This document shows, piece after piece, positions 1-64,000 of a stretch of 64,000 bases of DNA. The position numbers were made by a program, and so were the translations under genes. The stretch's first letter is position 1; each line of letters begins with the position of its first letter. Below the pieces are notes generated by a model. That model was not told where the DNA came from. It searched no databases and saw only the letters and a list, made by a program, of their open reading frames with translations. The stretch is taken from the NCBI RefSeq assembly GCF_032401055.1, contig NZ_CP135529.1, positions 2,666,001 through 2,730,000 of the forward strand, read 5' to 3'. This DNA comes from Tardiphaga sp. 709 (lineage in GTDB: Bacteria; Pseudomonadota; Alphaproteobacteria; Rhizobiales; Xanthobacteraceae).

Positions 1-417
1 GGACGTGCGGACGTTGCGGACATGCGGTGCAGCCGTGAGATGACCGACGAAATCCTGAAAAGTCGCCATATCAGGCGCCACACATTTCAGGATGAAGTCG
101 ATCTCGCCCGACAGCATCCAGCATTCCCGCACCAACGGCTCCTTGCGGACGAAATCCTCGAACGCCTTGAGATCGGCATCGGCCTGGCTCGACAGGTGGA
201 CCGAGGCGAACACCGTAACGTCGAAACCGAGCAATCGGGGATCCAGCAACCCGCGGTAGCCCTGGATGTACCCGGCCTCTTCCAGGGTCCGGACCCGGCG
301 CAGGCAAGGCGGCGGCGAGATGCCAACGCGCTTGGCAAGTTCCACATTGGTGATTCGGCCGTCGGCCTGGATTTCGCTGAGAATTTTGAGGTCGATGTCG
401 TCTAGGCTTTTCGGCAC
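1..417 (-). CDS. Lrp/AsnC family transcriptional regulator (3' end cut by window)
   Basis: This is a leucine-responsive-type DNA-binding regulator. Reading the minus strand from a GTG at 417 gives 139 codons with no stop before the window edge, so the last few residues are missing. The N-terminal winged helix-turn-helix is clear (LKILSEIQADGRITNVELA, then RVGISPPPCLRRVRTLEEAG), followed by a RAM/AsnC ligand-binding domain containing VRECWMLSGEIDFIL. Full-length family members are about 150 residues. A TTG at 444 is an alternative start. It is divergent from trxB across 260 bp. The effector amino acid cannot be read from the sequence. Confidence 0.9.
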   Translation of the reverse strand, partial: MPKSLDDIDLKILSEIQADGRITNVELAKRVGISPPPCLRRVRTLEEAGYIQGYRGLLDPRLLGFDVTVFASVHLSSQADADLKAFEDFVRKEPLVRECWMLSGEIDFILKCVAPDMATFQDFVGHLTAAPHVRNVRTS

Positions 418-547
418 GCGGCGCGGATCCTGGCTGGTATTCAAAGAAACCGTTTGGACTCTCTTAGCGCAGGAGCCGCAACCTGCGCAATTTTATTGCG
501 CGTGCATCGCAGAAATTAAGTGTCTCCGGGGGAAAAATTGCCGGGAC

Positions 548-559
548 GAATTGCAATTC
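548..559. promoter_or_regulatory. 12-bp palindrome midway between lrp-like gene and trxB
   Basis: GAATTGCAATTC is a perfect palindrome lying about 130 bp from the Lrp-type start and 120 bp from the trxB start. Lrp-family regulators often bind AT-rich dyads and control their own divergent promoter, so this could be an operator. That is inference from position and symmetry only; palindromes this short also arise by chance. Confidence 0.25.
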
Positions 560-678
560 TTGCATGGCTCGCCAGATATTCTAGACTAGCAGACAACAGT
601 TTCGACGCCGCAGCGATGCGTTCGCCGGCACATTTCGCCTCAGCAATGACCAATTTCCCTTCAGAAAGGGACTCGACC

Positions 679-1644
679 ATGGCCGCCCCCATCCATGCCA
701 AAGTCGTCATCATCGGCTCAGGCCCGGCTGGCTACACTGCCGCTATCTACGCCGCACGCGCGATGCTCGAGCCCGTCCTGATCCAGGGGATCCAGCCCGG
801 CGGCCAGCTCACCATCACCACGGATGTCGAAAACTATCCGGGCTTCGCCGACGTCATCCAGGGTCCCTGGCTGATGGAGCAGATGGAGAAACAGGCGCAT
901 CATGTCGGCACCAAGATCGTCACCGATCTGGTCAGTGACATGGATCTGAGCCAGCGTCCGTTCCGCCTGACCTGCGACAGCGGCGATGTCTATCTCGCCG
1001 AAACCGTGATCCTGGCCACCGGCGCGCAGGCGCGCTGGCTCGGCATCCCGTCGGAAGAGAAATTCCAGGGCGGCGGCGTATCCGCCTGCGCCACCTGCGA
1101 CGGATTCTTCTATCGCAACAAGGAAGTGATCGTGGTCGGCGGCGGCAACACGGCCGTCGAGGAAGCTTTGTTCCTGACCAATTTCGCCTCGCAGGTCACC
1201 ATCGTGCATCGCCGCGACCATTTCCGTGCCGAACGCATCCTGCAGGAGCGATTGTTCAAGCACCCGAAGATCAAGGTGGTCTGGGACTCGGCGCTCGACG
1301 AGATCTGCGGCACCGAAGGCCCGGCCAAGGTCACCCATGTTCGCCTGAAGAACGTCAAGACCGGCGCCATCACCCAGGTGCCAGCCGACGGCGTCTTCAT
1401 TGCCATCGGCCACGCGCCCGCGACCGAACTCATCAAGGGCCAGATCAAGCTGAAGCCCTCGGGCTATGTCGAAGTGGCTCCGAATTCCACCGCAACCTCG
1501 ATGCCCGGCGTCTTCGCCGCCGGCGACGTGGCGGACGAAACCTATCGGCAGGCGGTCACCGCCGCGGGCATGGGCTGCATGGCCGCCCTCGAAGCTGAGC
1601 GCTATCTCGCCGCGCATGCTCATGACCGCGCAGCGGCCGAATGA
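679..1644 (+). CDS. trxB: Thioredoxin-disulfide reductase
   Basis: Cytoplasmic flavoenzyme that passes electrons from NADPH to thioredoxin. The start at 679 is preceded by GAAAGGGA and gives 321 residues, the usual length. Visible elements are the FAD-binding GSGPAGYTAA near residue 13, the redox-active CATC at about 137-140, the NADPH-binding GGGNTAVEEA and the C-terminal FAD motif ending in AAGDVAD. An in-frame ATG at 520 has no ribosome site and would add an unrelated leader, so it was not used. The following LysR gene begins at or just after the stop, the trxB-lsrB order known from Sinorhizobium and relatives. Confidence 0.97.
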   Translation: MAAPIHAKVVIIGSGPAGYTAAIYAARAMLEPVLIQGIQPGGQLTITTDVENYPGFADVIQGPWLMEQMEKQAHHVGTKIVTDLVSDMDLSQRPFRLTCDSGDVYLAETVILATGAQARWLGIPSEEKFQGGGVSACATCDGFFYRNKEVIVVGGGNTAVEEALFLTNFASQVTIVHRRDHFRAERILQERLFKHPKIKVVWDSALDEICGTEGPAKVTHVRLKNVKTGAITQVPADGVFIAIGHAPATELIKGQIKLKPSGYVEVAPNSTATSMPGVFAAGDVADETYRQAVTAAGMGCMAALEAERYLAAHAHDRAAAE

Positions 1645-1676
1645 TGATCAAACGAACCCGCGACGGATTTACAGAT

Positions 1677-2570
1677 ATGGACTGGGACAAGCTGAAGGTG
1701 TTTCACGCGGCAGCGGAAGCGGGGAGCTTCACGCATGCAGGCGAGCAACTGGGCCTGTCGCAATCGGCAGTCTCACGACAGGTGAGCGCGCTGGAGCAGG
1801 AGCTGGCGGTCTCGCTGTTCCATCGCCACGCCCGCGGCCTGATCCTTACCGAACAGGGCGACCTGCTGTTCCGCACCGCCCATGATGTGTTCATGCAGCT
1901 CCAGGCGGCCCGCGCGAAGCTGACCGACAGCCGCGAGCGGCCGAGCGGCGACCTCAAGGTGACCACAACCCCGGGCGTCGGCATCAACTGGCTGATCCCA
2001 CGCCTTGGCGAGTTCACCGCGCTCTATCCGGAAATCCGCATTTCGCTGATCGTCACCGACGAGGAACTCGACCTGTCGATGCGCGAGGCCGATGTGGCCA
2101 TCCGCACCCGCAAGCCGACCCAGCCGGACCTGATCCAGCGCAAGCTGTTCGCCATGGGATTCCACGCTTATTGCTCGCCGGAATATATCAAGCATTTCGG
2201 CACCCCGCGCACCCTCGACGAACTCGACGGGCACCGCATCATCATGCTCAGCGACGCCCAGGTGTCCCCGCACCTGCAAAATCGCAGCTGGCTGATCGAT
2301 GCCGGGCGCAACGGCTCCGGCCCGCGCGAACCCTACTTCAAGGTCAACAACATTCTGGGCTTGATGCGCGCCTGCCAGCAGGGCTTGGGCATTGCAGCAT
2401 TGCCGGACTACCTGGTCGAAGAAAACGATCGCCTGGTTCAGCTCTTCAGCGAGTCGGACTCGATTCAACTCGACACTTATTTTGTCTATCCCGAAGAGTT
2501 GAAGACGGTGGCCCGTGTGCAGGTGTTCCGCGACTTCATCGTCAGCAAGGCACAGCGCTGGCCGTCCTAA
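1677..2570 (+). CDS. lsrB: LysR-type regulator of the LsrB/VtlR group
   Basis: LysR-family activator of 297 residues. It opens with a helix-turn-helix (HAGEQLGLSQSAVSRQVSAL) and continues into a substrate-binding-like effector domain. Its place directly behind trxB and the start MDWDKLKVFHAAAEAG match LsrB of Sinorhizobium and VtlR of Brucella/Agrobacterium. In those bacteria it responds to redox or envelope stress and activates small AbcR RNAs. I chose ATG 1677 because it gives the family-typical N-terminus; ATG 1641 overlaps the trxB stop and would add 12 residues. A likely sRNA follows immediately. The family call is firm; the LsrB/VtlR assignment rests on synteny and the N-terminal sequence. 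Confidence 0.88.
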   Translation: MDWDKLKVFHAAAEAGSFTHAGEQLGLSQSAVSRQVSALEQELAVSLFHRHARGLILTEQGDLLFRTAHDVFMQLQAARAKLTDSRERPSGDLKVTTTPGVGINWLIPRLGEFTALYPEIRISLIVTDEELDLSMREADVAIRTRKPTQPDLIQRKLFAMGFHAYCSPEYIKHFGTPRTLDELDGHRIIMLSDAQVSPHLQNRSWLIDAGRNGSGPREPYFKVNNILGLMRACQQGLGIAALPDYLVEENDRLVQLFSESDSIQLDTYFVYPEELKTVARVQVFRDFIVSKAQRWPS

Positions 2571-2669
2571 CCCGCAATATTTCAGGGCAGATATGCCCAC
2601 GCTTCCCAGCATGTCAGACATGCCAAGTGATGCGTTGCTGCATGCCACCTTCAGGGATCATACTTCTCA

Positions 2670-2808
2670 GACGCTGAGATTTTGCGCTGCGCATTTGTCC
2701 CCCTCCTCCAGTGGCGCGAAGTCTCAGTAATCCCTCTTGGAAGGTGATTGTGTCGGCCTCTCGAGGCCAATACCTCAGAGCCGGACTCGTTTGAGTCCGG
2801 CTTTTTTT
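2670..2808 (+). ncRNA. Probable AbcR-type (alpha-r15) trans-acting sRNA
   Basis: The 250-bp gap behind lsrB/vtlR ends in an unusually strong intrinsic terminator although lsrB stops 200 bp earlier, which suggests an independent transcript. A possible sigma-70 promoter is TTGCTG (2635-2640), 17 nt, TCATAC (2658-2663). The transcript would carry two unpaired pyrimidine motifs resembling anti-Shine-Dalgarno loops (CCCCCTCCTCC at 2699-2709 and TCCCTCTT at about 2731-2738), a small GGCCT/AGGCC hairpin and the terminator. In Sinorhizobium the AbcR1/2 sRNAs lie in the same place, next to lsrB. The 5' end is uncertain; identity is inferred from synteny and motif type. Confidence 0.6.
2779..2808 (+). 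terminator. Rho-independent terminator of the sRNA
   Basis: A perfect 10-bp stem (AGCCGGACTC / GAGTCCGGCT) with a GTTT loop is followed by a run of seven T. It ends 15 bp before the stop codon of the convergent copper ATPase. Confidence 0.92.
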
Positions 2809-2822
2809 GCGCCCGCGAATTG

Positions 2823-5204
2823 TCAGTCCAGCTTCACTTTCGCCAACCGGAGAGCATTCCCGATCACGCTCACCGAGGACAGCGCCATCGCGGCAGCACC
2901 GATCATCGGCGACAGCAGAATACCGAAAATCGGATACAGCACCCCGGCCGCGACCGGCACGCCCGCCGCATTGTAGATGAACGCAAATGTCAGATTCTGC
3001 CGGATATTGCTCATCACAGCCTTTGATAGTTCGCGCGCACGCACCAGCCCCATCAGATCGCCGGTCAGCAAGGTCACGCCGGCACTCTCGATCGCGACAT
3101 CGGTCCCCGTGCCCATGGCGATACCGACATCCGCAGCAGCCAGCGCAGGTGCATCGTTGACGCCGTCGCCAACCATGGCGACCCGGCGGCCTTCGCCGCG
3201 CAAACGCGTGACCACGTCACTCTTGCGCTCTGGCAACACACCCGCCTCGACCTCATCGATACCCAGTGTCTTTGCCACGGCCTTTGCCGTCGTCGCATTG
3301 TCGCCGGTGAGCATGACGATCCGCAGGCCGTCGGCACGCAGCTTCTTCAACGCATCCTGCGCCGATGGCTTCACCGGATCGGCAATCGCCATTACGCCGG
3401 CAACGCTACCATCGATGGCAACGAAGATAGCAGTCGCACCGTTCTGCCGCGCCAGTTCGGCGACGCCGTCGGAGCGCGTCGTATCCACTTTCAATTCGTC
3501 CATCAGCATCGCATTGCCGAGCGCAACGCGCTTGCCATTGACCACACCCGACGCGCCTTTGCCGGATGGCGAGGCGAAGTCACTGGCATCGCTCAGCGCC
3601 ACATTGCGTTGCTTTGCTTCATTGACGATGGCCTGCGCCAGCGGATGCTCGCTGGACCGTTCGATACTCGCAGCAAGTTGCAGAATGTTGCTTTCGTTGA
3701 AACCTTCCGCCGGCGAGATGCTCACCAGTTTCGGCTTGCCTTCCGTCAGCGTACCGGTCTTGTCGATCACAATGGTGTCGATGCTCTCCAGGCGCTCCAG
3801 CGCCTGGGCGTCACGCACCAGAATGCCGGCATGGGCGCCGCGACCGACGCCGACCATGATCGACATGGGCGTTGCGAGACCGAGTGCACAGGGGCACGCG
3901 ATGATCAGCACGGTGACCGCAGCAACAAGCGCAAACGAGAACCGCGGCTCCGGCCCGAAGGTCGCCCAGGCGATGAATGCAATCACCGCTGCGGCCAGCA
4001 CGGCCGGCACGAACCAGCCGGCGACACGATCCGCGAGACGCTGGATTGGCGCACGCGAGCGCTGTGCCTTGGCGACCATGTCGACAATGCGCGACAACAT
4101 CGTATCGCGGCCGATCTTGTCGGCCCGCAGCACGAGGCCGCCGCTCTGATTGACGGTGCCACCGATGACGCGCGCGCCTTCGGCCTTGCTCACGGGCATG
4201 GACTCGCCGGTCACCATGGATTCATCCACCGATGAACGTCCCTCGGTAACGACGCCGTCGACGGGAATTTTCTCGCCCGGCCTCACCCGCAGCAAATCGC
4301 CGATGGCAATGGCGTCGAGGGCGACGTCCTCATCACCGTCCTTGCCAATGCGCCGCGCGGTCTTCGGCGCAAGCCCGAGCAGCGCGCGGATCGCACCTGA
4401 CGTCTGATTGCGCGCGCGCAGTTCGAGCACCTGACCGAGCAAAACGAGCACGGTGATGACAGCAGCGGCTTCGAAATAGACCGCCACTGCACCGTGATGG
4501 TCACGGAACGCGTCGGGAAACAAACCAGGCGCGAAGGTGGCCACAACGCTGTAGACCCACGCCACGCCGGTACCCATGGCGATCAGCGTGAACATGTTGA
4601 GATTGCGCGTCACCACCGAGCGCCAGCCGCGTTCGAAGAACGGCGCGCCGGCCCACAGCACCACGGGCGTCGCCAGCACGAACGAGATCCAGTTCGACAT
4701 TGTCGGCGACACCAGCTGCATCAGGCCGAGATGTGATCCCATCTCCAGCACGAAGACCGGCAGGGTCAGCGCCAGCGCGATCCAGAAGCGCCGGGTCATG
4801 TCGATCAGTTCAGGATCTGGCTTGTCGTCGAGCGAGACCTGCTCCGGCTCCAGCGCCATGCCGCAGATCGGACAGCTCCCGGGTCCTTCCTGACGGATCT
4901 CCGGGTGCATCGGACAGGTATAGATGGTGCCGGCCGGCGCTGGCGGGGCGGGCTCCTTCGGCTTCAGGAAGCTTTCGGGATCGGCGTTGAAGCGCTCGCG
5001 GCATCGGGCACCACAGAAGAAGTATTCATGCCCCTGATAGATCAGGCGGTTCTTGGCGGTCGCGGGATCAACGGTCATGCCGCAGACCGGATCGAGCACT
5101 TTGGCCGACGCAGCCTCGTGATGGTGACCATGCGAACAGCATGCGCCATGCGTGTGACCGGCATGGGCATCATGCCCCGTATGCGTGTGAGTTGTCTCTG
5201 CCAC
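2823..5204 (-). CDS. copA: Copper-translocating P1B-type ATPase
   Basis: Inner-membrane ATPase of 793 residues that exports Cu(I). The N-terminus is His/Cys-rich ([16 protein letters not shown]), then comes a YHS-type metal domain ([10 protein letters not shown]) and a heavy-metal-binding domain with CPMHPEI and [10 protein letters not shown], in place of the usual CxxC HMA domains. The catalytic core shows the transmembrane CPC motif ([11 protein letters not shown], about 438), phosphorylation site DKTGTLTEG (about 478), TGES and the hinge [10 protein letters not shown] (about 680). It is divergent from a CsoR repressor, with a CsoR-type box between the two starts, so copper-inducible expression is expected. 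The CPC motif fits Cu(I), though Ag(I) is also possible. Confidence 0.95.
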
Positions 5205-5226
5205 CGTGACCTCGCCTCTTGAAACC

Positions 5227-5245
5227 TATACCCTATGGGGGTATA
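5227..5245. promoter_or_regulatory. CsoR-type metal operator
   Basis: TATACCCTATGGGGGTATA is a GC-centred inverted repeat of the type bound by CsoR/RcnR-family repressors. It sits between copA and csoR, 22 bp from the copA start and touching the first possible csoR start codon, so one bound repressor could silence both directions. Confidence 0.8.
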
Positions 5246-5253
5246 TGAACCTC

Positions 5254-5529
5254 ATGCGCAGCGAGATCAAGACGTCCTGTTTAAAACGCCTCAAACGGAT
5301 CGAGGGCCAGGTCCGCGGCCTTGCCGGCATGGTCGAGGCCGACCGCTATTGCATCGACGTGGTTACGCAGATCGCCGCGGCCCGCGCAGCCTTGCGGCGA
5401 GTCGAAGAGGAGATCCTGCGAGATCATGTTGCGCATTGCGTGGAGCACGCGATCTCGTCAGGCGACAAGGCCGATCAGCGTCGCAAGATCGCGGAGTTGA
5501 TGGACGTGGTCAGCCGCGTCGACCGGTGA
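5254..5529 (+). CDS. csoR: CsoR-family copper-sensing repressor
   Basis: Small all-helical DUF156 repressor that releases DNA when Cu(I) binds. From the ATG at 5254 it has 91 residues, the usual size. The copper ligand set of CsoR is present as C33, H58 and C62 (YCIDVV and DHVAHC), distinguishing it from nickel/formaldehyde types. An ATG at 5245 would add MNL but lies inside the operator box, only 3 nt from the G-rich ribosome site, so 5254 is preferred. It is divergent from the copper ATPase it presumably controls. Confidence 0.92.
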   Translation: MRSEIKTSCLKRLKRIEGQVRGLAGMVEADRYCIDVVTQIAAARAALRRVEEEILRDHVAHCVEHAISSGDKADQRRKIAELMDVVSRVDR

Positions 5530-5799
5530 CGGCTCACATCAACGATACGTCAGGCCGTTCGCGACAGGGTTGATCGTTGGTTATCATTTTTGCGCGGCAA
5601 AAGTGCAGCACGCAGCAGAGCTGCCGCATGGGTAGATAGGAATGCGCGAAAAGATACCAGTTTGCATTTCCGTAAGCATGCTGAGCGATAAAGCGGGGAT
5701 GCGGTATGCTCATCCGCCAGGCGGTATTTACGTCTCCTTACGCAATTCCCCCTAGCTTCGCCCGCAATCGCGGCATTCCCGCCGTTGCGGTATCGGTTC

Positions 5800-8190
5800 A
5801 TGTTGAAGGTCTATAATTGCATCGCGACGGCCCACGATCTGAAACTCGTGGTGCTCGCAGCCCTCATCTGCGCGCTTGCATCCTTCGCTGCGGTCAACCT
5901 GTTGCGCCACGCTCGCGGATCGGGCGGCCAGATGCGCGGCATATGGTTGATGGTGTCAGCGATCTCCATCGGCTTCGGAATCTGGGCAACGCATTTCGTT
6001 GCGATGCTGGCTTTCTCGCCAGGAATTCCAAGCGGCTACAATATCATTCTGACCCTCCTGTCGCTGGTCGCGGCAATCCTGCTGACCGGCGCCGGACTCG
6101 CGGTATCATTGCTGCCGAACTGGCGGCACGGGCCATGGCTTGGTGGCGCCATCGTCGCCGGCGGCATCGCCGCGATGCACTACACCGGAATGGCAGCACT
6201 CGAAATCCCCGGGGTTATCCTGTGGGATCCGGTGCTCGTCATCGTATCAATCTTGCTTGGTGCGCTGATTGGCGCAGCGGCTCTTCCCGTGGCTCTCTAT
6301 GGCACCGAGGAGAAATGGAAAATCAGCGGCGCCGTGCTGTTGACGCTGGCGATCTGCAGCCACCATTTCACCGCGATGGGCGCGGTCTCGATCATCCCCG
6401 ACCCCACCGTAGAAGTTTCCCAACTGGCCGTGCCGGCCGGATGGCTCGCAACCGGTGTCGCGCTCGCAAGCTTTGCCATCATCGGAATGGCGCTGGCCGG
6501 CATCATACTCGATATCCGTGACCGCCGACGCTCGGAGCTTGAGGCCGACCGTATGCTCGGCCTTGCCAATGCCGCGGTCGAGGGCCTGCTGGTCTGTGAC
6601 GGCAGCGAAGTCGTCACCGTCAATACCAGCTTCGCCACTCTCGCAGGCTCATCCGCTACGAAGTTTGTCGGCACCAGGCTGGAAAGCTGTTTTCCGGAAG
6701 ACATCTCGCGCAAGAAATTGCTCACTTACCCGAACCAGCCGATCGAAGCCAGCTTGCGCCATCGCGATGGCTCGGTGATTCCCGTCGAGGTGATCCTGCG
6801 ACCGATCGATTTCGCCGGACGGCCACATCAGGTGATCGCCGTTCGCGACCTGCGGGCGCGCAAGAAAGCAGAACAGCACATCCGCTATCTCGCCCAACAC
6901 GACGCACTGACATCGCTGCCCAACCGCGGCCATTTCAACGAACGGATCGATCAGGAAATCACGGCACTGACAGACGGCAAGAAGCTCGCCGTGCTCTACC
7001 TCGATCTCGACCGCTTCAAGGAAGTCAACGACCTGTTCGGCCATGCCGCCGGCGACAAGGTGCTGCAGACCGCAGCGTCACGTATCACGGCAATGCTCAG
7101 AAAAGGGCAGATGATGGCCCGCCTCGGCGGCGATGAATTCGCCATTCTGTTGCCGGGTCTGGCAAATGCCGACGCAGCAGGACGCCTCGCCGAGGAAATC
7201 CTCCAAACGCTGCGCGCGAAGGACGACGGCATCTCGAGCAGCATCGGCATCGCAGTTTGTCCCGACGATGCCACGGATCCGGAGACGCTTCTCAACCATG
7301 CGGACACTGCGCTTTATCGGGCCAAGACTGAGGGCCGCGCCACCTATCGCTTCTTCGAGGCCGAAATGGGCGAAGCGGTTCGCGACCGGCGAATGCTCGA
7401 GCACGATTTGCGTCACGCCATCGCCGGCAATCAGATGAAGCTGGCTTATCAGCCGCAAGAAGACATTCAGAACGGAACGGTCATCGGCTTCGAGGCGCTG
7501 CTGCGTTGGGCACATCCAGTACGCGGCAACGTGCCGCCCGATATCTTCATTCCCGTTGCCGAGGAAGCCGGCGCGATTCTCGACATTGGCGAATGGGTGC
7601 TGCGCACCGCCTGCCAGGAAGCCGCGAGCTGGAAGCAGCCACTCACTATCGCCGTCAACGTATCCGCAGTGCAGATCTATCACGACAATTTCGTCGCGAT
7701 CGTCCATGAGATCCTGCTGGAAACGGGCTTACCCGCGCACCGGCTCGAACTGGAGATCACGGAAACCGCCCTGATCCGCGATTTCGATCGCGCGCTCTCC
7801 ACCCTGCGCAGGATCAAGGCGCTTGGCGTTCACATCGCGATGGATGATTTCGGCACCGGCTATTCGTCACTGTCGAACTTGCGTGCCTTTCCATTCGACA
7901 AGATCAAGATCGACGGCTCGTTCATCAAATCGGTCAACACCAACAGCCAGGCAGCGGCGATCGTGCGGGCGGTGCTCGGTCTCGGTCGCGGATTGGGACT
8001 TCCCGTGCTAGCCGAAGGCGTTGAGACCGAAGCGGAGCTTCAGTTCTTGCGCGATGAGAGTTGCGACGAAGTCCAAGGCTATCTGCTCGGACGGCCCGCC
8101 CATATCGAGCATTTCCTGGACATCACCCAGGGCAAGACAACGAGGACAGCCACAGCGGCGATCGTTGAAGACTTAGCTGCCACGGCATAG
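5800..8190 (+). CDS. MHYT-PAS-GGDEF-EAL cyclic-di-GMP signalling protein
   Basis: Membrane protein of 796 residues. The N-terminal MHYT sensor has three repeats (THFVAML near 66, MHYTGMAAL near 126, HHFTAMGAV near 187), thought to bind a metal and sense a gas. A PAS domain, a GGDEF domain (RLGGDEFAIL, about 440) and an EAL domain (GFEALLRW, about 563) follow. The EAL catalytic set looks complete: NVSA, LEITET, DDFGTGYSS, KIDGSF, AEGVET. The GGDEF motif is intact but no RxxD inhibitory site is seen. It may therefore both make and degrade c-di-GMP. The 270-bp upstream gap shows no other feature. An in-frame TTG at 5785 was not preferred. Confidence 0.93.
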   Translation: MLKVYNCIATAHDLKLVVLAALICALASFAAVNLLRHARGSGGQMRGIWLMVSAISIGFGIWATHFVAMLAFSPGIPSGYNIILTLLSLVAAILLTGAGLAVSLLPNWRHGPWLGGAIVAGGIAAMHYTGMAALEIPGVILWDPVLVIVSILLGALIGAAALPVALYGTEEKWKISGAVLLTLAICSHHFTAMGAVSIIPDPTVEVSQLAVPAGWLATGVALASFAIIGMALAGIILDIRDRRRSELEADRMLGLANAAVEGLLVCDGSEVVTVNTSFATLAGSSATKFVGTRLESCFPEDISRKKLLTYPNQPIEASLRHRDGSVIPVEVILRPIDFAGRPHQVIAVRDLRARKKAEQHIRYLAQHDALTSLPNRGHFNERIDQEITALTDGKKLAVLYLDLDRFKEVNDLFGHAAGDKVLQTAASRITAMLRKGQMMARLGGDEFAILLPGLANADAAGRLAEEILQTLRAKDDGISSSIGIAVCPDDATDPETLLNHADTALYRAKTEGRATYRFFEAEMGEAVRDRRMLEHDLRHAIAGNQMKLAYQPQEDIQNGTVIGFEALLRWAHPVRGNVPPDIFIPVAEEAGAILDIGEWVLRTACQEAASWKQPLTIAVNVSAVQIYHDNFVAIVHEILLETGLPAHRLELEITETALIRDFDRALSTLRRIKALGVHIAMDDFGTGYSSLSNLRAFPFDKIKIDGSFIKSVNTNSQAAAIVRAVLGLGRGLGLPVLAEGVETEAELQFLRDESCDEVQGYLLGRPAHIEHFLDITQGKTTRTATAAIVEDLAATA

Positions 8191-8207
8191 CCGCAAACGA
8201 CAAAAAA

Positions 8208-8233
8208 CGCGCGAAGGTCTCGCGCGCTTTTTT
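8208..8233. terminator. Bidirectional intrinsic terminator
   Basis: A 7-bp GC stem (CGCGCGA / TCGCGCG) is flanked by an A-run on the left and a T-run on the right, so it can stop transcripts from both the GGDEF-EAL gene and the convergent ParA-like gene. Confidence 0.85.
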
Positions 8234-8259
8234 CTGGGGTCAAAAGAGCAGAACGGCTA

Positions 8260-8940
8260 TCAGGCCGCCTGCTTGTGCATCGCGCCGGTCGCCGATCCGT
8301 TGCCGCGAATAGCCTTGATCGAACGTTCGATCGCCGCCCACAGCTTCCCGATCTCGCTGGCTGCGCGACCTTCTGCCTGATATTCGCGGGCGCCTTCGCC
8401 GTTGCCAAGCGCGAGCAGGAGATCTGCACGGTTGGTGATCTGACCGGACCACACCGGAGCCTTGAACTTGGCGAGTGCTTCGCGGGCGATCGTCACGATA
8501 CGGCTTTCGGAATCGTCACGGCGTGCGGGCGCACCATTGATGACCACCGCATAGGGCTTGCGGGCCGAACGGCAGCTTTGGATCGTGCTCTGCACAGCGT
8601 CGACGTCGAACACGCCGGGACGCGCAGGAATGATCACCATGGTTGCGTTCTTGATGGCATCGTCGACCACAGCCGATGTATTCGGCGGCGTGTCGATGAA
8701 CACCCATTCAAAACCGTCACGCTTCGCGGCGGCAACCATTTCGGTCACGCTGCGATTTGCGATCTTCAGCGGCGGTTCATTTGTTCCCCGCAGCTTGTGC
8801 CACAGCGTCAACGAACCCTGCGGATCCGCGTCGATGAGCAAGCAAGGCTTCGTTGATTTATGAACTTGAGCAGCAAGATGTGCAGCCAGGGTACTCTTCC
8901 CCGAGCCGCCTTTACGCGATGCGAAAACTATGACGTTCAT
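8260..8940 (-). CDS. Orphan ParA/MinD-family ATPase
   Basis: Cytoplasmic deviant-Walker ATPase of 226 residues. The Walker A is KGGSGKST at 10-17, with the signature lysine K10 found in ParA/MinD dimers; LLIDADPQGS and FIDTPPNTS supply the A' and B motifs. There is no N-terminal helix-turn-helix, as in small ParAs that position cargo rather than bind promoters. No parB or parS is nearby, so this is not the chromosomal segregation locus. Related orphan ParAs place chemoreceptors, carboxysomes or conjugation proteins, but the partner here is unknown. A GAATCAG/CTGATTC dyad lies 37 bp upstream of its start. Confidence 0.85.
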   Translation of the reverse strand: MNVIVFASRKGGSGKSTLAAHLAAQVHKSTKPCLLIDADPQGSLTLWHKLRGTNEPPLKIANRSVTEMVAAAKRDGFEWVFIDTPPNTSAVVDDAIKNATMVIIPARPGVFDVDAVQSTIQSCRSARKPYAVVINGAPARRDDSESRIVTIAREALAKFKAPVWSGQITNRADLLLALGNGEGAREYQAEGRAASEIGKLWAAIERSIKAIRGNGSATGAMHKQAA

Positions 8941-8974
8941 ATGTTGGCCTCCAGATTGACCCCAGGAGGCGAAA

Positions 8975-9202
8975 ATGAATCAGTCTGCTGATTCGTTAAA
9001 GTCATATTTACGCGTAATTCAAGGATATGTGCCTGATTTGTTTGGAATGTTGGTTTTTGAGTCACACAGTGCGGCGCAACAGGCCCGAAATGAGTCAGGT
9101 GTAGTACGCTTGTCGCCACTTTGTCGCACTCTGCTATCAAGTCAGACGCTCAAATCTTGCTATCAGCGCCGTTGGAACGCGTTGAGTCCGGGCCTTCGAT
9201 AG
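8975..9202 (+). CDS. Possible small protein divergent from the ParA-like gene
   Basis: An open frame of 75 codons begins at an ATG with an excellent ribosome site (AGGAGG, 6 nt before the start). It runs opposite to the ParA-like gene and overlaps the tail of the convergent gene at 9150 by 53 bp. The product is unrecognised, with no signal peptide or clear domain. Base composition is lower in GC than the neighbours and third positions are not strongly GC-biased, which argues against an old core gene. The AGGAGG may be coincidental. Confidence 0.25.
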   Translation: MNQSADSLKSYLRVIQGYVPDLFGMLVFESHSAAQQARNESGVVRLSPLCRTLLSSQTLKSCYQRRWNALSPGLR

Positions 9203-9536
9203 CAATGCCCTTCGCGCGCTGACGTTCGATCCACTTCCGCTCAAGCCAACCGAGAAACTGCGCCACCGGTTTTTCCAGTGGCGGAATATCCTGTGCGATG
9301 AGGATGAGTCCGAGCGGCAACATCCAGAGGCCCAGCACGGGAAGAATGCTGAAAATGCCCCCGATAATGAGCAAAATGCCAAGCGGAAATCGAACGAGCT
9401 TCGACGAGGGCTTGCGCAACCAGCCTACAAATCTGGCGGGGCCGGGCGGAAGTTTGGTTTCGAACCATGCAAGGTGCCGATTGAGTTCGGCCTTGTAGTC
9501 GATATTGGCTTTACTGCTCAAAATGACGCTCCTCAT
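9150..9536 (-). CDS. Small membrane protein, PGPGW-like
   Basis: Inner-membrane protein of 128 residues. Two closely spaced hydrophobic helices (about 47-80) include the IIGGIFSILPVLGLWMLPLG stretch, then AQDIPPLEKP and a basic C-terminus. The proline-glycine hairpin between helices and the short length resemble the PGPGW/DUF family of putative transmembrane proteins. No catalytic residues are visible and the function is unknown. Confidence 0.7.
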   Translation of the reverse strand: MRSVILSSKANIDYKAELNRHLAWFETKLPPGPARFVGWLRKPSSKLVRFPLGILLIIGGIFSILPVLGLWMLPLGLILIAQDIPPLEKPVAQFLGWLERKWIERQRAKGIAIEGPDSTRSNGADSKI

Positions 9537-9690
9537 CGTCCGGAGATGTTGCTTCGTGGCGTGATACCAACGTGTCAGTTTGTCACGGGTTCATTTTTTT
9601 GCCACGATCGACGGCATCACGGTGCAGCGACTCGGCGAGATCACGCCGTTCTGCACGTTGACTAAACGTTCACGTGAAAGCGAAGCCTGA

Positions 9691-9990
9691 TCAGCTCGGA
9701 CGCGTCGGTTTTTTCGTCCTTCGCGACTTGCCCGCGGGTCTGCGCGCGCTGGCCGGGGTTGCCCGGAAGAATTGCGCGCAGCCCGGGCTCAATTGCGCCC
9801 GCTTCTGGATCATGCACGCCGTCACGCGGTCGACATCCGGAATGGCTGCACTACAGAGCCGAAAGGCATCGCCGGTGCAAAGCTGTTGCTGATCCTCGGT
9901 ATAGGCTTGTGACGGCGTCGCCGAGAACGACGCGCCGATCATGAGTGACATGGCAAGCGACCCGCTCAAAATCCCTGGACGTACCGGCAT
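9691..9990 (-). CDS. Small exported cysteine-containing protein
   Basis: A 99-residue product with a clear signal peptide ending near ATPSQA. The mature part has four cysteines (QQLCTGDAFRLC, VTACM, PGCAQF) spaced as for two disulfides, then a highly basic tail (GKSRRTKKPTRPS). Many such small periplasmic proteins occur in Bradyrhizobium relatives; none that I know has a defined role. Confidence 0.7.
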   Translation of the reverse strand: MPVRPGILSGSLAMSLMIGASFSATPSQAYTEDQQQLCTGDAFRLCSAAIPDVDRVTACMIQKRAQLSPGCAQFFRATPASARRPAGKSRRTKKPTRPS

Positions 9991-10209
9991 AGTCTCCCCC
10001 TGGTTGCACGTTATCGTGGGAGTGTCGGAGACGATTGCCAGCTTGGCAAGGCGAACGTGACGGGGATCGGACTTGCCTTCGCGCCGGCCCTGTAGTTTCT
10101 CCCGAACATCGCGGCGCCGTTGCCCCGTCGCGACCTCGTGCGAGAGACGGTCCAGGATGAACAGTGAGACAAAAGCGACACTCCGAACCTGTGCGGGCGG
10201 TTCACGATC

Positions 10210-10857
10210 ATGAACTGGACCCGTATTGGCATTGTCGGATTCGTGGGATTGTGCGGCTGGGCGGCATGGCCCAAAGGGAATGACGCGACGCCGCCGCGCC
10301 CGCTTCTGATCAGGGCAGCATTGAAACAGGTCGATGATCCCGTCATCATCCTCGGCGACAGCATCGTCAAACGCGCAACCTTCCCCCGTGCCGTCTGCGG
10401 TCGGCCCATCGTCAATGCCGGAATCGACGGGTCGACGACATCGAGCGGTCTCGATGCCATGCTGACAAAAGCACTTGGCGGGAAGCAGGCCGCCATGGTC
10501 GTCGTCTCCCTCGGACTCAACGATGCTGCGGTCCCTGTGAACGCGGACTCATACAGGACCAACTATCTCGCTTTGCTCGCGGCGCTGAAATCCACGGCTC
10601 CACGAATGGCCATCGCGACCGTGACGCCTGCTGAAGCTGGCAAATCCGATAACGCGCGCATCAACGACCGGGCGATCGACAACTACAACGCGTTGCTGCC
10701 AACCATCGCCGGCGATGCTGGCGCGAGCCTTGTCACCATCCCGTCCATGCCGGCGAAATACACAACCGACGGCGTTCATCTGAATGATGCCGGCTATGCG
10801 ATCTGGACCAAGGCGGTGCTCGGCGGGGTCAGCGAGGTCCTCTGCAAAGGCAAGTAA
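10210..10857 (+). CDS. SGNH/GDSL-type hydrolase
   Basis: Probably secreted or membrane-anchored esterase/lipase-like enzyme of 215 residues with a hydrophobic N-terminal segment (about 5-20). The SGNH blocks are present: block I ILGDSIVK with the nucleophilic Ser near 51, block II NAGIDGS, block III SLGLNDAA and block V DGVHLND with the Asp/His pair. The family acts on lipids, acetylated sugars and peptidoglycan; the substrate cannot be told here. It stands alone between unrelated small genes. Confidence 0.85.
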   Translation: MNWTRIGIVGFVGLCGWAAWPKGNDATPPRPLLIRAALKQVDDPVIILGDSIVKRATFPRAVCGRPIVNAGIDGSTTSSGLDAMLTKALGGKQAAMVVVSLGLNDAAVPVNADSYRTNYLALLAALKSTAPRMAIATVTPAEAGKSDNARINDRAIDNYNALLPTIAGDAGASLVTIPSMPAKYTTDGVHLNDAGYAIWTKAVLGGVSEVLCKGK

Positions 10858-10887
10858 CAGCGAAAGCGATCAACGCAGGAAACCGCA

Positions 10888-11118
10888 TCAGGCCTCGTTG
10901 ACGCCAACGCCGCGCTCGTCAAGGAGCTGCTGCCCTTTCAACGTGATCGCAAATTTCGGCGCCGCTGCCGGCTTGGCTTGATCGATCACCTCGACAAGCC
11001 CTTGGGCAATCAGCCCGTCAAGCACGGCACGTTTTTCGGCATTGAGATCGAGCCCGGAGGCACGCGCGATGTCGCACATCATCGCAATAGCGGTATTGCT
11101 GATATCAGCGTCGATCAT
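10888..11118 (-). CDS. Conserved hypothetical small protein
   Basis: A 76-residue soluble product starting at ATG 11118, which has a good GGGAGG ribosome site 6 nt upstream; a longer frame to 11160 lacks one. The sequence (ISNTAIAMMCDIARASGLDL, then AVLDGLIAQGLVEVI and FAITLKGQQLLDERG) has the feel of a small winged-helix fold, but I recognise no family. Confidence 0.65.
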   Translation of the reverse strand: MIDADISNTAIAMMCDIARASGLDLNAEKRAVLDGLIAQGLVEVIDQAKPAAAPKFAITLKGQQLLDERGVGVNEA

Positions 11119-11182
11119 GATTGCCTCCCGGTCGTTGGGAAGCCAACGGAACGATGGCAATCGAGTTCCACGACCGGCCTAG

Positions 11183-11368
11183 CGGAAGCACGCGGGCATT
11201 TGGGACGTCGAGTTGCCCGAAGGCGGGCTGTTTGTGCGGAAACCTTACAGCCCCGAGCAGATCGTGGGCACGCTGAATGATCTGACCGGCGCGCCGGCGT
11301 TACCGGCCCGACCCACGCGGTCAGACATTGCCGCAGCCCAAAGCAACGGCCACGTTCGAATCGGCTAA
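11183..11368 (+). pseudogene. Relic of a response-regulator receiver domain
   Basis: A 62-codon open stretch just after a TAG encodes the C-terminal part of a CheY-like receiver: AGIWDVELPEGGLFVRKPYS followed by PEQIVGTLNDLTG. The KPY motif is the conserved Lys-Pro of receiver domains, and the last helix follows it. No start codon, no phosphoryl-acceptor Asp and no upstream half can be found, so only the tail of a former gene survives between the small gene at 10888 and tRNA-His. Confidence 0.6.
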
Positions 11369-11382
11369 ATGATTGATTTGTA

Positions 11383-11459
11383 TGGTACAGTTGGGTGGTC
11401 TCGAACCACCGACCTCCTGCTCCACAAACAGGCGCTCTAACCAACTGAGCTACAACTGC
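11383..11459 (-). tRNA. tRNA-His (GTG)
   Basis: Complete cloverleaf on the minus strand with encoded CCA. The acceptor stem is GCAGTTG / CAACTGT, the D arm GCTC/GAGC, the anticodon stem CCTGT/GCAGG with loop TTGTGGA (anticodon GTG), and the T arm GGTGG/CCACC. The discriminator is A73 and the base before the stem is T, so the usual G-1:C73 identity pair of histidine tRNA is absent. This matches the atypical tRNA-His known from many alphaproteobacteria. Confidence 0.96.
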
Positions 11460-11556
11460 ATCCTGACCGGCCCCAAAATCAGGGGGTCCCGAACAGGCGG
11501 GAAACTAGGTGCAACGCATCACTTTGGCAAGGCCGCGATGATGATTTTTGGCGCAA

Positions 11557-11586
11557 ACAAAAGCCCGGGCTTGCGGCCCGGGCTTT
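11557..11586 (-). terminator. Intrinsic terminator of the first phasin gene
   Basis: On the minus strand the stem AGCCCGGG / CCCGGGCT is followed by CTTTTGTTT, 25 bp after the phasin stop codon. Confidence 0.8.
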
Positions 11587-11610
11587 CGATTATTTGGCGG
11601 TGCGATCGGC

Positions 11611-12045
11611 TCAGGCGGCCGGCTGGAACAGCTTCGAAGCGCCGGTCTTGATCGGTTCGGCGGTCTCGGAGGCGATCTTCTGGCCGAGTTCGGCCAGCTG
11701 TTTGGTCTGACCGGTGAAGGTTTCAACCTGGCTGCGCGCAAAAGCGGTCCACAGCTCCATCGCCTGCGACGGCGACTTCACGCCGATCAGCGACTGGGCG
11801 AAGTCGAAGCCCGCATTGGTGTTGGTCTTGGCAATGTCGAGCAGCTTGGCCGAATATTCGGCAGCGCCCTTGGTGGCCGTGCCGAACACAGCTTCAACCG
11901 TGCTGTTATGGGTCTCGGCAGCGTCCTTGAACTTGGCATAACCCTCGCGCGCCTGCGAGACGCCCTTTTCGGCGAACGCGCGGACCTGCTCCGGCACCTG
12001 GAACGGGATAACGGAAGATGAGAACGGATCGGTCGATTCGGCCAT
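11611..12045 (-). CDS. Phasin (polyhydroxyalkanoate granule protein)
   Basis: A 144-residue amphipathic helical protein of the Phasin_2 family that coats polyhydroxybutyrate granules. Typical segments are PFQVPEQVRAFAEKGVSQAR, an A/T-rich helix and the C-terminal MELWTAFARSQVETFTGQTK. The start at 12045 has GAAGG 9 nt upstream; an ATG at 12054 has no spacing. Two PhaR-type boxes lie 150-180 bp upstream, suggesting repression that is relieved when polymer accumulates. A second phasin gene lies directly upstream in the same direction. Confidence 0.92.
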   Translation of the reverse strand: MAESTDPFSSSVIPFQVPEQVRAFAEKGVSQAREGYAKFKDAAETHNSTVEAVFGTATKGAAEYSAKLLDIAKTNTNAGFDFAQSLIGVKSPSQAMELWTAFARSQVETFTGQTKQLAELGQKIASETAEPIKTGASKLFQPAA

Positions 12046-12190
12046 AGCGTGCATCCTTCGTGGTGGGGGTGAAATCAATAAACCCGTGGAGGCTGCGGAA
12101 GGCACCGGTGCCTTTCATCAGCTGGCGGGAAACAGAGCGGCATCGCCATCAGCGATGCGTCATTGTGGTTACCGCAATATCATGTCGGAA

Positions 12191-12223
12191 TTGTGCGACG
12201 CAACAGAATATTGCACCGCAGAA
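12191..12223. promoter_or_regulatory. Two PhaR-type operator boxes
   Basis: Two inverted copies of a TGC-N3-GCA dyad lie 18 bp apart centre to centre: TGCGTCGCACAA (minus strand, 12191-12202) and TGCACCGCAGAA (plus strand, 12212-12223). Both fit the consensus I recall for Bradyrhizobium PhaR (TGCRNYGCASMA). They sit upstream of the phasin gene at 11611-12045. Confidence 0.65.
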
Positions 12224-12313
12224 TCGCATGAGACCCGGATCGAATGCGCGCCCACGTCATGGAACTCGCCAAATATCAACCATTGATTGCAGAACGGAGA
12301 GCGCAGAGGTCGG

Positions 12314-12685
12314 TCAGCTCTTGGGCTTGGCGGCGTCCATGGCAGCGCGGCTCATGATCTGGCCCATTTCGCTGGCCTGCTCTGCCAGCGACTTCATCTG
12401 CGATTGCACGTATTCGCTGTGGAGCCGCATGACGTCGCCCAGATCCTTGGCGTGCAGCAGCTGCTGGGCATAATCCAGCGACGCGGCGACGTTCTTCTCG
12501 GCATAAGCGATCGCCTTGGTGCTGACATCCTTGGCGCCGGCGCGCACGGTCTCACCGCGGTTTTCGATCGACGACGCCGTGCTCTGGGCGCTGGCCAGAA
12601 ACTTCTCGAATGCCTGCTTGGCCTGGTCAAAGCTGGCTTCGGCCATTGCGCGCATTTCCTTCGGAATTTCGAATTGGTCGGTCAT
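12314..12685 (-). CDS. Phasin family protein
   Basis: Second phasin, 123 residues, with the pattern MTDQFEIPKEMRAMAEASFD, a long amphipathic helix (NVAASLDYAQQLLHAKDLGD) and a C-terminal SEMGQIMSRAAMDAAKPKS. The start at 12685 follows GGAG at good spacing; an in-frame ATG at 12697 contains that site. It lies upstream of the other phasin with a 268-bp gap, so each probably has its own promoter. No PhaR box as clear as that of the neighbour is seen upstream. Confidence 0.9.
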   Translation of the reverse strand: MTDQFEIPKEMRAMAEASFDQAKQAFEKFLASAQSTASSIENRGETVRAGAKDVSTKAIAYAEKNVAASLDYAQQLLHAKDLGDVMRLHSEYVQSQMKSLAEQASEMGQIMSRAAMDAAKPKS

Positions 12686-12961
12686 GTCCCGCTCCATTTT
12701 GCATTGACGAAGCCATCCACGGCACCGTCTCCCGTGTCGCCCACTGCAATCTAGCCGAGCTTGGCATCGCCGATGTGACGCGGCGTCCCGTCCTCGTCCG
12801 ATCCCATCGTGGACCTTTGTTTTTGTTTTGCAACTGCCAACGCATGGCCCAGCCCCTCCGTTCGGCAGAATGCCGAACCCTCGGAGCGGATTAACGTTAT
12901 TGCTGCTTTGGCCTGCTGGAATGGGCGGGGGACGTGGACCTGCGCGTCTGCGCGGGCGATA

Positions 12962-12976
12962 CTAACGAATTATTAA
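12962..12976 (-). promoter_or_regulatory. Possible CtrA box in the 366-bp gap before the kinase gene
   Basis: On the minus strand TTAA-N7-TTAG matches seven of eight conserved bases of the CtrA recognition site, about 80 bp before the kinase start. The rest of the 12686-13051 gap shows no gene or hairpin of note. Confidence 0.3.
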
Positions 12977-13051
12977 GGATGCCATCGTTTGGCCCGCAAT
13001 CTGTGACGCGGATACCGGACGGACGCCCAACGAGTCAGTCATGAAGTGCCG

Positions 13052-16000
13052 ATGAACAATGCGGATTTTCAGTTGCGGGGCGTTGGCGATGCACGGCTGG
13101 CCGTACACGCCACCAGCAACCAGCCGGTTTGGCTGTGGTCGCGCGACGGCACCCGTGTGCTGTGGGCCAATCCGGTCGGCACGCGACTATTCGGCGCCCG
13201 TAATGCAGCGGACCTGTTTGCCAGGACTTTCGGACCCGCCGATACCCATCGCCGCCAGATAGCCCAGCTCAGCTCACGGCTGCCGGCCAGTGGCGCGATG
13301 CGGCTGGAGCGCCTGCGCGGCTTCGGCGCCCCGCTGGGCAGTCTGATGACCTGCGCCTGCTCGCAGCTTGAATTTCCCGATGGCGGCAGCGGCATTCTCG
13401 TTGTCGCAGCGGAGCCGCTCGGTGGCCGCGGCATGCCGCTGGTCGAACGGCTGCAAAATCTCGTCGAGGGAATCGACACTCCGATCGCCGCCTTTGCACG
13501 CGACGGCCTGTTCGTCGGCGCCAACGAAATGGCTCGGGCGCTGCTCGGCTTTCGCAATCTCTCGGATGCCGGCCTCGATCATGCGCGCGACGGCGCGCTG
13601 AAGGACGGCCGTATTGAAACGCCTATCGGTTTTGGCCGCATGGTACTGCAGCGCGTGGGCAGTGGCGCCGATGTCGGACTGGTGGCGCTGATTGCGCCGG
13701 GCGCTGTGCATCCGGCACCGAGCGAAGAAGAACTTGAGGCTCCAGCAGAACCGGAGGCCAGCGTTGAACCGCAGAGCGCCCTTGCGGAGCCGAGCGATCT
13801 GTTTGTCGAATTCGATCAGGCCCCCGGGGCAAAAGACTCGAGCGAAAACGCCATCGACATCGACGCTCCGATCGAGCCGGAAAACACCGAGATCGATCGC
13901 GACGTACATCTCGAAGAGGTGATCGCCGAAACCATCGCACATGCCGACGCACCGACTGGGACTGATGCGCAATCGCCCACCGTCGAAGCCGTTGCCGACC
14001 AACCTGCGTCCGTTGCGCTGCCAGAAATCGAACCGCGCACGACACCGCTCCGTTTCGTATGGCAGATCGACGCGGAGAAGCGTTTCACACTGAACTCTGA
14101 CGAGTTCATCCACCTGATCGGCCCACGCACAGCGGCAAGCTTTGGCCACAAGTGGAACGATCTGACAGCCGAATTCAACCTCGATCCCGATAGCCACGTC
14201 GTCAAGGCGATGGCCACGCAGCAGACGTGGAGTGGCATCACGCTGCTCTGGCCGGTGGATGGCGGTGGCCGCCTGCCTGTCGAACTCTCTGGCCTGCCGC
14301 TGTTCGATCGCGAGCGCAATTTCACCGGCTATCGCGGTTTCGGTGTTTGCCGCGACCTCGATGGAATGACGCGGCTCGCCGAGCAGCGTCGACATGATCA
14401 CATCGGCGATCCACCGCCCCGACCATTATCCGCCGATGTCGCGCAGGCCGGCCCTGTCGGCGACAGTCTCGATGAACCAATTGCCCTCACCACCAACCCG
14501 ATACCAGAACAGACACCACCGCCAACCACACCGGACAGCACCGTGCAACCACCCGAGAACGTCGTGCCATTTCGACCAGGCGATCCCAGATCGCCGGCAC
14601 TGACGCCTGTCGAGAACAGCGCCTTCAACGAGCTTGCGCGGCAATTGTCGGCACGGCTTGAGTCGGAAACGGGACTGATCACAAGCACGAACACACCCGA
14701 AGCGGACAGCGAGACGGACGATGCACCGACGGCTGTCCAGACCTTGTCTCAGCCAACTGAGGCGGCGTCACAGGCTGCCTGGCTGACAACGCCACCGGCT
14801 GCACCACGCGGCGAGATGATGCGCGACAAGGTGCTGCTCGACCTGATGCCGGTCGGCGTCCTGATCTATCGCCTCGATCGCCTGCTGTTCGCCAATCCTG
14901 CCTTCCTCGCCCGGATGAACTATCCGAGCCTGAACGCACTGGAAGAAGCGGGTGGCCTCGATGCGCTTTATGTCGGAGCTGATGTCTCTTCTGCGGCCAG
15001 TACCTCGGATGGCGGCACCGCCGTCACGATTTCAGGCGGCGACCAGTCCGGCAACGCAGTGCCCGCCGAAGCGCGCCTGTACACGATTTCATGGGACAAC
15101 GAACTGGCGCATGCGCTGATTTTCTCTCCGCCCAAGGCAGAGCCTGTCGCCGCCCCTGTTACGATCGCTGCGCCCGTTGCGGACGCGCCATTGCCCGCTG
15201 GCCATATCGATGCCGAAGATCTGGCCACGATCCTCGATACCACGGCCGAAGGCGTCATCATGTTCGACGCCGAAGGCAACATCAATTCCTGCAATCGGAG
15301 CGCCGAGGCGCTGTTCGGCTATAGCGGCGAATTACTGACGCAGCGGAATGTGACCGACCTCTTCGCAGCAGAAAGCCGCCGCGTGGTGCAGGACTATCTC
15401 GCAAGCGTCAAGGAATCCGGCGTGGCCAGCCTGGTGGATCATGGCCGTGAGGCCCTGGGCCAGGTGCGCGCCGGCGGCCTCGTGTCGCTGTCGATGACCA
15501 TCGGCCGCACGCGCACGGATGGACCGAACTTCTTTGCCGTATTCCGCGACCTGACGCAGACCAAGAAGACTGAAACCGAACTGTTGAACGCACGCCGTCA
15601 GGCCGATCGTGCGGCAACGGCCAAGGCCGATGTGCTGGCGCGGATCAGCCATGAGGTCCGCACGCCGCTGAATGCCATCATCGGCTTCGCGGAAGTGATG
15701 GTCGACCAGCGCTTCGGCCCGCTCGGCAACGAGCGCTATGTCGAATACATGAAAGACATTCGCGCCTCGGGTGAACGCGTCATCGCGATCGTCAACGATC
15801 TGCTCGATCTGTCACGCATCGAGACCGGCAAGATCGATCTCGCTTTCACCACGCAAAACCTCAACGAGATGGTGGAGCAATGCGTTGCGGTGATGCAGCC
15901 GCAGGCCAATCGCGGCCGCATCATCATCCGTACCTCGCTGGCGCATCTGCTTCCCACGGTCGTTGCCGACGCCCGCGCGCTACGACAGATCACGCTGAAT

Positions 16001-16312
16001 CTGATCGGCAACTCAATCCATCTCGCCAATGCCGGCGGTCAGGTGATCGTCTCCACCGCATTGTCGGACTTCGGTGAGATCGTGCTGCGCGTCCGCGACA
16101 CCGGTCACGGCCTTAACGACAACGAACTCGCCGCCGCGATGGAACCGTTCCGTAGCTCGACGCCGGCTGACTCTTCAGAGAGTTCTGGCGTCAGCCTGTC
16201 TCTGACCAAGGCGCTGGTCGAAGCCAACAACGCGCGCTTCCAGATCAAGACCGCTCCGAGCTCGGGCACGCTGATCGAGGTGGCATTTTCGAATGCGGCG
16301 GTGAAGGCCTGA
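13052..16312 (+). CDS. Large PAS sensor histidine kinase (PdhS/DivJ-PleC-like)
   Basis: A cytoplasmic kinase of 1086 residues. There is no membrane segment; the N-terminal half has PAS-like modules (QPVWLWSRDGTRVLWANPVG near 25; LDLMPVGVLIYRLDRLLF; ILDTTAEGVIMFDAEGNI) separated by acidic, proline-rich linkers. The DHp domain contains ISHEVRTPLNAIIGFAEVM with the phosphoryl His near 867 and DLLDLSRIETGKIDL, close to the DivJ/PleC/PdhS cell-cycle group. In the ATP-binding domain the G1 box RDTGHGL is kept, but the G2 box reads SSGVSLSLTKAL instead of GxGLGL. GTG 13046 is an alternative start. Its target may be DivK; this is inference. Confidence 0.85.
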   Translation: MNNADFQLRGVGDARLAVHATSNQPVWLWSRDGTRVLWANPVGTRLFGARNAADLFARTFGPADTHRRQIAQLSSRLPASGAMRLERLRGFGAPLGSLMTCACSQLEFPDGGSGILVVAAEPLGGRGMPLVERLQNLVEGIDTPIAAFARDGLFVGANEMARALLGFRNLSDAGLDHARDGALKDGRIETPIGFGRMVLQRVGSGADVGLVALIAPGAVHPAPSEEELEAPAEPEASVEPQSALAEPSDLFVEFDQAPGAKDSSENAIDIDAPIEPENTEIDRDVHLEEVIAETIAHADAPTGTDAQSPTVEAVADQPASVALPEIEPRTTPLRFVWQIDAEKRFTLNSDEFIHLIGPRTAASFGHKWNDLTAEFNLDPDSHVVKAMATQQTWSGITLLWPVDGGGRLPVELSGLPLFDRERNFTGYRGFGVCRDLDGMTRLAEQRRHDHIGDPPPRPLSADVAQAGPVGDSLDEPIALTTNPIPEQTPPPTTPDSTVQPPENVVPFRPGDPRSPALTPVENSAFNELARQLSARLESETGLITSTNTPEADSETDDAPTAVQTLSQPTEAASQAAWLTTPPAAPRGEMMRDKVLLDLMPVGVLIYRLDRLLFANPAFLARMNYPSLNALEEAGGLDALYVGADVSSAASTSDGGTAVTISGGDQSGNAVPAEARLYTISWDNELAHALIFSPPKAEPVAAPVTIAAPVADAPLPAGHIDAEDLATILDTTAEGVIMFDAEGNINSCNRSAEALFGYSGELLTQRNVTDLFAAESRRVVQDYLASVKESGVASLVDHGREALGQVRAGGLVSLSMTIGRTRTDGPNFFAVFRDLTQTKKTETELLNARRQADRAATAKADVLARISHEVRTPLNAIIGFAEVMVDQRFGPLGNERYVEYMKDIRASGERVIAIVNDLLDLSRIETGKIDLAFTTQNLNEMVEQCVAVMQPQANRGRIIIRTSLAHLLPTVVADARALRQITLNLIGNSIHLANAGGQVIVSTALSDFGEIVLRVRDTGHGLNDNELAAAMEPFRSSTPADSSESSGVSLSLTKALVEANNARFQIKTAPSSGTLIEVAFSNAAVKA

Positions 16313-16323
16313 GCGGCCTTCAC
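16301..16323. terminator. Hairpin spanning the kinase stop codon
   Basis: A 9-bp stem GTGAAGGCC / GGCCTTCAC holds the TGA stop in its 5-nt loop. It lies between the convergent kinase and nnrS genes. There is no T-run, so termination strength is uncertain. Confidence 0.5.
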
Positions 16324-16327
16324 CGAG

Positions 16328-17536
16328 TTAGCGACTGAGCGCCATCGCCGCGGCGGAACGGCGCGGCTTGCGATAGCCGATCAGCAGCGGACCGAATGAG
16401 ACGGCGAAGCCGATAAAGGCTGCGACCCACGTCAATGCTGCAACATGGAGCAGCGGCAGACTGTAAGCCGGCTCGATCACGGCGCCGATCCGCGCCAGTG
16501 CCGCCACGATGACGGCAGCATAGATCATCAGCGTGATGCGTGAGGCATGCAGTGCCTGACCGGTATGGCCCAGTGTTGCCCGGCTCATGACAGCCAGCGT
16601 CATCACGCCAGCCGCGCCTGCCATCCATGCATGCAAGCCGGCGCTAGCCGCGACCCATCCTGCTGCCGCTGCGGCATTCAGCAGGAAGCCCAGCGGCACG
16701 AAAGCGTAACCAATATGCAAGATCAGCAGCAGGCCCTCGCGCGACGTACGATCGCCGGCCCAGCGCGCAAGACGCATGATGTGCAGCAAGCCGACCAGCG
16801 CGAGAACTGCCCCCGTTAGCTCGCCAAAGGGCCGCGCGATCCACGGCAACAGCGCGGCGGCGCTGACGGCAATGACAACCATATCGAAACGCGCGAACGG
16901 CACTGGCAGCCGACCGGGATTCTCGCGCACCAGCCAGTTGCGGGTGAAGCTCGGAATGATCCGGCCGCCGATCAGCGAGATCAGCAACACCACGACCGCG
17001 ACGCCGATCCGGATGCTGATGTCTGCGACGCCAGCAAGATGAGCTTCAACATGAAAGGCGATGTTGCCGACCAGCAGGAAGGCGACGATGCCGACCACTG
17101 GCAGATTGCGCCAGTTGCGGCCCGCCGCGATCTCGCGGGTTGCAGCGGCAGCGACCAGCGTCAGGAAACTCACATCGACCAGCATCGCCGTGAGCCAGCC
17201 GGTATAGGCCGAAAACATCAGGCAAATCCGTCCGGCGATCCAGAGGACGACCAGCCCGAGCAACGGCAAGCCGCGGATCGGCAGTCGACCGGTCCAGTTC
17301 GGAATGGCCGTGAACAGAAAGCCGGTGACGACGGCCGACATGAAGCCGAACAGCATCTCGTGAATGTGCCAGTCGCGCGGCGCAAAACCGGTGGCCAGCG
17401 CCAGCCGGCCATGGAAGGCCGGCATCCAGATCAGAATTCCCAAGCCGGCATAACACGCACCGAGCAGGAAAAAGGGGCGGAAGCCGGCCGAGAGCAACGG
17501 CCAATCGGCGATGGAGCGAACACGAAGAAGCGTCAT
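16328..17536 (-). CDS. nnrS: NnrS family haem-copper membrane protein
   Basis: Polytopic inner-membrane protein of 402 residues with about twelve hydrophobic helices. The N-terminal LLSAGFRPFFLLGA, DWHIHEMLFGFMSAVVTGFL and IPNWTGRLP stretches are typical of NnrS, with His residues that can ligate haem and copper. In Rhodobacter NnrS is controlled by NnrR and relieves nitrosative stress. Here it begins 24 bp behind the pseudoazurin gene with its own GGGAGAG site, so the two form an operon driven from the NnrR-box promoter. Confidence 0.93.
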   Translation of the reverse strand: MTLLRVRSIADWPLLSAGFRPFFLLGACYAGLGILIWMPAFHGRLALATGFAPRDWHIHEMLFGFMSAVVTGFLFTAIPNWTGRLPIRGLPLLGLVVLWIAGRICLMFSAYTGWLTAMLVDVSFLTLVAAAATREIAAGRNWRNLPVVGIVAFLLVGNIAFHVEAHLAGVADISIRIGVAVVVLLISLIGGRIIPSFTRNWLVRENPGRLPVPFARFDMVVIAVSAAALLPWIARPFGELTGAVLALVGLLHIMRLARWAGDRTSREGLLLILHIGYAFVPLGFLLNAAAAAGWVAASAGLHAWMAGAAGVMTLAVMSRATLGHTGQALHASRITLMIYAAVIVAALARIGAVIEPAYSLPLLHVAALTWVAAFIGFAVSFGPLLIGYRKPRRSAAAMALSR

Positions 17537-17560
17537 CGTTACTCTCCCGTTTGGGGCGTG

Positions 17561-18004
17561 TTACTTCGCGGCGACTTTCTCGAACAGCGCCGCGAACACT
17601 GTCTTGGCCTTGCCGGGATGGGTCACTGCCTTGGCTTCGGCCGCATTGGTTGGCGTACCGACCACCACCAGTCCCACCATGCCCATGCCGTAATGCGGCG
17701 CGCATTTCACGCCGTAGACGCCGGGCTTGTCGAAGGTCACCACGAGGTCCTGGCTCATCTTGCCGACGAACGGGGACGCATCGGCGGGCAACATGCCTTT
17801 GACCGATTCAACGCTGTGTGCCTTGTCGGTCGACACGAATTTCACGGTATCGCCGGGCTGCACATTGACCAGTGCGGGCTCAAACACCATTGCGGCCCCG
17901 TCGGCGCCCTTGTTGAGCATTTTGACCTCGACCTCCGCAGCGCCAGCGGCACCTGTCAGAGCGAAAAGGACGGCGGCGGTTGCAAGCATGAGAGCCTTGC
18001 GCAT
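17561..18004 (-). CDS. Pseudoazurin (periplasmic blue copper protein)
   Basis: Type 1 copper electron carrier, usually the donor to copper nitrite reductase or nitrous-oxide reductase. The 147-residue precursor has a signal peptide cut near AGA-AEV. The copper ligands are all present: H63 (DKAHSVES), C101, H104 and M109 (CAPHYGMGM), in pseudoazurin spacing. GGAGAAA precedes the start. It heads the operon with nnrS and is divergent from the NnrR-type gene, with one shared box 71 bp upstream. No nitrite or nitric oxide reductase gene is in this window. Confidence 0.95.
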   Translation of the reverse strand: MRKALMLATAAVLFALTGAAGAAEVEVKMLNKGADGAAMVFEPALVNVQPGDTVKFVSTDKAHSVESVKGMLPADASPFVGKMSQDLVVTFDKPGVYGVKCAPHYGMGMVGLVVVGTPTNAAEAKAVTHPGKAKTVFAALFEKVAAK

Positions 18005-18074
18005 CGTATTTCTCCGTAAACTCCGGTCATTTCAGCCGGATGCGCCAAATTAGGCCTGCCGCCCGGCCTCGACA

Positions 18075-18088
18075 TTGCGCCAGCGCAA
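18075..18088. promoter_or_regulatory. NnrR box shared by two divergent promoters
   Basis: TTGCG-CCAG-CGCAA is a perfect dyad of Crp/Fnr geometry and equals the NnrR site TTGCG-N4-CGCAA described in Rhodobacter. Its centre is about 77 bp from both the pseudoazurin start and the nnrR-like start. Confidence 0.85.
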
Positions 18089-18157
18089 ACTTCCGCTTGA
18101 TCGACGCCCGCAATCACGGTCTAGAAGTGGCCAGAACGGGAACTTGACGGAGAACGC

Positions 18158-18865
18158 ATGTCGGCGGTCGACAGCTCCATGGTCGCGCATCTGCCGCTGT
18201 TCGAGAGTCTCGACACCGCAGCCTGCGAGGCGATCCTGCGCGAGGCGCATTCGATCCGCGTCCCGAAGAACAAGGTGATTTTCGAGCAGGGCGAGGACGT
18301 CCATTCGTTCTATCTACTGCTCCATGGCCATATCCGCGCGACCAAGATGACGCCCGCCGGCGAACAGGTGATCGTGCGCTATGTCGCGACCGGCGAGATC
18401 TTCGGGATCGGCCAGGCGATGGGGCTGACGACTTATCCGGCGACCGCAACGACCGTCGATGACAGCGTGGTTCTGGTGTGGCCCACCGCGGTCTGGACGC
18501 GGCTGGTTGCCGACTATCCCGCCCTCGCCGCCAACACGCTCAAGACCGTCGGTAGCCGGCTGCAGGAGGCTCATACGCGCGTGGTCGAGATGTCGACCCA
18601 GCAGGTCGAGCAACGCGTTGCTCATGCTCTGCTTCGGCTGGTCGATCAATCAGGCCGCAAGACCGCGCAAGGCGTCGAGATCGATTTCCAGTTGAGCCGG
18701 CAGGATATCGCTGAAATGACCGGCGCCACGGTCTTCACCGTGAGCCGCACGCTCAGCACCTGGGAACAGCGCGGGCTGATCGAAAGCAGCCGGCAGCGCA
18801 TCGTGCTGCGCGAACCCGAGACATTGCGTGCGCTCGCTGATGCCGTTCCAGGTGACGACGCGTAG
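18158..18865 (+). CDS. nnrR: Crp/Fnr-family regulator, NnrR-like
   Basis: A 235-residue regulator. An N-terminal cyclic-nucleotide-like sensor domain (IFEQGEDVHSFYLLLHGHIR near 47) is followed by a dimer helix and a C-terminal winged helix with EMTGATVFTVSRTLS. There is no N-terminal cysteine cluster, so it is not an oxygen-sensing FNR. Position next to nnrS and the NnrR box between them point to a nitric-oxide-responsive NnrR. The start at 18158 follows ACGGAGA. Nitric oxide sensing is inferred; other Dnr-like subgroups have the same layout. Confidence 0.85.
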   Translation: MSAVDSSMVAHLPLFESLDTAACEAILREAHSIRVPKNKVIFEQGEDVHSFYLLLHGHIRATKMTPAGEQVIVRYVATGEIFGIGQAMGLTTYPATATTVDDSVVLVWPTAVWTRLVADYPALAANTLKTVGSRLQEAHTRVVEMSTQQVEQRVAHALLRLVDQSGRKTAQGVEIDFQLSRQDIAEMTGATVFTVSRTLSTWEQRGLIESSRQRIVLREPETLRALADAVPGDDA

Positions 18866-18870
18866 CGCGG

Positions 18871-20205
18871 TTACGCCGCTTCGAACTGCCTGACTTCGTT
18901 CGACACTTCTCCGAGTGGGATCGAGACAGCAGCCCTGACGCCCTGAGCATCGTCGCGGTTTGCAATATCGAGACCGAAGCCGTTACGATCCGCCGCCGTT
19001 CGGGCAATCGCCAATCCGAGCCCGGTGCCATCGATATCCATGGGCGCCGCACGGAAGAAGCGATCGTAGAGATATGGCACGGCGGATTCCGGTATTCCGC
19101 ATCCGCTGTCGATCACCTCGATGACGAAATCCGTGCCTCGGCGCTCAGCCTTAATGCTGACCGCGCCGCCGGCGCGCGTGTAGCGCACCGCATTGTCGAG
19201 CAGGTTCGAGACGATCAGCCGGAGATCGGCGGCACGGACATTCAGTTCATCACGCGTCCCCGGTACGATCGCGAGCGAGACGCCCTTGGCCTCCGCGATG
19301 GACACGAAGCCGGACACCACCAGCCGCACGAAGGCCTCCGCATCGACGACTTCGGTTTCGCTTTCGATGCCGGCATCGGCGCGAACCATGGTCATCAACT
19401 GGTTGACCGAATAAGAGGCCCTCCGAATCCCGTCGAGCAGATCCTGCGCGATCTCACGCTCAGGCTCACTGAGCTCCCGTGCCCGCAGATTATCGATCTG
19501 GATCTGAAGCGCCGCGAGCGGCGTCCGCAATTCATGCGCCGCGTCAGACACAAAGCGGCGCTGGGTCTCCAGCGCGGTCTGATGTCGCTCGATCAAGGAA
19601 TTCATGGCTGTCACAAGCGGGGCGACTTCGACCGGAACGCCTGTCAAGCTGAGCGCGTCCTTCGCATCGGCGCTGCGCTGGCCGATATCGGCCGACAGTG
19701 TTCCAAGCCCGGACAATACGCGCTTCACGGCCCACCAGATCATCAGCCACGCAATCGGGATGGCAACGACCAGCGGCACCGCAGCGCCCGCGGCCGCATA
19801 GGCGGCCACTTCTTCGCGCGCACTCCAGCGCTGTGCGACCTGGATCGCATGCGTCGCGTCGCGCGACCTGAACACGCGCCAGCGCTCTCCACCCGCGGTC
19901 ACGTCGGCATAGCCGAGTTCCGACTGAAACAGGATATCGACCGAAGGGCCCGAACGGTGAATGAGCTGTTTCGACTGATCCCAGATCTGGATCACCAGTT
20001 GGTCTTCCAGTTCGGCATCGATCCGCGGCTCGATATCATGCCGGAACACCATGCCCGCCGTAAGCGCAACCTCGTGAAGAGCGTTGTCCTGGAAGCTGTT
20101 CACCTCATACTTGACGAAATAATAGGACATAACCGATGCGGCGACGCCGACGACAATGAGCAGACCCGTGACATACGTCATCACGGTCTTTCGCAACGAC
20201 GTCAT
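18871..20205 (-). CDS. Two-component sensor histidine kinase (QseC/TctE type)
   Basis: Inner-membrane kinase of 444 residues. Two helices (about 11-30 and 150-172) enclose a roughly 120-residue periplasmic sensor. A HAMP-like linker is followed by DAAHELRTPLAALQIQIDNL, with the phosphoryl His, then the N box (SNLLDNAVRYT), G1 (DSGCGIP) and G2 (GTGLGLAIA). All catalytic boxes look intact. Its first four bases overlap the stop of the response regulator gene, so the pair is co-translated. The pair is divergent from a TonB-dependent receptor, so iron, siderophore or envelope signals are possible inputs. Confidence 0.93.
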   Translation of the reverse strand: MTSLRKTVMTYVTGLLIVVGVAASVMSYYFVKYEVNSFQDNALHEVALTAGMVFRHDIEPRIDAELEDQLVIQIWDQSKQLIHRSGPSVDILFQSELGYADVTAGGERWRVFRSRDATHAIQVAQRWSAREEVAAYAAAGAAVPLVVAIPIAWLMIWWAVKRVLSGLGTLSADIGQRSADAKDALSLTGVPVEVAPLVTAMNSLIERHQTALETQRRFVSDAAHELRTPLAALQIQIDNLRARELSEPEREIAQDLLDGIRRASYSVNQLMTMVRADAGIESETEVVDAEAFVRLVVSGFVSIAEAKGVSLAIVPGTRDELNVRAADLRLIVSNLLDNAVRYTRAGGAVSIKAERRGTDFVIEVIDSGCGIPESAVPYLYDRFFRAAPMDIDGTGLGLAIARTAADRNGFGLDIANRDDAQGVRAAVSIPLGEVSNEVRQFEAA

Positions 20206-20867
20206 GCGCCCTCCTTGGTGACCATCCAGCCCGCACCACGGACATTGCGGACAATATCCTTGTCGAATTTCTTGCGCAGTCCGTGAATCAGAACGTCGAC
20301 CGCGTTGCTCTGGACTTCCTCGCCCCAGCCGTAAATCCGGCTCTCGATCTGGCTACGCGACAGGATTTGCCCGGGCCGCTCCATCAAGGCCTGCAGCACC
20401 GCAAATTCGCGCACCGACAGCAGATGCTTGATATCGCGGAAGGTCGCCACCTGCGTCGATGGATCCAGCGTGATCTCCGCGGACGTCATGAGCGATACCA
20501 CGCGACCATTGGCGCGGCGCGTGACTGCGCGGATTCGCGCGAGCAGTACCGGCAGTTCAAACGGCTTGACGATGTAATCGTCTGCGCCGAGATCGAGACC
20601 CGCCACCATGTCGGACACGCCATCCCGCGCGGTGATGATAAGGGCCGGCGTGGTCATGCCGGCTTTCCTTTTCGCCTTGAGCACGTCCAGACCGGACATC
20701 TTGGGAAGACCGATATCGATCAATGCGACCGCATATTCCGATCGGTCCATCGCGGCGAAGCCATCACGGCCATTGCGCGCCCAGTCGACGCTCATACCAT
20801 TCTCGCTCAGGCCGCGCACCAGCGCCTTGCCGAACATGGCATCGTCTTCGATCAGTAGAACGCGCAT
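20202..20867 (-). CDS. OmpR-family response regulator
   Basis: A 221-residue regulator. The receiver domain has the acidic pair (LLIEDDAMFG), the phospho-acceptor in VALIDIGLPKMSG and the lysine in YIVKPFELP; the C-terminal winged helix includes LSVREFAVLQALMERPGQIL and SNAVDVLIHGLRKKFD. It resembles QseB/TctD/PmrA regulators. The gene is first in the operon with the kinase. The TonB receptor gene begins 362 bp away in the other direction and could be a target. Confidence 0.94.
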   Translation of the reverse strand: MRVLLIEDDAMFGKALVRGLSENGMSVDWARNGRDGFAAMDRSEYAVALIDIGLPKMSGLDVLKAKRKAGMTTPALIITARDGVSDMVAGLDLGADDYIVKPFELPVLLARIRAVTRRANGRVVSLMTSAEITLDPSTQVATFRDIKHLLSVREFAVLQALMERPGQILSRSQIESRIYGWGEEVQSNAVDVLIHGLRKKFDKDIVRNVRGAGWMVTKEGA

Positions 20868-21028
20868 TATTCAATCTCGTGCCTGCAGGACATTCGGAAG
20901 GCCAGTCAGTCAGACAACATCGGAGGCATCCCGATATTCCCTTATCCCAGGTGTCGGTGACTGCGGCGCTTACGCGCAGCGCTTGTCCAGTGACCAATCG
21001 TTTGGCGCAGGCTAGCCGTCGCCCTTCG

Positions 21029-21045
21029 TTTAGAACGATTACAAA
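21029..21045 (+). promoter_or_regulatory. Irr/ICE-like iron control box 1
   Basis: TTTAGAACGATTACAAA resembles the imperfect TTTAGAA...ATTCTAAA inverted repeat bound by Irr in Bradyrhizobiaceae. It lies about 185 bp before the TonB receptor start, in a 362-bp gap that otherwise holds only promoter sequence and a second such box. Confidence 0.55.
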
Positions 21046-21100
21046 TTATCTCGACGCCTATTGGTGCACGGATCACACACCTTGGGCATATCCCGCGAAG

Positions 21101-21117
21101 TTCGATTTATTCTAAAC
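21101..21117 (-). promoter_or_regulatory. Irr/ICE-like iron control box 2
   Basis: On the minus strand GTTTAGAATAAATCGAA repeats the TTTAGAA half-site of box 1, 72 bp further toward the TonB receptor gene. The second half-site is degenerate. Confidence 0.5.
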
Positions 21118-21229
21118 GCCATATAATTCGCGCCTAATACTCCGAATTGCAGATGTGTCCAAGTGTTTCCGAGGAAGCACAAGGACCGCCGGCATTTGCA
21201 TGAGCGGAGAATATTTCAGGGGCGTAGTA

Positions 21230-23533
21230 ATGACTTCCAGGACTTCTATCGGGGGGCGCGGCACGGCGGCGCGCAAAGCTTTTCTGATTTCGACGAGCGC
21301 GGCGGCCATCATCGCGGCGGGATTCTGCATCGCAGAGCCAGCCATTGCGCAAAGCGCGAATTCCGGCTCATCGACATTGCCGCCGGTGCAGGTCGACGCT
21401 CCCAGCGCGCCGCGCGTCCGCCGTGCCCAGCCGCAGCGCGCCGCATCCGGCCGCGTCGCCCGGACACGCGCTGTTGCGCCGCAGCCGGTTCGCCAGCCGC
21501 TCAGCGTCAACCCGCAGGACGCACAGTCCGGCCAGGTCGGCTACATCACCCAGAATATTTCGAGCGGTACCAAGACCAACACCGCGCTCCTCAACGTGCC
21601 ACAATCGGTCACGGTGCTCACGAAGGAATTCATCCGGGATCAGGATTTCCGCAGCATCGGCGAAGCGGTTCGCTATGTGCCGGGCGTCGTGCCGCATCAG
21701 GGCGAAGGCAATCGCGATGACGTCGTCATCCGCGGGCAGCGCACCAATGCCGACTTCTTCATCGACGGTATTCGCGACGACGTGCAGTATTTCCGCGATC
21801 TCTATAACACCCAGCGCATCGAGGTCCTGAAGGGACCGAATGCCATGATCTTCGGCCGCGGCGGCGGCGGCGGCGTCATCAATCGCGTACAGAAGGAAGC
21901 CGACGGAGTTTCGATCCGTGAGGTAACTGTTCAGGGCGGATCGTTCGACAACAAGCGCGTGACGATCGATACCGGCGGCGCCGTGAACGAGAACGTCGCG
22001 GCGCGCATCAACGCGATGTATGAGAATTCCGGAACCTATCGCGACTACGGCCACCTCGAGCGTTATGGCATCAATCCGACCGTGACGATTCGCGGCGAGG
22101 ATACCAAGGTCAAGCTCAGCTACGAATATCTGCATGACGACCGCACCGCGGATCGCGGCATCCCGGCACAGGGCACTGTGCCAGCGCCCACGAATGCACG
22201 CCCGACCGTGCCGTTCGCGACCAATGCTTCGACCTTCTTCGGCAATCCGGACCAGAGCTATTCGAAGCAGGACGTCCACATTGCCAACGCCGTCATCGAC
22301 CACGATTTCAATAATGGCCTGACGGTCAAGAACTCGTCACGCTATGCGAACTACGACAAGTTCTACCAGAACGTTTTCCCGACCACGGGAACGTTCGTCA
22401 CCCCCGGCGGCACCGCGTCCATCTCGGCCTACAACAACCTGGCTCAGCGCGAGAACCTGTTCAATCAGACCGACTGGACCTACAAGACCAATACCGGTCC
22501 CGTGCTGCACACGATCGTATTCGGTACCGAGTTCGGACGGCAGAACACTTTCAGCCTTCGCAACACCGGCCAGATCAACGGCGGCGCGACCTTGCTCGTT
22601 CCCGCGGCCAGCCCGACCACCTTTGCCCCGTGGTCGTTCATCCACAACAACGCCTCCGACAACAACTCCTATGCGACGCTCGATATCGCATCGGTCTATA
22701 TTCAGGACCAGATCGAGGTCAGCCGTTACCTGCAGTTCATCGGCGGCGTTCGTTACGATCGTTTCGACCTCACCTCACAGAACCTCAATCCGGGCGGCAC
22801 TCTCGACAGCCGCGTCGACAACCTTGTCTCACCGCGCGCTGGCGTGATCATCAAACCACTCGATAATCTCTCGGTCTATGGCAGCTACAGCATTTCGTAT
22901 CTGCCAAGCGCTGGCGACCAGTTCAGCTCGCTGACGCCATCGCTCGCCGTCACCGTGCCGGAGAAATTCATCAACAACGAAGTCGGCGTAAAGTGGGACA
23001 TTACCCCGCGACTGCAGGCGTCCGCAGCCGTCTACGATCTCGACCGGGAGAACCAGAGGTTCATCGTGGGCGGCCAGGTCGTCGCCCTCGGCAAGACCAA
23101 CACCAAGGGTGCTGAGCTCAGCCTGACCGGCTATGTCACCGATCAGTGGCAGGTCACCGGCGGCTACGCCTACACCGACGCGCGCATCGTCGATGCCAGC
23201 TCCGCCACAATCGTCCCAGGCAACCGCGTCGGCCTGGTGCCACTCAACACCTTCACCATGTGGAACAAATATCAGTTCAACGAGATGTGGGGTGCCGGCC
23301 TCGGTATCATCCATTACGACGACTTCTTCGCCACGTCGGATGATACAGTGAAGCTGAAAGCCTTCACCCGCGTCGATGCCGCAATCTACTTCCGGCTCGA
23401 CAAGACGTGGCGTGCCCAGCTGAACATCGAGAACCTGTTCGATACCAGCTACTACGCCACCGCCGATGCGGCCAACAACATCACGCCGGGCTCGCCGCGC
23501 GCGTTCCGGGCATCGGTGACGGCGAACTTCTAA
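21230..23533 (+). CDS. TonB-dependent siderophore receptor
   Basis: Outer-membrane ferri-siderophore gate of 767 residues. The start at 21230 has AGGGG 7 nt upstream and leads into a long signal peptide ending near EPAIAQ. The plug domain shows NVPQSVTVLTKEFIRDQ, VVIRGQRTNADFFIDGIRDD and RIEVLKGPNAMIFGRGGGGG; the barrel ends with the expected terminal aromatic (VTANF). The plug resembles the catecholate group (Fiu-like), but the ligand cannot be assigned. Irr-like boxes upstream and the Fe(III) importer downstream indicate iron-regulated uptake. Confidence 0.94.
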   Translation: MTSRTSIGGRGTAARKAFLISTSAAAIIAAGFCIAEPAIAQSANSGSSTLPPVQVDAPSAPRVRRAQPQRAASGRVARTRAVAPQPVRQPLSVNPQDAQSGQVGYITQNISSGTKTNTALLNVPQSVTVLTKEFIRDQDFRSIGEAVRYVPGVVPHQGEGNRDDVVIRGQRTNADFFIDGIRDDVQYFRDLYNTQRIEVLKGPNAMIFGRGGGGGVINRVQKEADGVSIREVTVQGGSFDNKRVTIDTGGAVNENVAARINAMYENSGTYRDYGHLERYGINPTVTIRGEDTKVKLSYEYLHDDRTADRGIPAQGTVPAPTNARPTVPFATNASTFFGNPDQSYSKQDVHIANAVIDHDFNNGLTVKNSSRYANYDKFYQNVFPTTGTFVTPGGTASISAYNNLAQRENLFNQTDWTYKTNTGPVLHTIVFGTEFGRQNTFSLRNTGQINGGATLLVPAASPTTFAPWSFIHNNASDNNSYATLDIASVYIQDQIEVSRYLQFIGGVRYDRFDLTSQNLNPGGTLDSRVDNLVSPRAGVIIKPLDNLSVYGSYSISYLPSAGDQFSSLTPSLAVTVPEKFINNEVGVKWDITPRLQASAAVYDLDRENQRFIVGGQVVALGKTNTKGAELSLTGYVTDQWQVTGGYAYTDARIVDASSATIVPGNRVGLVPLNTFTMWNKYQFNEMWGAGLGIIHYDDFFATSDDTVKLKAFTRVDAAIYFRLDKTWRAQLNIENLFDTSYYATADAANNITPGSPRAFRASVTANF

Positions 23534-23547
23534 GAGCTCTCGACATC

Positions 23548-23588
23548 GGGCCGCAGGTAAGCTGTTGCTTATCTGCGGCCCACTTTTA
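23548..23588 (+). terminator. Intrinsic terminator of the TonB receptor gene
   Basis: A long near-perfect hairpin (GGGCCGCAG..TAAGC, TGTT loop, GCTTA..CTGCGGCCC) is followed by ACTTTTAAA, 14 bp after the stop codon. Confidence 0.85.
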
Positions 23589-23590
23589 AA

Positions 23591-23606
23591 TCTGGAATCA
23601 ATCTAA
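23591..23606 (-). promoter_or_regulatory. Possible Irr/ICE-like box upstream of fbpA
   Basis: The minus-strand sequence TTAGATTGATTCCAGA matches 12 of 16 positions of an ideal TTAGAACGATTCTAAA dyad and lies 95 bp before fbpA. It is weaker than the two boxes before the TonB receptor. Confidence 0.4.
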
Positions 23607-23701
23607 TCTTTTGTCCACGCGACGTTCAGTCACTGACATTCGAACGCCCACTGCGCTACTCCACCTGACATTGTCGATATGCCCCTTGCCGGAGCCATTT
23701 C

Positions 23702-24718
23702 ATGATCAAGCACCACGCCCTCGCCACCGCCGTCCTCTTCGCCGCCCTTGGCTCATCCGCGCTGCAGGCGGCCGAAGAGGTCAATGTCTATACCTATCGC
23801 GAGACCAAGCTCGTGCAGCCGATCTTCGAGGCCTTCACCAAGGATACCGGCGTGAAGGTCAATGTGATCTCGGCCAGCTCGGGCCTCGAGCAGCGCATGA
23901 AGGCCGAAGGCGCCAACAGCCCGGCAGACGTGCTGCTGACGGTAGATATCGGCCGCATCGACGAGGCCGTGCAGGCGGGCGTGACGCAGCCAATGAAATC
24001 CGAGGTGATCGAGAAGGTCGTGCCGGCGCAATATCGCGATCCCGACGGCCACTGGGCTGGCATCTCCATGCGCGCCCGCGTGGTCTATGCGTCGAAGGAT
24101 CGCGTCAAGCAGGATGCCATCACCTATGAGGAACTGGCCGATCCGAAGTGGAAGGGCAAGATCTGCATCCGCTCCGGCCAGCACATCTACAATAACGGCC
24201 TGTTCGCCGCCTATGTCGCCAAGCACGGCGAGGCCAAGGCCGAGGAATGGCTGCGCGGCGTCAAGGCCAATCTGGCGCAGAAGCCGTCCGGCGGCGACCG
24301 CGAGACCGCCCGCGACGTCGCGGCCGGCAAATGCGATCTCGGCATCGGCAACACCTATTACTGGGCGCTGATGATGAATGCCGATCCCGACAAGAAGCCG
24401 TGGGCGGAAGCCACCAAGGTGATCCTGCCGACCTTTGAAGGCGGCGGCACCCATGTGAACCTGTCCGGCGTGCTGCTGGCCAAACATGCGCCGAACAAGG
24501 CCAATGCCATGAAGCTGATCGAATGGCTTGCAGGCGAGCATGCCCAGCAGGTCTATGCCGACGCCAATTACGAATATCCCGTGCGCGCCGGCATCACGAT
24601 CAATCCGACCATCGCGGGCTATGGCAAGCTCAATGCCGACCCGATGCCCATCGCCAAGATTGCCGCGAACCGCAAAGCCGCGTCGACGCTGGTGGACAAG
24701 GTCGGGTTTGATAATTGA
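23702..24718 (+). CDS. fbpA: Fe(3+) ABC transporter periplasmic binding protein
   Basis: Transferrin-like periplasmic iron-binding protein of 338 residues with a signal peptide ending near LQA-AEE. Landmarks are EVNVYTYRETKLVQPIFEAF, SSGLEQRMKAEG and the paired iron-ligand tyrosines in GIGNTYYWALMM, near the position of Tyr195/196 in FbpA. It delivers ferric iron to the permease encoded next. Upstream it follows the TonB receptor, separated by that gene's terminator, so it has its own promoter with a weak iron box. Confidence 0.95.
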   Translation: MIKHHALATAVLFAALGSSALQAAEEVNVYTYRETKLVQPIFEAFTKDTGVKVNVISASSGLEQRMKAEGANSPADVLLTVDIGRIDEAVQAGVTQPMKSEVIEKVVPAQYRDPDGHWAGISMRARVVYASKDRVKQDAITYEELADPKWKGKICIRSGQHIYNNGLFAAYVAKHGEAKAEEWLRGVKANLAQKPSGGDRETARDVAAGKCDLGIGNTYYWALMMNADPDKKPWAEATKVILPTFEGGGTHVNLSGVLLAKHAPNKANAMKLIEWLAGEHAQQVYADANYEYPVRAGITINPTIAGYGKLNADPMPIAKIAANRKAASTLVDKVGFDN

Positions 24719-24777
24719 GCCCGGCTATTGCTCCGTAGGCTGTGATGATGCACAGCCTATCAGTATGTTGTCTCCGC

Positions 24778-24906
24778 CCTGTGTGCCTGCAGCGCACACG
24801 GGGCCGGGGACCCATACGCACCGAACTCTCGGTAGGGCGCTGTGGCTACGGCAATTTCTGACTTACTTCTCCTTGGGGTATGGATCCCCGCCTTCGCGGG
24901 GATGAC
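24778..24906. repeat. Intergenic hairpin repeat of the Bradyrhizobium type
   Basis: The gap between fbpA and fbpB carries GGGGCCGGGGACCCATACGC and a hairpin ATCCCCGC-CTTC-GCGGGGAT (24884-24903) followed by GAC. Units reading TGGATCCCCGC..GCGGGGATGAC occur many times in Bradyrhizobium-group genomes. The unit ends one base before the preferred fbpB start codon, and its GGGGA could act as the ribosome site. Confidence 0.65.
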
Positions 24907-26580
24907 ATGTGGAGAGTGCTCACGCGGGCATGCACGCCCGTGAGGCCTTCCCGCACCGAAGCGCTCGCGATTCTCGTCGCAGTTGCCACCGCGCTCCTTG
25001 TGGCTGCGCCAGTCATCAGCATCGCGCTACTGGCGCTACAGCCGGAGCCCGAGCTTTGGCAGCATCTGATCGCCTATGTATTGCCGCAGGCGCTGCGCGA
25101 CACCGCAGCCCTCCTGATCGGCGTCGGTATCGTCACGCTCGCGGTCGGTGCCGGCACCGCATGGCTGGTCTCGGCGCATGATTTCCCCGGCCGCACGCTC
25201 ATGCTCTGGCTCTTGCCGCTGCCGCTGGCGATTCCGACCTATCTCGCCGCTTACGTCTATGTGGACCTGTTCGAGCCACTGGGCCTCGTCCATCGCGCAT
25301 TGGCAACGGCAATGTCGTTGCCCGGCGCGATCGGGTGGCTGCCGAGCCTGCGTTCGTTGCCCGGCGCCATCTTCGTGATCGGCATCGTGTTGTATCCCTA
25401 CGTCTATCTCTCTGCTCGCGCGATGTTCCAGCATCGCAGCGCCGATTTTGCTGAAGCCGCGAAGATACTCGGTGCCGATCGCTGGACGACGTTCCGCCGA
25501 GTCTCGCTACCGATGGCGCGCCCCGCCCTCGCTGTGGGCCTCGCACTGGTATCGCTGGAAACGCTGAACGATATCGGCGCCAGCGAATATCTGGGCATTC
25601 GTACGCTCACCGTCTCGGTTTTCACGACCTGGCTCAACCGCGGCAGCCTTGCAGGTGCTGCGCAGCTGTCATTGTTCATGCTCGCCATCGTCGGGGTGCT
25701 GATCGCCATCGAGCGCTTCGGCCGCCGCGAAGGCAGCGTGGAATTCTCTTCGGAGAATCCGCGGTTGGCACCGCGCACGCCTTTGACAGGCCTACGCGGA
25801 TGGCTTGCTTTCACCGCCTGTCTCCTCCCTGCCCTGCTTGGCTTCGCCGTGCCCTTGCTCTATCTGCTGCGCGAGAGCCTGCGCCGCGGTCTGCTATCGA
25901 TGGAAACGACGGTTTGGCGCGATGCCGGCCACACCATTGCGCTGGCCGCAATTGCCACGGGAGCCGCGCTGCTTCTCGGGCTTGTGGTGATCGTCGCTCA
26001 GCGCTGGCGTGCTTCGCGGCTGACCAACCTGTCGGTCGCTGTCGCCCAGACCGGCTATGCGCTGCCCGGAACGGTGCTGGCGCTGGGTCTGCTGACGCCG
26101 GTGCTGTTCATCGACAATGGATTCAGCAAGCTCGCCGGATGGCTCAGTCTCGCATCGCCCGGGCTTGTCATGGTCGGCTCTGGCGCCGCCGTGGTGATCG
26201 CCTATGTGATCCGGTTCCTGGCGGTGCCGACCGGTTTCATCAAGGCCGGCTTCGAGCACATCCCCGTCGATTACGACGATAGCGCTCGCGCCGCCGGCGC
26301 ACCGGTAATCACCACACTGCGCGTGATTCAACTGCCGCTATTGCGTCCGGCATTGTTCGGCGCCGTCATCGTGGTCTTTGTCGATTGTCTGAAGGAGCTG
26401 CCCGCCACGTTGCTGCTGCGACCGCTCAATGTCGAAACGCTGGCGACTTCGATCTATCAATATGCGAGTCGTGGCAGCTTTGAAGAAGGCGCCCTGGCCG
26501 CACTTCTCATCGTCGCTGCGAGCATCGGCCCGGTGGTCTGGCTGACACGCTTTGCAGATGTGCCGCAGGGGCCGGTGTAA
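24907..26580 (+). CDS. fbpB: Fe(3+) ABC transporter fused permease
   Basis: Inner-membrane permease of 557 residues with two tandem BPD_transp_1 domains and about twelve helices. Each half has the cytoplasmic EAA loop that contacts the ATPase: EAAKILGADRWTTFRRV in the first and DDSARAAGAPVITTLRVIQL in the second. ATG 24907 is preferred; the upstream in-frame ATG 24880 lies inside the hairpin repeat and would add the repeat-encoded MDPRLRGDD. No fbpC ATPase gene follows; the ATPase must come from elsewhere. Confidence 0.92.
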   Translation: MWRVLTRACTPVRPSRTEALAILVAVATALLVAAPVISIALLALQPEPELWQHLIAYVLPQALRDTAALLIGVGIVTLAVGAGTAWLVSAHDFPGRTLMLWLLPLPLAIPTYLAAYVYVDLFEPLGLVHRALATAMSLPGAIGWLPSLRSLPGAIFVIGIVLYPYVYLSARAMFQHRSADFAEAAKILGADRWTTFRRVSLPMARPALAVGLALVSLETLNDIGASEYLGIRTLTVSVFTTWLNRGSLAGAAQLSLFMLAIVGVLIAIERFGRREGSVEFSSENPRLAPRTPLTGLRGWLAFTACLLPALLGFAVPLLYLLRESLRRGLLSMETTVWRDAGHTIALAAIATGAALLLGLVVIVAQRWRASRLTNLSVAVAQTGYALPGTVLALGLLTPVLFIDNGFSKLAGWLSLASPGLVMVGSGAAVVIAYVIRFLAVPTGFIKAGFEHIPVDYDDSARAAGAPVITTLRVIQLPLLRPALFGAVIVVFVDCLKELPATLLLRPLNVETLATSIYQYASRGSFEEGALAALLIVAASIGPVVWLTRFADVPQGPV

Positions 26581-26585
26581 CGCGC

Positions 26586-27650
26586 TTACGCGATCGGGAC
26601 CGAACCGCTTTTGCGTGACTCCGCAAAGATCGCCCAGGCCGCCACGAACATCGCCGCAATCACGGGACCTACAACGAAACCGTTCAGACCGAGGGCGTCA
26701 ATGCCCCCGAGCGTCGCGATCAGCACCAGATAATCCGGCAGCTTGGTGTCCTTGCCGACCAGCATCGGGCGCAGGATGTTGTCGACCAAACCTATGACGA
26801 GAAATCCATAGGCGATCAGGATCACGCCCTGAACGACCAAGCCCGTCGCAAGCAGATAGAGCGCGACCGGCATCCAGACGAGGCCAGCACCCACCGCCGG
26901 CAACAGCGACAGGAACGCCATCAGCACGGCCCACAACAACGCAGCATTGATGCCAAGGATCCAGAAGATCAACCCACCGAGCGCGCCCTGTGCCAGCGCG
27001 ACCAGAATGCCGCCCTTCACCGTGGCGCGGATCACCACCGTGAACTTCTCCATCAGATCGTCACGCAGCTCGGGCCGCAGCGGAATGGCATTCTTCACAC
27101 GCTCCGACAGCGCTTCGCCGTCCTTGAACAGGAAGAACAGCAGATAAAGCATGATGCCGAGATTGATGATGAAGTCGAACGTGCTCTGACCGATGTTCAG
27201 CGCCTGCGATGCAAAGTACTGACTGCCTTTGACGAGGCCCTCAGTCAGCTTGTCCTGCATGCCGCCGAGATTGGCAACGCCGAAGCGATCCAGCAGTCCC
27301 CTTGCCCATTGCGGGACGGCATCGAGTATCTGCTGCAGAAACGTGCCGAGATTGAATTGGCCAGACTTCATCTTGCCGACAACGACAGCCGCTTCCTGCG
27401 CCAGCGATGCGCCAACCAGTGTCAGCGGCAGGATCACGATCAGCACGATCAATCCCACGGTGAGCAAGGCGGCCGAGTTTGGATGCTTTGGCATCCGGCG
27501 CTCCAGCCGCCGATGCATCGGCGCGAACATGATCGCGATGACCACGCCCCACAGGATCGCGCTGTAGAACGAGCTCATGATCCAGCCGAAGGCCAACGTG
27601 ACCACGACGATCAGAAGCAGAAAGAAACGGTCTTCGAGACTGGCGCGCAT
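26586..27650 (-). CDS. AI-2E family transporter
   Basis: Membrane protein of 354 residues in the AI-2E/PerM superfamily, with about seven helices in the pattern FFLLLIVVVTLAFGWIMSSF, a central loop rich in amphipathic sequence, and the conserved LGGIDALGLNGFVVGPVIAA near the C-terminus. Members export small molecules or act as Na+/H+ antiporters; autoinducer-2 export is shown for only a few, so no substrate is assigned. It ends 5 bp from the convergent fbpB stop. Confidence 0.88.
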   Translation of the reverse strand: MRASLEDRFFLLLIVVVTLAFGWIMSSFYSAILWGVVIAIMFAPMHRRLERRMPKHPNSAALLTVGLIVLIVILPLTLVGASLAQEAAVVVGKMKSGQFNLGTFLQQILDAVPQWARGLLDRFGVANLGGMQDKLTEGLVKGSQYFASQALNIGQSTFDFIINLGIMLYLLFFLFKDGEALSERVKNAIPLRPELRDDLMEKFTVVIRATVKGGILVALAQGALGGLIFWILGINAALLWAVLMAFLSLLPAVGAGLVWMPVALYLLATGLVVQGVILIAYGFLVIGLVDNILRPMLVGKDTKLPDYLVLIATLGGIDALGLNGFVVGPVIAAMFVAAWAIFAESRKSGSVPIA

Positions 27651-27684
27651 GTCGGCTTCCTAGTGAGGGGTGATACTAACACGA

Positions 27685-27707
27685 ATGCCCGGCACAAGGC
27701 CGGGCAT
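27685..27707. terminator. Hairpin between scoB and the AI-2E gene
   Basis: A perfect 9-bp stem ATGCCCGGC / GCCGGGCAT with an ACAAG loop lies just downstream of scoB. There is no clear T-run. Confidence 0.5.
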
Positions 27708-27735
27708 CATGTCAACGTTCGGAACGCGCAATCGT

Positions 27736-28386
27736 TCAGGTGTTGGTCAGCGCGACCCGGAATTCAGCTTCGGTATTGGCCTTCACCTCATCGAGCGTCA
27801 CGCCATCGGCGAGTTCGATCAGAGCCATGCCGTCATTGCCGTGCTTGTCGATGGTGAACACCGCGAGATCGGTGACGACCATATCGACGACGCGCTCGCC
27901 GGTCAGCGGTAGGTTGCAGCTCTTCAGCAGCTTGGCGCCATCCTTGGCCGAATGCTCCATCACGACGACGACGCGTTTGACGCCGGCGACGAGGTCCATC
28001 GCGCCGCCCATGCCCTTCACCATCTTGCCGGGGATCATCCAGTTGGCGAGGTCGCCATTCTGGGCGACCTGCATCGCGCCGAGGATCGACAGATCAATAT
28101 GGCCGCCACGGACCATGCCGAACGAATCCGCCGACGAGAAATAGCTGGTCTCCGGCAGTTCGGTGACCGTCTGCTTGCCGGCATTGATGAGGTCCGGATC
28201 TTCGTCGCCCTCATAGGGGAAAGGGCCCATGCCGAGCATGCCGTTCTCGCTCTGCAGCTGAACGTCCACGCCTTCGGGAATGTAGTTTGACACCAGCGTC
28301 GGAATACCGATGCCGAGATTGACGTAATATCCGTCGCGCAGTTCTTTAGCCGCGCGCGCTGCCATTTGATCACGGGTCCAAGCCAT
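27736..28386 (-). CDS. scoB: 3-oxoacid CoA-transferase subunit B
   Basis: Beta subunit (216 residues) of the class I CoA transferase that moves CoA from succinyl-CoA to 3-oxoacids such as acetoacetate, linking ketone-body and polyhydroxybutyrate breakdown to the TCA cycle. The catalytic glutamate lies in [26 protein letters not shown] and [19 protein letters not shown] are conserved. The start at 28386 follows AGGAGAG; a longer frame to 28479 would overlap scoA. It is 28 bp behind scoA. Confidence 0.95.
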
Positions 28387-28414
28387 CGTTCTCTCCTGTT
28401 TTTGCTTTTGGCGG

Positions 28415-29119
28415 TTACGCGGGACGCTGACGCGAGGTGACTTTTTCGATCCGCTTCTTGCCGGTACCGACCTCGACAATGCGCTTCACAAAAATGCCGG
28501 GGGTGTGAATGTGATCCGGGTCGATCTCGCCGGCCGGCACCAGATGCTCGACTTCGGCAATGGTGATCTTCGCGGCGGTCGCCATCATCGGGTTAAAGTT
28601 GCGGGCGGTCTTGCGATAAACGAGGTTGCCTGCGGTATCGCCCTTCCAGGCGTGCACAATGGCAATGTCGGCAAACAGACCACGCTCGAGCATGTAGGTC
28701 TCGCCGTTGAATTCCATGGTCGGCTTGCCTTCCGAGATCAGCGTGCCAACGCCGGTCTTGGTGTAGAAGCCCGGGATGCCGGCGCCGCCAGCACGGATGC
28801 GCTCGGCCAGCGTGCCCTGCGGGGAGAATTCGAGTTCCAGTTCGCCGGCCAGATACTGCTGGGCGAAGAGCTTGTTCTCGCCGACATAGGACGAGATCAT
28901 CTTCTTGATCTGGCGGGTTTCCAGCAGGCGCGACAGGCCGATACCGTCGACGCCGGCGTTATTGGACACCACAGTGAGGTCCTTGACCCCGGAATCGCGC
29001 AAGGCGTCCGACAGGTCTTCGGCAATGCCGCAGAGGCCGAAGCCGCCGGACATGATCATCATGCCGTCCTTGAGAATGCCGTCGAGTGCCGATTTGGCGT
29101 CGGGGTAGACCTTGTTCAT
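28415..29119 (-). CDS. scoA: 3-oxoacid CoA-transferase subunit A
   Basis: Alpha subunit (234 residues) of the same enzyme, with the glycine-rich [14 protein letters not shown] loop, [17 protein letters not shown] and [20 protein letters not shown]. It is the first gene of the scoAB operon. Together the two subunits match the bacterial heterodimeric SCOT type. A link to the phasin genes in this window (PHB use) is plausible but not shown. Confidence 0.95.
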
Positions 29120-29351
29120 GGGAATCGACCTGATGCAGGAATGCGCTGAGAACCCAGCGGGCGCGGGCGGCTATGTCGTGGATTATTAGGCGGAAACTCC
29201 GCGGCAGGTCAATCGCGGGGGACTGCGACCCCATCACCCCCGCTATGGCCTTGAAAGCGTCAAGAAAACCCTTCAAATTGAGGACCTTGGACGTGGGCGC
29301 ACATGGATGCCGCCCCGCTATGTGTGACCACCAACCAACCCGGATAGTTCA

Positions 29352-31313
29352 TTGACGAGTGCCCAAGGAATAAGACGCCTGGGGATGCCGATTGCGGCGC
29401 TCCTGGGTGTTGCAGTGATCGGGCTGTTTGCCATGTCGTGGTTGCTCAACCGCGATACGTTGCGCCATGCCGTGGAGGCCCAGATCCGCGCCGTGACCGG
29501 GCTGGATTTCGTCGTCAACGGCGCGGTGGATGTCTCGGTCTTTCCGGGCAGCTATGTCTCGTTTCACGATGTCGGCCTGAAAGGCGGCGGGTCGATCGAT
29601 CCCGCTTTGACGGTCGATGTGCTGACGGCCAATCTGCGGCTGTTGCCGCTGCTGCTGCAGCGCTTCGAGATCGCCGACATGATGATGCTGCGGCCACGTA
29701 TCCGCGTGATCCGCGAGGCCTCCGGCGAAAGCAACTGGACGCCATTCATCGAGTCCATCGCCCGCACCATGAGGCCGGGCGCTGAACAGCCACTATCCTT
29801 CTCCGAGATCCGCATCCAGGACGGCGTTCTGCACTATCAGGACCCACACAACACCGAGCGTCTCGGCGACATCGACCTGTCGCTCGCCTGGCCATCGATC
29901 TCGCGCTCATTCGCGGCAACGGGCCAGTTCGACTGGCGCGGCGAACGCATCGACGGCAGCCTCAGCGTCAGCGACTTCATTGCCGCACTGTCCGGTGAGC
30001 GCTCCGGCGTAAAGGCACGCATCGCCGGTGCGCCGATCAAGCTGGCATTCGACGGCACCGTCGCCAACAAGGCCAGTCTGGTCATGGAAGGCACGCTGAC
30101 TGCCGACAGCCTGTCGCTGCGCAATGCGCTGCGCTGGGTCGGTCAGGCACCGCCCGGCTCCGGCGGTTTCGGCCGCTTTGCCCTGAAGGCGCGTGCCAGC
30201 TTGGTGGGCCCGTCGATTGCACTCACCAACGTCAATGTCGAACTCGACGGCAACAGTGCCGAGGGCGTCATGACCTACAGCAACACGGGCCGCCAGACGC
30301 TGCAGGCGACGCTGGCTGCCGGTGCGCTCGACTTCACGCCCTATGTGTCCACCGTGCGGCTGCTGGCCTCCGGCGCCCGCGACTGGAACCGGCAGCTGTT
30401 CGATCTGAACGCGCTGTCCACCACTGATCTCGACATGCGCCTGTCGGCCGCCAAGGTCACCGTCGGCTCTTCAGTGCTCGGCCGCACCGCGCTCGGCGCC
30501 AACCTGCGCGGCGGCACACTGGCGCTGTCGGTAGGTGAAGCGCAGATGTATGGCGGCATCGTCCGTGGTTCGTTCAACGTTGCCCATTCCGATGCAGTCG
30601 CTGATGTGAAGGCCCAGTTCCAGTTCAGCGATGTCGACCTGCAGGCCTGTGCCAGCGATCTGTTCGGCGTCAACAAGCTCACCGGCCGCGGCAATCTCAG
30701 CATGATGCTGGAGGCCTCGGGCTCATCGCCCTTTGGTCTCGCGCAATCACTCGACGGCACCGCGACGTTGACCGGTCATGACGGCGCCATCAGCGGCTTC
30801 AACGTCGAACAGTTGCTGAAGCGGTTGGAGCGACGTCCGCTGTCCGGCGCCGGCAATTTCCGCTCGGGTTCGACGCCGTTCAATACGCTCAACATGTCCG
30901 TGAAATTCAACGACGGCATCGCTACCGCACAGGATATCCGTATCGATGGTCCCGCTGCAAAACTGACGCTGACCGGTACCGCGTCGGTGCCCTCACGTGA
31001 ATATGATTTCAAGGGCATCGCTAGTCTCAATCCGGCAACCAACGGCACCGGCGGCTTCGAGCTGCCTTTCGTGATCCAGGGCCCGTGGGACGATCCGCTG
31101 ATCTTCCCAGATCCGGAAAGCCTGATCCGCCGATCGCCGGGCGCGGCGCCTTTGCTGGATGCGGTGAAGGATCGCAAGACCCGCGACGCCGTACGCTCGG
31201 TGATCGAGCGCTTTACGGGTGTGCCCAAACAGGCGCCGGTAGCAGAGCCGGATAAGCCCGCCGATGCACCTGCAGCGGCAGCACCTGCCGATGCAGCACC
31301 GAAGGCGAATTAA
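29352..31313 (+). CDS. AsmA family envelope protein
   Basis: A 653-residue inner-membrane-anchored periplasmic protein. One N-terminal helix (AALLGVAVIGLFAMSWLL) is followed by the AsmA N-domain (AVTGLDFVVNGAVDVSVFPG) and a long beta-rich region. A conserved AsmA C-domain (GRGNLSMMLEASGSSPFGLA, then LTGHDGAISGFNVEQLL) precedes a low-complexity Pro/Ala tail. AsmA-like proteins are thought to move phospholipids between membranes. A TTG at 29352 was used; ATG 29385 is an alternative that still keeps the membrane helix. Confidence 0.88.
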   Translation: MTSAQGIRRLGMPIAALLGVAVIGLFAMSWLLNRDTLRHAVEAQIRAVTGLDFVVNGAVDVSVFPGSYVSFHDVGLKGGGSIDPALTVDVLTANLRLLPLLLQRFEIADMMMLRPRIRVIREASGESNWTPFIESIARTMRPGAEQPLSFSEIRIQDGVLHYQDPHNTERLGDIDLSLAWPSISRSFAATGQFDWRGERIDGSLSVSDFIAALSGERSGVKARIAGAPIKLAFDGTVANKASLVMEGTLTADSLSLRNALRWVGQAPPGSGGFGRFALKARASLVGPSIALTNVNVELDGNSAEGVMTYSNTGRQTLQATLAAGALDFTPYVSTVRLLASGARDWNRQLFDLNALSTTDLDMRLSAAKVTVGSSVLGRTALGANLRGGTLALSVGEAQMYGGIVRGSFNVAHSDAVADVKAQFQFSDVDLQACASDLFGVNKLTGRGNLSMMLEASGSSPFGLAQSLDGTATLTGHDGAISGFNVEQLLKRLERRPLSGAGNFRSGSTPFNTLNMSVKFNDGIATAQDIRIDGPAAKLTLTGTASVPSREYDFKGIASLNPATNGTGGFELPFVIQGPWDDPLIFPDPESLIRRSPGAAPLLDAVKDRKTRDAVRSVIERFTGVPKQAPVAEPDKPADAPAAAAPADAAPKAN

Positions 31314-31322
31314 CTTTTCGCT

Positions 31323-32138
31323 TTACAACGGCGCGGCGCTTTCGCCCCGGGCGCTCGACAGTTTCGACACCAGCGATGCCAGTACAATAACGACGGCGAT
31401 GAAACCGACGATCAGCGTGCAGATCGCGTTGATCTCCGGTTTCACGCCAAGACGCACTTCCGAATAGATCCTGATCGGCAGCGTTGCCGAGCCCGGCCCG
31501 GTTGTGAAACTGGCGATGACGAGGTCGTCGAGCGACAGCGTGAAGGCCAGCATCCAGCCCGCGGCAATGGCCGGCCAGATCAGCGGCAACGTAACGGCTA
31601 TAAATGCGCGGAGCGGATCGCGGCCAAGATCCATCGCCGCTTCCTCGAGGCTGCGATCAATCCTCGCGAGGCGCGATTGCACCACGACAGCGACAAAGCA
31701 CATGGTGAGTGTGGTGTGGGCGATGGTCACCGTGACAAAGCCGCGCCCGGCGTCCAGCGCCACGAACAGCAGCAGCAGCGACAGGCCGGTGATCACCTCG
31801 GGCATCACCAGCGGCGCATAGAGCATCCCGGACATCAGCATCCGGCCGCGAAATCCCGCACCACGCGTCAACGCTATCGCGGCCAAAGTGCCGAGCAGCG
31901 TTGCCAGCGTCGCCGACACGACCCCCACGCGAAGGCTCATCCAGGCAGCATCGAGCATCGCACGGTCGTTGAAGAATTCGGTGTACCAGCGCGTCGACCA
32001 GCCGCCCCACACGGTCACCAGCCGCGAAGCGTTGAACGAATAGATGACCAGAATGACGATCGGCAGATATAGAAACGCCAGGCCAAGCACCAGCGACGTG
32101 ACGTTAAAGCGCGACAGGCGGAGCGGATGCACGGCCAT
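31323..32138 (-). CDS. potI: Polyamine-type ABC transporter permease (PotI/YdcV-like)
   Basis: Inner-membrane permease of 271 residues with six helices and a cytoplasmic EAA loop (EEAAMDLGRDPLRAFIAVTL). The N-terminal FLYLPIVILVIYSFNASR is typical of PotC/PotI. The start overlaps the stop of the preceding permease by one base (TGATG), so the genes are translationally coupled. It completes the potGHI-type operon. Spermidine/putrescine is the usual substrate; other amines are possible. Confidence 0.9.
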   Translation of the reverse strand: MAVHPLRLSRFNVTSLVLGLAFLYLPIVILVIYSFNASRLVTVWGGWSTRWYTEFFNDRAMLDAAWMSLRVGVVSATLATLLGTLAAIALTRGAGFRGRMLMSGMLYAPLVMPEVITGLSLLLLFVALDAGRGFVTVTIAHTTLTMCFVAVVVQSRLARIDRSLEEAAMDLGRDPLRAFIAVTLPLIWPAIAAGWMLAFTLSLDDLVIASFTTGPGSATLPIRIYSEVRLGVKPEINAICTLIVGFIAVVIVLASLVSKLSSARGESAAPL

Positions 32139-33049
32139 CAGCGCGCCTCCAGCTGCCGGCGCTGCAGCCGGTCATAGACCAGCAGGGGGATCAACAGCAG
32201 TCCGAGCAACACGATGGCGGTAGCCGATGCGACCGGCCAATCCTTGTTCGTGAAGAACTCGAGCCACAGCGTCTGGCCGATCATCAGCGAATTCGATCCG
32301 GCGAGCAGATCGGGAATGACGAATTCGCCCATGATCGGGATGAAGCACAGCAGTGCCCCGGCGCCGACGCCGCGCAGGGACAAGGGAACTGTCACCAGCC
32401 AGAAGGCGTCGACGCGCGAGACGCCGAGATCGGCGGCGGCCTCGATCAGCGAGGGGTCCTGCTTCGCGAGCGTGGCATAGAGCGGCAGGATCATGAAAGG
32501 CAGATAGGAATAGACGATGCCGAGATACATCGCACTGTCGGTGGACAGCCACACGATTGGCGCCGATACAACGTGCAGCGCGAGCAGGACCTTATTGAGC
32601 AAGCCGTCATGCTGCAGGATGTTGATCCAGGCATAGATGCGGATCAGGAACGAGGTCCAGAACGGCACGATGACCAGCATCATCGCGATGCCCTGCCAGC
32701 GCCGTGGCAGACGCGCCATGCCATAGGCGATGGGATAACCGACCGCGAGCAAGATCAGGGTCGATACGACGGCGACGAGGACGCTGCGCAGATAGGATGC
32801 GAGATAGAGATTGTCGGAAACGAGCAACCGGAAATTATCCAGCGACAGCGCGGCAAACGAGGCCTTGAGCCCGGCGATTCCTTCGGACAGACCGAACACC
32901 GGCAGATAAGGCGGCTGCGCAATCGCTGTCTGCGACAGGCTGATCTTCAGCACGAAGCCGAAGGGCACCAGAAAGAACAGCACCATCCAGACATAGGGCG
33001 GGATGGCAGCGAGCCGCGCCGGCGCCGTAAAGATGCGATTGCGGCTCAT
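32138..33049 (-). CDS. potH: Polyamine-type ABC transporter permease (PotH-like)
   Basis: First permease subunit, 303 residues and six helices (PPYVWMVLFFLVPFGFVLKI at the N-terminus), with the EAA loop IEAAADLGVSRVDAFWLVTV. The start at 33049 overlaps the stop of the ATPase gene by four bases (ATGA). A GTG at 33067 would add six residues. The pair PotH/PotI forms the membrane channel. Confidence 0.9.
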   Translation of the reverse strand: MSRNRIFTAPARLAAIPPYVWMVLFFLVPFGFVLKISLSQTAIAQPPYLPVFGLSEGIAGLKASFAALSLDNFRLLVSDNLYLASYLRSVLVAVVSTLILLAVGYPIAYGMARLPRRWQGIAMMLVIVPFWTSFLIRIYAWINILQHDGLLNKVLLALHVVSAPIVWLSTDSAMYLGIVYSYLPFMILPLYATLAKQDPSLIEAAADLGVSRVDAFWLVTVPLSLRGVGAGALLCFIPIMGEFVIPDLLAGSNSLMIGQTLWLEFFTNKDWPVASATAIVLLGLLLIPLLVYDRLQRRQLEAR

Positions 33050-34212
33050 TGAACCAGTACCACGCAATCATCGGGGGCGAACCATGCCGCAACGCGCTCG
33101 CCGATCGAATAGGCATCGACATCGAGCCGCGCGGTATTGGCGAGAGCGACCCGCAATGTGGCTCCACGGTCGAGCTTCACCTTGTAGAGCGAGCGACCGC
33201 CGAGATAGCCGACGTCGGAAATGACACCCTCAAGGCTGTTCATGGCACCGCTATTGATGAGGTCCGTCGCCGGCCCGCGACGCGACAACCGGATCTTCTC
33301 CGGGCGGATCGCAACGCAGATGACCGCATCGCCGACAGGCTGTCGCGGCTCGATCGCAAACAAGGTTCCTACGTCGCGGCCTGCAATGGTCAGGCGATGA
33401 CTGTCACGGTGCGTGATACCGCCCTCGACGATGTTGATGTCGCCGACGAACTCCGCGACCCAGCGCGATGCGGGCGCCTCATAAAGCTGTCGCGGTGTCG
33501 CTACCTGTTGCAGACGTCCGTCATTCATGACGCCGATGCGGTCGGCCATGGTCATCGCCTCCTCCTGATCGTGGGTGACGATCACGAAGGTGGTGCCGAG
33601 CTGGCGCTGCAGCGCCATCAACTCTACCTGGGTCTCTTCGCGCAGTTTCTTGTCGAGAGCTGCCAGCGGCTCATCGAGCAGCAACAATTGCGGATGCCGC
33701 GCCAGCGCCCGGGCGAGCGCCACGCGTTGTTTCTGGCCACCCGACAATTGATCCGGTCGGCGTTTCTCCAGTCCCTGGAGCTTGACCAGCGCCACCATCT
33801 CGGCAACCCGCGTATCGATGCCGAGACGCGTCAAGCCAGCGCTCTTGAGACCGAAACCGATATTGTCGCGCACGTTGAGATGCGGAAACAGCGCGTAGTT
33901 CTGGAACATCATGTTGACGGGCCGCTGATGCGGCAATACCGCAGCGATATCCTCGCCATTCAACTCGATCTTGCCCGTGTCCGGTGCCTCGAAACCAGCC
34001 AGCATGCGCAGTAACGTGGTCTTGCCACAGCCGCTCGGGCCGAGCAGCGCGAAGAATTCACCGGCCTTGATGTCTAAAGAGAGATTGTCCACTGCGCTAT
34101 GCGCGCCGAATTTTTTGGTGACGCCGTCGATCCGCAGCAAGGGCGTGGGATAGGCGACGACCGGCGCATCGCTGGCCGCCGGATCCGCAACTGTCGCAGT
34201 GAGATTCGTCAT
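33046..34212 (-). CDS. potG: Polyamine-type ABC transporter ATPase (PotG-like)
   Basis: ATP-binding subunit of 388 residues. Motifs in order: Walker A GPSGCGKTT, Q-loop MMFQNYALFPH, signature LSGGQKQRV, Walker B LLLLDEPLAALDKKL and the H-loop VTHDQEEAMTMADRI. A C-terminal TOBE-type domain follows, as in PotA/PotG/FbpC. It is first in the operon. No periplasmic binding protein gene (potF) adjoins; the gene upstream on the same strand, 65 bp away, is a GGDEF-EAL protein. Confidence 0.94.
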   Translation of the reverse strand: MTNLTATVADPAASDAPVVAYPTPLLRIDGVTKKFGAHSAVDNLSLDIKAGEFFALLGPSGCGKTTLLRMLAGFEAPDTGKIELNGEDIAAVLPHQRPVNMMFQNYALFPHLNVRDNIGFGLKSAGLTRLGIDTRVAEMVALVKLQGLEKRRPDQLSGGQKQRVALARALARHPQLLLLDEPLAALDKKLREETQVELMALQRQLGTTFVIVTHDQEEAMTMADRIGVMNDGRLQQVATPRQLYEAPASRWVAEFVGDINIVEGGITHRDSHRLTIAGRDVGTLFAIEPRQPVGDAVICVAIRPEKIRLSRRGPATDLINSGAMNSLEGVISDVGYLGGRSLYKVKLDRGATLRVALANTARLDVDAYSIGERVAAWFAPDDCVVLVQ

Positions 34213-34277
34213 AACCGCAAGCTAGCCGCGGAACGCCGCGGGCTCAACAGCATCGGCACTTCGCAACGGTCTGTCGC

Positions 34278-36947
34278 TCAACCGACCATGCGCGCGGCGG
34301 GCGTAGCGGCGGCAATCCGTCCGACCAGCGCAGCATATTGCGCAATCGGGGCAGGACGCCCGATGAAGTAGCCTTGTACGCCGTCGCAGCCTTCGCTGGC
34401 GAGGAAGCAGAGCTGCTCGTGGGTCTCGACGCCTTCCGCAACGATCGCGACGTCGAGGCCATGGCCAAGCCCGATGACCGCGCGCACGATGGCGGCGGAC
34501 TGCGGATTGAGGCCCAGATTGATCACGAAAGCGCGGTCGATCTTGATCTTGTCGAACGGGAATGCCTGCAGATAGGTCAGCGAGGAATAGCCGGAGCCGA
34601 AGTCGTCCATCGAGATGCGCACACCGAGCGCCTTCAACCGCCGCAGCAACGCGACGCCGCGGTCGAAATCCTCGATCAGCACACCTTCGGTGATTTCCAG
34701 CTCAAGTCGACCGGGCTGCAGGCCGGTTTCGAGCAGGATCGAATGCACGAGGCCGACGAGATCACCATGCATGAACTGCGCGGGCGACAGGTTGACCGCG
34801 ATCTGCAGCGGTACCGGCCAGGAGGCAGCCTCGAGGCAGGCCTGGCGCAGGATCCACTCGCCCATCTCGACGATCAGACCACTTTCTTCGGCCAGCGGAA
34901 TGAAGTCTCCGGGCGGCACGAAGCCGCGGGTCGGATGGATCCAGCGGGCCAGCGCCTCAAAGCCCGTAATGTCGGCATCGACCACGGTCTGGCCAGCGCG
35001 TGCCTGCGGCTGGTAGTGCAGCGACAATTCGCCATTGCGGATCGCGGCCGAGAGGTCCTGATGCAGCACGCGGCGATCGCGCAGTTGCTGGTCCATTTGC
35101 GGCTCGAAGATGCTGATCGAACCGCGCGACTGCGACTTGGCACGGAACAGCGCCGCGCCGGAATTCGCCAGCAGAGCGGCTGGGTCATGGCCGTCGCGCG
35201 GGAACAGCGAGATGCCCGTGGTGACGCCTGTCCGCACCGATTTGCCCTCGATCGGGAATTCCTCCGCAAGGGCCGCGGAGATCCGCTCTGCGATCAACAG
35301 CCCGGCCGCGGGCTGCGCGCCGTCGATGATCACGCCGAACTCGTCACCGCCGAGCCGCGCCACAACTCCGCCGCCCACGGCTGCATCGACACGACGCGAC
35401 ACCTCGATCAGCAGCTTGTCGCCGATGGCGTGACCGAAGACATCGTTGACCTCCTTCAGGCCGTCGAGATCGATCGACAGCACCGCGAATTCCTCGGAGG
35501 TCTCGCCGCAGGCATCGATCATCTGCGACAGAGCCTGCAAAAAGGCCGGGCGGTTCGGCAGATCGGTCAGGCCGTCGTGATAGGCCATATGCGCCATCCG
35601 CGCCTCGGTCTGGCGGCGGTCGGTGACATCTTCGTGGGTCTTGATCAGATATTGCGGCTCGCCTGCTTCGTCGAGGACGGTAACCCGGCGGGTCAGGAAC
35701 AGCCGCAATCCGTCGCGCGTGCTGATCGGATGCTCTTCCGCAATCGGTGTTCGGCCCCTGATCGCTGCCTGATCCCGGCTGACGATCAGCTTCGCTTCTT
35801 CCGGGCGAAGCATTTCGGGAACGGTCAGACCGATAGCGTCTTCGCGTTTACGACCCAGAATGACCTCTGCGCCGCGGTTGGCGAACAGATAACGACCGGT
35901 GCTGATCTGCTGCACCATCAGCGACACAGGAATGTTGTCGAGTACGGTCTCAAGGAATTTCTTGGCGTTCTCCAGTTCCTTGGACAGCGACTTGCGGTCG
36001 GTCACATCCTCGAACAGCGCAATCAGGAATGCCGGCTCATTGCGTTCGTTAAAGGCAATCACGCGATTGCTATCCAGCGTGCGGACGTCTGAACCAATCT
36101 CCACATTGAACTCGCTGCGACACTGACTGCGTGTTTCCACTGCCAGGGCATCGGCTTCGGCAATCGCTTTCGCAGACTGTGCGGAGAATATCTGATCCGG
36201 TCGCTTGCCGACGATCTTATCGCGCGAGAGTCGAGAGAAGGTCTCGAAAGCCCGGTTGGCGAAGATATAGCGGCCGTCGTCAATGGTCTTGGCCGCGACG
36301 CAGATCGGGACGTGATCAAGGACAGATTCGAGGAACTGCTTGGTGGTCGCAAGCTCGCGCTGCAGGAAACGCTGCTCGGTGCAGTCCTCATGAATGCCAA
36401 TGGCGCCGCCATTGGGAAGCCGGCTGAACTTGACGTGGACGGATTGCCCGCCGGGCATTTCGGCAATGTACTCGCCGGCGGAAACAGTCTGCTCGTAGAA
36501 GCTCTGGGTGGCCAGATCGAGCTTGCCACGCTGGCGGCGTAACTCGCGCAATCCTGGGCCGGTAATATCCTTGGTGATGTCGGCGCGCGTCAGGTCGTAG
36601 ATCTCGAGATAGCGATCATTGCAAAACACGACCCGCTTCTGGTCGTCGAGCATCACGATGCCTTGGCCGAGATGATTGAGGGCAGAACCGACAAACGCAT
36701 TGCGCCGCTGCTGCTCGCGACGCACGTTGCGCAGTGCCGAGGCGACCCACAGCACAATGGCGGCGAGAAATGCCAGCGCGACAAATCCACCGATGAGAAG
36801 CTGCCAGATCATTTGCGGGTCGAGTTCGCTGATATAATGAACCGCCGAGGATTCCGCATGGGCTCCGGTAATGCTGCCAAGAAGGCACGCGACCGCGATG
36901 ACGGACACTGCCGCCTTGCTGTCTGATCGCCCGATCTTGCCAGTCAT
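34278..36947 (-). CDS. PAS-GGDEF-EAL cyclic-di-GMP protein
   Basis: A membrane protein of 889 residues. A signal-like N-terminus and one helix (LLIGGFVALAFLAAIVLWVA, about 51-70) precede at least three PAS domains (LGQGIVMLDDQKRVVFCND; LDHVPICVAAKTIDDGRYIF; LDNIPVSLMVQQISTGRYLF). GGDEF follows (RLGGDEFGVI), then EAL (GFEALARW, NLSPAQ, LEITEG, DDFGSGYSS, KIDRAF, AEGVET). Both enzyme motifs look intact; no RxxD inhibition site is visible. The two middle PAS modules are near-copies of each other, suggesting internal duplication. Confidence 0.92.
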   Translation of the reverse strand: MTGKIGRSDSKAAVSVIAVACLLGSITGAHAESSAVHYISELDPQMIWQLLIGGFVALAFLAAIVLWVASALRNVRREQQRRNAFVGSALNHLGQGIVMLDDQKRVVFCNDRYLEIYDLTRADITKDITGPGLRELRRQRGKLDLATQSFYEQTVSAGEYIAEMPGGQSVHVKFSRLPNGGAIGIHEDCTEQRFLQRELATTKQFLESVLDHVPICVAAKTIDDGRYIFANRAFETFSRLSRDKIVGKRPDQIFSAQSAKAIAEADALAVETRSQCRSEFNVEIGSDVRTLDSNRVIAFNERNEPAFLIALFEDVTDRKSLSKELENAKKFLETVLDNIPVSLMVQQISTGRYLFANRGAEVILGRKREDAIGLTVPEMLRPEEAKLIVSRDQAAIRGRTPIAEEHPISTRDGLRLFLTRRVTVLDEAGEPQYLIKTHEDVTDRRQTEARMAHMAYHDGLTDLPNRPAFLQALSQMIDACGETSEEFAVLSIDLDGLKEVNDVFGHAIGDKLLIEVSRRVDAAVGGGVVARLGGDEFGVIIDGAQPAAGLLIAERISAALAEEFPIEGKSVRTGVTTGISLFPRDGHDPAALLANSGAALFRAKSQSRGSISIFEPQMDQQLRDRRVLHQDLSAAIRNGELSLHYQPQARAGQTVVDADITGFEALARWIHPTRGFVPPGDFIPLAEESGLIVEMGEWILRQACLEAASWPVPLQIAVNLSPAQFMHGDLVGLVHSILLETGLQPGRLELEITEGVLIEDFDRGVALLRRLKALGVRISMDDFGSGYSSLTYLQAFPFDKIKIDRAFVINLGLNPQSAAIVRAVIGLGHGLDVAIVAEGVETHEQLCFLASEGCDGVQGYFIGRPAPIAQYAALVGRIAAATPAARMVG

Positions 36948-37131
36948 TACACACCCGCGTATTCGCAGCGTGAGTGTTTGGTTACAGGTATGTGGATCAG
37001 GTAAATGCGTATCGTCGCACCTGCAGAATGCGGCGAAAATTGGTGGTAATTAGCTGTGATGCTTAATGTTTTACTAATACGCCACAAGGTCGAACCGCGG
37101 ATGACCTGCGCAGCAAACTATCGGACGCGAC

Positions 37132-38234
37132 ATGGACAAGGTTGAATGCGTGGTGGTGGGCGCCGGCGTCGTGGGTCTTGCGATCGCCCGGCGACTGGCG
37201 GAAGCGGGACGCGAGGTCATCGTGCTGGAGGCTGCGGACGCGATTGGTACCGTGACCTCGTCGCGCAACAGCGAGGTCATCCATGCCGGCATCTATTATC
37301 CGGCCGGCAGCCTGATGGCGCGGCTCTGCGTCGCTGGAAAACAGGCGCTCTATGATTATTGCCGGGATCGCGGCATCCCACATCGCAACTCCGGGAAACT
37401 GATCGTCGCCACACGTCCGGAGGAGATCGCCAAACTGGCTTCGATCAAAGCGCACGCCGAAGCCAATGGCGTCGCTGACCTCCAGCAATTATCCGGGACA
37501 GAGGCACGGGCGCTGGAGCCGGCACTGGCTTGCGAAGCCGCGCTGTTGTCCCCCTCCACCGGAATTGTCGATAGCCACAGCTACATGTTGTCGCTGCGCG
37601 GTGAAGCGGAAGCCGCCGGCGCGGCCTTCGCGTTCCTCGCGCCGCTGGAACGTGGCCGGGTCACCGCCGACGGTTTCGAACTGGATGTGGGCGGCGAGGC
37701 TCCGATGACACTCGCCTGCGACATGCTGATCAATTCCGCAGGCCTGTCCGCAACCGCGATCGCTCGCATGCTCGACGGCATGCCGCTCGACCTGATCCCC
37801 CCGCTTATCTGGCGAAGGGCTGCTACTTCAGCTGCAATGCGAAAGCGCCGTTCTCGCGGCTGATCTATCCCGTGCCGGAACCGGGCGGCCTCGGCGTGCA
37901 TCTGACGCTCGATCTGGCCGGCCAGGCGCGTTTCGGCCCTGACGTCGAGTGGGTGGATCACATCGACTACACGGTCGATCCGGCACGCGGAGAGAGGTTC
38001 TATCCGGCCATCAGGCGCTACTGGCCGGACCTGCCCGACGGCGCATTGATGCCAAGCTATTCCGGAATGCGGCCGAAGATCGTGCCGCCCGCAGTCGCGG
38101 TGCAGGACTTCATGATCCAGGGTGCCCAGACCCATGGCGTGCCGGGCCTTATCAACCTGTTCGGCATCGAGTCACCGGGGCTGACATCATCCCTGGCCAT
38201 CGCGGACTACGTAGCTGACATGGCGGAAAATTAA
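37132..38234 (+). pseudogene. FAD-dependent oxidoreductase (LhgO-like) interrupted by a frameshift
   Basis: DAO-superfamily oxidase resembling L-2-hydroxyglutarate oxidase. The first part (from [20 protein letters not shown], with the FAD-binding GxGxxG) reads in one frame to about 37800. The rest ([20 protein letters not shown] ... [20 protein letters not shown]) reads in a frame shifted by one base. The join falls at a run of six C (37797-37802), where adding one base restores a 367-residue protein of normal family length. As written, the first frame ends at 37863 after 243 residues. It may be a real recent inactivation or a homopolymer sequencing error. Confidence 0.85.
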
Positions 38235-38403
38235 ACGCGAAGGGTTGCAGGCGAAGCGATCCAGGCCAACCGAATAACTGGAGCTTCGTCGCAAACCTAT
38301 CGCGGAATGAGGACAAGACGTCATAGCACCTACGCCAAAGCAGTGACGTAAACGGCAATGTCGATGCTGTGATTTATCGTTCGATGATCAGTGCAGCCGT
38401 TGA

Positions 38404-38589
38404 TCAGTGCACCGTGTCGCTGGCCCCGTTTTTGAGACGCTGTATTTCGTCCCTGACCATCAGTTTTCGACGCTTGAGTTCGACGATGCGGAGATCGTCG
38501 GTAGACAGGTGCACGAGCGCTTCGTGCAATTCGCTTTCGAGAACTTTGTGCTTGCGTTCCAGTTCGACGAGATGCGCCTGTAGTGCCAT
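38404..38589 (-). CDS. DUF465/YdcH family small protein
   Basis: A 61-residue coiled-coil protein starting after GAGGAG. It contains HLVELERKHKVLESELHEAL and a basic ELKRRKLMVRDEIQRL, the two-helix pattern of the YdcH/DUF465 family. The function is unknown. A second DUF465 gene starts 250 bp away in the opposite direction. Confidence 0.88.
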   Translation of the reverse strand: MALQAHLVELERKHKVLESELHEALVHLSTDDLRIVELKRRKLMVRDEIQRLKNGASDTVH

Positions 38590-38838
38590 TCGAAAACTCC
38601 TCGGTAGGATTGAACCTCAGGATACGTTCGGTTGGACGATGAATTCTACATGACAGTGGACATCTGTCGATGGGTATTGAAAAGTGTATTTTGAGTTTCA
38701 GGTATCGTGTGAAACGAATCGTGACCTGATTGCGCCGCAAAAACATGGAACCGGACGGCTTGCGTGGTGCGCCTGCACCGGCGATAGTCATCCTAGAAAT
38801 TCCTCGCAAATGACTTGCGAATCCAGTCAGCTAGAAAC

Positions 38839-39045
38839 ATGAACGACGACGAAGATCGCGAACTCCCGTTAGAACTCGCCCGATTGCAGCAGGAACATCG
38901 CGACCTCGACGCCGCTATCGATGCCTTGCAACATTCACCGGCACCCGATCTTTTGCGACTGCAACGGTTGAAGAAGAGGAAGCTTCAGCTGAAAGATCGG
39001 ATCTCCTTCATCGAAGATCAGATCACCCCGGATATTATTGCCTGA
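38839..39045 (+). CDS. DUF465/YdcH family small protein
   Basis: A 68-residue acidic coiled-coil protein (MNDDEDRELPLELARLQQEH) with the family's C-terminal RLKKRKLQLKDRISFIEDQI. It is divergent from the DUF465 gene at 38404. The ribosome site is weak and a TTG at 38815 is an alternative start. The two share the same helical plan but are not close copies. Confidence 0.8.
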   Translation: MNDDEDRELPLELARLQQEHRDLDAAIDALQHSPAPDLLRLQRLKKRKLQLKDRISFIEDQITPDIIA

Positions 39046-39109
39046 GACAACGCGTCGCGCTGTGGCTGTGGGTTAAAGAACGGCCAGGGCTGCGAACTCA
39101 ACGCGTAAC

Positions 39110-39414
39110 GATCAATGGATCGGCTTTCTTTGCGTCACGGTGACTGCGGTCGGCTGGGCGCTGAGCTGGCCCATCATCAAAATGGCATCGCGATGTGGCG
39201 CGGCGGAAGTTTGCGCGCACGCGGCACATCATTCCACGTCTGTTGTTTGTATCGTTCACCGACGTCTTTACCTGGATGGGCTGCGCGAACTGATCAAGTG
39301 ACGCTCGCACTGGGCGGCCTGACGCTGGCGCAGCGCAAGCCGGCTTCGGCGGATGAAGACGCGCGACGGGAAGATCGCTCACAGGGCGCCGAACTTGACA
39401 TAAGAACAAAATAA
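39110..39414 (+). pseudogene. Decayed drug/metabolite (EamA-type) transporter
   Basis: Fragments of a ten-helix EamA permease appear in order but in three frames. First comes an N-terminal helix (QWIGFLCVTVTAVGWALSWP, then IIKM). An internal helix start follows (SFTDVFTWMGCAN), then the C-terminal helix end (VTLALGGLTLAQRK). The whole relic spans about 300 bp against about 900 for an intact gene, so large deletions have occurred. It fills most of the 410-bp gap between the DUF465 gene and the gene at 39456. Confidence 0.55.
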
Positions 39415-39455
39415 GAACACGCTCGCGCCGAAATCAATCGACTCGTGAGGGCACC

Positions 39456-39707
39456 ATGGCCGACATCACCTATTACGTCGCACTGCCCTTCTTGCACGAC
39501 GACTCCGGTTCGCCGGCCGCCGGTGCCGCCGAGGAATGTCAGAGTGCATCCGGCGCCATCCGCCGCGCCGAACTCTTGTCCCGTACGCCAGGCTCGATCG
39601 GCGCATTGGCCTTCAGCCGTACCGGCGATCCGATGATCGGCGAGTTCGGCGACGCGCAGGTGATCCGCGCCTTTGGCGAAGTGCCAAGCGACCTCAGCGC
39701 ATTGTAA
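39456..39707 (+). CDS. Conserved hypothetical protein
   Basis: An 83-residue soluble protein with a GAGGG ribosome site. It begins [18 protein letters not shown] and has no signal peptide or recognised domain. High third-position GC supports coding. I do not recognise the family. It stands alone between the transporter relic and purE. Confidence 0.65.
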
Positions 39708-39748
39708 AGGCGCCAACGTCGACGATCGACTAGCTACACTTTCGCAGG

Positions 39749-39946
39749 TCACGGCGTCAGGCGGCCGCCGGCCCGCGGCTTTTCGGCAGCGACACCAACG
39801 CCTTGGAACCCCGAAATGCCGGCTTCATGGAACGTTTGACCGGCTTTGCAGCAGGCGTTCGGGTTTTCTTTTGCATGGGATTTGTTACAAGGCTTGCCAG
39901 TCTTCACCAAGACGAGATCATGTTTGCCACGCTCCTTGCCACGCAA
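39749..39946 (-). CDS. Possible small Cys/Lys-rich protein
   Basis: A frame of 65 codons from a TTG at 39946 encodes [20 protein letters not shown] and [18 protein letters not shown]. The frame remains open upstream ([19 protein letters not shown]) without an ATG, GTG or ribosome site, so the true start is unclear. The three clustered cysteines could bind metal or form disulfides. Coding bias is moderate. It faces away from purE and fills the 295-bp gap before it. Confidence 0.35.
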
Positions 39947-40002
39947 GGGGACGACATTGTATTTCCAGCCTATCTTTCTGGATTCGCGAAAGAAAATACG
40001 GA

Positions 40003-40491
40003 ATGACCGCGCCCGTCGCCATTATTATGGGAAGCCAGTCCGACTGGGAAACCATGCGCCATGCCGCCGAAACGCTGACTGCACTCGGCGTATCCCACGA
40101 GGCACGCATCGTCTCGGCCCACCGTACGCCGGACCGGCTGGTCGCGTTCGCCAAGGGCGCCAAGGCAGCGGGCTTCCAGATCATCATCGCCGGTGCCGGC
40201 GGCGCTGCGCATTTGCCCGGCATGGCCGCGGCGCTGACGGAACTCCCGGTATTCGGTGTGCCCGTGGAATCCAAGGCGCTGTCCGGCGTCGACTCACTTT
40301 ATTCGATCGTACAGATGCCGGGGGGCGTGCCCGTCGGCACGCTGGCCATCGGCAAGCCCGGCGCGATCAATGCGGCACTGCTCGCGGCGAGCGTGCTGGC
40401 GCTGCACGACACGGCACTGGCGACAAAGCTCGCCGCCTGGCGCAAGGCGCAGACCGATGCCGTGGCTGAAAAGCCGGAAGGTGCGGCGTGA
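40003..40491 (+). CDS. purE: N5-carboxyaminoimidazole ribonucleotide mutase
   Basis: Class I PurE (162 residues), which converts N5-CAIR to CAIR in purine synthesis. The active-site loop [12 protein letters not shown], the SAHRTPDR motif and [11 protein letters not shown] are all present. The ATG at 40003 is used; the open frame extends upstream without homology. The stop overlaps the purK start (GTGA), so the two enzymes are made together. Confidence 0.97.
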
Positions 40492-41597
40492 GCGCTGTGG
40501 TGACGAAGGTTCTTAAGCCAGGCGATACGATCGGCATTCTCGGTGGCGGCCAGCTTGGTCGCATGTTAGCGATGTCCGCAGCACGCCTCGGCCTCCGCTG
40601 TCAGGTCTTTTCACCGGATCCGGATTCGCCGGCTTTCGACGTGGTGCAGAACGCGACATGCGCTGAATATGCGGATGTCGAGGCGCTCGAACTGTTCGCC
40701 AGTGATTGCGACGTCATCACCTACGAATTCGAGAACGTGCCGGCCGCCACCGCGATGATCCTCGACGCGCGGCGCCCGGTTCTGCCCGCGCAGACAATCC
40801 TGCAGACCACGCAGGATCGTCTGGCCGAGAAGGATTTTGTAACGTCGCTGGGTATCGGCACCGCCGCTTACGCAGGCGTTGCGAATGCTGGCGAGCTTCA
40901 TGCAGCGGTCAAGAAGATCGGTCTGCCAGCTGTCATCAAGACGCGTCGCTTCGGTTATGACGGCAAGGGTCAGGCAATCATCCGCGAGGGTGACGATCTC
41001 GATCAGGTCTGGAAGGATCTCGGCACCAATTCCGCGATCCTTGAAGCCTTCGTGCCGTTCGAACGCGAGGTTTCGGTCATCGCTGCACGCGGCGCCGACG
41101 GTCAAGTCGAATGTTTCGACGTCACCGAAAACGAGCACCGCGATCACATCCTGAAATTCTCCTATGCGCCCGCACGCATCTCCGACGCGCTTGCCGCGAA
41201 GGCACGCGAGATCGCCGAGAAGATCGGCACCGCGCTGGTCTATGTCGGCGTCTTTGCCGTCGAACTGTTTGTCGTGCCGGGCCAAAAGGACGCCATTGAC
41301 GGTGCGACGCTTGTCGTGAACGAAATCGCGCCGCGCGTGCACAATTCCGGCCACTGGACGCTCGATGGCGCCTCGGTGTCGCAATTCGAACAGCACATCC
41401 GCGCCATCGCCGGTTGGCCGCTCGCCAAACCCGTCCGCCACGGCCAGGTCACCATGATCAACCTGATCGGCGACGACATTCTCGACTACGGCAAGTGGCT
41501 CACCGTCCCCGGCGCCACCGTGCATCTCTATGGCAAGGGCGCGCCGAAGCCCGGCCGCAAGATGGGTCATGTGGTTGAAGTGAAGCCGGCGACGTAA
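40488..41597 (+). CDS. purK: N5-carboxyaminoimidazole ribonucleotide synthase
   Basis: ATP-grasp enzyme (369 residues) that uses ATP and bicarbonate to carboxylate AIR, the step before PurE. Visible are the N-terminal [21 protein letters not shown], the ATP-grasp loop [12 protein letters not shown] and [14 protein letters not shown]. It starts with GTG overlapping the purE stop. The last codons form one arm of a hairpin with the downstream gap. Confidence 0.97.
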
Positions 41598-41612
41598 CGA
41601 CGCCGGCTTCAC
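41580..41612. terminator. Hairpin spanning the purK stop codon
   Basis: A perfect 12-bp stem GTGAAGCCGGCG / CGCCGGCTTCAC holds the TAA stop in its loop, between convergent purK and aqpZ. No T-run follows. Confidence 0.5.
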
Positions 41613-41623
41613 CGCCTCATTCG

Positions 41624-42346
41624 TCAGCTGGTCGCCTTGCCTTCCACCACACCAGCGGGCTCGTCACTCAGCCAGCGATAGATCGCGCCGCCGAGAACAC
41701 CGCCAACCAGCGGTGCCACCCAGAACAGCCACAACTGCTGCAGTGCCCAGCCGCCGACAAACAATGCCGGCCCGGTGCTGCGCGCCGGATTCACCGACGT
41801 GTTGGTGACTGGAATGCTGACGAGGTGGATCATCACCAGCGCAAGCCCGATTGCCAGCGGCGCGAAGCCCGCAGGCGCCTTGCCGTGTGTGGAGCCCATG
41901 ATGATGAACAGGAACATCATGGTCATCACGACTTCCATGATGAAGCCCGCGACCATGCTGTATTTGCCGGGCGAATGATCGCCGTAGCCGTTCGACGCAA
42001 AGCCCTTGGCAAGGTCGAAACCGGCAGCGCCGCTGGCGATGACATACAACACGGCCGCACCTGCAACCGCACCGACGACCTGCGCGATCACATAAGGGAG
42101 AATCTGGCCGGCGGGGAAACGTCCACCCGCCGCAAGACCCACGGTGACCGCAGGATTGAGATGGCAGCCCGAAACGTGGCCGATGGCATAGGCCATGGTC
42201 ACGACGCTGAGGCCGAAGGCCAGCGAGACGCCGACGAGACCGATACCGACCTGCGGAAATGCTGCCGCGATTACGGCACTGCCGCAGCCTGCAAATGTGA
42301 GCCAAAAGGTGCCGATCAGCTCGGCCGCGTATTTTTTCCCATTCAT
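41624..42346 (-). CDS. aqpZ: Aquaporin Z-type water channel
   Basis: Inner-membrane MIP channel of 240 residues with six helices and both half-helix NPA motifs ([11 protein letters not shown] and [11 protein letters not shown]). The selectivity-filter His, Thr and Arg of water-selective AqpZ are present in [18 protein letters not shown], so water rather than glycerol is the expected substrate. The start at 42346 follows GGAGAG. It is a single gene. Confidence 0.95.
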
Positions 42347-42629
42347 GATGCTCTCCGGTCGTAATCGGCGTCCCGGCTGAGTCGCCGCGGGAATTATGCG
42401 TCCGTGCTCCAATACCTGTCGAGACAGGGAACCTGCCCTATCCCCACCCGGGAAAATCCGGAAAAAGCACGTTATTTTCCCAGCCCAGAAGGTTAAAATG
42501 ACGGCGCCGCAAGGTGGACATTCGCCATTTCATCTGGTACATCGGCGCCCTTGAGGTTAAGGGCATGGCCTTTGTCGGCCCTTCACTTTACCGAAATTCA
42601 AATCCGATCAATTGAAAAGAGGATGCCGC

Positions 42630-42932
42630 GTGCAGGTTCTCGTTCGCGATAATAACGTCGATCAGGCTCTCAAGGCGCTGAAGAAGAAGATGCAGCGCGA
42701 GGGTATTTTCCGCGAGATGAAGCTCCGCGGTCACTACGAAAAGCCCTCTGAGAAGAAGGCTCGCGAGAAGGCTGAGGCCGTGCGTCGCGCACGCAAGCTT
42801 GCTCGCAAGAAGCTGCAGCGCGAAGGCCTGCTGCCGATGAAGCCGAAGCCGGTGTTCGGCGCGGGTCCTGGCGCCGATCGTGGCGGCCGTCCCGGCGCTG
42901 GCGGCGCGGGCGCTCCGCGTCCGGCGCGCTAA
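42630..42932 (+). CDS. rpsU: 30S ribosomal protein bS21
   Basis: Small basic ribosomal protein of 100 residues starting at a GTG 7 nt after AGAGGA ([20 protein letters not shown]). It is longer than the roughly 70-residue E. coli form because of a Gly/Ala/Pro-rich tail ([20 protein letters not shown]) that is usual in alphaproteobacteria. A strong terminator follows, so it is monocistronic. Confidence 0.96.
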
Positions 42933-42953
42933 GCGCTTCATCATTTAAGTTCG

Positions 42954-42986
42954 ATAACGCGGGCCAAAGCCCGCGTTATTTTTTTT
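42954..42986 (+). terminator. Rho-independent terminator of rpsU
   Basis: An 11-bp perfect stem ATAACGCGGGC / GCCCGCGTTAT with a CAAA loop is followed by eight T. Confidence 0.95.
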
Positions 42987-43101
42987 GCGCAATTGCTTTT
43001 TGCGAGAACTACTTCCTTGGCGCGCTGGTCTTGATCGGGTGCATTTTGCCCGATGTCGCGCTACCAATAGGTCATTGGTCGCTGCGTGAGATTGGCCCTG
43101 C

Positions 43102-43761
43102 ATGGAATGTCCCGTCCGCGAGTCCCCGTTCCGCTTCGGCGCCCGCGGCCTTACCGCGATTGCCCTTGTCGTTGCGGGTCTGTGCAGCACCGGATGCTCA
43201 TTCAACCTGTCGTCACTAACACCGGGTTCTGACAAGGACGAACCGAAGACAACGGCCCTGGCGCCCCCGTCGCCCACGAATTCCGGCAAGACCAATCCGC
43301 AGGATGCGCAGATCCACGCTGCACGCGCGCAGGCGCTCGCACAGTCCGGTAAACCCGATGACGCGCTGCTCGCCTTGAATCAGGCAATCGACCTCGATCC
43401 GCACAGTGCGCAGATCTTCTACCAACGCGGGCTGCTCTATCAGTCCGAGAAGAAATATGAATTCGCCATTGCGGATTTTACGTCAGCCAACGGCTTGACA
43501 CCGCAGCAGGCGGATCCCCTGCTCGGCCGCGCGCAATGCTATCTCGCCCTCGGCAAACACCAGGAAGCCGCAGCGGATCTCGACGAGGCTTCGCAGGTGG
43601 CACCGGGCAATGCCCAGGTCTGGCTGACCCGCGGCGCGACCTATGAGAAGCTTGGCGACAGGGCCAAGGCTGCAGATTCCTACAGCCGCGCGGTCGCGCT
43701 GCGCCCGAAGGACGATGCAGCGCGGAGCGGCCTCGCGCGGATGGGTGGAAGGGCGGGTTAA
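43102..43761 (+). CDS. TPR-repeat lipoprotein
   Basis: A 219-residue exported protein. The N-terminal hydrophobic segment ends in LCSTGC, a likely lipobox with Cys near 33. A proline/threonine-rich linker leads to about four TPR repeats (for example ALLALNQAIDLDPHSAQIFY, FAIADFTSANGLTPQQADPL and AADSYSRAVALRPKDDAARS). It probably acts as a protein-interaction scaffold in the periplasm; its partner is unknown. Confidence 0.82.
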   Translation: MECPVRESPFRFGARGLTAIALVVAGLCSTGCSFNLSSLTPGSDKDEPKTTALAPPSPTNSGKTNPQDAQIHAARAQALAQSGKPDDALLALNQAIDLDPHSAQIFYQRGLLYQSEKKYEFAIADFTSANGLTPQQADPLLGRAQCYLALGKHQEAAADLDEASQVAPGNAQVWLTRGATYEKLGDRAKAADSYSRAVALRPKDDAARSGLARMGGRAG

Positions 43762-43785
43762 CTCGAAGATATGCGCGAGTCGTCG

Positions 43786-44094
43786 TCACCCGCGAATGTC
43801 AGCCACTTCGACGTGATCGAGCACATATGCGCTGCGTTCGGCGAGCTCGCTGATCTTTGCCGCATAAACTTTGAAATGTAGCGTGTCACGATGCGCGGCC
43901 ACGGCAGCGTTGTCCTTGTATAGTTCATCAAGCACGAAGCGATTAGGATCGGCCTGATCCTGCCAGATATCCCAGCGGAGGTTGCCCGCCTCCGCGCGTG
44001 AGGGCGCCACCATACCGTGGAGCAGTGCTTTCAGTTCATCGGCCTTACCCGGCCGGGCGACAAGGATCGCCGCGATCTTCACGGAAGTCGGCAT
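43786..44094 (-). CDS. YgiN-like antibiotic biosynthesis monooxygenase domain protein
   Basis: A 102-residue ABM-fold protein (dimeric ferredoxin-like). It has IAAILVARPGKADELKALLH, the central NLRWDIWQDQADPNRFVLDE and HFKVYAAKISEL. Family members include quinol monooxygenases and haem-degrading enzymes, but many have no known activity. It lies downstream of the DJ-1-like gene on the same strand with a hairpin in the 63-bp gap. Confidence 0.85.
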   Translation of the reverse strand: MPTSVKIAAILVARPGKADELKALLHGMVAPSRAEAGNLRWDIWQDQADPNRFVLDELYKDNAAVAAHRDTLHFKVYAAKISELAERSAYVLDHVEVADIRG

Positions 44095-44117
44095 ATCTTG
44101 GTCCCTTCATGAAAGCG

Positions 44118-44149
44118 GTGATCGGCGGGTCTTACGTCCCGCCGATCAC
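44118..44149. terminator. Hairpin between the DJ-1-like and YgiN-like genes
   Basis: A perfect 12-bp stem GTGATCGGCGGG / CCCGCCGATCAC with an 8-nt loop. It may attenuate read-through from the DJ-1-like gene; no T-run is seen. Confidence 0.45.
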
Positions 44150-44157
44150 GCAAGGTC

Positions 44158-44958
44158 TCACGCCTTCGCCACCTTACGATCCAACGCCGCGATCAGGGCT
44201 GTGGCGATCGGATGATCTGAGCGCGGGTTCTGCCCGGTGATGAGCTCGCGGTCCTCGATCACATAGGGCTCGAAGTCGGTTGCCGTGACACTCACGTTAC
44301 CGCCGGCAGTGCGCAGCGCATCAGGCATGTTGAAGTAGAGCTTGGCGTGCAGTATCTGATCTTCGATGACTTTTTCCTCGGTCGCCGAGAACACCGTCAT
44401 CTTGTATCCGGCATATTGCCATCCCTTCGCCCATTCACCGGCCTTGGCGGGATCGCCTGCGATCAGCGCCGAGCGGAACTCGCGGGCATGCGGCATCGCC
44501 GCGACGGTCGCAATCGGGCCATGGCAGAGCAGCGCCGTCGGCTTCGCCTTTGCATGGAAGTGGCGCAGGATCTCGCCCAGATCCGGATCCTGCATGAGGT
44601 CGACCACCGGTCCCTGCCCGCCCGGCACAAACACACCCGCATACTCATCCAACCCTTGCTCGGCCACCGTGCGCAGCACGTGCACATCGGTCATAGCGGG
44701 ATCCTTGGCGAAGAAGGCCTTCGCCTTCTGATAGGCGGCTTCGTCACCGCCGAAATGCACTGCGCTGTCCGAGGCCTCATCGATATGTGGCTGGGTGCCA
44801 CTCGGCGTGGCGAGCACAACCTCATAACCGGCAGCGATCAGAGCCATCGCCGGAACGACAGTCTCGTTGAGATACTGGCCAGTTGCACCAAAGCGCCCGC
44901 CCTGGACTTCGATTCGGGTGCCACTAGAGCCGACCACCAGCACTTTTCCCTTCGACAT
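44158..44958 (-). CDS. DJ-1/PfpI family protein (Hsp31-like glyoxalase candidate)
   Basis: A 266-residue class I glutamine amidotransferase-like protein. The nucleophile elbow is ALLCHGPIATV with the reactive Cys, and the conserved acid is in YLNETVVPA; GVFVPGGQGPVVDL precedes it. These fit Hsp31/glyoxalase III-type deglycases that remove methylglyoxal. It is divergent from a LysR regulator, the usual layout for an inducible detoxification gene and its activator. Confidence 0.85.
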   Translation of the reverse strand: MSKGKVLVVGSSGTRIEVQGGRFGATGQYLNETVVPAMALIAAGYEVVLATPSGTQPHIDEASDSAVHFGGDEAAYQKAKAFFAKDPAMTDVHVLRTVAEQGLDEYAGVFVPGGQGPVVDLMQDPDLGEILRHFHAKAKPTALLCHGPIATVAAMPHAREFRSALIAGDPAKAGEWAKGWQYAGYKMTVFSATEEKVIEDQILHAKLYFNMPDALRTAGGNVSVTATDFEPYVIEDRELITGQNPRSDHPIATALIAALDRKVAKA

Positions 44959-45073
44959 GATTGCCTCCGTTGAGCTCGGTTACGTCCATCTGGACGGAGG
45001 TAGAATGCTCCTCGAAATTATATTCGAGAAATTTATTTCTTTAATTCTAGATATTCATAGGACATTATAGATT

Positions 45074-45991
45074 ATGCGCTATGATCTCAATCTCCTGCCG
45101 GTCTTCGTCACCCTGATGGAGGAGCGCAGCGTGACCCGCGCCGCCGAGCGGCTGGGAATCACACAGCCCGCGCTCTCGAACGCGCTGGCGCGGCTGCGCG
45201 TGATGATGCGCGACCAGCTGTTCATCAGAGAGCGTTACGGCATCCAGCCGACGCAGATGGCACAGGACTTGGCGCCGGTGGTGGCCGCCGCACTGGCGAA
45301 GATCGACGAAGTGGTCCTGGGGCAACAGACCTTCGATCCGCTGCAGGCCGAATTGTCGGTGACCATCGCACCCAACAGCTACGTAGAGTTCGTGCTGATG
45401 CCCGCGATCGTCGCGCGGCTTCGCGAGCAGGCTCCCGGCATCAAGCTGCGGCTGACGCCGTTCGGCAATGATCTCGCCGAGACCGGCGTCATCTCGGGCA
45501 CGACAACCATGGTGTTGGGGCGCGTCGTTGATCCGCCGGACAGCCTGGTGGTGCAGCATCTGATGGATGAAGGCCTCGCCTGCGTCGTGCGCGCCGATCA
45601 CCCAGAGATTCATGATCGGATATCACAGGAGCAATACGAACGGCTCAAGCATGTGAACGTGCTGCCACCCGGCCGCCTGCGCGTCGGCCTGTTTCACGCG
45701 TTGGAGCAGCGCGGCATCCGGCGCGAGGTTGCAGTCTCCGTCACGCACTTTCTGGCAGTGCCGGAAATGATCGCGGTGACGGACTATTGCGCGACACTGC
45801 CGACACTCATCTGCGACCACCTCGCCCATGACCCGCGCTTAAAGATCCTGCCTGCGCCTGTCGATCTCGGCACTTTCCCGCTCGATATGGCCTGGCATGT
45901 ACGCTATCGCAACGACCCGGCGCATCGCTGGCTGCGGTCGCTGGTGGCGGAGGTGACGAGAGAGATCGCGGGTGGCACGTCGGAGGAATGA
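45074..45991 (+). CDS. LysR-family regulator (NodD-like subgroup)
   Basis: A 305-residue activator starting MRYDLNLLPVFVTLMEERSV, with the helix-turn-helix AAERLGITQPALSNALARLR and a C-terminal effector domain. The N-terminus resembles the NodD/PcpR subgroup. It is divergent from the DJ-1-like gene across 115 bp of AT-rich sequence that should hold their shared operator. No effector is indicated. Confidence 0.92.
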   Translation: MRYDLNLLPVFVTLMEERSVTRAAERLGITQPALSNALARLRVMMRDQLFIRERYGIQPTQMAQDLAPVVAAALAKIDEVVLGQQTFDPLQAELSVTIAPNSYVEFVLMPAIVARLREQAPGIKLRLTPFGNDLAETGVISGTTTMVLGRVVDPPDSLVVQHLMDEGLACVVRADHPEIHDRISQEQYERLKHVNVLPPGRLRVGLFHALEQRGIRREVAVSVTHFLAVPEMIAVTDYCATLPTLICDHLAHDPRLKILPAPVDLGTFPLDMAWHVRYRNDPAHRWLRSLVAEVTREIAGGTSEE

Positions 45992-46033
45992 CGCGCGAAA
46001 AATATGACTCGTCGCGCCCTGGATGTCGCTGGC

Positions 46034-46867
46034 TTACCGCTCGAACGGGCGCGGGATCACCGAATTGAACACCGACTTCGCGGCAGACAGCACGTCTTCG
46101 GCCACGTTGGTGCGCACCGAGCGCGGTCCGCCGACAGCATCCGCCTGCAGGTCCATCGGCTGCGGTGCCGGGATCTCGCCGGGCGGACGCATGCGCCGCG
46201 CTTCGGAACGCTCAGACTGCGGCGAAGGCATAGGATCGAGCTTCTCGACGCTTGGCGTCGCCACCACGATCGGCGGCGGCAACTGCTGCATCGACGGAGG
46301 GGAAACAGTCCGTGCGGCTTCCTGCACCCGCGGCGCTTCCGGAGCACGCGAGGTCTCGGGCGTACGGGCAGCTTCCTGGGGTCGCGGCTCGCTGCGGTTC
46401 AGGCGCTCGATGGCAGCACGAGCAAGATCGTTGGCGTCGCGGCGTTCATCAGCGCTGGCATTCGCCGCCGGCGCGGTGCCCACGGTGGCAAGGACGGGCG
46501 CAGGCGCGGCCGGAGCCGGCTTGGCTGCTGCCTTCTCGCGCAATGGGGGCTGATGGCGGCGCGGCTCGGGTGTGGTGGCTGCCTCGGGCTTTTCGATGCT
46601 GGCCTTCTCGACCACCGGCTTGTCGCCGGCCTTGGCCGGGGCCGATTCGGGCAGATGGGCGAGGTCGGCAGAATTCTCGGCGGGCTTGGCTGTCGCTGCC
46701 TTGGTGTCAGGCTTCGGCTCCGCAGGCGTCGATGCGACAGCCGCAGCGGGGCGATCCGGGCTCGCCTTCGGGATGATGTAGTGATTGACGATATAGGCAC
46801 CCACGATCGTCGCCAGAATCGACGGCAAGATATCGATGGTGAACTTCGAGAGATACTTGTGCAGCAT
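46034..46867 (-). CDS. Membrane-anchored Pro/Ala-rich hypothetical protein
   Basis: A 277-residue protein with one N-terminal helix (FTIDILPSILATIVGAYIVN) and a long disordered region rich in Ala, Pro and charged residues. The start at 46867 follows GAGG. The low-complexity body resembles cell-envelope linker proteins but has no recognised domain. Function unknown. Confidence 0.6.
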   Translation of the reverse strand: MLHKYLSKFTIDILPSILATIVGAYIVNHYIIPKASPDRPAAAVASTPAEPKPDTKAATAKPAENSADLAHLPESAPAKAGDKPVVEKASIEKPEAATTPEPRRHQPPLREKAAAKPAPAAPAPVLATVGTAPAANASADERRDANDLARAAIERLNRSEPRPQEAARTPETSRAPEAPRVQEAARTVSPPSMQQLPPPIVVATPSVEKLDPMPSPQSERSEARRMRPPGEIPAPQPMDLQADAVGGPRSVRTNVAEDVLSAAKSVFNSVIPRPFER

Positions 46868-47033
46868 GAACCGGCCTCTTCCCCAAGCTGCTTCATGCTG
46901 GAAATTTGAGGCTGATTTCGGGATCAATCGCGACGGATCGAAGGCAAAGTTCCAATCCGTCGCATTGAATTGTTTCAGCTGGTCCTCAGCAGGCTAAACA
47001 CAATGAACCGGCAGCCGCTGGAGGCAGACAAGG

Positions 47034-47321
47034 TTAAGCTTTCTTAACCTCGACCTCGAGAAACACGATTTCCTTGTCGGTTTCATTCAGAACGTCATGC
47101 TCGACGCCTGCCTTGCGGAAATAGGATTTGCCGGTCGTGATCGGCGCCTGCGAGCGGGTGCCGTCCGGCGCAACGATGGTCATCACGCTCGTGGTGATCG
47201 GAACGATCACATAGTCCATCCCATGGGTGTGGTGACCAGTCGCCGCGCCGGGCGCGAGTCTCCATTCGGTGACGCGAACTTCGGGCGTGTCCTGCTGAAC
47301 GTCGGACTGGGCAGCGAGCAT
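47034..47321 (-). CDS. Cupin domain protein
   Basis: A single-domain cupin of 95 residues. The first motif reads GAATGHHTHGMDYVIVPI, with the metal-binding histidines, and the second FRKAGVEHDVLNET. Substrate unknown; such small cupins often modulate neighbouring enzymes. ATG 47321 has GGAG upstream. A GTG at 47345 overlaps the chaA stop by four bases (GTGA) and is a real alternative; in either case it is co-transcribed with chaA. Confidence 0.8.
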   Translation of the reverse strand: MLAAQSDVQQDTPEVRVTEWRLAPGAATGHHTHGMDYVIVPITTSVMTIVAPDGTRSQAPITTGKSYFRKAGVEHDVLNETDKEIVFLEVEVKKA

Positions 47322-47341
47322 CGTCTCATTCTCCAAAGTGG

Positions 47342-48442
47342 TCACGGCACAAACACCATGAAGATGAATACCGCAAACACCACCAAATGGACCAGCCCGA
47401 ACAGGATGTTCGTGCGCCCGGTGCCAAAGGTCAGCATGCTCAGCACGAAGGTCATCACCAGCAGCACCATCTTCTGCGCACTGAGACCGAGCACCAATTC
47501 CTTGTTTAACGCATAGGCTGCCACCGCAACCGCAGGTATCGTCAGTCCGATGGTGGCGAGCGATGAACCGAGTGCGAGGTTGATGCTCTTCTGCAGATCG
47601 TTGCCACGCGCGGCAGAAATCGCGGCGACGCTTTCCGGCAGCAAGATCAGCAGCGCCACGAGGATACCTGCAAAGGCTTCCGGCGCGCCGATCCGTTCAA
47701 TGCCGGCATCTACCACCAGCGAGAATTTCTTCGCCAGCAGCACCACCGCCAGCAACGAGACCAGCAGCAAAACGGCGCTGACGACCAGAAGACGGTTGGA
47801 AACATGCCCGCCTGCGGCACCTTCGCCACTTCCGTCTGCGACGAAGTAATCCTGATGTCGGATGGTCTGTGTGTAGAGAAACACCGCATAGAGCATGATG
47901 GTGGCGACGCTGACAAAAGCGAGCTGTGCGTTCGAATAGAAAGGTCCTGGAGTGGTCAGGGTGTAATTCGGCAGGATGAGCGTGATCGTCGCCATCACAA
48001 TCAGCACACTGAGATAGATATTCGACCCCGTGACCTGGAAATCCTGCTCACGGTAGCGCAGCCCTCCGACGAGGATGCAGATGCCAACCAACCCGTTGCA
48101 AACGATCATCACCACCGCGAAGACTGTATCGCGCGCCAGCGTCGGGACGGATTTATCGCCGAGCATGATGCTGGCGATCAGCGCCACCTCGATAATGGTG
48201 ACGGCCAGTGTCAGCAACAGCGTGCCGAACGGTTCACCGATCTTGTGTGCGATGACTTCGGCATGATGCACGGCGGCGAACACCGTGCCGAACAGGATGA
48301 TCAGCAGAACAACCGCGAACACAATGCCAGCCGTCGTCTCCGTGAATCCGATCCCGAGCGAAGGAATCGACGTCGCGATAAAAAGCAGAACGGCCAATGT
48401 GGGGAAAATCCAGGACGATCTGGGCATGGGATGTGCTGACAT
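47342..48442 (-). CDS. chaA: ChaA-type Ca2+(Na+,K+)/H+ antiporter
   Basis: Inner-membrane cation/proton exchanger of 366 residues, the same length as E. coli ChaA. Two homologous halves carry the acidic ion-binding motifs: GEPFGTLLLTLAVTIIEVAL and LILLPESVAAISAARGNDLQ. The start at 48442 (MSAHPMPRSSWIF) follows AGGA; a longer frame to 48544 would add an unrelated N-terminus. It exports Ca2+ or monovalent ions under alkaline or salt stress. A cupin gene is coupled behind it. Confidence 0.92.
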   Translation of the reverse strand: MSAHPMPRSSWIFPTLAVLLFIATSIPSLGIGFTETTAGIVFAVVLLIILFGTVFAAVHHAEVIAHKIGEPFGTLLLTLAVTIIEVALIASIMLGDKSVPTLARDTVFAVVMIVCNGLVGICILVGGLRYREQDFQVTGSNIYLSVLIVMATITLILPNYTLTTPGPFYSNAQLAFVSVATIMLYAVFLYTQTIRHQDYFVADGSGEGAAGGHVSNRLLVVSAVLLLVSLLAVVLLAKKFSLVVDAGIERIGAPEAFAGILVALLILLPESVAAISAARGNDLQKSINLALGSSLATIGLTIPAVAVAAYALNKELVLGLSAQKMVLLVMTFVLSMLTFGTGRTNILFGLVHLVVFAVFIFMVFVP

Positions 48443-48614
48443 CAAGCAAGTGTCCTGATTGAAAACGGGTTCGGCAGCAAGCGACACGCCGCCATTGCAG
48501 ACCCACAAGACCGATTGCGACGCAGGGTCATGCCGTCTCGCCAAACTGCAGATGATGCGTATAGTTGCGTATCACCTGAAGGTGAGTTTGCAAGAAACCC
48601 GGAGAGGAAGCGAG

Positions 48615-49007
48615 ATGTTTTCACATGTCATGATCGGCACCAACGACCTCGAAGCCGCAAAGTCGTTTTATGACAAGCTGCTCGGCACGCTGGGCGTCCC
48701 GCCCGGCGCCGTCGATCGCCACCGGGTATTCTGGCGGACCAAGACCGGCACTTTCTCGGTGTCGAAGCCGATCAATGGCGAGCCTGCTTGCGCTGCCAAT
48801 GGCGGCACGATCGGCTTTCTCGCCAAGTCACAGGAAGAGGCCGATGCCTGGCATGCCGCCGGCATCGCCAATGGCGCCACCACCTGTGAAGAGCCGCCGG
48901 GCATCCGCGAAGGTGGCGTGAAGCTCTATCTCGCCTATCTCAGGGATCCCGACGGCAACAAGCTGTGCGCGCTATATCGCTTGCCGAAAGAGGACGTTGC
49001 GAGCTGA
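48615..49007 (+). CDS. VOC (glyoxalase/bleomycin resistance) superfamily protein
   Basis: A 130-residue vicinal-oxygen-chelate protein beginning MFSHVMIGTNDLEAAKSFYD and ending with YLRDPDGNKLCALYR, the usual two beta-alpha modules. The metal-binding set is His near the N-terminus (SHVMIG) and the Asp/Asn region near the C-terminus. Substrate unknown. The start at 48615 has GGAGAGGAAG upstream. Confidence 0.88.
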   Translation: MFSHVMIGTNDLEAAKSFYDKLLGTLGVPPGAVDRHRVFWRTKTGTFSVSKPINGEPACAANGGTIGFLAKSQEEADAWHAAGIANGATTCEEPPGIREGGVKLYLAYLRDPDGNKLCALYRLPKEDVAS

Positions 49008-49020
49008 CCTTCCAAACGAA

Positions 49021-49048
49021 AAACGCCCGGCTTTTCAGCCGGGCGTTT
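49021..49048. terminator. Bidirectional intrinsic terminator
   Basis: A perfect 12-bp stem AAACGCCCGGCT / AGCCGGGCGTTT with a TTTC loop lies between the convergent VOC and pntB genes; both flanks are A/T-rich. Confidence 0.85.
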
Positions 49049-49069
49049 AATGAAATCCATGCGGGCCAG

Positions 49070-50473
49070 TTACATCGCCTTGACGATGTTCTCCGTCACC
49101 TTCTTCGCGTCACCGAGCAGCATCATGGTGTTGTCGCGATAGAACAGCGGGTTGTCGATGCCGGCATAGCCGGACGCCAGCGAGCGCTTGATGAACATCA
49201 CGGTGCCGGCCTTCCAGACCTGCAGCACCGGCATGCCGTAGATCGGCGAGGTCTTGTCGTCTTCCGCCGCCGGATTGGTGACGTCGTTGGCGCCGATCAC
49301 GAAGGCGATGTCAGCCTGCGCAAATTCCGAATTGATGTCCTCGAGTTCGAACACCTCGTCGTAAGGCACGTTGGCTTCCGCCAGCAGCACGTTCATGTGG
49401 CCGGGCATACGGCCTGCCACCGGATGAATGGCGTATTTCACCTCGACGCCTTCCTTCTTCAGCGTGTCGGCCATTTCGCGCAGCGCGTGCTGGGCCTGTG
49501 CCACCGCCATGCCGTAGCCGGGGACGATGATGACCTTCTGCGCGTTCTTCATGATGAAGGCCGCATCGTCAGCCGAGCCGAGCTTGGCGGGCTTCTGTTC
49601 GCCCGAGCCGCCACCAGCTGCAGCGGTCTCGCCGCCGAAGCCGCCGAGGATGACCGAGATGAAGGAGCGGTTCATCGCGTGGCACATGATGTAGGACAGG
49701 ATCGCGCCCGACGAGCCGACCAGCGCGCCGGTGATGATCAGCGCCGAATTGCCCAGCGTGAAGCCGATGCCGGCGGCGGCCCAGCCCGAATAGGAGTTCA
49801 GCATCGAGATCACGACCGGCATGTCGGCGCCGCCGATCGGGATAATCAGCAGCGCGCCGAGCACCAGCGCGATGACGGTGATGAGCCAGAAGTCGACGGC
49901 ACTGCCCGAACGGACCAGACCGAAGATGAAGAACACCAGCGCCAGGCCGAGCGCGATATTGATGATGTGACGTGCCGGAAGGATGATCGGCGCGCCGCTC
50001 ATCCGGCCAGACAGCTTGGCGAACGCGATCACCGAGCCGGTGAAAGTCAGCGCGCCGATGGCGACGCCGAGCGACATTTCAACGAGGCTCGCGCCGACGA
50101 TCTTCTTGGTCACCGGATCGAGAATCCCAAAGGCTTCCGGCGCATAGAACGCTCCCGCGGCGACAAGCACCGCGGCCATGCCGACCAGCGAATGGAAAGC
50201 GGCGACCAGTTCGGGCATCGAGGTCATCGGCACGCGCTTGGCGATGACGGCACCGATGCCGCCACCGATGGCGATACCGAGGATCACCAGGACCCAGCCG
50301 AGTGCGTCGGCCGGCGGATGCGCGGCCAGCGTGGTGCCCACGGCGATGACCATGCCGGCCATACCGAGGAAATTGCCCTGGCGGCTGGACGCCGGGCTGG
50401 ACAGCCCGCGCAGCGACAGGATGAAGAGGATGCCAGCGACGAGATAGAGCAGTGCGGCGAGATTGGCGTTCAT
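49070..50473 (-). CDS. pntB: NAD(P) transhydrogenase beta subunit
   Basis: Membrane subunit plus NADP(H)-binding domain III of the proton-translocating transhydrogenase, 467 residues. The N-terminal part has many helices; the C-terminal domain has VIIVPGYGMAVAQAQHALRE and VIGANDVTNPAAEDD. It starts at ATG 50473 (MNANLAALLYLVAG). The enzyme uses the proton gradient to reduce NADP+ with NADH. It is last of three pnt genes. Confidence 0.96.
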   Translation of the reverse strand: MNANLAALLYLVAGILFILSLRGLSSPASSRQGNFLGMAGMVIAVGTTLAAHPPADALGWVLVILGIAIGGGIGAVIAKRVPMTSMPELVAAFHSLVGMAAVLVAAGAFYAPEAFGILDPVTKKIVGASLVEMSLGVAIGALTFTGSVIAFAKLSGRMSGAPIILPARHIINIALGLALVFFIFGLVRSGSAVDFWLITVIALVLGALLIIPIGGADMPVVISMLNSYSGWAAAGIGFTLGNSALIITGALVGSSGAILSYIMCHAMNRSFISVILGGFGGETAAAGGGSGEQKPAKLGSADDAAFIMKNAQKVIIVPGYGMAVAQAQHALREMADTLKKEGVEVKYAIHPVAGRMPGHMNVLLAEANVPYDEVFELEDINSEFAQADIAFVIGANDVTNPAAEDDKTSPIYGMPVLQVWKAGTVMFIKRSLASGYAGIDNPLFYRDNTMMLLGDAKKVTENIVKAM

Positions 50474-50483
50474 CGGGCTGCCC

Positions 50484-50798
50484 TTACTTCTTTTTCTTCT
50501 GGTACATCGCAAGCATGCGCTGCGTGACCAGGAAGCCGCCGAAAATATTGACGCATGCAAAGATCAGCGCGACGAAGCCGAAGCCGCGCGCCAAGGCGCC
50601 GCCACTGCCAACCATGTTGACGCCGACCGCGAGCAGTGCGCCAACCACGATCACCGAGGAGATCGCGTTGGTCACCGACATCAGCGGCGTATGCAGCGCG
50701 GGCGTCACCGACCACACCACGAAATAGCCGACGAACACCGCGAGCACGAAGATCGAGAGCTGAAAGACGAACGGGCTGACCAGCGAGGCATGATCCAT
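50484..50798 (-). CDS. pntAB: NAD(P) transhydrogenase alpha subunit, part 2
   Basis: A 104-residue protein with three or four helices ([38 protein letters not shown]) corresponding to the membrane part of PntA. In alphaproteobacteria this portion is a separate gene. It lies 10 bp before pntB and 11 bp behind the soluble alpha part, so the three form one operon. Confidence 0.95.
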
Positions 50799-50809
50799 GG
50801 CAGCGCTCC

Positions 50810-51940
50810 TTAAGCGGTCTTCGGCTGAAAGTTCGGATGAATGACGGCGCCGTCCTTGGTCAAAGCCGTTGCCTTGACCAGTTCGTCGTCCCAGTTCACT
50901 GCGAGCGCCTTGGTCTCTTTGTTGACCAACGTTTCGATGAACGAGAACAGGTTGCGCGCATAGAGGCTCGACGCCGAGGCGGCGACGCGGCCGGCGACAT
51001 TGGTATAACCAACGATCTTGATGCCGTTGACGTCAGCGACTTCGCCGGGCTTGGCGCCTTCGACATTGCCACCGCGTTCGACAGCGAGGTCGACCAGCAC
51101 CGAACCGGGCTTCATGGACGCCACCATCTCGGCGGTGACCAGACGTGGCGCCGGACGACCCGGGATCAGCGCCGTGGTGATGATGATGTCCTGCTTCTTG
51201 ATGTGCTCGGCGGTCAGCGCGGCCTGCTTGGCCTGATATTCCTTGGACATTTCCTTGGCGTAGCCGCCAGCGGTCTGCGCGTTCTTGAACTCGTCGTCTT
51301 CCACAGCCAGGAATTTCGCGCCGAGACTCTCGACCTGCTCTTTCGTCGCCGGGCGCACATCCGTCGCGGTGACCACGGCGCCCAAGCGGCGCGCGGTGGC
51401 GATCGCCTGCAGGCCGGCGACGCCGACGCCCATCACGAACACCTTGGCGGCCGGAATGGTGCCGGCAGCCGTCATCATCATCGGGAAGGCGCGGCCGAAG
51501 CTTTCGGCGGCCTCGATGACGGCGCGGTAGCCGGCGAGATTGGCTTGGCTCGACAGCACGTCCATCACCTGCGCGCGGGTGATGCGCGGCATCAGCTCCA
51601 TCGCGAAGGCCGACACGCCGGCATCCGCCATCGCCTTCAGCGCGGCATCATTGCCATAGGGGTCCATGATCGCGATCACCAGCGCACCGCGCTTGTAGCC
51701 AGCGAGTTCGGACGCCTCGGGACGCTTCACCTTGATGACGATGTCGGCGTCCTTCACCGCGTCGGCGCTGATCGTGGCGCCGACAGCAGTGTATTCCGAG
51801 TCCGGCAGGCCGGACTTGATGCCGGCACCAGGCTCAATCGCCACATCGACGCCAAGCGCCTTGAACTTCTTCACCGTGTCGGGCGAGATCGCCACGCGCG
51901 GTTCGGACGGATCGATTTCCTTGGCAACGGCAATCTTCAT
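50810..51940 (-). CDS. pntAA: NAD(P) transhydrogenase alpha subunit, part 1
   Basis: Soluble NAD(H)-binding domain I, 376 residues, related to alanine dehydrogenase ([40 protein letters not shown]). The start at 51940 is preceded by GGAGG. It is the first pnt gene. The three-gene split form is characteristic of Rhodospirillum and rhizobial relatives. Confidence 0.96.
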
Positions 51941-52022
51941 GGGGCCTCCGGCGGCGCAAGGCACGCGCGTGAGCAAATAGGACAGGACGCCACCCGAGCC
52001 GGGCGGCGCAATCGGCGATAGA

Positions 52023-52175
52023 TCAGGTGAGGAAGATGCCCATTAGGGCCACGATGGCGACGACGCCGATAGTGCCCCACTTCACCAGCACGAGAAAGCC
52101 CTCATAGGTCTGCTCATGCGCCGGATAGTCGTTGCCATCGGCCGTGGTGTAAGCGACTTCGCTGTGATCGGACAT
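52023..52175 (-). CDS. aa3-type cytochrome c oxidase subunit IV
   Basis: A 50-residue single-helix protein (MSDHSEVAYTTADGNDYPAH, then YEGFLVLVKWGTIGVVAIVA). It matches the small bacterial aa3-oxidase subunit IV family, which packs against the oxidase core. A GGGAGA site precedes the start. This tiny gene often lies just upstream of pntA in alphaproteobacteria, as here (82 bp). Confidence 0.88.
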   Translation of the reverse strand: MSDHSEVAYTTADGNDYPAHEQTYEGFLVLVKWGTIGVVAIVALMGIFLT

Positions 52176-52284
52176 CAGGGTCTCCCGCCTCGTACTTTCG
52201 TATGTTGCCACGGAATTAGCGCAATTGGATATGGAGAGCAACGGTTCGTGGCATACCACGCACGCCTTTAAATGATGCAGCGCA

Positions 52285-52677
52285 TTATGCCGGCCAGTTA
52301 TCCCGAATCCAGCGCGTGAGCGATTGCTCGCTGACTTCGCCGGCAGCGAGGGAGAGGATGATCGAGGTCGATTGCGCGGGATCGGGACTGAAGGCGACAC
52401 GATTTTTGTCCAAGAAGATCATCATGCTCATGAACGCGATACGCTTGTTGCCGTCCACGAACGCATGGTTCTTCGCGAGCCCATACGCATAAGCCGCAGC
52501 CAGTTCGGCTAGCTCCGATTGCTCGTAACGCCATTTGTTGATCGGACGCTCCAGCGCCGATCGCAACATCCCCTCGTCGCGCAAGCCTGCTGCCCCACCA
52601 AAGCGGCGCAACTGACGGCTGTGGATGGCAATAGCTTGCTCATAGGTGATCCAGCGCGGCTCGATCGGGACGGTCAT
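52285..52677 (-). CDS. doc: Doc/Fic-family toxin
   Basis: A 130-residue death-on-curing toxin. The Fic core is H71-R79 HAFVDGNKR, the Doc version HxFx(D/N)GNKR, which in phage P1 Doc phosphorylates EF-Tu. The N-terminal ITYEQAIAIHSRQLRRFGG and the WRYEQSELAELAAAYAYGLA helix are also typical. It starts 11 bp behind the antitoxin gene, in one operon. Confidence 0.9.
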   Translation of the reverse strand: MTVPIEPRWITYEQAIAIHSRQLRRFGGAAGLRDEGMLRSALERPINKWRYEQSELAELAAAYAYGLAKNHAFVDGNKRIAFMSMMIFLDKNRVAFSPDPAQSTSIILSLAAGEVSEQSLTRWIRDNWPA

Positions 52678-52688
52678 TTATGCTTTCG

Positions 52689-52913
52689 TCATTTGGCCAA
52701 TGCGGCGAGTGTGTCCTTGTATTTTTCCATGATGCGATCGGCGATCTCGATCGTCTCTTCGAAATCTGGATCGTAGGGCGTGAGTTGGACTCCACCGCCA
52801 GCCAACTCTGTCACGTGCAGTTCCTGACCCCGCTTTAGGTCGAGCCGCTGCATCAATTCCTTCGGCAACAAGAGGCCATCGGAATTGCCGATTTTCTTGA
52901 TCTCAAGTTTCAT
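52689..52913 (-). CDS. AbrB/MazE-type antitoxin
   Basis: A 74-residue protein beginning MKLEIKKIGNSDGLLLPKEL, the swapped-hairpin AbrB/MazE DNA-binding fold, with a short C-terminal tail (FEETIEIADRIMEKYKDTLA) likely to wrap the toxin. GGAGA lies 7 nt before the start; a longer frame to 52940 lacks one. It heads the toxin operon and presumably represses it. P1 Doc pairs with Phd rather than AbrB, so this is a common hybrid pairing. Confidence 0.88.
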   Translation of the reverse strand: MKLEIKKIGNSDGLLLPKELMQRLDLKRGQELHVTELAGGGVQLTPYDPDFEETIEIADRIMEKYKDTLAALAK

Positions 52914-52982
52914 GTTCAGTCTCCTGATGCGTGGCCACAATCGGCCGGGTTGCCGTCTAGTTCGACCTCCTCCCCTGAAACG

Positions 52983-53022
52983 CCAAAGGGTGCGTTATAC
53001 AGATGTATAACGCACCCTTTGG
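52983..53022. repeat. Perfect 19-bp inverted repeat upstream of the toxin-antitoxin operon
   Basis: CCAAAGGGTGCGTTATACA, then GA, then its exact reverse complement. It lies 70 bp before the antitoxin start and 28 bp after the stop of the M3 peptidase gene. It may be the antitoxin operator or a hairpin ending the peptidase transcript; only a short TTT follows on the relevant strand. Confidence 0.85.
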
Positions 53023-53050
53023 GCTCGTTCAACAAACGTTTTACGGCACC

Positions 53051-54949
53051 CTACCCCATCGCCTCCAGCTCATCGATCATCCCGGCGATGACCGACAACC
53101 CGCCATCCCAGAAAGTCGGGTCCTTGGCATCCAACCCGAACGGTTTCAGCAATTCGGAATAGTGCTTGGTGCCGCCGGCGGCGAGCATCGCGAGGTAGCG
53201 TTCCGCGAAGCCTTCCTGGGCGTTCTCGTAGACAGCGTAGAGCGAGTTCACGAGGCAATCGCCGAAAGCATAGGCATAGACGTAGAACGGCGAATGGATG
53301 AAGTGCGGGATGTACATCCAGAAGTTCTCGTAACCCGGCTTGATCTCGATCGCGGGCCCGAGGCTTTCGGTCTGCACGCTGAGCCAAAGCTCGCCGAGCC
53401 GCTGCGCGGTGAGTTCGCCGTGGCGACGCTCGGTGTGAACAGCGCGCTCGAATGAATAGAACGCGATCTGCCGCACCACCGTGTTGATCATGTCCTCGAC
53501 CTTGCCCGCGAGCAATGCCTGGCGCTGCTTGGCACTCTTGGTCTGCGACAGCAGCCGCTTGAAGGTCAGCATTTCACCGAACACGCTGGCGGTTTCGGCG
53601 AGCGTCAGCGGCGTCGGCGCCATCAGTGCGCCGTTGCGGGCAGCAAGCACCTGATGCACACCATGGCCGAGTTCATGGGCGAGCGTCATCACGTCGCGCG
53701 GCTTGCCCTGATAGTTCATCAGCACATAGGGATGCGCCGACGGCGTGGTCGGATGCGAGAAGGCTCCGGGCGCCTTGCCCGGGCGCACCGGCGCATCGAT
53801 CCAACGATCGGTGAAGAACCGCTTGGCGATATTGGCCATGTCGGGTGAAAACGCGCCATAGGCGGTCAGCACCATGTCCTGCGCGTCCGACCATGGAATC
53901 GTGCCGGTCGGTGCGAATGGCAGCGGCGCGTTGCGGTCCCAATGGGCGAGCTTCTTCTTGCCGAACCAGCGTGCCTTCAACTGATAGTAGCGATGCGACA
54001 GCCGGGGATAGGCCGCGCGCACCGACGACACCAGTGCATCGACGACTTCGCGCTCGACGCGATTGTTGAGATGGCGGGAATCCGCAATGTCCTGGAAACC
54101 ACGCCAGCGGTCGGAGATTTCCTTGTCCTTGGCCAGCGTGTTGGTGATCAGCGCAAAGGTGCGCTCATTGGCCTTGAAGGTCTTCGCCAGCGCCTGCCCC
54201 GCCGCCTTGCGCTTGGCGGGCGCGCGGTCCTGCAGCATGGTCAACGTTGGCTCGATCGCCAGCTCCTTGCCGCCGAGCTTGAAGCGAAGCCCCGCGATGG
54301 TCTGGTCGAACAGGCGGTTGAAGGCGCCATAACCGGTCTGGGACTTCTCGTGAAACAGCTGCTCGACGCGGTCTTCGAGCTGATACGGCTTGTCCTTGCG
54401 GCTGTCTTCGATCCACGGCCGGTAGTGGCCAAGCTCGGGCGTCTGCATCGCCTGCTCGATCACGGCATCGTCGACACGATTGAGTTCGAGGCCAAAGAAG
54501 AGGAGATGCACCGACGCTGCGGTGATGCGCTCGGACACGTCGCCGTAGAATTTCGAAATCGCGGGATCGACGCTGTCGCCGGCATGAACGAGGCCGGCAT
54601 AGGAGCCAAGCCGGCCGGCAAGATCGTCGATCGCCTCATAACGGCGAACAGCTCCCGCGAGCCACACACCGCCGCCGGGCTTGGCGGTCTCTTCCGCGAG
54701 CTTGCCCTTGTAGTCCGCTTCGAAGGCCGCGCATTCGGCGTCAATCTTGTCGAGATCCCCGGCAATCTCCGGCGCGTCGATCGCCGTATAGAGATCCGCA
54801 AGATTCCATTCCGGCAGCTTGCCCCCCGCTCGCGATTTGGCCGATGATTTCGACGCCACCTTGCGCACCGCCTTTTTGGCCGGGGCAGATTTACGCGAAA
54901 CAGTTTTGCGGGAGGGCTTGGGAGTCCGGGCAGTCGCAGATTTCGTCAT
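53051..54949 (-). CDS. M3 family oligoendopeptidase (PepF-like)
   Basis: Cytoplasmic zinc metallopeptidase of 632 residues that trims short peptides. The zinc motif is MTLAHELGHGVHQVLAARNG (HELGH near 425), with the third ligand in PLTLAETASVFGEM. A roughly 45-residue Lys/Ser/Ala-rich leader precedes the conserved start LPEWNLADLYTA; it resembles disordered tails rather than a signal peptide. ATG 54949 is used; the frame stays open to 55012 without support. Confidence 0.93.
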   Translation of the reverse strand: MTKSATARTPKPSRKTVSRKSAPAKKAVRKVASKSSAKSRAGGKLPEWNLADLYTAIDAPEIAGDLDKIDAECAAFEADYKGKLAEETAKPGGGVWLAGAVRRYEAIDDLAGRLGSYAGLVHAGDSVDPAISKFYGDVSERITAASVHLLFFGLELNRVDDAVIEQAMQTPELGHYRPWIEDSRKDKPYQLEDRVEQLFHEKSQTGYGAFNRLFDQTIAGLRFKLGGKELAIEPTLTMLQDRAPAKRKAAGQALAKTFKANERTFALITNTLAKDKEISDRWRGFQDIADSRHLNNRVEREVVDALVSSVRAAYPRLSHRYYQLKARWFGKKKLAHWDRNAPLPFAPTGTIPWSDAQDMVLTAYGAFSPDMANIAKRFFTDRWIDAPVRPGKAPGAFSHPTTPSAHPYVLMNYQGKPRDVMTLAHELGHGVHQVLAARNGALMAPTPLTLAETASVFGEMLTFKRLLSQTKSAKQRQALLAGKVEDMINTVVRQIAFYSFERAVHTERRHGELTAQRLGELWLSVQTESLGPAIEIKPGYENFWMYIPHFIHSPFYVYAYAFGDCLVNSLYAVYENAQEGFAERYLAMLAAGGTKHYSELLKPFGLDAKDPTFWDGGLSVIAGMIDELEAMG

Positions 54950-54974
54950 GGACACTTTCAGTTGGATGCAGCCG

Positions 54975-55412
54975 TCACACCAAAGCAGCGAGCTGCGGAG
55001 CGAAATGGACAAGCAGTTCTTCGCCCTCGATCATCAAGGGTTCGATCTCGTCATGAAGCATATGGCGAATCGTACACCACACCATGACAATCCGTGCGAC
55101 AAGCCACCATCGCGTCCCGCGCAGCGCAGTGCGGGCATGCGCCGCCACCAGCGGCAGGCTGCGATGCTCGAACAACAGGCGCCCGGTGCCGTCTTCGAGA
55201 ATGTATCGGCCACCCACGCGCGATACACACAATTCGCAGGCTTGCTCCGGCTGTGCTCCCAGCAGATAGAGCTGCGCATCGCCGTTCTCGGTGACGCCAG
55301 TCTCCCATTCGCGGCCGCGATGCCCGAGATCAATCGTATCGGCAAGCGTGGCGAGCTCGGTCTCGCTCCACGCGCCCTGCAGCGGTTTGCGCTGAAATGC
55401 GATGACGTTCAT
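54975..55412 (-). CDS. Unknown protein coupled to an XRE regulator
   Basis: A 145-residue protein starting MNVIAFQRKPLQGAWSETEL. It has a central GRYILEDGTGRLLFEHRSLP and a hydrophobic C-terminal part (ARIVMVWCTIRHML). I recognise no family. Its start overlaps the XRE gene's stop (ATGA), so both are translated together and probably work together. Confidence 0.72.
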   Translation of the reverse strand: MNVIAFQRKPLQGAWSETELATLADTIDLGHRGREWETGVTENGDAQLYLLGAQPEQACELCVSRVGGRYILEDGTGRLLFEHRSLPLVAAHARTALRGTRWWLVARIVMVWCTIRHMLHDEIEPLMIEGEELLVHFAPQLAALV

Positions 55413-55756
55413 TTGGGTGCTCCAAACAGCAGCCGGTGCAATTCCGGCTCGTAATAGACCAGCAAATGTTTTGCGAAGGCGGCCGGCTCCAGACCGAGCT
55501 GAATGGCCCATGCTTCCATCGTTTCGGTGGGCACCCGACTGAAGCCGTTCTCAACCTGCGAGATGAACGTGTAATATTTGAGACCGAGTTTTGCGGCGAG
55601 ATCGACCTGCGACAACCCGGCTTCCGCGCGCCGCGCCTTCAGCCAATCCCCAGCCTGTTTTCGCAACTGCCGCGCTTCCGGCAAGGCTTTGCCGCGCTGC
55701 ACTCCAGCGAAATCCTCTTGATTTTCGCCACGTTTCATGATTACGAAACTATCCAT
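55409..55756 (-). CDS. XRE-family transcriptional regulator
   Basis: A 115-residue regulator with one helix-turn-helix (RRAEAGLSQVDLAAKLGLKY, then YTFISQVENG) and a C-terminal helix. It is translationally coupled to an unknown gene. ATG 55756 was used, with 55738 an alternative; neither has a clear ribosome site, so a leaderless or weakly translated message is possible. The regulated process is unknown. Confidence 0.85.
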   Translation of the reverse strand: MDSFVIMKRGENQEDFAGVQRGKALPEARQLRKQAGDWLKARRAEAGLSQVDLAAKLGLKYYTFISQVENGFSRVPTETMEAWAIQLGLEPAAFAKHLLVYYEPELHRLLFGAPK

Positions 55757-55848
55757 TATGAATTAAAAATCTGACGACTTCCTGTAGCACGACTATCAAG
55801 CTGCAAGAACGTTGCGGACGGGATGAAACGATACCCGACGGGACAACG

Positions 55849-56190
55849 ATGGCCTTTACGGATCGCAACAGCATCGGCTGCAAGTATGCGCCTCCTGCCC
55901 CTCACCGGGTCAAGGAGCTGTTTGCCGCAAGCCTTCTGCTGGCGCTGACCGCAGCACTGGCCTTGCGCGCATTTGTCTCGCTCGATGCGCTGGCGCCGAT
56001 GGTCGCCACCCTGCTATTCGCACTTGCAGCATTGATGGCCGGTGGCGCGCTGCTTCCGCGGAACTTCGCGCGGCGCGCGACCTGGTTCGATGTCGCCGGC
56101 GTCCTGACCTTCATCGGGGTCGGCATCACCATTCTCATCGAGCCCGACCAGATGGTTCGGCTTGTCACCCTCTCGGATCAACCCGAGTAA
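55849..56190 (+). CDS. Hypothetical membrane protein
   Basis: A 113-residue protein with three hydrophobic helices (LFAASLLLALTAALALRAFV; VATLLFALAALMAGGALL; VAGVLTFIGVGITILI). No catalytic motif or family recognised. The gap to terC (137 bp) was checked for a Mn2+ riboswitch and none was seen. Confidence 0.65.
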   Translation: MAFTDRNSIGCKYAPPAPHRVKELFAASLLLALTAALALRAFVSLDALAPMVATLLFALAALMAGGALLPRNFARRATWFDVAGVLTFIGVGITILIEPDQMVRLVTLSDQPE

Positions 56191-56327
56191 CGGATCGGAT
56201 CAACCGCGGGATCAAACCCGCATGTTTTGCAAAGTACGACTTTTAACAAGCACGTCCTGGCCCGGGCCCCTCTGGCAGTTCACCCGAACTGTGATGTCGG
56301 ACTGGACGTTCATACGGAGTGGCCCAC

Positions 56328-56981
56328 ATGACAGAGTTCTTCACCGCTGAAGCTATGACTGCACTTTTCCAGGTCGTGATGATCGATCTGGTTCTCGCCG
56401 GCGACAACGCCATCGTGATTGGCCTTGCGGCCGCCGGCCTTCCCAAGGAACAGCGCGGCAAAGCCATCCTGATCGGCATCATCGCCGCTACCATCCTGCG
56501 CATCGGCTTCGCCAGCATCACCGTTCAACTGCTGCAGATCATCGGCCTGCTTCTGGCCGGCGGCATCCTCTTGCTGTGGGTGTGCTGGAAGATGTGGCGC
56601 GAATTGCGCGCCGGGCATGAGCACGATCTCGACGCGCTCGAGAACCAGCTTAATGCCGACGGCACGGTCAACGGCCCGCGCAAGACGCTGGGTCAGGCGA
56701 TCTGGCAGATCACCGTTGCCGACGTCTCCATGTCGCTGGACAACGTGCTCGCGGTCGCCGGCGCGGCGCGAGAACATCCGAGCATCCTGATCTTCGGCCT
56801 GGTGCTGTCGATCGCGCTGATGGGTCTCGCCGCCTCCTTCATCGCCAAGCTGCTGCAGAAGCATCGCTGGATCGCCTATGTCGGCCTCGCCATCATTCTC
56901 TACGTGGCTGGCGACATGATCTATCGCGGTGCCCGCGAAGTTTGGCCCTATGCGACGGCTTACCTCGCCCCGGTGTTATGA
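56328..56981 (+). CDS. TerC family membrane protein (YjbE-like)
   Basis: Integral membrane protein of 217 residues with seven helices. The conserved acidic motifs are DLVLAGDNAIVIGLAAAGLP and ITVADVSMSLDNVLAVAGAA, which bind or move divalent cations. Members export Mn2+ or Ca2+ and help metallate secreted proteins; tellurite resistance is not implied. Start 56328 has GGAG 8 nt upstream. A separate sigma-54 regulator gene follows. Confidence 0.9.
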   Translation: MTEFFTAEAMTALFQVVMIDLVLAGDNAIVIGLAAAGLPKEQRGKAILIGIIAATILRIGFASITVQLLQIIGLLLAGGILLLWVCWKMWRELRAGHEHDLDALENQLNADGTVNGPRKTLGQAIWQITVADVSMSLDNVLAVAGAAREHPSILIFGLVLSIALMGLAASFIAKLLQKHRWIAYVGLAIILYVAGDMIYRGAREVWPYATAYLAPVL

Positions 56982-57043
56982 AAGCATTAAGGCTTTGATC
57001 GCCATGGTGGCTCAAATCGGGACATACCCGCTCTGGAGTTGCC

Positions 57044-58546
57044 ATGGCCGAACGAATCCTCATCGCCGATGACGACGCCGTCCAGCGCCGCCTCCTCGAA
57101 AACATGGTGCAGCGCTGCGGCTATGAGGCCATCACGGTGGATAGCGGCGACGCTGCCATGGCCCGGTTGATTGATCCCGAAGCGGCCGCCATCGACGCGC
57201 TGGTCCTCGACCTGATGATGCCCGGCCTCGACGGCATGGGCGTACTCGACAAGATCCGCGACAGCGGCCTCAGCATCCCCGTCATCGTCCAGACCGCCCA
57301 TGGCGGTATCGAGAATGTTGTGTCCGCCATGCGTGCCGGCGCGCATGATTTCGTCGTCAAACCTGTCGGCGTCGAACGCCTGCAGGTGAGCCTGCGCAAT
57401 GCGCTCAATACCAGCGCGTTGAAAGGCGAATTGCAGCGCATCAGGCACAGCCGCGAAGGCAAGCTCACTTTTGCCGACATCGTCACACGCAATGCCGGCA
57501 TGGACGCCGTGCTGCGCACCGCACGCAAGGCGGCGACCTCCACGATCCCCGTGCTGATCGAAGGCGAGTCCGGTGTCGGCAAGGAATTGATCGCGCGCGC
57601 CATCCACGGCTCGGGCGAACGCAGCAGCAAGCCGTTCGTAGCCGTGAATTGCGGCGCCATTCCCGACAACCTCGTGGAGTCGATCCTGTTCGGCCACGAG
57701 AAGGGCGCCTTTACCGGCGCCACCGACCGGCATCTTGGCAAGTTTGTCGAGGCTCACGGCGGCACGCTGTTTCTCGACGAAGTCGGCGAACTGCCGCTAT
57801 CGGCACAAGTGAAGCTGCTGCGCGCGCTTCAGGAAGGTTCGGTCGAGGCCGTCGGCGGGCGCAAGCCGGTCAAGGTCGACGTCCGCATCATTTCGGCCAC
57901 CAACCGCAAGCTGCTCGATCTCGTCAAAGCCGGGCAATTCCGCGAAGACCTGTTCTATCGCCTGCATGTGCTGCCGCTGACGGTGCCGCCGCTCCGGGCG
58001 CGCCGCGAGGACATTCCGTATCTGCTGCGACATTTCCTGGCGCGTTTCTGCGCCGAGGAGAACAGACCGATTACCAGCATCGCCGGCGACGCCATGACGA
58101 TGCTCACGCAGCTCGACTGGCCGGGCAATATCCGGCAGCTGGAAAATGCCATCTACCGCGCCGTGGTGATGAGCGAAGGCGATCAACTCGGACTGGCCGA
58201 CTTCCCGCAAACGACCGCGCACACTCCCTCGATCGTGGCATCGGCGGTCGCGCCGCTGATTGTAGACTCCGTCTTCCACACGATGGCGCCGACCATGGTA
58301 CCGGGCATCGACGCAGCCCCGATATCGCTCGCCGCCGGAAGCCTGTCCATGCTGACAGCCGAGAACGAGGTAAGGGCACTGGAAGAGCTCGAATCCGAGA
58401 TCATCCGCTTTGCCATCGCGCATTATCGCGGCCAGATGTCGGAAGTCGCACGGCGCCTCAAAATCGGCCGGTCGACGCTCTACCGCAAGCTCGATGAGGC
58501 AGCGGAGAAAGATTCATCGATTGCGGATTCCGCACCGTCGAACTGA
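57044..58546 (+). CDS. Sigma-54-dependent response regulator
   Basis: NtrC-type activator of 500 residues. An N-terminal receiver has its phospho-Asp in LVLDLMMPGLDG (about 55); the AAA+ domain has Walker A GESGVGKE (about 177), the sigma-54 contact loop GAFTGA (about 221), Walker B GGTLFLDEVGEL and an arginine-finger region; the C-terminal Fis-type helix-turn-helix is EVARRLKIGRSTLYRKLDEA. No partner kinase gene adjoins, so its signal is unknown. The catalytic motifs are intact. Confidence 0.94.
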   Translation: MAERILIADDDAVQRRLLENMVQRCGYEAITVDSGDAAMARLIDPEAAAIDALVLDLMMPGLDGMGVLDKIRDSGLSIPVIVQTAHGGIENVVSAMRAGAHDFVVKPVGVERLQVSLRNALNTSALKGELQRIRHSREGKLTFADIVTRNAGMDAVLRTARKAATSTIPVLIEGESGVGKELIARAIHGSGERSSKPFVAVNCGAIPDNLVESILFGHEKGAFTGATDRHLGKFVEAHGGTLFLDEVGELPLSAQVKLLRALQEGSVEAVGGRKPVKVDVRIISATNRKLLDLVKAGQFREDLFYRLHVLPLTVPPLRARREDIPYLLRHFLARFCAEENRPITSIAGDAMTMLTQLDWPGNIRQLENAIYRAVVMSEGDQLGLADFPQTTAHTPSIVASAVAPLIVDSVFHTMAPTMVPGIDAAPISLAAGSLSMLTAENEVRALEELESEIIRFAIAHYRGQMSEVARRLKIGRSTLYRKLDEAAEKDSSIADSAPSN

Positions 58547-58701
58547 ACTTCTCGCCTCCCACGCGATTGAACATGTTGTTGCGATCGCTATGGAACTTGA
58601 ACCGTTGCGGTCTGGTGACACACAAAGTCAAAAGCATCGGTGAAACCTCGGTATGCGTTGCAAACCGGGAAGGTTGAGGTCAGTTTGTTGTGACTTGTCC
58701 G

Positions 58702-58719
58702 ACAAGCGCTAGCGCTTGT
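58702..58719. promoter_or_regulatory. 18-bp palindrome upstream of the L,D-transpeptidase gene
   Basis: ACAAGCGCT/AGCGCTTGT is a perfect dyad in the 314-bp gap between the sigma-54 regulator and the transpeptidase. Its AAGCGCT core resembles LacI-family operators; no such regulator is nearby. Confidence 0.4.
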
Positions 58720-58820
58720 GCCGGGCGCGTGTATCGTCTGCACAGGAAGCGCTCTGAATCGGAGCGAGCAGGCAAAACAGCGCGACTGCTTCAACCGAAG
58801 CTGATGACGTCAGACTAGAA

Positions 58821-58839
58821 CTGTTCCATGCCGGAACAG
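58821..58839 (+). promoter_or_regulatory. Leader hairpin before the L,D-transpeptidase start
   Basis: CTGTTCC-ATGCC-GGAACAG forms a 7-bp stem 21 bp before the start codon, near the ribosome site, where it could affect translation. Confidence 0.35.
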
Positions 58840-58860
58840 CTCACCTAACGAGGTGCGAGA

Positions 58861-61044
58861 ATGCGAGACTATTCCAAGGGCCGCTCGGGATTCGACCGCG
58901 TGCTGATGGCCGTGGCCGCTACGTTCCTGACGGTTTCCGCTGGTGCCGCAGCTGCTGCCCAGAGCGCAGCGCCCCGCGACAGTGTCTCCGAACTCGCCAT
59001 CGATGCGGCGGTGCCGCGCCCGGAACCCGCCAACGTAGCCCCGCCGACCGCCGCCGACTTCAAGGCCGATGCACCGAAGGCCGAGACCACCGCGTCCGTG
59101 CCGGACGCGACCCGGACGTCCGAGAAAACCATCGGCTCGACCTCGACCGATACGCCAAAGGCAACCGAGGCCGCGCAAGCGCCTGCGGATGTGAAGCCGA
59201 GCGAGGCTGTAACCGCGCCCGCCGCTGCCACACCGCCTGCCGCGACTGCCGTCGCACCTCCCGCAGCCGAGCCGCCGAAGGATGTCGCCAAGGACATCGC
59301 CAAGCCCGCGACCACCGTTGCGTCCAGTGATCAGCCGGTCGCCGAGAAACTGCGCGATATGTTCGGCGCCAAGTCCACGCGCTATTTCGACCGCAAGGGC
59401 GAGCGCGCCGCGGTCGAGAAGTTCTACACCGCACGTGACTTCGCGCCGATCTGGACGCAGGCTGGCGCGGCGACTCCTGCCGCCAAGGGCGTCATTGCGC
59501 GCCTCAAGGACGCCGCTTCTGACGGCCTCGACGCCGCCGATTATCCGGTGCCGGATTTCACCGCGGCGAATACGCCCGATGCGCTCGCCGAGGCGGAGCT
59601 GAAGCTCACCGCCAGCATGCTCGACTATGCCCGTCAGGCGCAGAGCGGCCGCATGCACTGGTCGCAGGTGACTGGCGACATCATGTATCCGGAGCATCCG
59701 ACCGATCCGGCGGAAGTGCTCGCCCATATCTCGACGGCGAAGAACGCTTCGGCAGCCCTCGACGCCTACAACCCGCCGCACAAGGGCTATCAGGAGCTGA
59801 AGAAGAAGCTCGCTGAACTGCGCGGCGAAACCGCAACGCCGGTACAGCCGATCGGCGAAGGCCCGGCGCTGCGTTTCGCCAAGGCCACGAAGAAAAATCC
59901 GAACCCGACCGTGATGGACGACCCGCGCGTGCCGTTGCTGCGCGCTCGCCTCAATGTCGAGAGTCCGGCCGAGACCAAATACGACGCTGCCGCCGCCGAG
60001 GCCGTTCGCAAGTATCAGGCCAGCAATGACCTGAAGGCCACCGGCGTGCTGGACGAGGCCACCGTGCGCGCGATGAATTCGCCGAAGCGCGATCGCCACA
60101 TCGATACGGTGCTGGTCAACATGGAGCGTTGGCGCTGGCTGCCACGCCAGCTCGGCGCGTCCGCAGTCGGCAATGCCTATGTGATGCTGAACATCCCGGA
60201 CTATACGCTGAAAGTGATGCAGAACGGCGCGCAGGTCTGGACCACACGCGTCGTCGTCGGCAAGCCGGGCAATCACGCCACGCCGCTGATGACCGAGACG
60301 ATGAAGTACATCACGGTCAACCCGACCTGGAACGTGCCGCCGTCGATCATCTACAACGAATACCTGCCCGCTCTGCAGCAGGACCCGACGGTGCTTGACC
60401 GCATGGGCCTCAAGCTGACGCGCAATTCCGACGGCAGCATCCACATTGCGCAGCCCCCCGGTGAAGCCAACGCGCTGGGCCGCATCCGCTTCAACTTCCC
60501 GAACAAGTTCCTCGTCTATCAGCACGATACACCGGACAAGAACCTGTTCGGTCGCGACGAGCGCGCCTTCAGCCACGGCTGCATGCGCGTGCAGAATCCG
60601 GATCAATACGCCGCGACGCTGCTGAATATCACGATGCCGAACGAGCACTACACGCCGGAGAAGGTTCGCGGCATGTATGGCCGCAGCGAGATTGACCTGA
60701 AATTCCCGACGCCTATCCCGGTGAACATCACTTACCAGACTGCCTTCGTCGATGACGCCGGCAAGCTGCAGCTGCGCAAGGACATCTACGGCCGTGACGC
60801 GCAGATGATGCAGTTGCTCCGCGGCGGCAAGAACAAGGATCTGGAACAGGTCGTCGCCCGGGCCCAGCCGAGCTATTCGCGCCCGCGCGCGGATATCCCG
60901 CAGGGCGTGGCCTTCAACGACAACGGCTCGCGCATGGCCAGCAATGGCGGCCTGTCCTTCTTCGAGCGCCTGTTCGGCGGCGGTGCCCCGGCACCTCAAC
61001 CGGTGGCACCCGGCCAGAAGCCGCGCCGCACGGTGACCCGCTAA
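58861..61044 (+). CDS. L,D-transpeptidase (YcbB/LdtD-type)
   Basis: A secreted enzyme of 727 residues that makes 3-3 peptidoglycan cross-links. A signal peptide (residues 1-40) is followed by a Pro/Ala-rich stretch, a wide helical scaffold, a peptidoglycan-binding domain (AAAEAVRKYQASNDLKATGV) and a YkuD catalytic domain. The active-site motif FSHGCMRVQNP has the nucleophilic Cys near 574. A YcbK/MepK-like peptidase follows, the order of ycbB-ycbK in E. coli. The upstream gap has two dyads. Confidence 0.93.
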   Translation: MRDYSKGRSGFDRVLMAVAATFLTVSAGAAAAAQSAAPRDSVSELAIDAAVPRPEPANVAPPTAADFKADAPKAETTASVPDATRTSEKTIGSTSTDTPKATEAAQAPADVKPSEAVTAPAAATPPAATAVAPPAAEPPKDVAKDIAKPATTVASSDQPVAEKLRDMFGAKSTRYFDRKGERAAVEKFYTARDFAPIWTQAGAATPAAKGVIARLKDAASDGLDAADYPVPDFTAANTPDALAEAELKLTASMLDYARQAQSGRMHWSQVTGDIMYPEHPTDPAEVLAHISTAKNASAALDAYNPPHKGYQELKKKLAELRGETATPVQPIGEGPALRFAKATKKNPNPTVMDDPRVPLLRARLNVESPAETKYDAAAAEAVRKYQASNDLKATGVLDEATVRAMNSPKRDRHIDTVLVNMERWRWLPRQLGASAVGNAYVMLNIPDYTLKVMQNGAQVWTTRVVVGKPGNHATPLMTETMKYITVNPTWNVPPSIIYNEYLPALQQDPTVLDRMGLKLTRNSDGSIHIAQPPGEANALGRIRFNFPNKFLVYQHDTPDKNLFGRDERAFSHGCMRVQNPDQYAATLLNITMPNEHYTPEKVRGMYGRSEIDLKFPTPIPVNITYQTAFVDDAGKLQLRKDIYGRDAQMMQLLRGGKNKDLEQVVARAQPSYSRPRADIPQGVAFNDNGSRMASNGGLSFFERLFGGGAPAPQPVAPGQKPRRTVTR

Positions 61045-61080
61045 AAGCGGCATCCGGCGTCAAAATTCGAAAGACTTATC

Positions 61081-61111
61081 AAGGGCTTCACCTTCCGGTG
61101 GAGCCCTTTTT
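61081..61111 (+). terminator. Intrinsic terminator of the L,D-transpeptidase gene
   Basis: The stem AAGGGCTTCACC / GGTGGAGCCCTT (one T-G wobble) with a TTCC loop is followed by a T-run. Confidence 0.82.
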
Positions 61112-61305
61112 ACGTTTCGCCCTTTATCCAGATTAACCATCGTCCACCTGGAACCCGGCAGCGGGCTATTTTTCGCCATACTCAATGGGTTAAGTTTAAT
61201 GGCTGGCTGAAAAGCCCGCTTGGGGGGATGGGTTGTAAATCTCGGTTAACCCTCCCGTTTTAAGAGTACGTTCACTCTCTGTCGCCGCATGGGGTAGCGA
61301 GAGAG

Positions 61306-62988
61306 TTGTCGACTTGGGTGGGTTCATACGTGCTGAGCGGTTTCGCACGCAAAACGAGATTGCGGACATCGCGCGCTGGCTTTCATGCCGGCCTCGCTTC
61401 AGTTCTGCTGATGGCAGGCGCCAGCTCCGTCCATAACGCCACCGCTCTCGACGAAACCCGCACCCTCTCGTTCCACCACACCCATTCCGGCGAAGACCTC
61501 ACCGTCACGTTCAAGCGCAATGGTCGCTATGACGACGACGGGATGAAGAAGATCAACTACTTCCTCCGCGACTGGCGCAGCCAGGACCAGACCAATATGG
61601 ATCGTCGCCTGTTCGACATCCTCTGGGAGGTCTATCGCGACGTCGACGGCAAGGCGCCGATCCAGATCATCTCCGCCTATCGCTCTCCCGCCACCAACGC
61701 CATGCTCCGCCGCCGCTCGTCCGGCGTCGCTCGCGCCAGCCAGCATATGCTCGGCCATGCGATGGACTTCTTCATTCCCGGCGTGGCGCTGGAAAAGATC
61801 CGCTTTGCCGGTTTGCGCCTGCAACGCGGCGGCGTCGGCTTCTATCCGACCTCCGGCTCGCCTTTCGTGCATCTCGACACCGGCAGCATCCGTCACTGGC
61901 CGCGCATGACGCATGACCAGCTGGCGCGCGTCTTCCCCGACGGCCGCACCGTGCATCTCCCCACCGACGGCCGGCCGTTGGCTGGCTATCAGCTGGCGAT
62001 GGCTGAGATCGAGAAGCGCGGCGATGGCGACAGCGCAGCCTTTTCCAAGAGCAAGCCGGGCTTGTTCGCCTCGCTGTTCCGTGGCGGCAAGTCGAATGAC
62101 GACGAAGACGAGAGCGCAGCAGCCGCGATCGCACCCGCCAAGCCATCGCCTGTCGGCATGATGGCCGCCGCGATGCCTGCGAAACCGATCGATACGAAGC
62201 AGGCCGAAACGAAGCTGGCTGAGGCGAAGTCCTCGGACCCCGTCCCGATGCCCCGCTCCAAACCGGCCGCAGCGGCAACCTATCAGCTCGCATCGGCTGA
62301 CACCGAGACCGTTCCGGTACCGCGCCCGAAGGCACCGATTCCGGCGCCAGCGGCCAAGGCCGACAACCGGCCGCAGACGCCGGCCGATATTATCAATGCC
62401 CGCGGCTTCTGGGATGATATGCCGGCGCCGAAACAGGCCACGCCGCAGCAGGTCGCCGCGATCACCGCGCGCCAGGCCTTGGCCAATGTGGTCGATCCGC
62501 AGCCGGCCGCCACCGAGTCCAGCTTCGCCAAGGCGATGGCCTATGCGCCGCCGGCTAACTCCCCGGTCGATCGCGCCAATGTCGTTGCCGCCAGCGCGCC
62601 GATCCCACGTAGCATGCGTCCGGCCTCCGTGGCCAAGAACCCGATGGCGGTGAACAACATCACCACCGTGGTTGCGAAGGGCGCACAGGGCCAGAGCAGC
62701 ACTATTGCAGTCGCGACCCGCCTCACTGCCGCTGCCATTCCTGACAATCATGTCTGGATGCGCGCGATGATCCTGGCGCCGAGCGCCACCACATCGATGT
62801 CGGCCTCAGTGATGGGCGACGGCGACATGACCATCCTGCGCGCACACTTCGTCAAACCGCAGGCGGTGGTGGCGATGACTTTCTCGGATGATCCGCAGCT
62901 CGGTCTGGTCTGCGACCGCTTCACTGGCTCGGCAACGGCCTCGCTGGCGACGACCGCGTTTGTGATGCGCACGGCATCGCTGCGTTAA
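61306..62988 (+). CDS. DUF882/YcbK-like M15-type murein endopeptidase
   Basis: A 560-residue exported protein starting at TTG 61306. After a signal peptide the DUF882 domain (TLSFHHTHSGEDLTVTFKRN; IISAYRSPATNAMLRR) carries the zinc motif SQHMLGHAMDF and FVHLDTG of M15 peptidases. In E. coli the homologue MepK cuts 3-3 cross-links, which the neighbouring transpeptidase makes. The C-terminal 300 residues are Pro/Ala-rich with no clear domain. The 260-bp upstream gap contains one CtrA-like half-site (TTAACCAT at about 61134-61141). Confidence 0.86.
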   Translation: MSTWVGSYVLSGFARKTRLRTSRAGFHAGLASVLLMAGASSVHNATALDETRTLSFHHTHSGEDLTVTFKRNGRYDDDGMKKINYFLRDWRSQDQTNMDRRLFDILWEVYRDVDGKAPIQIISAYRSPATNAMLRRRSSGVARASQHMLGHAMDFFIPGVALEKIRFAGLRLQRGGVGFYPTSGSPFVHLDTGSIRHWPRMTHDQLARVFPDGRTVHLPTDGRPLAGYQLAMAEIEKRGDGDSAAFSKSKPGLFASLFRGGKSNDDEDESAAAAIAPAKPSPVGMMAAAMPAKPIDTKQAETKLAEAKSSDPVPMPRSKPAAAATYQLASADTETVPVPRPKAPIPAPAAKADNRPQTPADIINARGFWDDMPAPKQATPQQVAAITARQALANVVDPQPAATESSFAKAMAYAPPANSPVDRANVVAASAPIPRSMRPASVAKNPMAVNNITTVVAKGAQGQSSTIAVATRLTAAAIPDNHVWMRAMILAPSATTSMSASVMGDGDMTILRAHFVKPQAVVAMTFSDDPQLGLVCDRFTGSATASLATTAFVMRTASLR

Positions 62989-63019
62989 GAGCGCGAATTT
63001 CTCAGACTATAATGGTGTC

Positions 63020-63124
63020 ATGGCCGGGTTTGACCCGGCCATCCATCGTTATTTTTGTGGCTAGCTGGATACGCGGGTCGTCTAGCGCGAAGACGCGCTT
63101 CGCGCTTTTGCCCGCGTATGACAC
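63020..63124. repeat. Tandem hairpin intergenic repeats
   Basis: First, ATGGCCGGG-TTTGA-CCCGGCCAT (63020-63042), a unit widely repeated in Bradyrhizobium-group genomes. Second (63064-63124), a nested dyad: outer ATACGCGGG / CCCGCGTAT around inner AGCGCGAAG / CTTCGCGCT. They lie between the convergent DUF882 and gapR genes and may also end transcripts. Confidence 0.65.
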
Positions 63125-63160
63125 CTGAGTGTTTGGCTGAGTATTGGCGCGCTAAGCGCC

Positions 63161-63436
63161 TTACAGCATTCCCAAGGCCTGCAGATAGGTCTCGAGGATT
63201 GTCTCCTGCTCCGCACGCTCGTTAGCGTCCTGCTTGCGCATGCGGATGATGGTGCGCAGCGCCTTCACGTCGTAGCCGTTGCCTTTGGCTTCGCCATAGA
63301 CGTCCTTGATGTCGTCGGAGATCGTCTTCTTTTCTTCTTCAAGGCGCTCGATACGCTCGACGATAGCCTTGAGCTGATCCTTGGCGAAAGAATGTGTCGC
63401 CTGATCGTCCAGCACGGACGCAGCAGAGGTGGCCAT
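63161..63436 (-). CDS. gapR: GapR-family nucleoid protein (DUF2312)
   Basis: A 91-residue basic helical protein ([40 protein letters not shown]) of the GapR family, which clamps overtwisted DNA and stimulates topoisomerases ahead of replication forks in Caulobacter. Length and sequence match the family closely. It is a single gene. Confidence 0.95.
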
Positions 63437-63625
63437 CGAAAACTCCTGGTGAACTGATGTTGCTTGAAGCGGATATGGGGTGGGTTTGAGTGCGCAGCGT
63501 TATGCGCGCATTAATCTTAAGGAAATGACACTCATGACCACGGCGCCCTGCGTCAAGGCGACTTCGCGGTCATCCACAGCGCCCCCACAGCTTTGATTTT
63601 CTTGGCTGAAAAAGACCAGAAAACC

Positions 63626-63928
63626 TCAATGTCCACTGTGCGCTTTCTTCATGGCCTCAATTTGTTCGGGTTTGGCCTCGGCCTGATGCAGCGATTTCCA
63701 AGTCTCATAAGGCATGCCGTAAATCGCTTCGCGGCTCTCGTCTTTGGTCATCGCCACGCCCTTGGCGTCGGCAGCGTCCTTCAACCAGTTTGACAGGCAG
63801 TTCCGGCAGAAGCCGGCCAGATTCATCAGGTCGATATTCTGCACATCGGTGCGACCGCGCAAATGGTCAACCAGCCGGCGAAAGGCGGCGGCCTCAAGTT
63901 CGGTCTGGATCTTGTCGTCAATCGCCAT
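63626..63928 (-). CDS. DUF1244 family protein
   Basis: A 100-residue soluble protein starting MAIDDKIQTELEAAAFRRLV and containing LAGFCRNCLSNWLKDAADAK and MPYETWKSLHQAEA. The paired cysteines in GFCRNC and the overall pattern identify DUF1244, found across alphaproteobacteria and of unknown function. The start at 63928 is preferred over an upstream in-frame codon at 63949. Confidence 0.9.
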   Translation of the reverse strand: MAIDDKIQTELEAAAFRRLVDHLRGRTDVQNIDLMNLAGFCRNCLSNWLKDAADAKGVAMTKDESREAIYGMPYETWKSLHQAEAKPEQIEAMKKAHSGH

Positions 63929-64000
63929 GAAATGGTCTCGCTGTTGCACTCGATACCGGCCTGTCGTCTTCGTGTAACATGGGCGCTGTCACAGATTTTG

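Follow-up and report, generated by a model that had tools for sequence, protein, structure and literature searches.

A Conserved Predicted sRNA Gene Behind lsrB in the Tardiphaga/Bradyrhizobium Branch, Very Probably a Divergent AbcR Orthologue

Gene Organization at the trxB-lsrB Locus

The window, i.e., the whole stretch of DNA that was analyzed, comprises 64,000 nucleotides. The chromosome is Tardiphaga-like, and the closest loci bearing a name, from Tardiphaga robiniae, encode an LsrB that is 100% identical. On the forward strand it encodes the thioredoxin-disulfide reductase TrxB (679–1644; TIGR01292, 413 bits vs. a cutoff of 343) and, directly downstream, the redox-related LysR-type regulator LsrB/VtlR (1677–2570; PF00126 and PF03466), whose frame may alternatively begin further upstream, at 1641. 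The order of these two genes is conserved in other families. A gene for a P-type metal ATPase converges on the gap behind lsrB from the opposite side and ends at 2823. Within this gap, at 2671–2808 of the forward strand, lies what is, judged from sequence comparison, a conserved, unannotated, single-copy and free-standing sRNA gene with its own predicted promoter and terminator. The predicted RNA of 138 nt is delineated by conservation, fold and covariation; its 5′ end at 2671 was placed according to the position of the −10 element, and a covariance model derived from other families (R2, see below) matches 2676–2808. The initial annotation had proposed an independent sRNA behind lsrB, which the conserved block and its predicted promoter and terminator support. 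Its span of 2571–2808, however, covers the entire gap through the terminator, and only approximately 2671–2808 corresponds to the RNA proper.

Two further elements were recognized in the window. An Lrp/AsnC-type regulator is encoded divergently from trxB on the reverse strand (1–444; PF01037, 64 bits; PF13404, 65 bits) and is truncated by the window start, and a terC cis-regulatory RNA (RF03067) is found at 56254–56309 of the forward strand (52.3 bits vs. a cutoff of 39.9).

Conservation and Structure of the Predicted RNA

To collect relatives' contigs, lsrB was used as bait and the best 80 of 364 loci were kept. All 80 of these, from Tardiphaga, Bradyrhizobium, Afipia and relatives, carry the C-rich block within 900 nt behind lsrB. 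A set of 92 loci was extracted from 100 that were scanned (the window and L001–L099), amounting to 60 distinct sequences with some genomes represented twice. The eight loci left out (L002, L005, L011, L013, L015, L017, L018, and L019) are not counter-examples, since they are stored as the minus strand and the scan covered the plus strand. Alignment of 47 clade loci (A2) served to build a covariance model (R1), which has a match in 192 of 195 genomes of a related genus (g45) taken for Bradyrhizobium; the three genomes that were missed are 93, 67, and 81% complete.

The fold of 2571–2812 has a z-score of −6.5, which was equaled by none of 200 shuffles. Within it, 2671–2808 is predicted to form, from 5′ to 3′, a long hairpin whose loop is C-rich, a linker that is likewise rich in C, a second and shorter hairpin, and the terminator. 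Stem-loop 1 (2673–2728, forward strand) corresponds to helix 1 of A2, in which 5 of 16 pairs are changed on both sides. Its anti-Shine-Dalgarno-like loop (2697–2709, forward strand; GUCCCCCUCCUCC / GTCCCCCTCCTCC) occupies the position of the AbcR motif M1 and is invariant across the 47 aligned loci at 2697–2708, i.e., in 12 of 13 bases including the 12-nt core GUCCCCCUCCUC, while 2709 is kept in at least 90%. A second C-rich motif (2730–2740, forward strand; AUCCCUCUUGG / ATCCCTCTTGG) lies in the linker at the position of the AbcR motif M2; 9 of its 11 bases are invariant in the same loci, and it aligns to GUUCCCCUCUGG of other families. The two C-rich motifs on which the sRNA had in part been proposed are nearly fixed. 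An extra small hairpin is predicted over the linker, without covariation. Short stem-loop 2 (2755–2768, forward strand; GGCC/GGCC) belongs to the predicted fold, and as all of its four pairs are invariant, it provides no covariation for or against pairing. In the terminator, helix 4, both sides are changed in 4 of 10 pairs. Stem 1 and the terminator vary among the 47 loci, in contrast to the core of the loop and the greater part of the linker, which are fixed.

Over all helices, 9 of 36 pairs are changed on both sides, compared to a mean of 3.6 in shuffles that retain the conserved columns. The share of paired cells is 97.8% vs. 96.2% in these shuffles and 29–50% in slid-partner controls. Helices 2 and 3 say little for or against the fold because they hardly vary. 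It is very improbable that the block instead codes for a small conserved protein: the C-rich run is preceded by a TTG or ATG in 91 of 92 loci and by a CTG in one, but the frame varies in length (11 codons in 66/92, 17 to at least 50 in the others) and the candidate start is enclosed in a strong hairpin, within its loop.

Predicted Promoter, Upstream Box, and Terminator

The predicted −35 element TTGCTG (2635–2640) and −10 element CATACT (2659–2664) are located on the forward strand. The CATA of the latter is invariant across the 47 aligned loci, and of the 92 extracted loci, 87 have the TTG hexamer 18 nt ahead of CATANN, two have it at 16 nt, and three show no match. A promoter scan did not return the 2635–2664 pair and its match to the consensus is weak, so that the promoter call is based on conservation; it is the conserved spacing that bears out the promoter-like pair noticed earlier. 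Further upstream, an inverted repeat of 15 bp, GCATGTCAGACATGC, lies at 2609–2623 (no strand assigned), 62 nt ahead of the predicted 5′ end, and is a predicted LsrB-binding box. It is present in 90 of 92 extracted loci, with all 15 bases in 84 and lacking the last C in six. For GCATGNCNGACATGC, the sole perfect match in the genome is 2609–2623.

The RNA ends in a predicted intrinsic terminator (2779–2808, forward strand) with a 10-bp stem (2779–2802), a GTTT loop and a run of seven T (2802–2808). Counted from the lsrB stop (2570), it lies approximately 208 nt downstream, and with the covariation of helix 4 it agrees with the strong terminator that had been described some 200 bp behind lsrB. 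A simple terminator scan did not report the 2779–2808 hairpin, probably as its stem finder runs the helix into the T run.

The position of this hairpin raises the question of whether the structure, directly behind lsrB and on the same strand, is merely the untranslated 3′ end of a trxB-lsrB mRNA with its terminator rather than a separate sRNA. We regard this as very improbable. Among the 65 distinct cases listed, the motif lies 91–302 nt beyond the lsrB stop, while the spacing of box, promoter and RNA is fixed and in all 90 loci that have it the box keeps a distance of 60–63 nt from the predicted 5′ end, which marks the block as a unit of its own. Moreover, a transcript end would account neither for the conserved promoter and box upstream of the RNA nor for the conserved loop and linker sequences, which termination does not need.

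Relationship to the AbcR Family of sRNAs

The initial annotation had suggested a search with the Rfam alpha-r15/AbcR model, and this was negative at the locus at every threshold tried. At the gathering threshold, searches of the whole window and of six relative loci with Rfam gave nothing at the sRNA, and ar15 (RF02345; membership bar 40 bits) had no match even at an E-value of 10 across the 601 bases of 2400–3000. The best ar15 match in the genome lies elsewhere and is at chance level (18.8 bits, E 0.55); the same threshold also gave matches in 12 of 14 control genomes. The plasmid collection yielded no match. With all of Rfam at E 10, 2400–3000 gave three sub-threshold matches, all resting on the terminator. 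The best of them was suhB/MmgR (RF00519; 20.4 bits vs. a cutoff of 41, E 0.09), whose likeness is confined to the 3′ half including the terminator, with nothing above the cutoff; a review describes alpha-r15 as partly homologous to SuhB (PMC7143759, excerpt).

The connection to AbcR becomes visible via intermediates. Of 297 genomes from the order that were searched with ar15, 20 gave a match above the cutoff and 66 a match reaching E 0.01. The weaker of these matches are intermediates, of which the aligned ones keep the C-rich loop and the linker GUUCCCCUCUG; one group continues with GGAAGGUGAUUG, at which place the window has AUCCCUCUUGGAAGGUGAUUG. Built from the clade only, R1 matches, at E ≤ 0.01, 25 of the 30 loci that ar15 gave in other lineages and has no match at the five strongest ar15 loci (L101–L105). 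Outside the two closest genera R1 gave 18 loci (L143–L160), of which 15 lie behind lsrB, and four of these 15 were also given by ar15. For the reverse direction, a second model (R2) was derived from 23 loci, all from other families, all on the ar15 list (E ≤ 0.01) and none from the clade; the Rhizobiaceae-type loci L101, L104, and L105 had been removed from the underlying alignment (A4) because their terminators were misaligned. The best R2 match in the 6.36-Mb genome is the locus in the window (40.3 bits, E 2.9e-7). R2 furthermore matches 10/10 clade loci and 6/6 further AbcR-type loci tried, including L101, L102, L104, and L105.

The second R2 match in the genome (L257; 23.6 bits, E 0.007) resembles a bare terminator. 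Together with a weak match at 11557–11700 it was considered as a paralogue and taken for chance, as both align mainly in the terminator. R1 finds a single copy and R2 a single good match, giving a copy number of one.

Gene order points in the same direction. Outside the two closest genera, ar15 and R1 gave 48 records (L101–L130 and L143–L160), in which four places occur twice. In 38 of them, i.e., 34 distinct places, lsrB lies on the same strand at most 1.5 kb upstream, and part of trxB is visible within the extracted stretch in 28 of these 38. The trxB-lsrB-sRNA order, for which Sinorhizobium had been named as precedent, hence holds in the window as well as in other families, and the available part of PMC3712013 describes the lsrB neighborhood of the S. 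meliloti sRNA.

Loci with strong ar15 matches were used for comparison with AbcR1/AbcR2 (RF02345) of Sinorhizobium, Agrobacterium, and Brucella. Both sides share trxB-lsrB/vtlR upstream, an LsrB/VtlR-type box at approximately −61 and the three-hairpin architecture of AbcR, with stem-loop 1 and its C-rich loop, a C-rich linker and the terminator hairpin, and the bridging model reaches both. They differ in length, predicted as 138 nt here vs. 114 and 121 nt in S. meliloti AbcR (PMC8844928), and in copy number, being one in this genome, whereas alpha-r15 of Rhizobiaceae/Brucellaceae is described as always multi-copy (PMC3712013, in part). Brucella AbcR acts through M1 CUCCCA and M2 GUUCCC (PMC5461406, excerpt), and the corresponding places in the window read CUCCAG and AAUCCC, so that both exact 6-nt motifs are altered with their C-rich character retained. 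Among AbcR-type loci of other families, L112, L120, L128, and L144 have the gene order, box position, C-rich loop and GCCGG terminator in common with the window, and L128 and L144 also the GGAAGGUGAUUG block. These four retain the linker GUUCCCCUCUGG and are found by ar15 at 28–44 bits, neither of which applies to the window sRNA.

The silence of ar15 and the alteration of both 6-nt motifs could also reflect an sRNA family of Bradyrhizobiaceae that is unrelated to AbcR, became established behind lsrB and came to resemble AbcR by convergence on C-rich anti-Shine-Dalgarno loops. We judge this improbable. The models match reciprocally via intermediates, gene order and box position are identical, and the run CCCUCU(U)GGAAGGUGAUUG, common to several intermediates, exceeds what an anti-Shine-Dalgarno function needs. 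In addition, neither ar15 nor R2 found a second, classical AbcR elsewhere in this genome. We conclude with high confidence that 2671–2808 is, by homology traced through intermediates, the orthologous AbcR-type sRNA gene of the Tardiphaga/Bradyrhizobium branch. The reciprocal matches with AbcR-type loci of other families and the shared upstream box thereby uphold the AbcR-like assignment made at first. Owing to the altered motifs, the single copy and the lack of any ar15 score, we call it a divergent AbcR orthologue and not an ar15 member.

Predicted Control by LsrB

In Sinorhizobium, the accessible part of PMC8844928 reports an LsrB-binding consensus GCAT-N3-TG-N3-T at −61 to −49 of the promoter PabcR1, binding of LsrB to PabcR1, and a more than 22-fold reduction of PabcR1 promoter activity upon deletion of the consensus box. 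Of the 92 clade loci, 86 contain the published consensus on one of the two strands; in the window this is the minus strand. A Brucella motif agrees with it on the opposite strand (PMC12595884, in part). At the other-lineage places the strict consensus is found in only 17 of 34. A loose box GCAT-N8-TGC, by comparison, is present 59–64 nt upstream of the RNA in 34 of the 34 distinct lsrB-adjacent places, against 98 of 7600 random 40-nt stretches from the same loci; this loose motif was picked after inspection of these loci, and the published consensus serves as the independent check. A statement by another group on LsrB (PMC7486931) counts against this reading. Taken together, control of the sRNA by LsrB via the predicted box at 2609–2623 appears highly likely from the comparison.

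Nine testable ar15/R1 records are without lsrB within 1.5 kb (L103, L106, L107, L115, L118, L123, L125, L152, and L160). The box at approximately −60 is absent in six of them and present in three (L103, L125, and L160; L125 counted once its 5′ end was taken from R1), and with three of nine carrying it, the box may also mark LsrB-controlled copies distant from lsrB. Within the genome, 23 sites match the box with one mismatch, of which 15 were examined as loci (L162–L176). Three of these 15 lie outside any frame of at least 120 codons (L168, L169, and L173). Three DUF1127 genes are VtlR targets in Brucella (PMC12595884, in part); a rough motif found no DUF1127-like frame beside the 15 one-mismatch sites. 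At L169 (G000:C1:1861783) a near-palindromic one-mismatch box overlaps the start of a frame that by eye resembles 5-formyltetrahydrofolate cyclo-ligase.

Proposed Mechanism and Target Pairing

The anatomy and the homology of the sRNA come from comparison, and every functional step is carried over from relatives. LsrB would bind the inverted repeat at 2609–2623 and activate transcription of the sRNA, which would probably act with Hfq and be stabilized by it; an hfq gene is present in the genome and the sRNA ends with seven T. The C-rich loop (2697–2709) and the linker motif (2730–2740) would then pair with purine-rich ribosome-binding sites. By analogy to relatives, the targets would largely be mRNAs of ABC-transporter substrate-binding proteins, whose translation would be lowered, and the uptake of nutrients would thereby be coupled to the state that LsrB senses. 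Overall, an AbcR orthologue that is activated by LsrB and acts in trans as a blocker of ribosome-binding sites, largely those of transporter mRNAs, is the likely identity of the sRNA. Considered by itself, the repression of transporters, which is drawn from analogy, is reasonably probable.

Pairing was compared between the starts of 51 substrate-binding-protein genes (52 with loci among 90 matches, less one fragment) and 285 controls. The linker pairs better with the former (p 0.003), and none of 60 shuffled segments was as extreme. Once Shine-Dalgarno strength and G content are taken into account, the difference is no longer significant (p 0.08), and the stronger Shine-Dalgarno sites of substrate-binding-protein genes account for much of the linker signal. 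The loop motif shows no clear difference, the p-value being 0.07 unadjusted and 0.58 adjusted, with 21 of 60 shuffled segments as extreme. These values are weakened by the choice of starts by Shine-Dalgarno score and by the transporter genes left among the controls. An earlier comparison with 46 genes of the window had given p 7e-4 for the linker vs. shuffled segments, a signal that shrank with the 285 controls. We consider it possible, though less than an even prospect, that AbcR in this branch is a distinct variant, with one copy, the invariant loop core GUCCCCCUCCUC and the linker seed AUCCCUCUUGG replacing GUUCCCCUCUGG, and that its targets are shifted from the Rhizobiaceae/Brucella set, with the LsrB switch and the gene order fixed.

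Previous Reports in Bradyrhizobium and Significance

One source associates alpha-r15 with Rhizobiaceae and Brucellaceae (PMC3712013, in part). In related bacteria, AbcR is known as an RNA that switches the uptake of nutrients. Large regulons of transport and metabolism are under the control of AbcR sRNAs in Sinorhizobium (PMC8844928), and in Brucella these sRNAs are important for virulence (PMC5461406, excerpt). For Bradyrhizobium, no AbcR is reported in the accessible parts of PMC7143759, PMC3927594, PMC5596092, PMC9957244, and PMC7685610. The conservation table in PMC7143759 includes a B. japonicum column, and PMC4842269 names BjrC174 and other BjrC RNAs (both in part). Rfam ar15 had no match at the Bradyrhizobium loci tried.

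It is conceivable, at somewhat less than even chance, that the gene is a true AbcR orthologue and that BjsR1 of B. japonicum USDA 110 is an earlier description of its homologue in Bradyrhizobium, in which case only the link to AbcR would be new. As described in the available part of PMC5082802, BjsR1 has an RpoD-type promoter, maps to position 1,134,665 of the minus strand and is conserved in Bradyrhizobium and Rhodopseudomonas; AbcR is absent from the main text of that article. Several genomes of the related genus that consist of one or few contigs carry the homologue found here on the minus strand at approximately 0.8–2 Mb, one of them at 1,134,008–1,134,144. Many genomes of this genus, however, have the homologue elsewhere or on the plus strand, and the agreement in position may be chance, the likeness being known from position and promoter and not from sequence. 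With the predicted gene read as a divergent AbcR orthologue, a known sRNA family is extended to a branch invisible to the standard model, so that ar15 needs extending, and soybean symbionts and their relatives gain a candidate global regulator with predicted activator, promoter and seed motifs.

At L050, and by eye at other Bradyrhizobium loci, a short frame MITKSCAANSKKGPHPGTSDFCAH with a GGGGACC repeat lies approximately 200 nt past the sRNA start. It precedes a frame of 302 aa that by eye resembles dihydrodipicolinate synthase, an arrangement that possibly represents a leader-peptide-controlled gene.
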